The position numbers and the translations under genes are program-made. The notes beneath the pieces are model-generated. The model was given only the letters and a program-made list of their open reading frames with translations. It had not been told where the DNA came from and did not search any database. A stretch of DNA of 11,935 nucleotides from an uncultured Bacteroidales bacterium. Lineage in GTDB: Bacteria > Bacteroidota > Bacteroidia > Bacteroidales > UBA932. Of this stretch, positions 1 through 11,935 are shown piece after piece. Position 1 is the stretch's first letter; every line of letters begins with the position of its first letter. The stretch covers positions 1 through 11,935 of the forward strand of contig CAMJHW010000034.1 of the NCBI GenBank assembly GCA_946405645.1, written 5' to 3'.

Positions 1-1144
1 CCGCGGCGGCCGGCTTGACCTTGCCGCCGTGCTTGGCGAGGGCGCGCTCGATCAGCTCGTCGCTGGCCTTGCGGATGGAGATACCGTCGAGCGACGGCTC
101 CGGCTCGGAGAGCTGCTCCTCGGGCTCGTCGGAGGGCATGGGGGCGTAGTGCGGCAGCGCCGTCGGCATCGGCTGCTGCGCGGCGCCGCCGGCGTTGACG
201 ATTTCCTTGAGGCGGTCGACCTCCTGCTTGAGGTCGAGCAGGGCCTTGATGATCATCTGCTTGTCGCTGTCGGACATGCTGCCGCCGGCGGAAGCGGGAC
301 CGGTGGTGGCGGGCAGCATCGAGTCCTTCTCGTCCGGCAGGTAGCGCATCAGCGCCGCCGGGCCGAGCTCGATGCGCTCGGAGCCGGGCGTGACGGGACG
401 CGACTCCAGGGCCGTGACCGTCTCGGCGACGTTCTTCAGCTGGCGGATGTTGCCGGGCCAGCGGTAGGCGGTCAGCATCGAGATGGCGTCGTGGTTGAGG
501 TTGACCTTGCAGAGGTTGTAGCGCTCGGAGAAATCCGAGGTGAACTTGCGGAACAGCAGGTAGATGTCGTCCTTGTTGCGCTCGCGCAGGGCGGGCATCT
601 GGATCTGGATGCCGGTGAGCCGGTAGTAGAGGTCCTCGCGGAACTTGCCCGTGGCCACGGCGTAAGCCAGGTTGACGTTGGTCGCGGCGATCACGCGCAC
701 GTCGGTCTTCTCCACCTTGGAGGAGCCGACCTTCATGAATTCGCCGTTCTGCAGGACGCGCAGCAGCAGGGCCTGCGTCTCGCGCGGCAGCTCGCCGATC
801 TCGTCGAGGAAGAGGGTGCCGCCGTCGGCCTCCTCGAAGTAGCCCTTCCGCTCGCCGATGGCGCCCGTGAAGGCCCCCTTCTCGTGGCCGAACAGCTCGG
901 CGTTGATGGTCCCCTCGGGGATGGCTCCGCAGTTGACTGCCAGATATTTGCCGGTCTTGCGCCGGCTGAACTGGTGGATGATCTGCGGGATTGTCTCCTT
1001 GCCGACGCCGCTCTCGCCCGTGATCAGTACGGTGAGGTCCGTGGGAGCCACGGCCACCGCCGTCTCGAGCGCACGGTTGAGCCCGGCGTCATTGCCGATG
1101 ATGTCGTATTTATTCTTGAGCCGCTGGAGTTCTTGCATTTCCAT
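1..1144 (-). CDS. Sigma-54-dependent transcriptional activator (AAA+ bEBP, no receiver domain), 3' end missing
   Basis: This gene is read by translating the reverse strand; it runs off the left edge, so about 381 codons are present without a stop. The protein is a bacterial enhancer-binding protein that uses ATP to remodel RNA polymerase-sigma54 closed complexes. The AAA+ domain starts almost at once. Walker A GESGVGKE is at residues 43-50, the sigma54-contacting loop GAFTGA at 90-95, and Walker B FLDEIGE at 112-118. Later come FREDLYYRL and the sensor-II motif WPGNIRQLKN. A Pro/Glu-rich linker then leads to the first helix of a Fis-type HTH (ASDELIERALAKHGGKV) at the edge. There is no N-terminal receiver, GAF or PAS domain, so activity may be set by a partner protein or by expression level. 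The start at 1144 is six bases from a -7 box; Met3 (1138) is an alternative. Related Bacteroidales genes are often followed by lptE and secG, which here would lie outside the window. Confidence 0.93.
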   Translation of the reverse strand, partial: MEMQELQRLKNKYDIIGNDAGLNRALETAVAVAPTDLTVLITGESGVGKETIPQIIHQFSRRKTGKYLAVNCGAIPEGTINAELFGHEKGAFTGAIGERKGYFEEADGGTLFLDEIGELPRETQALLLRVLQNGEFMKVGSSKVEKTDVRVIAATNVNLAYAVATGKFREDLYYRLTGIQIQMPALRERNKDDIYLLFRKFTSDFSERYNLCKVNLNHDAISMLTAYRWPGNIRQLKNVAETVTALESRPVTPGSERIELGPAALMRYLPDEKDSMLPATTGPASAGGSMSDSDKQMIIKALLDLKQEVDRLKEIVNAGGAAQQPMPTALPHYAPMPSDEPEEQLSEPEPSLDGISIRKASDELIERALAKHGGKVKPAAA

Positions 1145-1150
1145 AGAAAG

Positions 1151-1182
1151 CAAAGTTAAGGATTATTTTTTATATTTGTAAA
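1151..1182 (-). promoter_or_regulatory. Housekeeping promoter for the sigma-54 activator gene
   Basis: On the minus strand TAACTTTG (1158-1151) matches the Bacteroidota -7 consensus TAnnTTTG exactly. TTTA (1182-1179) sits 20 bases upstream as a 3-of-4 match to the -33 element TTTG. The -7 box ends only six bases before the ATG at 1144, so transcription should begin at or within a few bases of the start codon. The promoter interleaves with the plus-strand promoter of the lipoprotein gene. Confidence 0.6.
1171..1178 (+). promoter_or_regulatory. -7 promoter element of the OmpA/TPR-like lipoprotein gene
   Basis: TATATTTG is an exact match to TAnnTTTG and lies 31 bases before the ATG at 1210, giving a short A/C-rich leader. 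I see no clear TTTG at the -33 position. The box lies inside the spacer of the divergent promoter, so the two should compete for polymerase. Confidence 0.55.
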
Positions 1183-1209
1183 CTGATTATTGTCCACTAA
1201 CGACTAACC

Positions 1210-2865
1210 ATGTTGAAAATGAGAAGTTTCCTTAAAATCTTCATTCTGGGCGCCGCCGTCGTTGCGGCTGCCGGTTGTTCCAAGTCCCGCGCCGAGCAGA
1301 TGAAGCTGGCCGAAAAGCTGCAGATCGACTGCACGCCCGAGGTCCTCGCTCTCGTCGGCGACCAGATCCCCGTGGACCTGGCCGTAACATATCCTGACGG
1401 TTATTTCCATCCCAAAGCCCTGCTCGAAGTGACGCCCGTGCTGGTCTACGCCGGCGGCGAGGAGCAGAAGGGCCCGACCTTCGTCTACCAGGGCGAGAAG
1501 GTACTCGACAACTACAAGGTCGTCGCCAAGTCCGGCGGCACCGTCAAGGAGCATTTCGCCTTCGATTATGAAGAGGGCATGGAGCAGGCCTACCTCGAGC
1601 TGCGCGGCGTCGCGCGCTACAAGGACAAGGAGATCGCCATCCCGGCGGTCAAGGTGGCCGACGGCACGGTCGTGACCCAGCTGCTCGCGGAGGCGGACGG
1701 CGAATACAGCTACAAGAAGGACAACTACCAGGCCGTCCTGCACGAGCAGACCGAGGGCCAGGTGATGTATGACTACAACTCCGCCACCATCAAGGGCAGC
1801 GAGCTCCGCTCCCGCTCGATCAAGGAGCTGCAGGCCGCGCTCGAGGCCATCGAGGCCGATCCGCGCTACACGGTCCGCGGCACCAGCGTCGTGGCCTACG
1901 CTTCGCCGGAAGGCGGCGAGGCCTACAACGCCAAGCTCTCCGACAAGCGCGCCGCTTCCGCCCAGAAGGCCTGGAGCAAGGTGACGGGCGAGAAGGCCCC
2001 CGACAACCTGGAGGTGCGCAGCATCGGCCAGGACTGGGAGGGCTTCCGCGAGGCTGTCGAGAATTCCGACATCGAGGACAAGGACCTGATCCTGCGCGTG
2101 CTGTCGATGTACAGCGATCCCGCCGTGCGCGAGAGCGAGATCAAGAACATGTCCAAGGTCTATACCGAGATCAACAAGAACGTCTTCCCGGAGCTGCGCC
2201 GCGCCCGCTTCATCACGGAGCTGGACTACCAGAACTTCTCCGACGAGGAGCTGGTCGAGCTCTCGCAGAAGGCCATTGACGTCCTCGACGAGGAAGGCCT
2301 GCTCCGCGTGGCCTCCATCACCGACAACGCCGCCCGCAAGGCCGAGCTCTACGAGAAGGCCGTCCAGAAGTACGCTTCCGACCGCGCCCGCTTCAACCTG
2401 GCTTGCCTCGCGCTGGATGACCGTCGTCCCGACGCCGCCGCGAAGTATCTCGACGCCATCAAAGACCAGGACGCCGCCGTGCTCAACGCCAAGGGCGTCG
2501 TCGCCCTGCAGCGCGGTGACCGCAAGACGGCCGCCGACTGGTTCCGCAAGGCCGGCACCGGCGAGGCCATGGCCAACCTGGGCCTGGTCGAGCTCCTGGA
2601 CGGCAACTACGACGCTGCCGCCAAGCGGCTCGAAGGCGTGCACGGCGTCAACGGCGCCATCGCCAGCCTGCTGGCCGGCCGCATCGACGAGGCCGAGGCC
2701 CGCGTCACCTGCAAGTGCGCCCGTGCCGAGTATGTCCGCGCCATCATCGCCGCCCGCAGGGGCGACGCCGAGGGTGTGCGCACGCACCTGGCCAACGTGG
2801 AAGCCAAGAGCAAGGCCCTTTATGAGAAGTCCCGCAAAGATGTAGAGTTCGCGAAATTCAGATAG
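1210..2865 (+). CDS. Lipoprotein with OmpA-like segment and TPR-like C-terminal repeats
   Basis: The product is 551 residues. The N-terminus is a lipoprotein signal: KMRSFLKIF, a hydrophobic stretch, then lipobox AAGC with the lipidated cysteine at 23. It is therefore expected to be anchored in the envelope. Residues about 24-170 form an unassigned, beta-rich region. Around 210-240 there is an OmpA-like stretch (VVAYASPEGGEAYNAKLSDKRAASAQ), resembling peptidoglycan-binding OmpA-family domains in Bacteroidetes proteins. From about 360 onward the sequence is alpha-helical and Ala-rich with TPR-like units (ARFNLACLALDDRRPDAAAKYL, LNAKGVVALQRGDRKTAADWFRKA, MANLGLVELLDGNYDAAAKRLEG). Family knowledge suggests an envelope scaffold that binds peptidoglycan and protein partners; the exact role is unknown. 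It is transcribed alone, divergent from the sigma-54 activator. Met4 (1219) could also be the start. Long antisense open frames here reflect codon bias. Confidence 0.88.
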   Translation: MLKMRSFLKIFILGAAVVAAAGCSKSRAEQMKLAEKLQIDCTPEVLALVGDQIPVDLAVTYPDGYFHPKALLEVTPVLVYAGGEEQKGPTFVYQGEKVLDNYKVVAKSGGTVKEHFAFDYEEGMEQAYLELRGVARYKDKEIAIPAVKVADGTVVTQLLAEADGEYSYKKDNYQAVLHEQTEGQVMYDYNSATIKGSELRSRSIKELQAALEAIEADPRYTVRGTSVVAYASPEGGEAYNAKLSDKRAASAQKAWSKVTGEKAPDNLEVRSIGQDWEGFREAVENSDIEDKDLILRVLSMYSDPAVRESEIKNMSKVYTEINKNVFPELRRARFITELDYQNFSDEELVELSQKAIDVLDEEGLLRVASITDNAARKAELYEKAVQKYASDRARFNLACLALDDRRPDAAAKYLDAIKDQDAAVLNAKGVVALQRGDRKTAADWFRKAGTGEAMANLGLVELLDGNYDAAAKRLEGVHGVNGAIASLLAGRIDEAEARVTCKCARAEYVRAIIAARRGDAEGVRTHLANVEAKSKALYEKSRKDVEFAKFR

Positions 2866-2880
2866 TTAGCTGATCGGAAT

Positions 2881-2911
2881 TTTGCTATTTACAAGATTTT
2901 GCGTATATTTG
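2881..2911 (+). promoter_or_regulatory. Main promoter of the rpsL-rpsG-fusA-rpsJ operon
   Basis: TTTG at 2881-2884 and TATATTTG at 2904-2911, separated by 19 bases, match the Bacteroidota -33/-7 promoter consensus on both elements. This is the best-formed housekeeping promoter in the window, as expected for ribosomal protein genes. Transcription should start around 2914-2919, inside the following hairpin. Confidence 0.75.
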
Positions 2912-2912
2912 C

Positions 2913-2937
2913 AGCCCCCAAAATAAGGGGGCTTTTT
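2913..2937 (+). terminator. Hairpin plus T-run overlapping the rpsL transcription start
   Basis: AGCCCCC (2913-2919) and GGGGGCT (2927-2933) form a perfect 7-bp stem with a 7-base A-rich loop, followed by five T. This is a standard intrinsic terminator shape and probably ends the upstream lipoprotein transcript (stop at 2865). It begins two bases after the rpsL -7 box, so it may also form at the very 5' end of the ribosomal mRNA. Confidence 0.7.
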
Positions 2938-2962
2938 ATAATTTATTTATTAACAACTATTT

Positions 2963-3334
2963 ATGCCTACAATTCAACAATTGGTTCGCAAAGGACGCGA
3001 GGTTATCGAGGTTAAGTCGAAATCTCGTGCGTTGGATGCTTGCCCTCAGAAGCGTGGCGTATGCCTGAGAGTCTATACGACGACTCCCAAGAAGCCGAAC
3101 TCCGCTATGCGTAAGGTCGCGCGTGTACGTCTCACGAATTCCAAAGAGGTCAATGCCTACATCCCGGGTGAGGGACACAACCTCCAGGAGCACTCCATCG
3201 TGCTCGTGCGTGGCGGTCGTGTCAAGGACCTCCCTGGTGTACGTTACCACATCCTCCGCGGTGCTTTGGATACTGCCGGCGTGGAAGGACGGACCCAGTC
3301 CCGTTCGCTCTACGGCGCCAAGAGGCCGAAGTAA
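2963..3334 (+). CDS. rpsL: 30S ribosomal protein S12
   Basis: This 123-residue protein of the small subunit lies near the decoding centre and helps control translational accuracy. The sequence aligns with E. coli S12 almost end to end without gaps. It keeps the [13 protein letters not shown] loop with Lys43 and the [13 protein letters not shown] loop with Lys88. Both are the wild-type, streptomycin-sensitive residues at the classic resistance sites. Asp89, the residue methylthiolated by RimO in species that have it, is also present. The ATG is preceded by an A/T-rich leader with no Shine-Dalgarno sequence, normal for this phylum. It is the first gene of the str operon, 44 bases before rpsG. 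Confidence 0.98.
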
Positions 3335-3378
3335 TTGCGGAAGAATGAGGTTTAAATTTTAATTTTTTCACATTTACC

Positions 3379-3855
3379 ATGAGAAAAGCAAAGCCTAAGA
3401 AGAGGATTCTACTTCCTGATCCTAAGTATCACGACACGCAGGTTACCCGTTTCGTGAACAACCTTATGTTGCAGGGGAAGAAGAGTATCGCGTATTCTAT
3501 TTTTTACGATGCCATTGATATGGTAGGCGAGAAGATGAAAGATTCTGACAAGGCTCCTCTGGATATTTGGAGGAAGGCGCTCGAGAACGTGACCCCGCAG
3601 ATCGAGGTCAAGTCCCGCCGTATCGGCGGCGCCAACTTCCAGGTGCCTACCGAGTTGCGCCCTGAGCGGAAGGTTTCTCTCTCCATGAAGAATATGATAT
3701 CCTTCGCCCGTAAACGTTCCGGCCGCTCGATGGCAGAAAAGCTCTGTGCCGAGATTATCGCTGCTTACAACAATGAAGGTGGCGCCTTCAAGCGGAAGGA
3801 AGACATGCACAAGATGGCCGAGGCCAACAAGGCCTTCGCTCATTTCCGCTTTTAA
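3379..3855 (+). CDS. rpsG: 30S ribosomal protein S7
   Basis: This 158-residue primary 16S rRNA-binding protein nucleates assembly of the 30S head and contacts the E-site tRNA and mRNA. The whole chain is typical: a basic N-terminus (MRKAKPKKR), [25 protein letters not shown], the central [21 protein letters not shown] motif, and a helical C-terminus with [11 protein letters not shown] and [10 protein letters not shown]. Length is normal. It lies between rpsL and fusA with short gaps of 44 and 21 bases and no terminator, so all are cotranscribed. In E. coli S7 is the autoregulator of this operon; no matching S7-binding structure is obvious here. Confidence 0.98.
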
Positions 3856-3876
3856 TTGAATAAGTAAGTTAGTTAG

Positions 3877-5994
3877 ATGGCCAAAAGAGACCTTAAGTAC
3901 ACACGTAACATCGGCATCATGGCACACATCGATGCCGGCAAGACCACTACGTCCGAGCGTATTCTCTACTACACCGGAAAGACCCACAAGATCGGTGAGG
4001 TCCACGAAGGTGCTGCCACGATGGACTGGATGGTTCAGGAGCAGGAGCGCGGTATTACCATCACTTCTGCTGCCACCACCGCTTTCTGGCACTACAACGG
4101 GGATACCTATCAGATCAACCTGATCGACACTCCGGGCCACGTGGACTTCACTGTCGAGGTGGAGCGTTCGCTCCGCGTGCTCGACGGTACCGTGGCTACG
4201 TTCTGCGCCGTGGGGCGCGTTCAGCCTCAGTCCGAGACGGTTTGGCGTCAGGCGGACAAGTATCGTGTGCCCAAGATTGCCTATGTTAACAAAATGGACC
4301 GTGTCGGTGCTGACTTCCTCGCCTGTGTCGAGGAGATCAAGACCAAGCTCGGTGCCACGGCAGTTCCTATCTGCCTCCCGATCGGTTCGGAGGAGAGCTT
4401 CAAGGGAATTGTCGACCTGATCGCCATGAAGGCGATTGTCTATGATCCCAGCGACGCCCTGGTCAACTATCAGATCCAGGACATCCCTGCGGACATGCAG
4501 GACATCGTCGCCCTCTGGCACGACAAGTTGATCGAGTCCGCCGCCGAGTGCGACGACGCCCTGATGGACAAGTACTTCGAGAGCCCCGAATCCATTACGG
4601 AGGAGGAGGTGATCGCTGCGCTCCGCAAGGGCACCATCGCCATGCAGATCGTTCCGGCCTGCTGCGGTTCCTCGTTCAAGAACAAGGGTGTCCAGTTCCT
4701 GCTGGACGCCGTGATGCGCTACCTCCCTTCGCCGCTGGATATCGGCGCCACGAAGGCGACCAACCTGGCCAATGACCAGGAAATGCACCTCGAGCCCAAG
4801 GCTACCGAGCCGTTCTGCGGTCTTGTCTTCAAGATCGCCACGGATCCGTTCGTGGGCCGTCTGGCGTATATCCGCGTCTACTCCGGTCACCTCGACGCCG
4901 GTTCCTACGTGCTCAACTCCCGTTCGGGCAAGAAAGAGCGCGTGGCCCGTCTCTACCAGATGCACTCCAACCACCAGAACCCGATCGAGTTCGTGGAGGC
5001 CGGAGACATCTGCGCGGCGGTCGGCTTCAAGGACCTCCGCACGGGTGATACCATCTGCGCGGACGATCACCGCTATTCGCTGGAGTCCATGGAGTTCCCC
5101 GATCCCGTGATCGGTATCGCCGTGGAGCCCAAGACGCAGAAGGACCTCGACAAGCTGGGCGTCGCGCTCGGCAAGCTCGCCGAGGAGGATCCTACCTTCA
5201 CCGTCAAGTCCGACCCGGATACGGGCCAGACCGTCATCAGCGGTATGGGTGAGCTCCACCTCGACATCATCGTCGACCGTCTGCGCCGCGAATTCGGTGT
5301 GGAGATCAACCAGGGCGCACCCCAGGTTAACTACAAAGAGGCGATCACCACTTCCGTCCAGCACCGTGAGGTGTTCAAGAAGCAGACGGGCGGTCGTGGC
5401 AAATTTGCTGATATTATCGTCGAGATCGGACCCGCCGACGAGGGCGTCACCGGTCTTCAGTTTGACAACCAGGTCAAGGGCGGCAACGTGCCCAAGGAGT
5501 TCGTTCCCTGCGTTCAGAAGGGCTTCGAGTCCGCGATGGCGAACGGCGTCCTGGCCGGTTATGAGGTCCCTGCTCTGAAGGTGACGCTCCTGGACGGTTC
5601 CTTCCACCCTGTGGATTCCGACCAGCTGTCCTTCGAGCTGGCCGCGCGTATGGCTTTCCGTCACGCCTGCCCCAAGTGCAAGCCTGTCATCCTGGAGCCT
5701 ATCATGAACCTCGAGGTCGTGACCCCGGAGGATTATATGGGCGACATCGTCGGTGACCTCAACCGTCGCCGCGGACAGATTGTCGCTATGGACTCCACCA
5801 CCAACGGTGCCCGTATCGTGAAGGCCTTCGTTCCCCTCTCCGAGCAGTTCGGTTACGTCACCGTGCTCCGTACCCTGTCTTCCGGCCGGGCCACCAGCAC
5901 GATGTCTTTCGACCACTACGCTGAGGTCCCTGCCACCATGGCCAAGGACATCGTGGAGAAGAGCGGTTATAAGACGCCGTCTGACGACGAATAG
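3877..5994 (+). CDS. fusA: Elongation factor G (translocase GTPase)
   Basis: EF-G drives tRNA-mRNA translocation and, with RRF, ribosome recycling. The protein is 705 residues, the normal five-domain length. GTPase motifs are intact: AHIDAGKTT at 16-24, the RGITI switch I sequence, DTPGH at 84-88 with the catalytic-type His88, and NKMD at 138-141. Domain IV ([22 protein letters not shown]) keeps the conserved tip histidine, and the C-terminal [10 protein letters not shown] segment is present. Its place between rpsG and rpsJ marks it as the canonical housekeeping EF-G rather than a paralog. One oddity is Arg114 in [15 protein letters not shown], where most bacterial EF-Gs I know have Gly (GGVQPQ). 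The domain IV stretch CPKC is also less common. A large antisense open frame overlaps it and is not a gene. Confidence 0.98.
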
Positions 5995-6020
5995 TATTGA
6001 ATGAAAAAAAGCATTTTGAT

Positions 6021-6326
6021 ATGAGCCAGAAAATTAGAATCAAACTCAAGTCTTTCGACCATATGCTCGTGGACAAGTCCGCGTCCAAGATTGTCGAGAC
6101 CGTGAAGTCTACTGGTGCCAAGGTGAATGGTCCCATTCCCCTTCCGACCAACAAGAAGATCTTCACCGTCAACCGCTCGACCTTCGTCAACAAGAAGGCC
6201 CGCGAGCAGTTCGAGCTCGACTCCTATCGCAGACTGCTCGACATCGAGGACTCCAACGCCAAGACGGTGGACGCCCTGATGAAGCTTGAGCTCCCCTCCG
6301 GCGTGGAGGTCGAGATCAAGGTCTGA
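6021..6326 (+). CDS. rpsJ: 30S ribosomal protein S10
   Basis: This is a 101-residue protein of the 30S head, which in E. coli also acts as the antitermination factor NusE. The start chosen is ATG at 6021 ([14 protein letters not shown]), which matches the normal S10 N-terminus; an upstream TTG at 5997 would add eight poorly fitting residues. Conserved segments include [35 protein letters not shown] and the C-terminal [20 protein letters not shown]. The gene starts 26 bases after fusA with no terminator, so it belongs to the same operon. In most Bacteroidales rpsJ leads directly into rplC, rplD and the rest of the S10 cluster; here a tRNA gene and terminators follow instead. Confidence 0.97.
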
Positions 6327-6353
6327 GCCTGATCGGCACACAGATTTCGATGA

Positions 6354-6386
6354 GTGCAGGGTCGCCCTTGGGTGATCCTGCGCTTT
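6354..6386 (+). other. Long hairpin between rpsJ and the tRNA gene
   Basis: Bases 6354-6367 and 6370-6383 can pair along 13-14 positions (three of them G-T), closed by a tight CTTG loop and followed by only three T. It ends four bases before the tRNA. It could be a weak or leaky terminator for the ribosomal operon, or a processing signal that separates the tRNA from the mRNA. The short T-run makes efficient termination doubtful. Confidence 0.6.
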
Positions 6387-6387
6387 C

Positions 6388-6462
6388 GGTCCCTTAGCTC
6401 AGTTGGTTAGCAGCAGCTGACTCATAATCAGCGGGTCGCAGGTTCAAGTCCTGCAGGGACCA
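6388..6462 (+). tRNA. tRNA with anticodon CAT, most likely tRNA-Ile2 (lysidine-modified); tRNA-Met is the alternative
   Basis: A full cloverleaf of 75 bases is visible. The acceptor stem is GGTCCCT/AGGGACC with discriminator A6462; the D arm has the GG pair; the anticodon stem is GCTGA/TCAGC around loop CTCATAA (anticodon 6423-6425). The T arm is GCAGG/CCTGC around TTCAAGT. The 3' CCA is not encoded. Consecutive C4-G69 and C5-G68 pairs are known TilS recognition features, and the sequence resembles E. coli ileX more than elongator tRNA-Met, so I favour tRNA-Ile2 reading AUA after C34 is converted to lysidine. No TAnnTTTG promoter lies in the 61-base gap after rpsJ, so it is probably cotranscribed with the ribosomal operon. 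Confidence 0.93.
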
Positions 6463-6476
6463 CGACGCTAAGAAAG

Positions 6477-6500
6477 CGCCCGCCAGACGGCGGGCGTTTT
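6477..6500 (+). terminator. Intrinsic terminator after the tRNA
   Basis: CGCCCGCC (6477-6484) and GGCGGGCG (6489-6496) form a perfect 8-bp GC stem with an AGAC loop, followed by TTTT. A second perfect 9-bp stem encloses it: 6460-6468 pairs with 6502-6510, and this outer stem includes the last three bases of the tRNA. It should end the str-operon/tRNA transcript. Confidence 0.85.
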
Positions 6501-6530
6501 CGCGTCGTGGCCCCTTGGGCTCTTGATCCA

Positions 6531-6568
6531 TTGGGGGGCGTTCCCCCCAAACCCCCTGCGTCGCGGGG
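6531..6568. repeat. GC-rich hairpin pair in the intergenic stretch
   Basis: TTGGGGGG (6531-6538) and CCCCCCAA (6543-6550) form a perfect 8-bp stem with a CGTT loop. Just after it CCCC (6553-6556) and GGGG (6565-6568) can form a second short stem. TTGATC (6523-6528) and GATCAA (6576-6581) flank the block as an outer inverted repeat. No open frame or promoter falls here. The function is unknown; it may be an intergenic repeat element or an extra termination barrier. Confidence 0.5.
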
Positions 6569-6590
6569 CTCCGAAGATCAATATAAACGA

Positions 6591-6627
6591 GAAAACTCCT
6601 AAGTATTTAGGGGTTTTCGTTTTTTTT
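6591..6627 (+). terminator. Second intrinsic terminator, directly before the lipoprotein promoter
   Basis: Bases 6591-6602 pair with 6607-6618 along 12 positions (one G-T), with a GTAT loop, followed by CG... and eight T at 6620-6627. It is a textbook intrinsic terminator and a back-up to the one after the tRNA. Its T-run ends one base before the -7 box of the next gene. Confidence 0.85.
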
Positions 6628-6636
6628 CTACCTTTG
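6606..6636 (+). promoter_or_regulatory. Promoter of the TlpA-like lipoprotein gene
   Basis: TACCTTTG (6629-6636) matches TAnnTTTG exactly, with TTTA (6606-6609) 19 bases upstream as a partial -33 element lying in the terminator hairpin. The leader to the ATG at 6673 would be about 30 bases, A-rich and without Shine-Dalgarno. Confidence 0.6.
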
Positions 6637-6672
6637 TAGAGAAAGTGCCAACTCAGAAAATAATACACAACT

Positions 6673-8157
6673 ATGAAAAAATGGATTTTTGCAATTCTGC
6701 CGGCCCTTCTGGCCGTCTGCTCCTGCGGCGGGAACAAAACTGAGGATCCTGCCCCGTGTGATCTCCGAAACGGGAAAGTAGTCGTCATCTTTGAGAATTG
6801 TCCGCCTCAGATGAGTACGGGGAAATTCGGTGTTAACTCGTCCCATGCGTTCCATGCTACCATTGCGTATATAGACAATAACGGAGATCTGGTGAGGTTT
6901 GATCCTAGACGGAAAGGTCGGGATACGCTCGAAATCCCAACCCGAAATGGATATGCAGAGATGCAACATATATATCAGGTGGCTGAACAGGAGTATTATT
7001 ACCTGTCGGAGGGCGATACAGCCCTTGTGAGGTATGATCATACGACAGGCAGACCATACTTGACCAGCCTGGTCTATGAGGAGAAGACGGACCTTTATAA
7101 CCTGCCATACACATTGCCTGAAGCTGTTCAGGACAGGGATTACTATATTGAAACGGTCCTGACCGATTTCCACTATACGCTGGCTTTCAATTATTTCCAT
7201 GACAAAACAAAGCAGGCCAGGTTTCCGTCTTTGAAAGAGAAACAGCGTTCCCTTTATGTGGACCTGGATTCTCTGGCTATAGTATATGACCGGTATCAGG
7301 CGGCGCTTAAGGCAGAAATAGATTCTCTTTATCGAGCAAAGACCATCGACGAAACGTATTACCGATATCTTTCCCACCGCTTCTTCCCGAAGGAACGTAT
7401 CGCGCCGGACGCGCTGGTCCGATCAGACAGTTTGATGCGTTTTGTCTCAAATTATTATGAAGTCCTGCATAACAATAATGTAAATATCTTCATTGGGGAT
7501 AACACGCAGAAAGCTTTCAATGCAATTGCGCGTGACACCACATATGGCCCCCTGGCCCGGAAAGGGATGTTGAAACATCTGCTTATTAATAGAATACTGA
7601 CCGATGAGTCTGGTTATGTGCATTATCCGAAGGAACTCAAGACCCGGTATATCAACAAATACATGGAGATTACGGGCGATTCGACGGTGGTCCGGCAGAT
7701 GCGGGAAAACGAGGTCTCGATCGCTTCCTTGAAGTCCGTCCTGCCGCTCGAGCGCGTGGACGGCGAAAATACCGGCCTGGAGAAACTCCTGGAGGGTTAT
7801 CGGGGGAAAGTGGTCTATGTGGACTTCTGGGCATCGTGGTGCGGCCCATGCGTGGGACAATTCCCCGCGGCCCGGGCGCTCCATAAGCGGATGGCCGGGA
7901 AAGATATCGCTTATATTTTCATTTCGACCGACACGAACCGGAAGAACTGGCAGGACGCTGTCCAGCAACATTCCGATCTCCTGGCCGGATCCTACCGGAT
8001 CCTGGATTCCGACGCCGACTTCCTCAAGGAAATCCGGCTGGAGAAGATTCCTCGTTACCTGATTTATGGGCGGGACGGCAAGCTCGTGAACCTGGATGCT
8101 CCCAGACCGACCGATAAGGAGATTGACGAAACGTTGATGGCGGCCTTGAACAGGTAA
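6673..8157 (+). CDS. TlpA-like thioredoxin-domain lipoprotein
   Basis: The product is 494 residues, with a lipoprotein signal (MKKWIFAILPALLAVCSC; lipid cysteine probably Cys18). The C-terminal domain, from about residue 365, is a TlpA/ResA-type thioredoxin fold. It has VVYVDFWASWCGPC with active-site cysteines 390 and 393, a QFPAARALHKR helix, and the cis-proline motif KIPRYLIYG at Pro460. It should act as a thiol-disulfide oxidoreductase on the periplasmic side of a membrane. Residues about 35-360 are a Tyr- and Asp-rich region without a domain I can name; similar N-terminal extensions are common in Bacteroidetes TlpA-like lipoproteins. Codons in the first two-thirds end in A/T far more often than in the last third, a change falling near 7680. 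It is followed by a separate promoter, so it is likely monocistronic. The substrate is unknown. Confidence 0.9.
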   Translation: MKKWIFAILPALLAVCSCGGNKTEDPAPCDLRNGKVVVIFENCPPQMSTGKFGVNSSHAFHATIAYIDNNGDLVRFDPRRKGRDTLEIPTRNGYAEMQHIYQVAEQEYYYLSEGDTALVRYDHTTGRPYLTSLVYEEKTDLYNLPYTLPEAVQDRDYYIETVLTDFHYTLAFNYFHDKTKQARFPSLKEKQRSLYVDLDSLAIVYDRYQAALKAEIDSLYRAKTIDETYYRYLSHRFFPKERIAPDALVRSDSLMRFVSNYYEVLHNNNVNIFIGDNTQKAFNAIARDTTYGPLARKGMLKHLLINRILTDESGYVHYPKELKTRYINKYMEITGDSTVVRQMRENEVSIASLKSVLPLERVDGENTGLEKLLEGYRGKVVYVDFWASWCGPCVGQFPAARALHKRMAGKDIAYIFISTDTNRKNWQDAVQQHSDLLAGSYRILDSDADFLKEIRLEKIPRYLIYGRDGKLVNLDAPRPTDKEIDETLMAALNR

Positions 8158-8160
8158 CCG

Positions 8161-8191
8161 TTGGAATAGTGCGGGGGAATGTGTAACTTTG
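8161..8191 (+). promoter_or_regulatory. Promoter placed for leaderless transcription of the DUF4375-like gene
   Basis: TTG (8161-8163) and TAACTTTG (8184-8191) form a good -33/-7 pair with a 20-base spacer. Only four bases separate the -7 box from the ATG at 8196. Transcription should therefore begin at or very near the start codon. Confidence 0.6.
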
Positions 8192-8195
8192 CTTC

Positions 8196-8783
8196 ATGAG
8201 AATTCCGCCATCGAAGCGCAAAATCTTGATCGGGGCCACGGCAGCTGTGCTCGTGGGCCTGATTGCGTCTCTTTTTCATCTGGATAAATTCTGGAATTTT
8301 GTCGGGGGCGTTGCCGTCATGTATGTCATTGTTTCGCTGGGGTCGTTGATCCCTTCCCGCCGCGAGCGCCGGAAGAAGGGCCTTTGGGAAGAAGACGATT
8401 TCGGCCTGTTCGAGCGTCTCTACGAGGCGCTTTCCGAGCGGACCCATGGCGGCACCGACTTGTCTGCGCTTAATGAGCATGAAAAAGTGTTCCTGACGAT
8501 GGCGCAGCTGGAGGAGAACATCGGATTCTTCTCCGAGTATTTCACCAAATTCCGTGGTGTATACAATGACCTCCTGGTCCCGTCCGCCGAGGCCGTAGGC
8601 AGCCCGGAGATCGCGGAGATCTGCAAGCGGGTGCTGGAGCTCTATGCGGGATATACGGGGACGGAGGAAGGGCTGGACGATCTGTTCGAGGAGTGTACCG
8701 ATGACTTCCATGACGTGGACGACGATCCCCTGGAGCTTTGCGCGCAATACGCGCGGGATCATAAGGAGAGCTTCAGGGAATAA
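8196..8783 (+). CDS. Two-TM membrane protein with a DUF4375 (DMP19)-like cytoplasmic domain
   Basis: The product is 195 residues. A basic N-terminus (RIPPSKRK) leads into two membrane segments, about 10-27 and 33-52, followed by RRERRKK. The positive-inside rule puts both ends in the cytoplasm. The acidic soluble part (about 65-195) contains LSALNEHEKVFLTMAQLEENIGFFSEYF, then SAEAVGSPEIAEICKRVLELYAG, and a DDFHDVDDDPLELCAQYARDH end. This resembles the DUF4375/DMP19 family, whose founding member was proposed to be a DNA mimic; most members are uncharacterised. The match is from memory of the family pattern and is moderate. No enzyme motif is visible. The gene has its own promoter and is followed after 76 bases by a sigma-54-driven porin-like gene. 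It could be a plain accessory membrane protein. Confidence 0.8.
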   Translation: MRIPPSKRKILIGATAAVLVGLIASLFHLDKFWNFVGGVAVMYVIVSLGSLIPSRRERRKKGLWEEDDFGLFERLYEALSERTHGGTDLSALNEHEKVFLTMAQLEENIGFFSEYFTKFRGVYNDLLVPSAEAVGSPEIAEICKRVLELYAGYTGTEEGLDDLFEECTDDFHDVDDDPLELCAQYARDHKESFRE

Positions 8784-8808
8784 TGGCAGAACCACCCTTT
8801 TGAGAGCG

Positions 8809-8824
8809 TGGCAAGCGATTTGCA
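8809..8824 (+). promoter_or_regulatory. Sigma-54 (-24/-12) promoter of the outer-membrane protein gene
   Basis: TGGCAAGCGATTTGCA carries GG and GC with exactly ten bases between them and fits the sigma-54 consensus TGGCAC-N5-TTGCA with only C6 changed to A. Start of transcription is expected near 8835, 25 bases before the ATG at 8860. The same 18-base block recurs before the next gene with one mismatch. No TAnnTTTG box is present in this gap. Confidence 0.8.
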
Positions 8825-8859
8825 TCTGGGTGGACCGGACAAACCTAATAATCAAAATA

Positions 8860-9456
8860 ATGAAAAAATTTCGAATCTTTTCCCTTATGACGGTTCTCGG
8901 AATCGCCGCCTCTCTTCTGTTTGGCTCTGTTGACGCTTCTGCGCAAGGCTACCTCGGTGGCTCTCTCAGCTTCAGAAGCAGTTCTTCTTCAACCTCGAAT
9001 GGTTCAAGCGCTAGCGCTACTACGTTTACCATTGCGCCCAACCTCGGGTGGTTTGTCGGAGACAAATGGGCAGTCGGTATCCGTCCTACGGTCGGATTCG
9101 GCTCGTCCAATGCTTTTACGGTGGGGATCAATCCGTATGCCCGGTACCAGTTCCTTGCCCTTGACAGCTTCGGTATTTGGGCCGAGGCGGATCCGATGTT
9201 CAATTACTCGAAAGCATCGGGGGTCCATTCGACGACTTACGGCGTGGAGCTCATGCCCGTCCTTACGTATGAGCTGAACGACCATATTCTCCTGGAAAGC
9301 CGGCTCAACCTGTTCTCCCTTTCCGTGATGGGGTCCCACACGGCCTCCGACGACGGCCAGGACCGGAGCACCTTCTCCGCCGGCCTGTCCGCCACCACCA
9401 AGAACATTGCCGGGTCCCTGGGAGATATAACCATCGGATTCCTCTACAGGTTCTAG
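8860..9456 (+). CDS. Small outer-membrane beta-barrel protein
   Basis: The product is 198 residues. The start chosen is ATG at 8860, which gives a clean signal peptide (MKKFRIFSLMTVLGIAASLLFGSVDASA, cut before Gln29) and lies after the sigma-54 promoter; the open frame reaches further upstream but that part lies over the previous gene. The mature chain has alternating beta-strand patterns (TFTIAPNLGWFVGDKWAVGIRP, TVGINPYARYQFLAL, FGIWAEADPMFNYS, TYGVELMPVLTYELN) and ends in GFLYRF. That terminal Phe is a typical BAM recognition end. Size suggests an eight-stranded barrel of the OmpW/opacity-like group. A serine-rich stretch at 40-52 is probably the first surface loop. No ligand can be inferred. 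It is expressed from a sigma-54 promoter matching that of the next gene. Confidence 0.88.
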   Translation: MKKFRIFSLMTVLGIAASLLFGSVDASAQGYLGGSLSFRSSSSSTSNGSSASATTFTIAPNLGWFVGDKWAVGIRPTVGFGSSNAFTVGINPYARYQFLALDSFGIWAEADPMFNYSKASGVHSTTYGVELMPVLTYELNDHILLESRLNLFSLSVMGSHTASDDGQDRSTFSAGLSATTKNIAGSLGDITIGFLYRF

Positions 9457-9513
9457 CCTGTCTATCTGCCGGGATTGCGGAGAGGCGACCGGAATGATGA
9501 CGATTCCCGCCCG

Positions 9514-9529
9514 TGGCAAGCGTTTTGCA
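9514..9529 (+). promoter_or_regulatory. Sigma-54 (-24/-12) promoter of the small lipoprotein gene
   Basis: TGGCAAGCGTTTTGCA has the same GG-N10-GC spacing and differs from the upstream copy at one base. Transcription should start near 9540, about 18 bases before the ATG at 9558. There is no terminator between the preceding gene and this promoter, so read-through is also possible. Confidence 0.8.
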
Positions 9530-9557
9530 ATAGGGAGGGGAAATTAAATCAACGCAT

Positions 9558-9995
9558 ATGAAAACCAAGAGATTTTTCCTTTTCCTGCTATTCGCGGCCG
9601 GGCTGTTGATGACCGGCTGTACCGAAAAGGTTATCATGCCTGGCGCGCAGGTGGTCAAATTGGACTACGACGTGCGTGCGAGTCAGTGGGAACTGTACGG
9701 TGACTGCTTCCGCGCGACCCTGGACGTACGGGACATCACTTCGTCCGTGGTGGCCCACGGCAAGGTGGACGTTTCCCGCTGCTACCGCGGCGAGCTTGAC
9801 GGCCAGGATGTCCTGACTCCGTTGCCGTATATCCGCACCGAGATGACGGAGGTGGATGGGAATGACTACATCTTCACTACCTTCATCGACTACGAATGGT
9901 ACAAGGGGACCGTCAATATCTATGTGACGACGTCCGACCTCTTCACCGAGTACAATCCCGGAGACATGTCCTTCCGGGTCTACGTCACGAAGTAA
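9558..9995 (+). CDS. Small lipoprotein of unknown function, Bacteroidetes-type
   Basis: The product is 145 residues. It has a lipoprotein signal MKTKRFFLFLLFAAGLLMTGC with the lipid cysteine at 21. The mature part is beta-rich: QWELYGDCFRATLDVRDIT, TPLPYIRTEMTEVDGNDYIFTTFIDYEWYKGTVNIYVTTSD and FRVYV. The pattern QWEL...FRA...TPLPY recalls a group of Bacteroidetes lipoproteins often labelled collagen-like because of a GPxG stretch after the lipid site. Here only a trace of that stretch (MPGAQ) is left. No catalytic motif is seen, so a binding or structural role at the cell surface is plausible but unproven. It has its own sigma-54 promoter and ends at a strong convergent terminator. Confidence 0.85.
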   Translation: MKTKRFFLFLLFAAGLLMTGCTEKVIMPGAQVVKLDYDVRASQWELYGDCFRATLDVRDITSSVVAHGKVDVSRCYRGELDGQDVLTPLPYIRTEMTEVDGNDYIFTTFIDYEWYKGTVNIYVTTSDLFTEYNPGDMSFRVYVTK

Positions 9996-10015
9996 GGGAA
10001 TTCCCTGAAATAAAG

Positions 10016-10055
10016 CGGTGCGGATGAGCTCTGGCTCACCCGCACCGTCTTTTTT
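10016..10055. terminator. Strong terminator between convergent genes
   Basis: Bases 10016-10029 pair with 10034-10047 along 14 positions with a single A-C mismatch and a TCTG loop, followed by six T at 10050-10055. It ends the lipoprotein transcript. On the minus strand the hairpin is followed by a T-rich CTTTATTTC, so it may also stop transcription from the opposing operon. A perfect palindrome GGGAATTCCC lies just before it at 9996-10005. Confidence 0.88.
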
Positions 10056-10065
10056 GTACTCCTCC

Positions 10066-11157
10066 TTAGCGGTACTCCTCGTACTCGGGCATCGCGAGCT
10101 GGGAGAGGAAGTCCTTGAGCTTCTCCTCGTCGCGCGGGCAGATCATCAGCACGTCTTCCGTGTCCACGACGATGAAGTCCTTGAGGCCGCGGACGGCCAG
10201 GAGCTTGTCGTCGCGGGTGGAGTAGACGATGTTGTCGGAACTGTCCTTGAGCAGGCGGCGGGCCGTCCGGTTGAGGGCGTTGCCCTGGTCGTCATGGTAG
10301 GCGAGGTAGTCGTAGAGCGACTCCCAGTTTCCGATATCGGCCCAGCGGAACTCGGCGGGGTAGACCCAGGCGTTGTCCGTCTTCTCCATCACGGCGTAGT
10401 CGATCGAGGTGCGGGGCATGTCGGTATAGATGCGCTCCAGGAAGGCTTTCTGGTTGTCGGTGTCGAGGACCTCCTGCCAGCCCTTCCAGAGGTGGGTGAT
10501 CTCCGGAGCGTGTTTCTCCAGCTCCTGGCGGATGGCGTCGGCGCGCCAGACGAAGATACCGGAGTTCCAGAGGAACTCGCCGGTGTCGATGAAGACGCGC
10601 GCAAGTTCGGGATCCGGCTTCTCGGTGAAGGTCTTGGTCTTGACGGGCTGGCCCTTTTCGGGCTTGCCCGCCATCTGGATGTAACCGAAGTTGGAATCGG
10701 CGCGGGTCGGGATGACGCCGAGGGTGATCAGGGCGTCGGACCCGGCGGCATAGGCAAGCGCGTCCGAGAGCGTCTTGTTGAATGCGTCGTGGCGCGCGAT
10801 GGCATGGTCGGAAGGCGTCACCACGCAGATGGCGTCCGGGTCGCGCTTGAGGATCACGTAGGTGGCGAAAGCGATGCAGGGCGCCGTGCTGCGGTTGTAC
10901 GGCTCGAGCAGCAGGTTCTCCTCGCGCAGCTCGGGAAGGTGCGCCCGGACCTGCTCGCGGTAGCGCTCCAGGCTGACGACGAGGATGTTCTCTTCCGGGA
11001 TGATGACCTTCATGCGGTCATAGGTGCGGCGCAGGAAGGAGCGGCCCTGGATGCTGAAATCCAGGAACTGCTTGGGCATTCCGGTGCGGCTGATGGGCCA
11101 GAAGCGGGACCCGATCCCGCCGGCCATGATTATACAGTAGTGGTGGTTATTAAGCAT
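10066..11157 (-). CDS. manC: Mannose-1-phosphate guanylyltransferase (GDP-mannose synthesis)
   Basis: This enzyme makes GDP-mannose from mannose-1-phosphate and GTP in the cytoplasm, feeding mannose and fucose into surface glycans. The product is 363 residues, the single-domain form without a C-terminal phosphomannose isomerase cupin. The nucleotidyltransferase signature is at residues 10-32 (IMAGGIGSRFWPISR...PKQFL). Further motifs are LEPYNRSTAP (84-93), TPSDH (114-118), FTEKP (177-181), FLWNSGIFVW (195-204) and the RWADIGNW segment near 271. It is the third gene of a minus-strand operon; its ATG overlaps the end of yraN by 8 bases, suggesting translational coupling. The pairing with DNA-related genes is probably just genomic neighbourhood. 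The symbol is the functional one; short forms are also called manC/rfbM. Confidence 0.94.
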   Translation of the reverse strand: MLNNHHYCIIMAGGIGSRFWPISRTGMPKQFLDFSIQGRSFLRRTYDRMKVIIPEENILVVSLERYREQVRAHLPELREENLLLEPYNRSTAPCIAFATYVILKRDPDAICVVTPSDHAIARHDAFNKTLSDALAYAAGSDALITLGVIPTRADSNFGYIQMAGKPEKGQPVKTKTFTEKPDPELARVFIDTGEFLWNSGIFVWRADAIRQELEKHAPEITHLWKGWQEVLDTDNQKAFLERIYTDMPRTSIDYAVMEKTDNAWVYPAEFRWADIGNWESLYDYLAYHDDQGNALNRTARRLLKDSSDNIVYSTRDDKLLAVRGLKDFIVVDTEDVLMICPRDEEKLKDFLSQLAMPEYEEYR

Positions 11158-11539
11158 AAAGTGGTATAAAGGCGTTCGGATAATACTCTATTTCAAAGTC
11201 TGCGCCAGTCCCGAAGAAAACGACGGACATCACGTCGAAAATGATCTCCAGGTCGGCCGGAAGGGCCTTCCGGTCCGCGGAGTGCAGGAAGGCGTTGGCG
11301 GCGGCGACCATCCGCCGCTGCTTGTCGCGCCGGACGTTCTGCTCCGGCTCCGCCATCACCGGCGCCACGCGGCTCTTGACCTCCACGATGTGGAGTTCGT
11401 TGCCCAGCAGGGTAATGATGTCCAGCTCGAGGTGGCCGTTGCGCCAGTTGCGCGCAAGGATGCGGTGCCCCAGGCGCGCCAGGTAGCTGCTGGCTTCCTC
11501 TTCGCCTTTCCGGCCCACGGTCGCTCTGTCGGTCCTCAT
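11150..11539 (-). CDS. yraN: YraN / UPF0102 family endonuclease-like protein
   Basis: The product is 129 residues, the usual family length. UPF0102 proteins have a fold like Holliday-junction resolvases and other restriction-type nucleases; their cellular role is not settled. The N-terminal GRKGEEEASSYLARLGHRILARNWR helix-strand is typical. The nuclease-like core GHLELDIITLLGNELHIVEVKSR carries Asp40, Glu53 and Lys55 in the D...ExK arrangement. The common GE(I/L)D form is here HLELD. The start codon overlaps the mutS2 stop as ATGA, and its own end overlaps the manC start by 8 bases, so all three are one translationally coupled unit. Confidence 0.92.
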   Translation of the reverse strand: MRTDRATVGRKGEEEASSYLARLGHRILARNWRNGHLELDIITLLGNELHIVEVKSRVAPVMAEPEQNVRRDKQRRMVAAANAFLHSADRKALPADLEIIFDVMSVVFFGTGADFEIEYYPNAFIPLYA

Positions 11540-11935
11540 AGCTTGACGATGGTTACGCCGGTGCCGCCGTTGCGGATGTCTTCGTCGCTGACGGTCAGCC
11601 CCGGGACGGTTCGCAGATATTTCTGGATCTCCTCGCGCAGCACGCCTGTGCCCTTGCCGTGGATGATGCGCACGGTGCCGATGCCGAGCATGATGGCGTC
11701 GTCGATGTAATGCGTGACGATGTCGAGGGCGTCGGAGAGGCGCTCGCCGCGGATGTCCAGCTCGGGCTTGAAGGCGAGCTTGCGCTCCGAGATGGCGCTG
11801 TCCACCTTCTGCTGCACGGGCGCGAAGACCTTGCGGGACACTTCGCGGAATTCGTTCGAAGAGATGCGCTCCACGCGCTCCGGCGCCATGGTGCTGGTGA
11901 TGTTGCCCACGATCACGGTCACGGCCTTGCGGTTG
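11536..11935 (-). CDS. mutS2: Endonuclease MutS2, C-terminal part with Smr domain (5' end outside window)
   Basis: Only the last 132 residues or so are present; the frame is open to the right edge, so the true start is outside. The end is a complete Smr domain: LDIRGERLSDALDIVTHYIDDAIMLG, then VRIIHGKGTGVLREEIQKYLR and a final GGTGVTIVKL. LDxRG and HGKGTG are the nucleic-acid-cleaving motifs of Smr domains. The preceding Lys/Glu-rich helical part fits the MutS2 region before Smr. MutS2 is linked to suppression of homologous recombination and, in Bacillus, to rescue of collided ribosomes. It is the first of the three minus-strand genes visible here. A free-standing Smr protein is possible but the upstream context fits MutS2 better. 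Confidence 0.88.
   Translation of the reverse strand, partial: NRKAVTVIVGNITSTMAPERVERISSNEFREVSRKVFAPVQQKVDSAISERKLAFKPELDIRGERLSDALDIVTHYIDDAIMLGIGTVRIIHGKGTGVLREEIQKYLRTVPGLTVSDEDIRNGGTGVTIVKL

Follow-up and report, generated by a model that had tools for sequence, protein, structure and literature searches.

Promoters of the sigma-54 type are recognised by a consensus with elements at -24 and -12. RpoN holoenzyme forms a closed complex at such a promoter, and ATP hydrolysis by an AAA+ activator brings about its opening. Within the Bacteroidota, a sigma-54 regulon has been mapped in Flavobacterium psychrophilum, where its promoters (SM4) serve chaperones, lipoproteins, an outer-membrane precursor, exported proteins and the small RNA (sRNA) Rfp36; the available parts of that report also describe sigma-54 promoters before grpE-dnaJ, groESL and dnaK, three PF00158 proteins, and an activator-lptE pair placed under another promoter type, SM5 (PMC9723704). 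Francke et al., according to the portions of their text at hand, put forward sigma-54 as a controller of the bacterial exterior (PMC3162934). For Bacteroides thetaiotaomicron, a 2025 bioinformatic survey states, in the section available, that grpE and groES are sigma-54 dependent (PMC12316311), and the FopS sRNAs of this species are described, in the accessible part of their report, as transcribed from sigmaABfr promoters and as repressing SusC translation (PMC11697453). The main texts of certain B. thetaiotaomicron transcriptome papers contain none of the terms RpoN, sigma54 and sigma-54, and among open-licence PMC papers we found no mapped Bacteroidales sigma-54 regulon. The first-pass annotation of the DNA described here called such control little described in Bacteroidales; this holds for mapped regulons among those papers, but it has to be qualified by the mapped regulon in the same phylum (PMC9723704) and by the statement on B. 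thetaiotaomicron grpE and groES (PMC12316311), as far as the excerpts of both sources go. Very little is on record about sigma-54 in Bacteroidales, and the locus reported here points to a testable regulon.

The window, the whole stretch of 11,935 nucleotides that was analysed, comes from an uncultured Bacteroidales bacterium. Its nearest genome, G001, has 92% of sampled 31-mers in common with it, and the window probably belongs to the 'Candidatus Cryptobacteroides' group because an exact sRNA core typical of G001's genus matches that group. Two plus-strand blocks, P1 (8807-8824) and P2 (9512-9529), follow the pattern CGTGGCAAGCG(A/T)TTTGCA and, as first described, are identical at 17 of 18 positions with GG-N10-GC in both. 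We predict each to be a sigma-54 (-24/-12) promoter: P1 reads CGTGGCAAGCGATTTGCA, with GG at 8810-8811 and GC at 8822-8823, and P2 reads CGTGGCAAGCGTTTTGCA, with GG at 9515-9516 and GC at 9527-9528. When the C of GC is taken as -12, the predicted starts fall at 8835 and 9540, 25 and 18 nt before the ATG codons at 8860 and 9558, in agreement with the short leaders that had been claimed; the promoter-distal part of gap 1 (8825-8859, +) would hold the leader from 8835, and that of gap 2 (9530-9557, +) the leader from 9540.

The gene behind P1 (8860-9456, +) encodes a 198-aa outer-membrane beta-barrel protein with a signal peptide and a small-barrel fold model, and the gene behind P2 (9558-9995, +) a small lipoprotein of 145 aa with a lipobox, LMTG-C, recognised by eye. 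A DMP19-like protein (PF14300 by Pfam) is encoded upstream of P1 (8196-8783, +), and a hairpin with a T-run, read by eye 3' of the lipoprotein gene (10014-10055, +), is a likely intrinsic terminator. The envelope identity assigned to both genes stands, on the barrel-like model of the one and the lipobox of the other. AlphaFold2, with 37 sequences, modelled the former as a beta protein of ten strands (mean pLDDT 82), and Foldseek against the PDB returned 25 matches at E<=0.001, outer-membrane barrels for the most part, headed by FapF (5.8e-5, TM 0.33) and followed by OmpW (6e-5, TM about 0.5), then NspA and OmpA. PF13505 was present in 10 of 80 relatives of this protein found in a large protein collection; Pfam assigned no family to either envelope protein. 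The lipoprotein model is mostly beta (pLDDT 83), and its fold search in the PDB gave nothing at E<=0.001. Searches for related loci with the beta-barrel protein in genome contigs and with the lipoprotein in viral contigs found none.

On both strands of the whole window, exact TGGCA-N6-TTGCA occurs at P1 and P2 only; the remaining 10 of the 12 matches to this pattern carry two mismatches each, and the total of 12 is ordinary, since shuffled sequence gives 8.0 on average and 12 or more in 25 of 200 trials. When each gap was resampled 200,000 times under a first-order Markov model, an exact site arose by chance in 0.0295% of cases for gap 1, in 0.006% for gap 2, and never in both together. Neither gap has a TAnnTTTG (sigmaABfr) box, even with one mismatch allowed, as had been noted. 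An exact box lies within 120 nt upstream of four of eight other window genes checked (rpsL, the TlpA-like gene, DMP19 and a TPR gene) and is missing there from rpsG, fusA, the minus-strand nucleotidyltransferase gene and the minus-strand activator gene, the last having been checked from its TTG start, so that a box beside a later ATG may be missed. Scored with a matrix of 78 unique 16-mers taken from the genus's sRNA promoters, P1 comes first (14.7) and P2 second (13.4) among all window positions; the next best, at 11207 (-) within a coding frame, scores nearly as high (12.9). The training median is 18.8; 16 of the 78 training sites do not exceed P1, and 13 do not exceed P2.

The lack of an rpoN gene and of block conservation in close relatives had been named beforehand as findings that would speak against sigma-54. 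G001 carries one intact rpoN, encoding a 467-aa protein with activator-interacting (AID), core-binding (CBD) and DNA-binding (DBD) domains, and judging from G001 the window's own strain presumably has rpoN as well. Both 18-mers are unchanged in G001, and 17 of the 23 bases before P1 are identical between window and G001. Three G001 proteins have a full PF00158 domain, and three more matches are weak. One activator (L050 1258-2403, -) joins a receiver to an AAA+ domain in which GSFTSA replaces GAFTGA, with no helix-turn-helix (HTH) found by Pfam; another is a receiver-AAA-HTH protein with GAFTDA whose gene adjoins a histidine-kinase-like gene. The window itself holds a sigma-54 activator gene, AAA+ with GAFTGA, that is cut by the window end (2-1153, -); the complete G001 copy encodes 407 aa with a Fis-type HTH, no receiver domain was found in it, and an lptE gene comes next after it. 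This activator is a candidate for driving P1 and P2, from which its gene lies 7.7 kb away, a closeness that is no proof of a role. Neither a comparison of 12-mers between pairs among four promoters nor a search for dyads turned up a convincing upstream activator site common to the promoters. A dyad, TGAC-N5-GTCA, lies just upstream of the sigma-54 sites at three grpE genes (L002, L113, L116), which are also the 3 of 10 promoters classed as 'other' that have it, and is a candidate activator or repressor site. Because it is missing from all 110 sRNA promoters, the 27 lipoprotein promoters and both window promoters, more than one activator is likely to serve these promoters.

Comparison with a second genome of the genus, G174, revealed a feature that the first-pass annotation missed. 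At the G174 locus (L169), a match to window positions 7620-8833 (81%) is directly joined to a match to 9514-11494 (90%), and the two overlap in a single block, TGGCAAGCGATTTGCA, whose left flank is like that of P1 and whose right flank is like that of P2; the order there is DMP19, single promoter, lipoprotein gene, with no beta-barrel gene between them. In the window, P1 and P2 thus form a direct repeat on either side of a gene that is missing from a relative. The blocks would be nearly identical because they are the same promoter in two copies, one on each side of the beta-barrel gene. The alignments fit both the duplication of one promoter and the collapse of two through recombination, and likewise both a repeat-mediated loss in G174 and a gain of gene and promoter copy in the lineage of the window and G001. 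The history leans to gain because the gene is rare in the genus sample: a search at E<=1e-20 found it in 7 of 400 genomes, at 36-43% identity in the six other than G001. Conservation of P1 is seen in G001 only, since no close ortholog of the beta-barrel gene occurs outside G001 in the 400 sampled genomes; closer relatives are metagenome proteins of unknown context, mostly at 42-57% identity. Behind its DMP19 gene, at 8783-8792, the window reads ATGGCAGAAC, a sequence like the beginning of the gene that comes after a DMP19-like gene in L393 and L395 (DMP19-like genes at 38-44% identity), L394 having ATTGCAGAAC; the window sequence is a possible insertion scar.

A further exchange appears to have affected the lipoprotein gene. 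Neighbouring genes are 94-99% identical between window and G001, but the lipoprotein gene is just 68% identical at the nucleotide level, the alleles compared being window 9558-9995 and G001 C5:64249-64683. Because the G001 and G174 alleles are 88% alike and each is 68-70% identical to that of the window, the window allele looks exchanged, with boundaries close to P2 and to the terminator.

The lipoprotein family, present in 51 of 400 genus genomes (E<=1e-6), allowed upstream regions to be compared at 50 homologous loci from 50 genomes, with G001 in and the window out; G125, a second partial match in G394 and two weak loci (L048, L049) were left out. GG-N8-TTG stands at -52 to -36 from the ATG in 27 of the 50 loci, against a mean of 0.55 and a maximum of 3 in 300 shuffles, a comparison that is optimistic and figures that are indicative because the block form and the range were set after the loci had been viewed and the homologs are non-independent. 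Six other 17-position bins hold 0-2 such blocks each. A TAnnTTTG box occurs at -36 to -18 in 8 of the 50 loci, both box types together in none (Fisher p 9e-4 for exclusivity), and neither in 15, four of which lie directly behind folD; the start codon is uncertain in the weakest homologs. At the -12 position the 27 blocks have A in 12, C in 8, T in 6 and G in 1. Upstream folD sequence was recognised in four of the 27 block-bearing loci (L182, L185, L192, L194), in all of which the folD 3' end contains or adjoins the sigma-54-like block; tails similar to folD by eye were seen in L181 and L184, and L179 and L180 matched the non-FolD lead of the query. Since the block overlaps folD 3' codons, part of the likeness could be a coding relic in some loci. 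The idea that the family block is merely such a relic was rejected, other loci being without folD and the distance to the ATG being kept. Sequence comparison suggests a family whose homologs, in many contexts, have a promoter of either the sigma-54 or the sigmaA type.

In the genome-wide motif scan proposed in the first-pass annotation, raw counts show no clear enrichment over the reversed pattern. Eight whole genomes contain 59 sites with exact TGGCA-N6-TTGCW and 48 with the reversed pattern, and the one-mismatch motif, with 160 sites in G001, is rarer there than its reversal (181). Raw counting was discarded as evidence, being uninformative by itself; the motif alone is weak evidence, and position and conservation carry the sigma-54 case. 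Sites outside any open stretch of at least 120 codons number 14 of 59 for the sigma-54 pattern and 1 of 30 for the control, these being the 30 of the 48 control sites with loci. The gene context of the 59 sites, read from their neighbourhoods and with Pfam, includes grpE, which has an exact site upstream in three of the eight genomes (G001, G009 and G014; ATG 29, 29 and 123 nt after the -12 C, with dnaJ behind grpE in G001) and no exact TGGCA-N6-TTGCW before it in the other five. Exact sites also lie upstream of the ATP-type phosphoenolpyruvate carboxykinase gene in G014 and G034 (L095, L120) and of the class II aldolase gene in G014 and G030 (L115, L135).

The same promoter type precedes an sRNA of about 80 nt, in which a conserved AU-rich 5' part from the predicted +1 is followed by a terminator hairpin. 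Copies lie at L005 1526-1602 (+), L123 825-904 (+), L034 1369-1445 (-), in L213-L242 and elsewhere, and in G001 at C2:463477, C5:111941, C1:472618 and C3:215284. A covariance model of seven copies matches in 59 of 61 genus genomes and in 26 of the 26 of high quality; it covers the transcript only, and the family is not wholly independent of the sigma-54 pattern because the seven training copies were found through it. Thirty model-found loci comprise 23 with GG-N10-GC, 6 with GG-N10-G (two of them with a sigmaA box as well) and one, L229, with a sigmaA box only. Among the matches listed, exact-core copies (at least 120 usable, from 119 loci, and one more cut by a contig end) have GG-N10-GC in 103 of 120, GG-N10-G, a loose test, in 9 and neither in 8; a sigmaA box was present in 13 of these 120, namely in 2 of the 103, 4 of the 9 and 7 of the 8. 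The exact core belongs, among the matches listed, to Bacteroidales or Bacteroidia bacteria, four Candidatus Cryptobacteroides species and one Rikenellaceae bacterium. Across the order the model gave weak matches in 52 of 198 genomes, a number that counts G001 and a second member of the genus, and the 28 order-level loci inspected had a sigmaA box in 13 cases, a sigma-54 element in one and neither in 14. When 16 order-level loci were compared with Rfam, two reached the FopS cut-off of 56 bits in the position of the model match (L366 at 60.7, L376 at 56) and one scored 43; among 11 genus loci, two matched FopS in the same place below 56 bits (L231 at 32.4, L223 at 31.8), two matched BTnc049 in the same place at 31-32 bits, below its cut-off, and L005 and L034 had no match at E<=5.

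Our data support the sigma-54 promoter reading well: rpoN and activators are present in G001, the blocks are unchanged there and the -24/-12 block recurs before the lipoprotein family. The closed two-unit regulon that had been suggested finds no support and is too narrow, because the promoter type also precedes the FopS-like sRNAs and, in certain genomes, the grpE, phosphoenolpyruvate carboxykinase and aldolase genes; surface remodelling, the role proposed with it, is a fair guess. We consider it highly probable, on these sequence comparisons, that three things hold jointly, namely that P1 and P2 are true sigma-54 promoters, that they belong to a wider regulon in the genus and that the blocks are recombined copies of a promoter. 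In the scheme that we infer for P1 and P2, which extends to their activity, RpoN dependence, start sites, activator and signal and to the direction of recombination, RpoN holoenzyme would bind TGGCA (-24) and TTGCA (-12) as a closed complex, an AAA+ activator would hydrolyse ATP and open it, and transcription from near 8835 and 9540 would yield short-leader mRNAs for the beta-barrel protein and the lipoprotein. Both promoters would sit within a genus regulon that includes FopS-like sRNAs, grpE and some central-carbon genes, and the beta-barrel gene would have been gained or lost by recombination at the 18-bp repeat that they form.

The same repeat could be read as nothing but a recombination site, a scar of the gain or loss of the beta-barrel gene whose likeness to sigma-54 promoters is incidental. 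The blocks flank that gene exactly, G174 has one block where the gene is missing, and the divergence of the lipoprotein gene (68% against 94-99% for its neighbours between window and G001) would be another exchange bounded near P2. This reading is nevertheless very improbable, since lipoprotein homologs elsewhere keep the -24/-12 block at a similar distance from the ATG (27 of 50), and in none of these is there a sigmaA box as well. We hold it to be very improbable, too, that what recognises the block is some other DNA-binding protein, or an ECF sigma factor whose signature resembles GG/TTTG, and not RpoN. Many blocks of the lipoprotein family do have A or T in place of the -12 C (C in 8 of 27), and no activator site was found upstream; however, the GG-N10-G spacing is fixed, rpoN and activators are present, and the C also varies at the sRNA promoters of the genus (23 GC, 6 G and 1 neither; n=30), which are of the classical form TGGCAC-N5-TTGCA.

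A different kind of proposal refines the sigma-54 promoter reading and is not a full alternative to it, namely that the locus belongs to a homolog of the Flavobacterium sigma-54 regulon for protein quality and envelope stress, with the window's lptE-linked activator as the switch. The exact site before grpE in three of eight genomes is consistent with this, as are the sigma-54 promoters before chaperones and lipoproteins and the activator-lptE pair described for F. psychrophilum in the available text (PMC9723704). The grpE dyad is absent, however, at P1 and P2, at the 27 lipoprotein promoters and at the 110 sRNA promoters, which makes a different activator likely there, and we regard the proposal as rather unlikely. 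We advance only tentatively, as a possibility in which our confidence falls short of even, that sigma-54 in Ca. Cryptobacteroides acts as a two-arm switch for surface remodelling: one arm would consist of portable lipoprotein genes, joined here by the beta-barrel gene, and the other of FopS-like sRNAs, whose promoters would have been taken over from sigmaA and which, by analogy, may repress SusC-type transporters, the promoter travelling with surface-gene cassettes or joining them. If this were true, a gene would join the regulon or drop out of it when its promoter is altered or becomes the site of an exchange. Through the lipoprotein family and the FopS-related sRNA family, sigma-factor exchange at promoters can be put directly to the test in a genus common in gut and rumen. 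The locus is more structured than it first appeared: its promoter repeat is the mark of a gene gained or lost, the promoters of its lipoprotein family are mixed, and a FopS-like sRNA of the genus has promoters of the sigma-54 type.

Set beside the described systems, sigma-54 promoters before surface genes are of an ordinary kind and, as far as we searched, new for Bacteroidales. The view of Francke et al. has lipoprotein and outer-surface genes as sigma-54 targets in common with this locus; it differs in that the words 'Bacteroid' and 'Porphyromonas' are absent from the main text, to the extent available (PMC3162934). The sigmaABfr promoters (TAnnTTTG) stand before 8 of the 50 homologous lipoprotein genes and before other window genes, but they are absent from the P1 and P2 gaps. 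With the SM4 promoters of F. psychrophilum, as the accessible sections present them, the locus and its relatives share membership of the Bacteroidota, a -24/-12 element before surface genes and an sRNA, three PF00158 proteins and an activator-lptE pair, whereas that species belongs to another class of the phylum and its starts were mapped (PMC9723704). The genus sRNA resembles FopS (RF04319), as described in the available excerpt, in being multicopy and in having a single-stranded 5' part and a terminator hairpin; unlike FopS, it scores below the gathering threshold of 56 bits and has, in most copies, promoters of the sigma-54 type, not of the sigmaABfr type (PMC11697453). A FopS relative driven by sigma-54 would represent a wiring different from that of Bacteroides.
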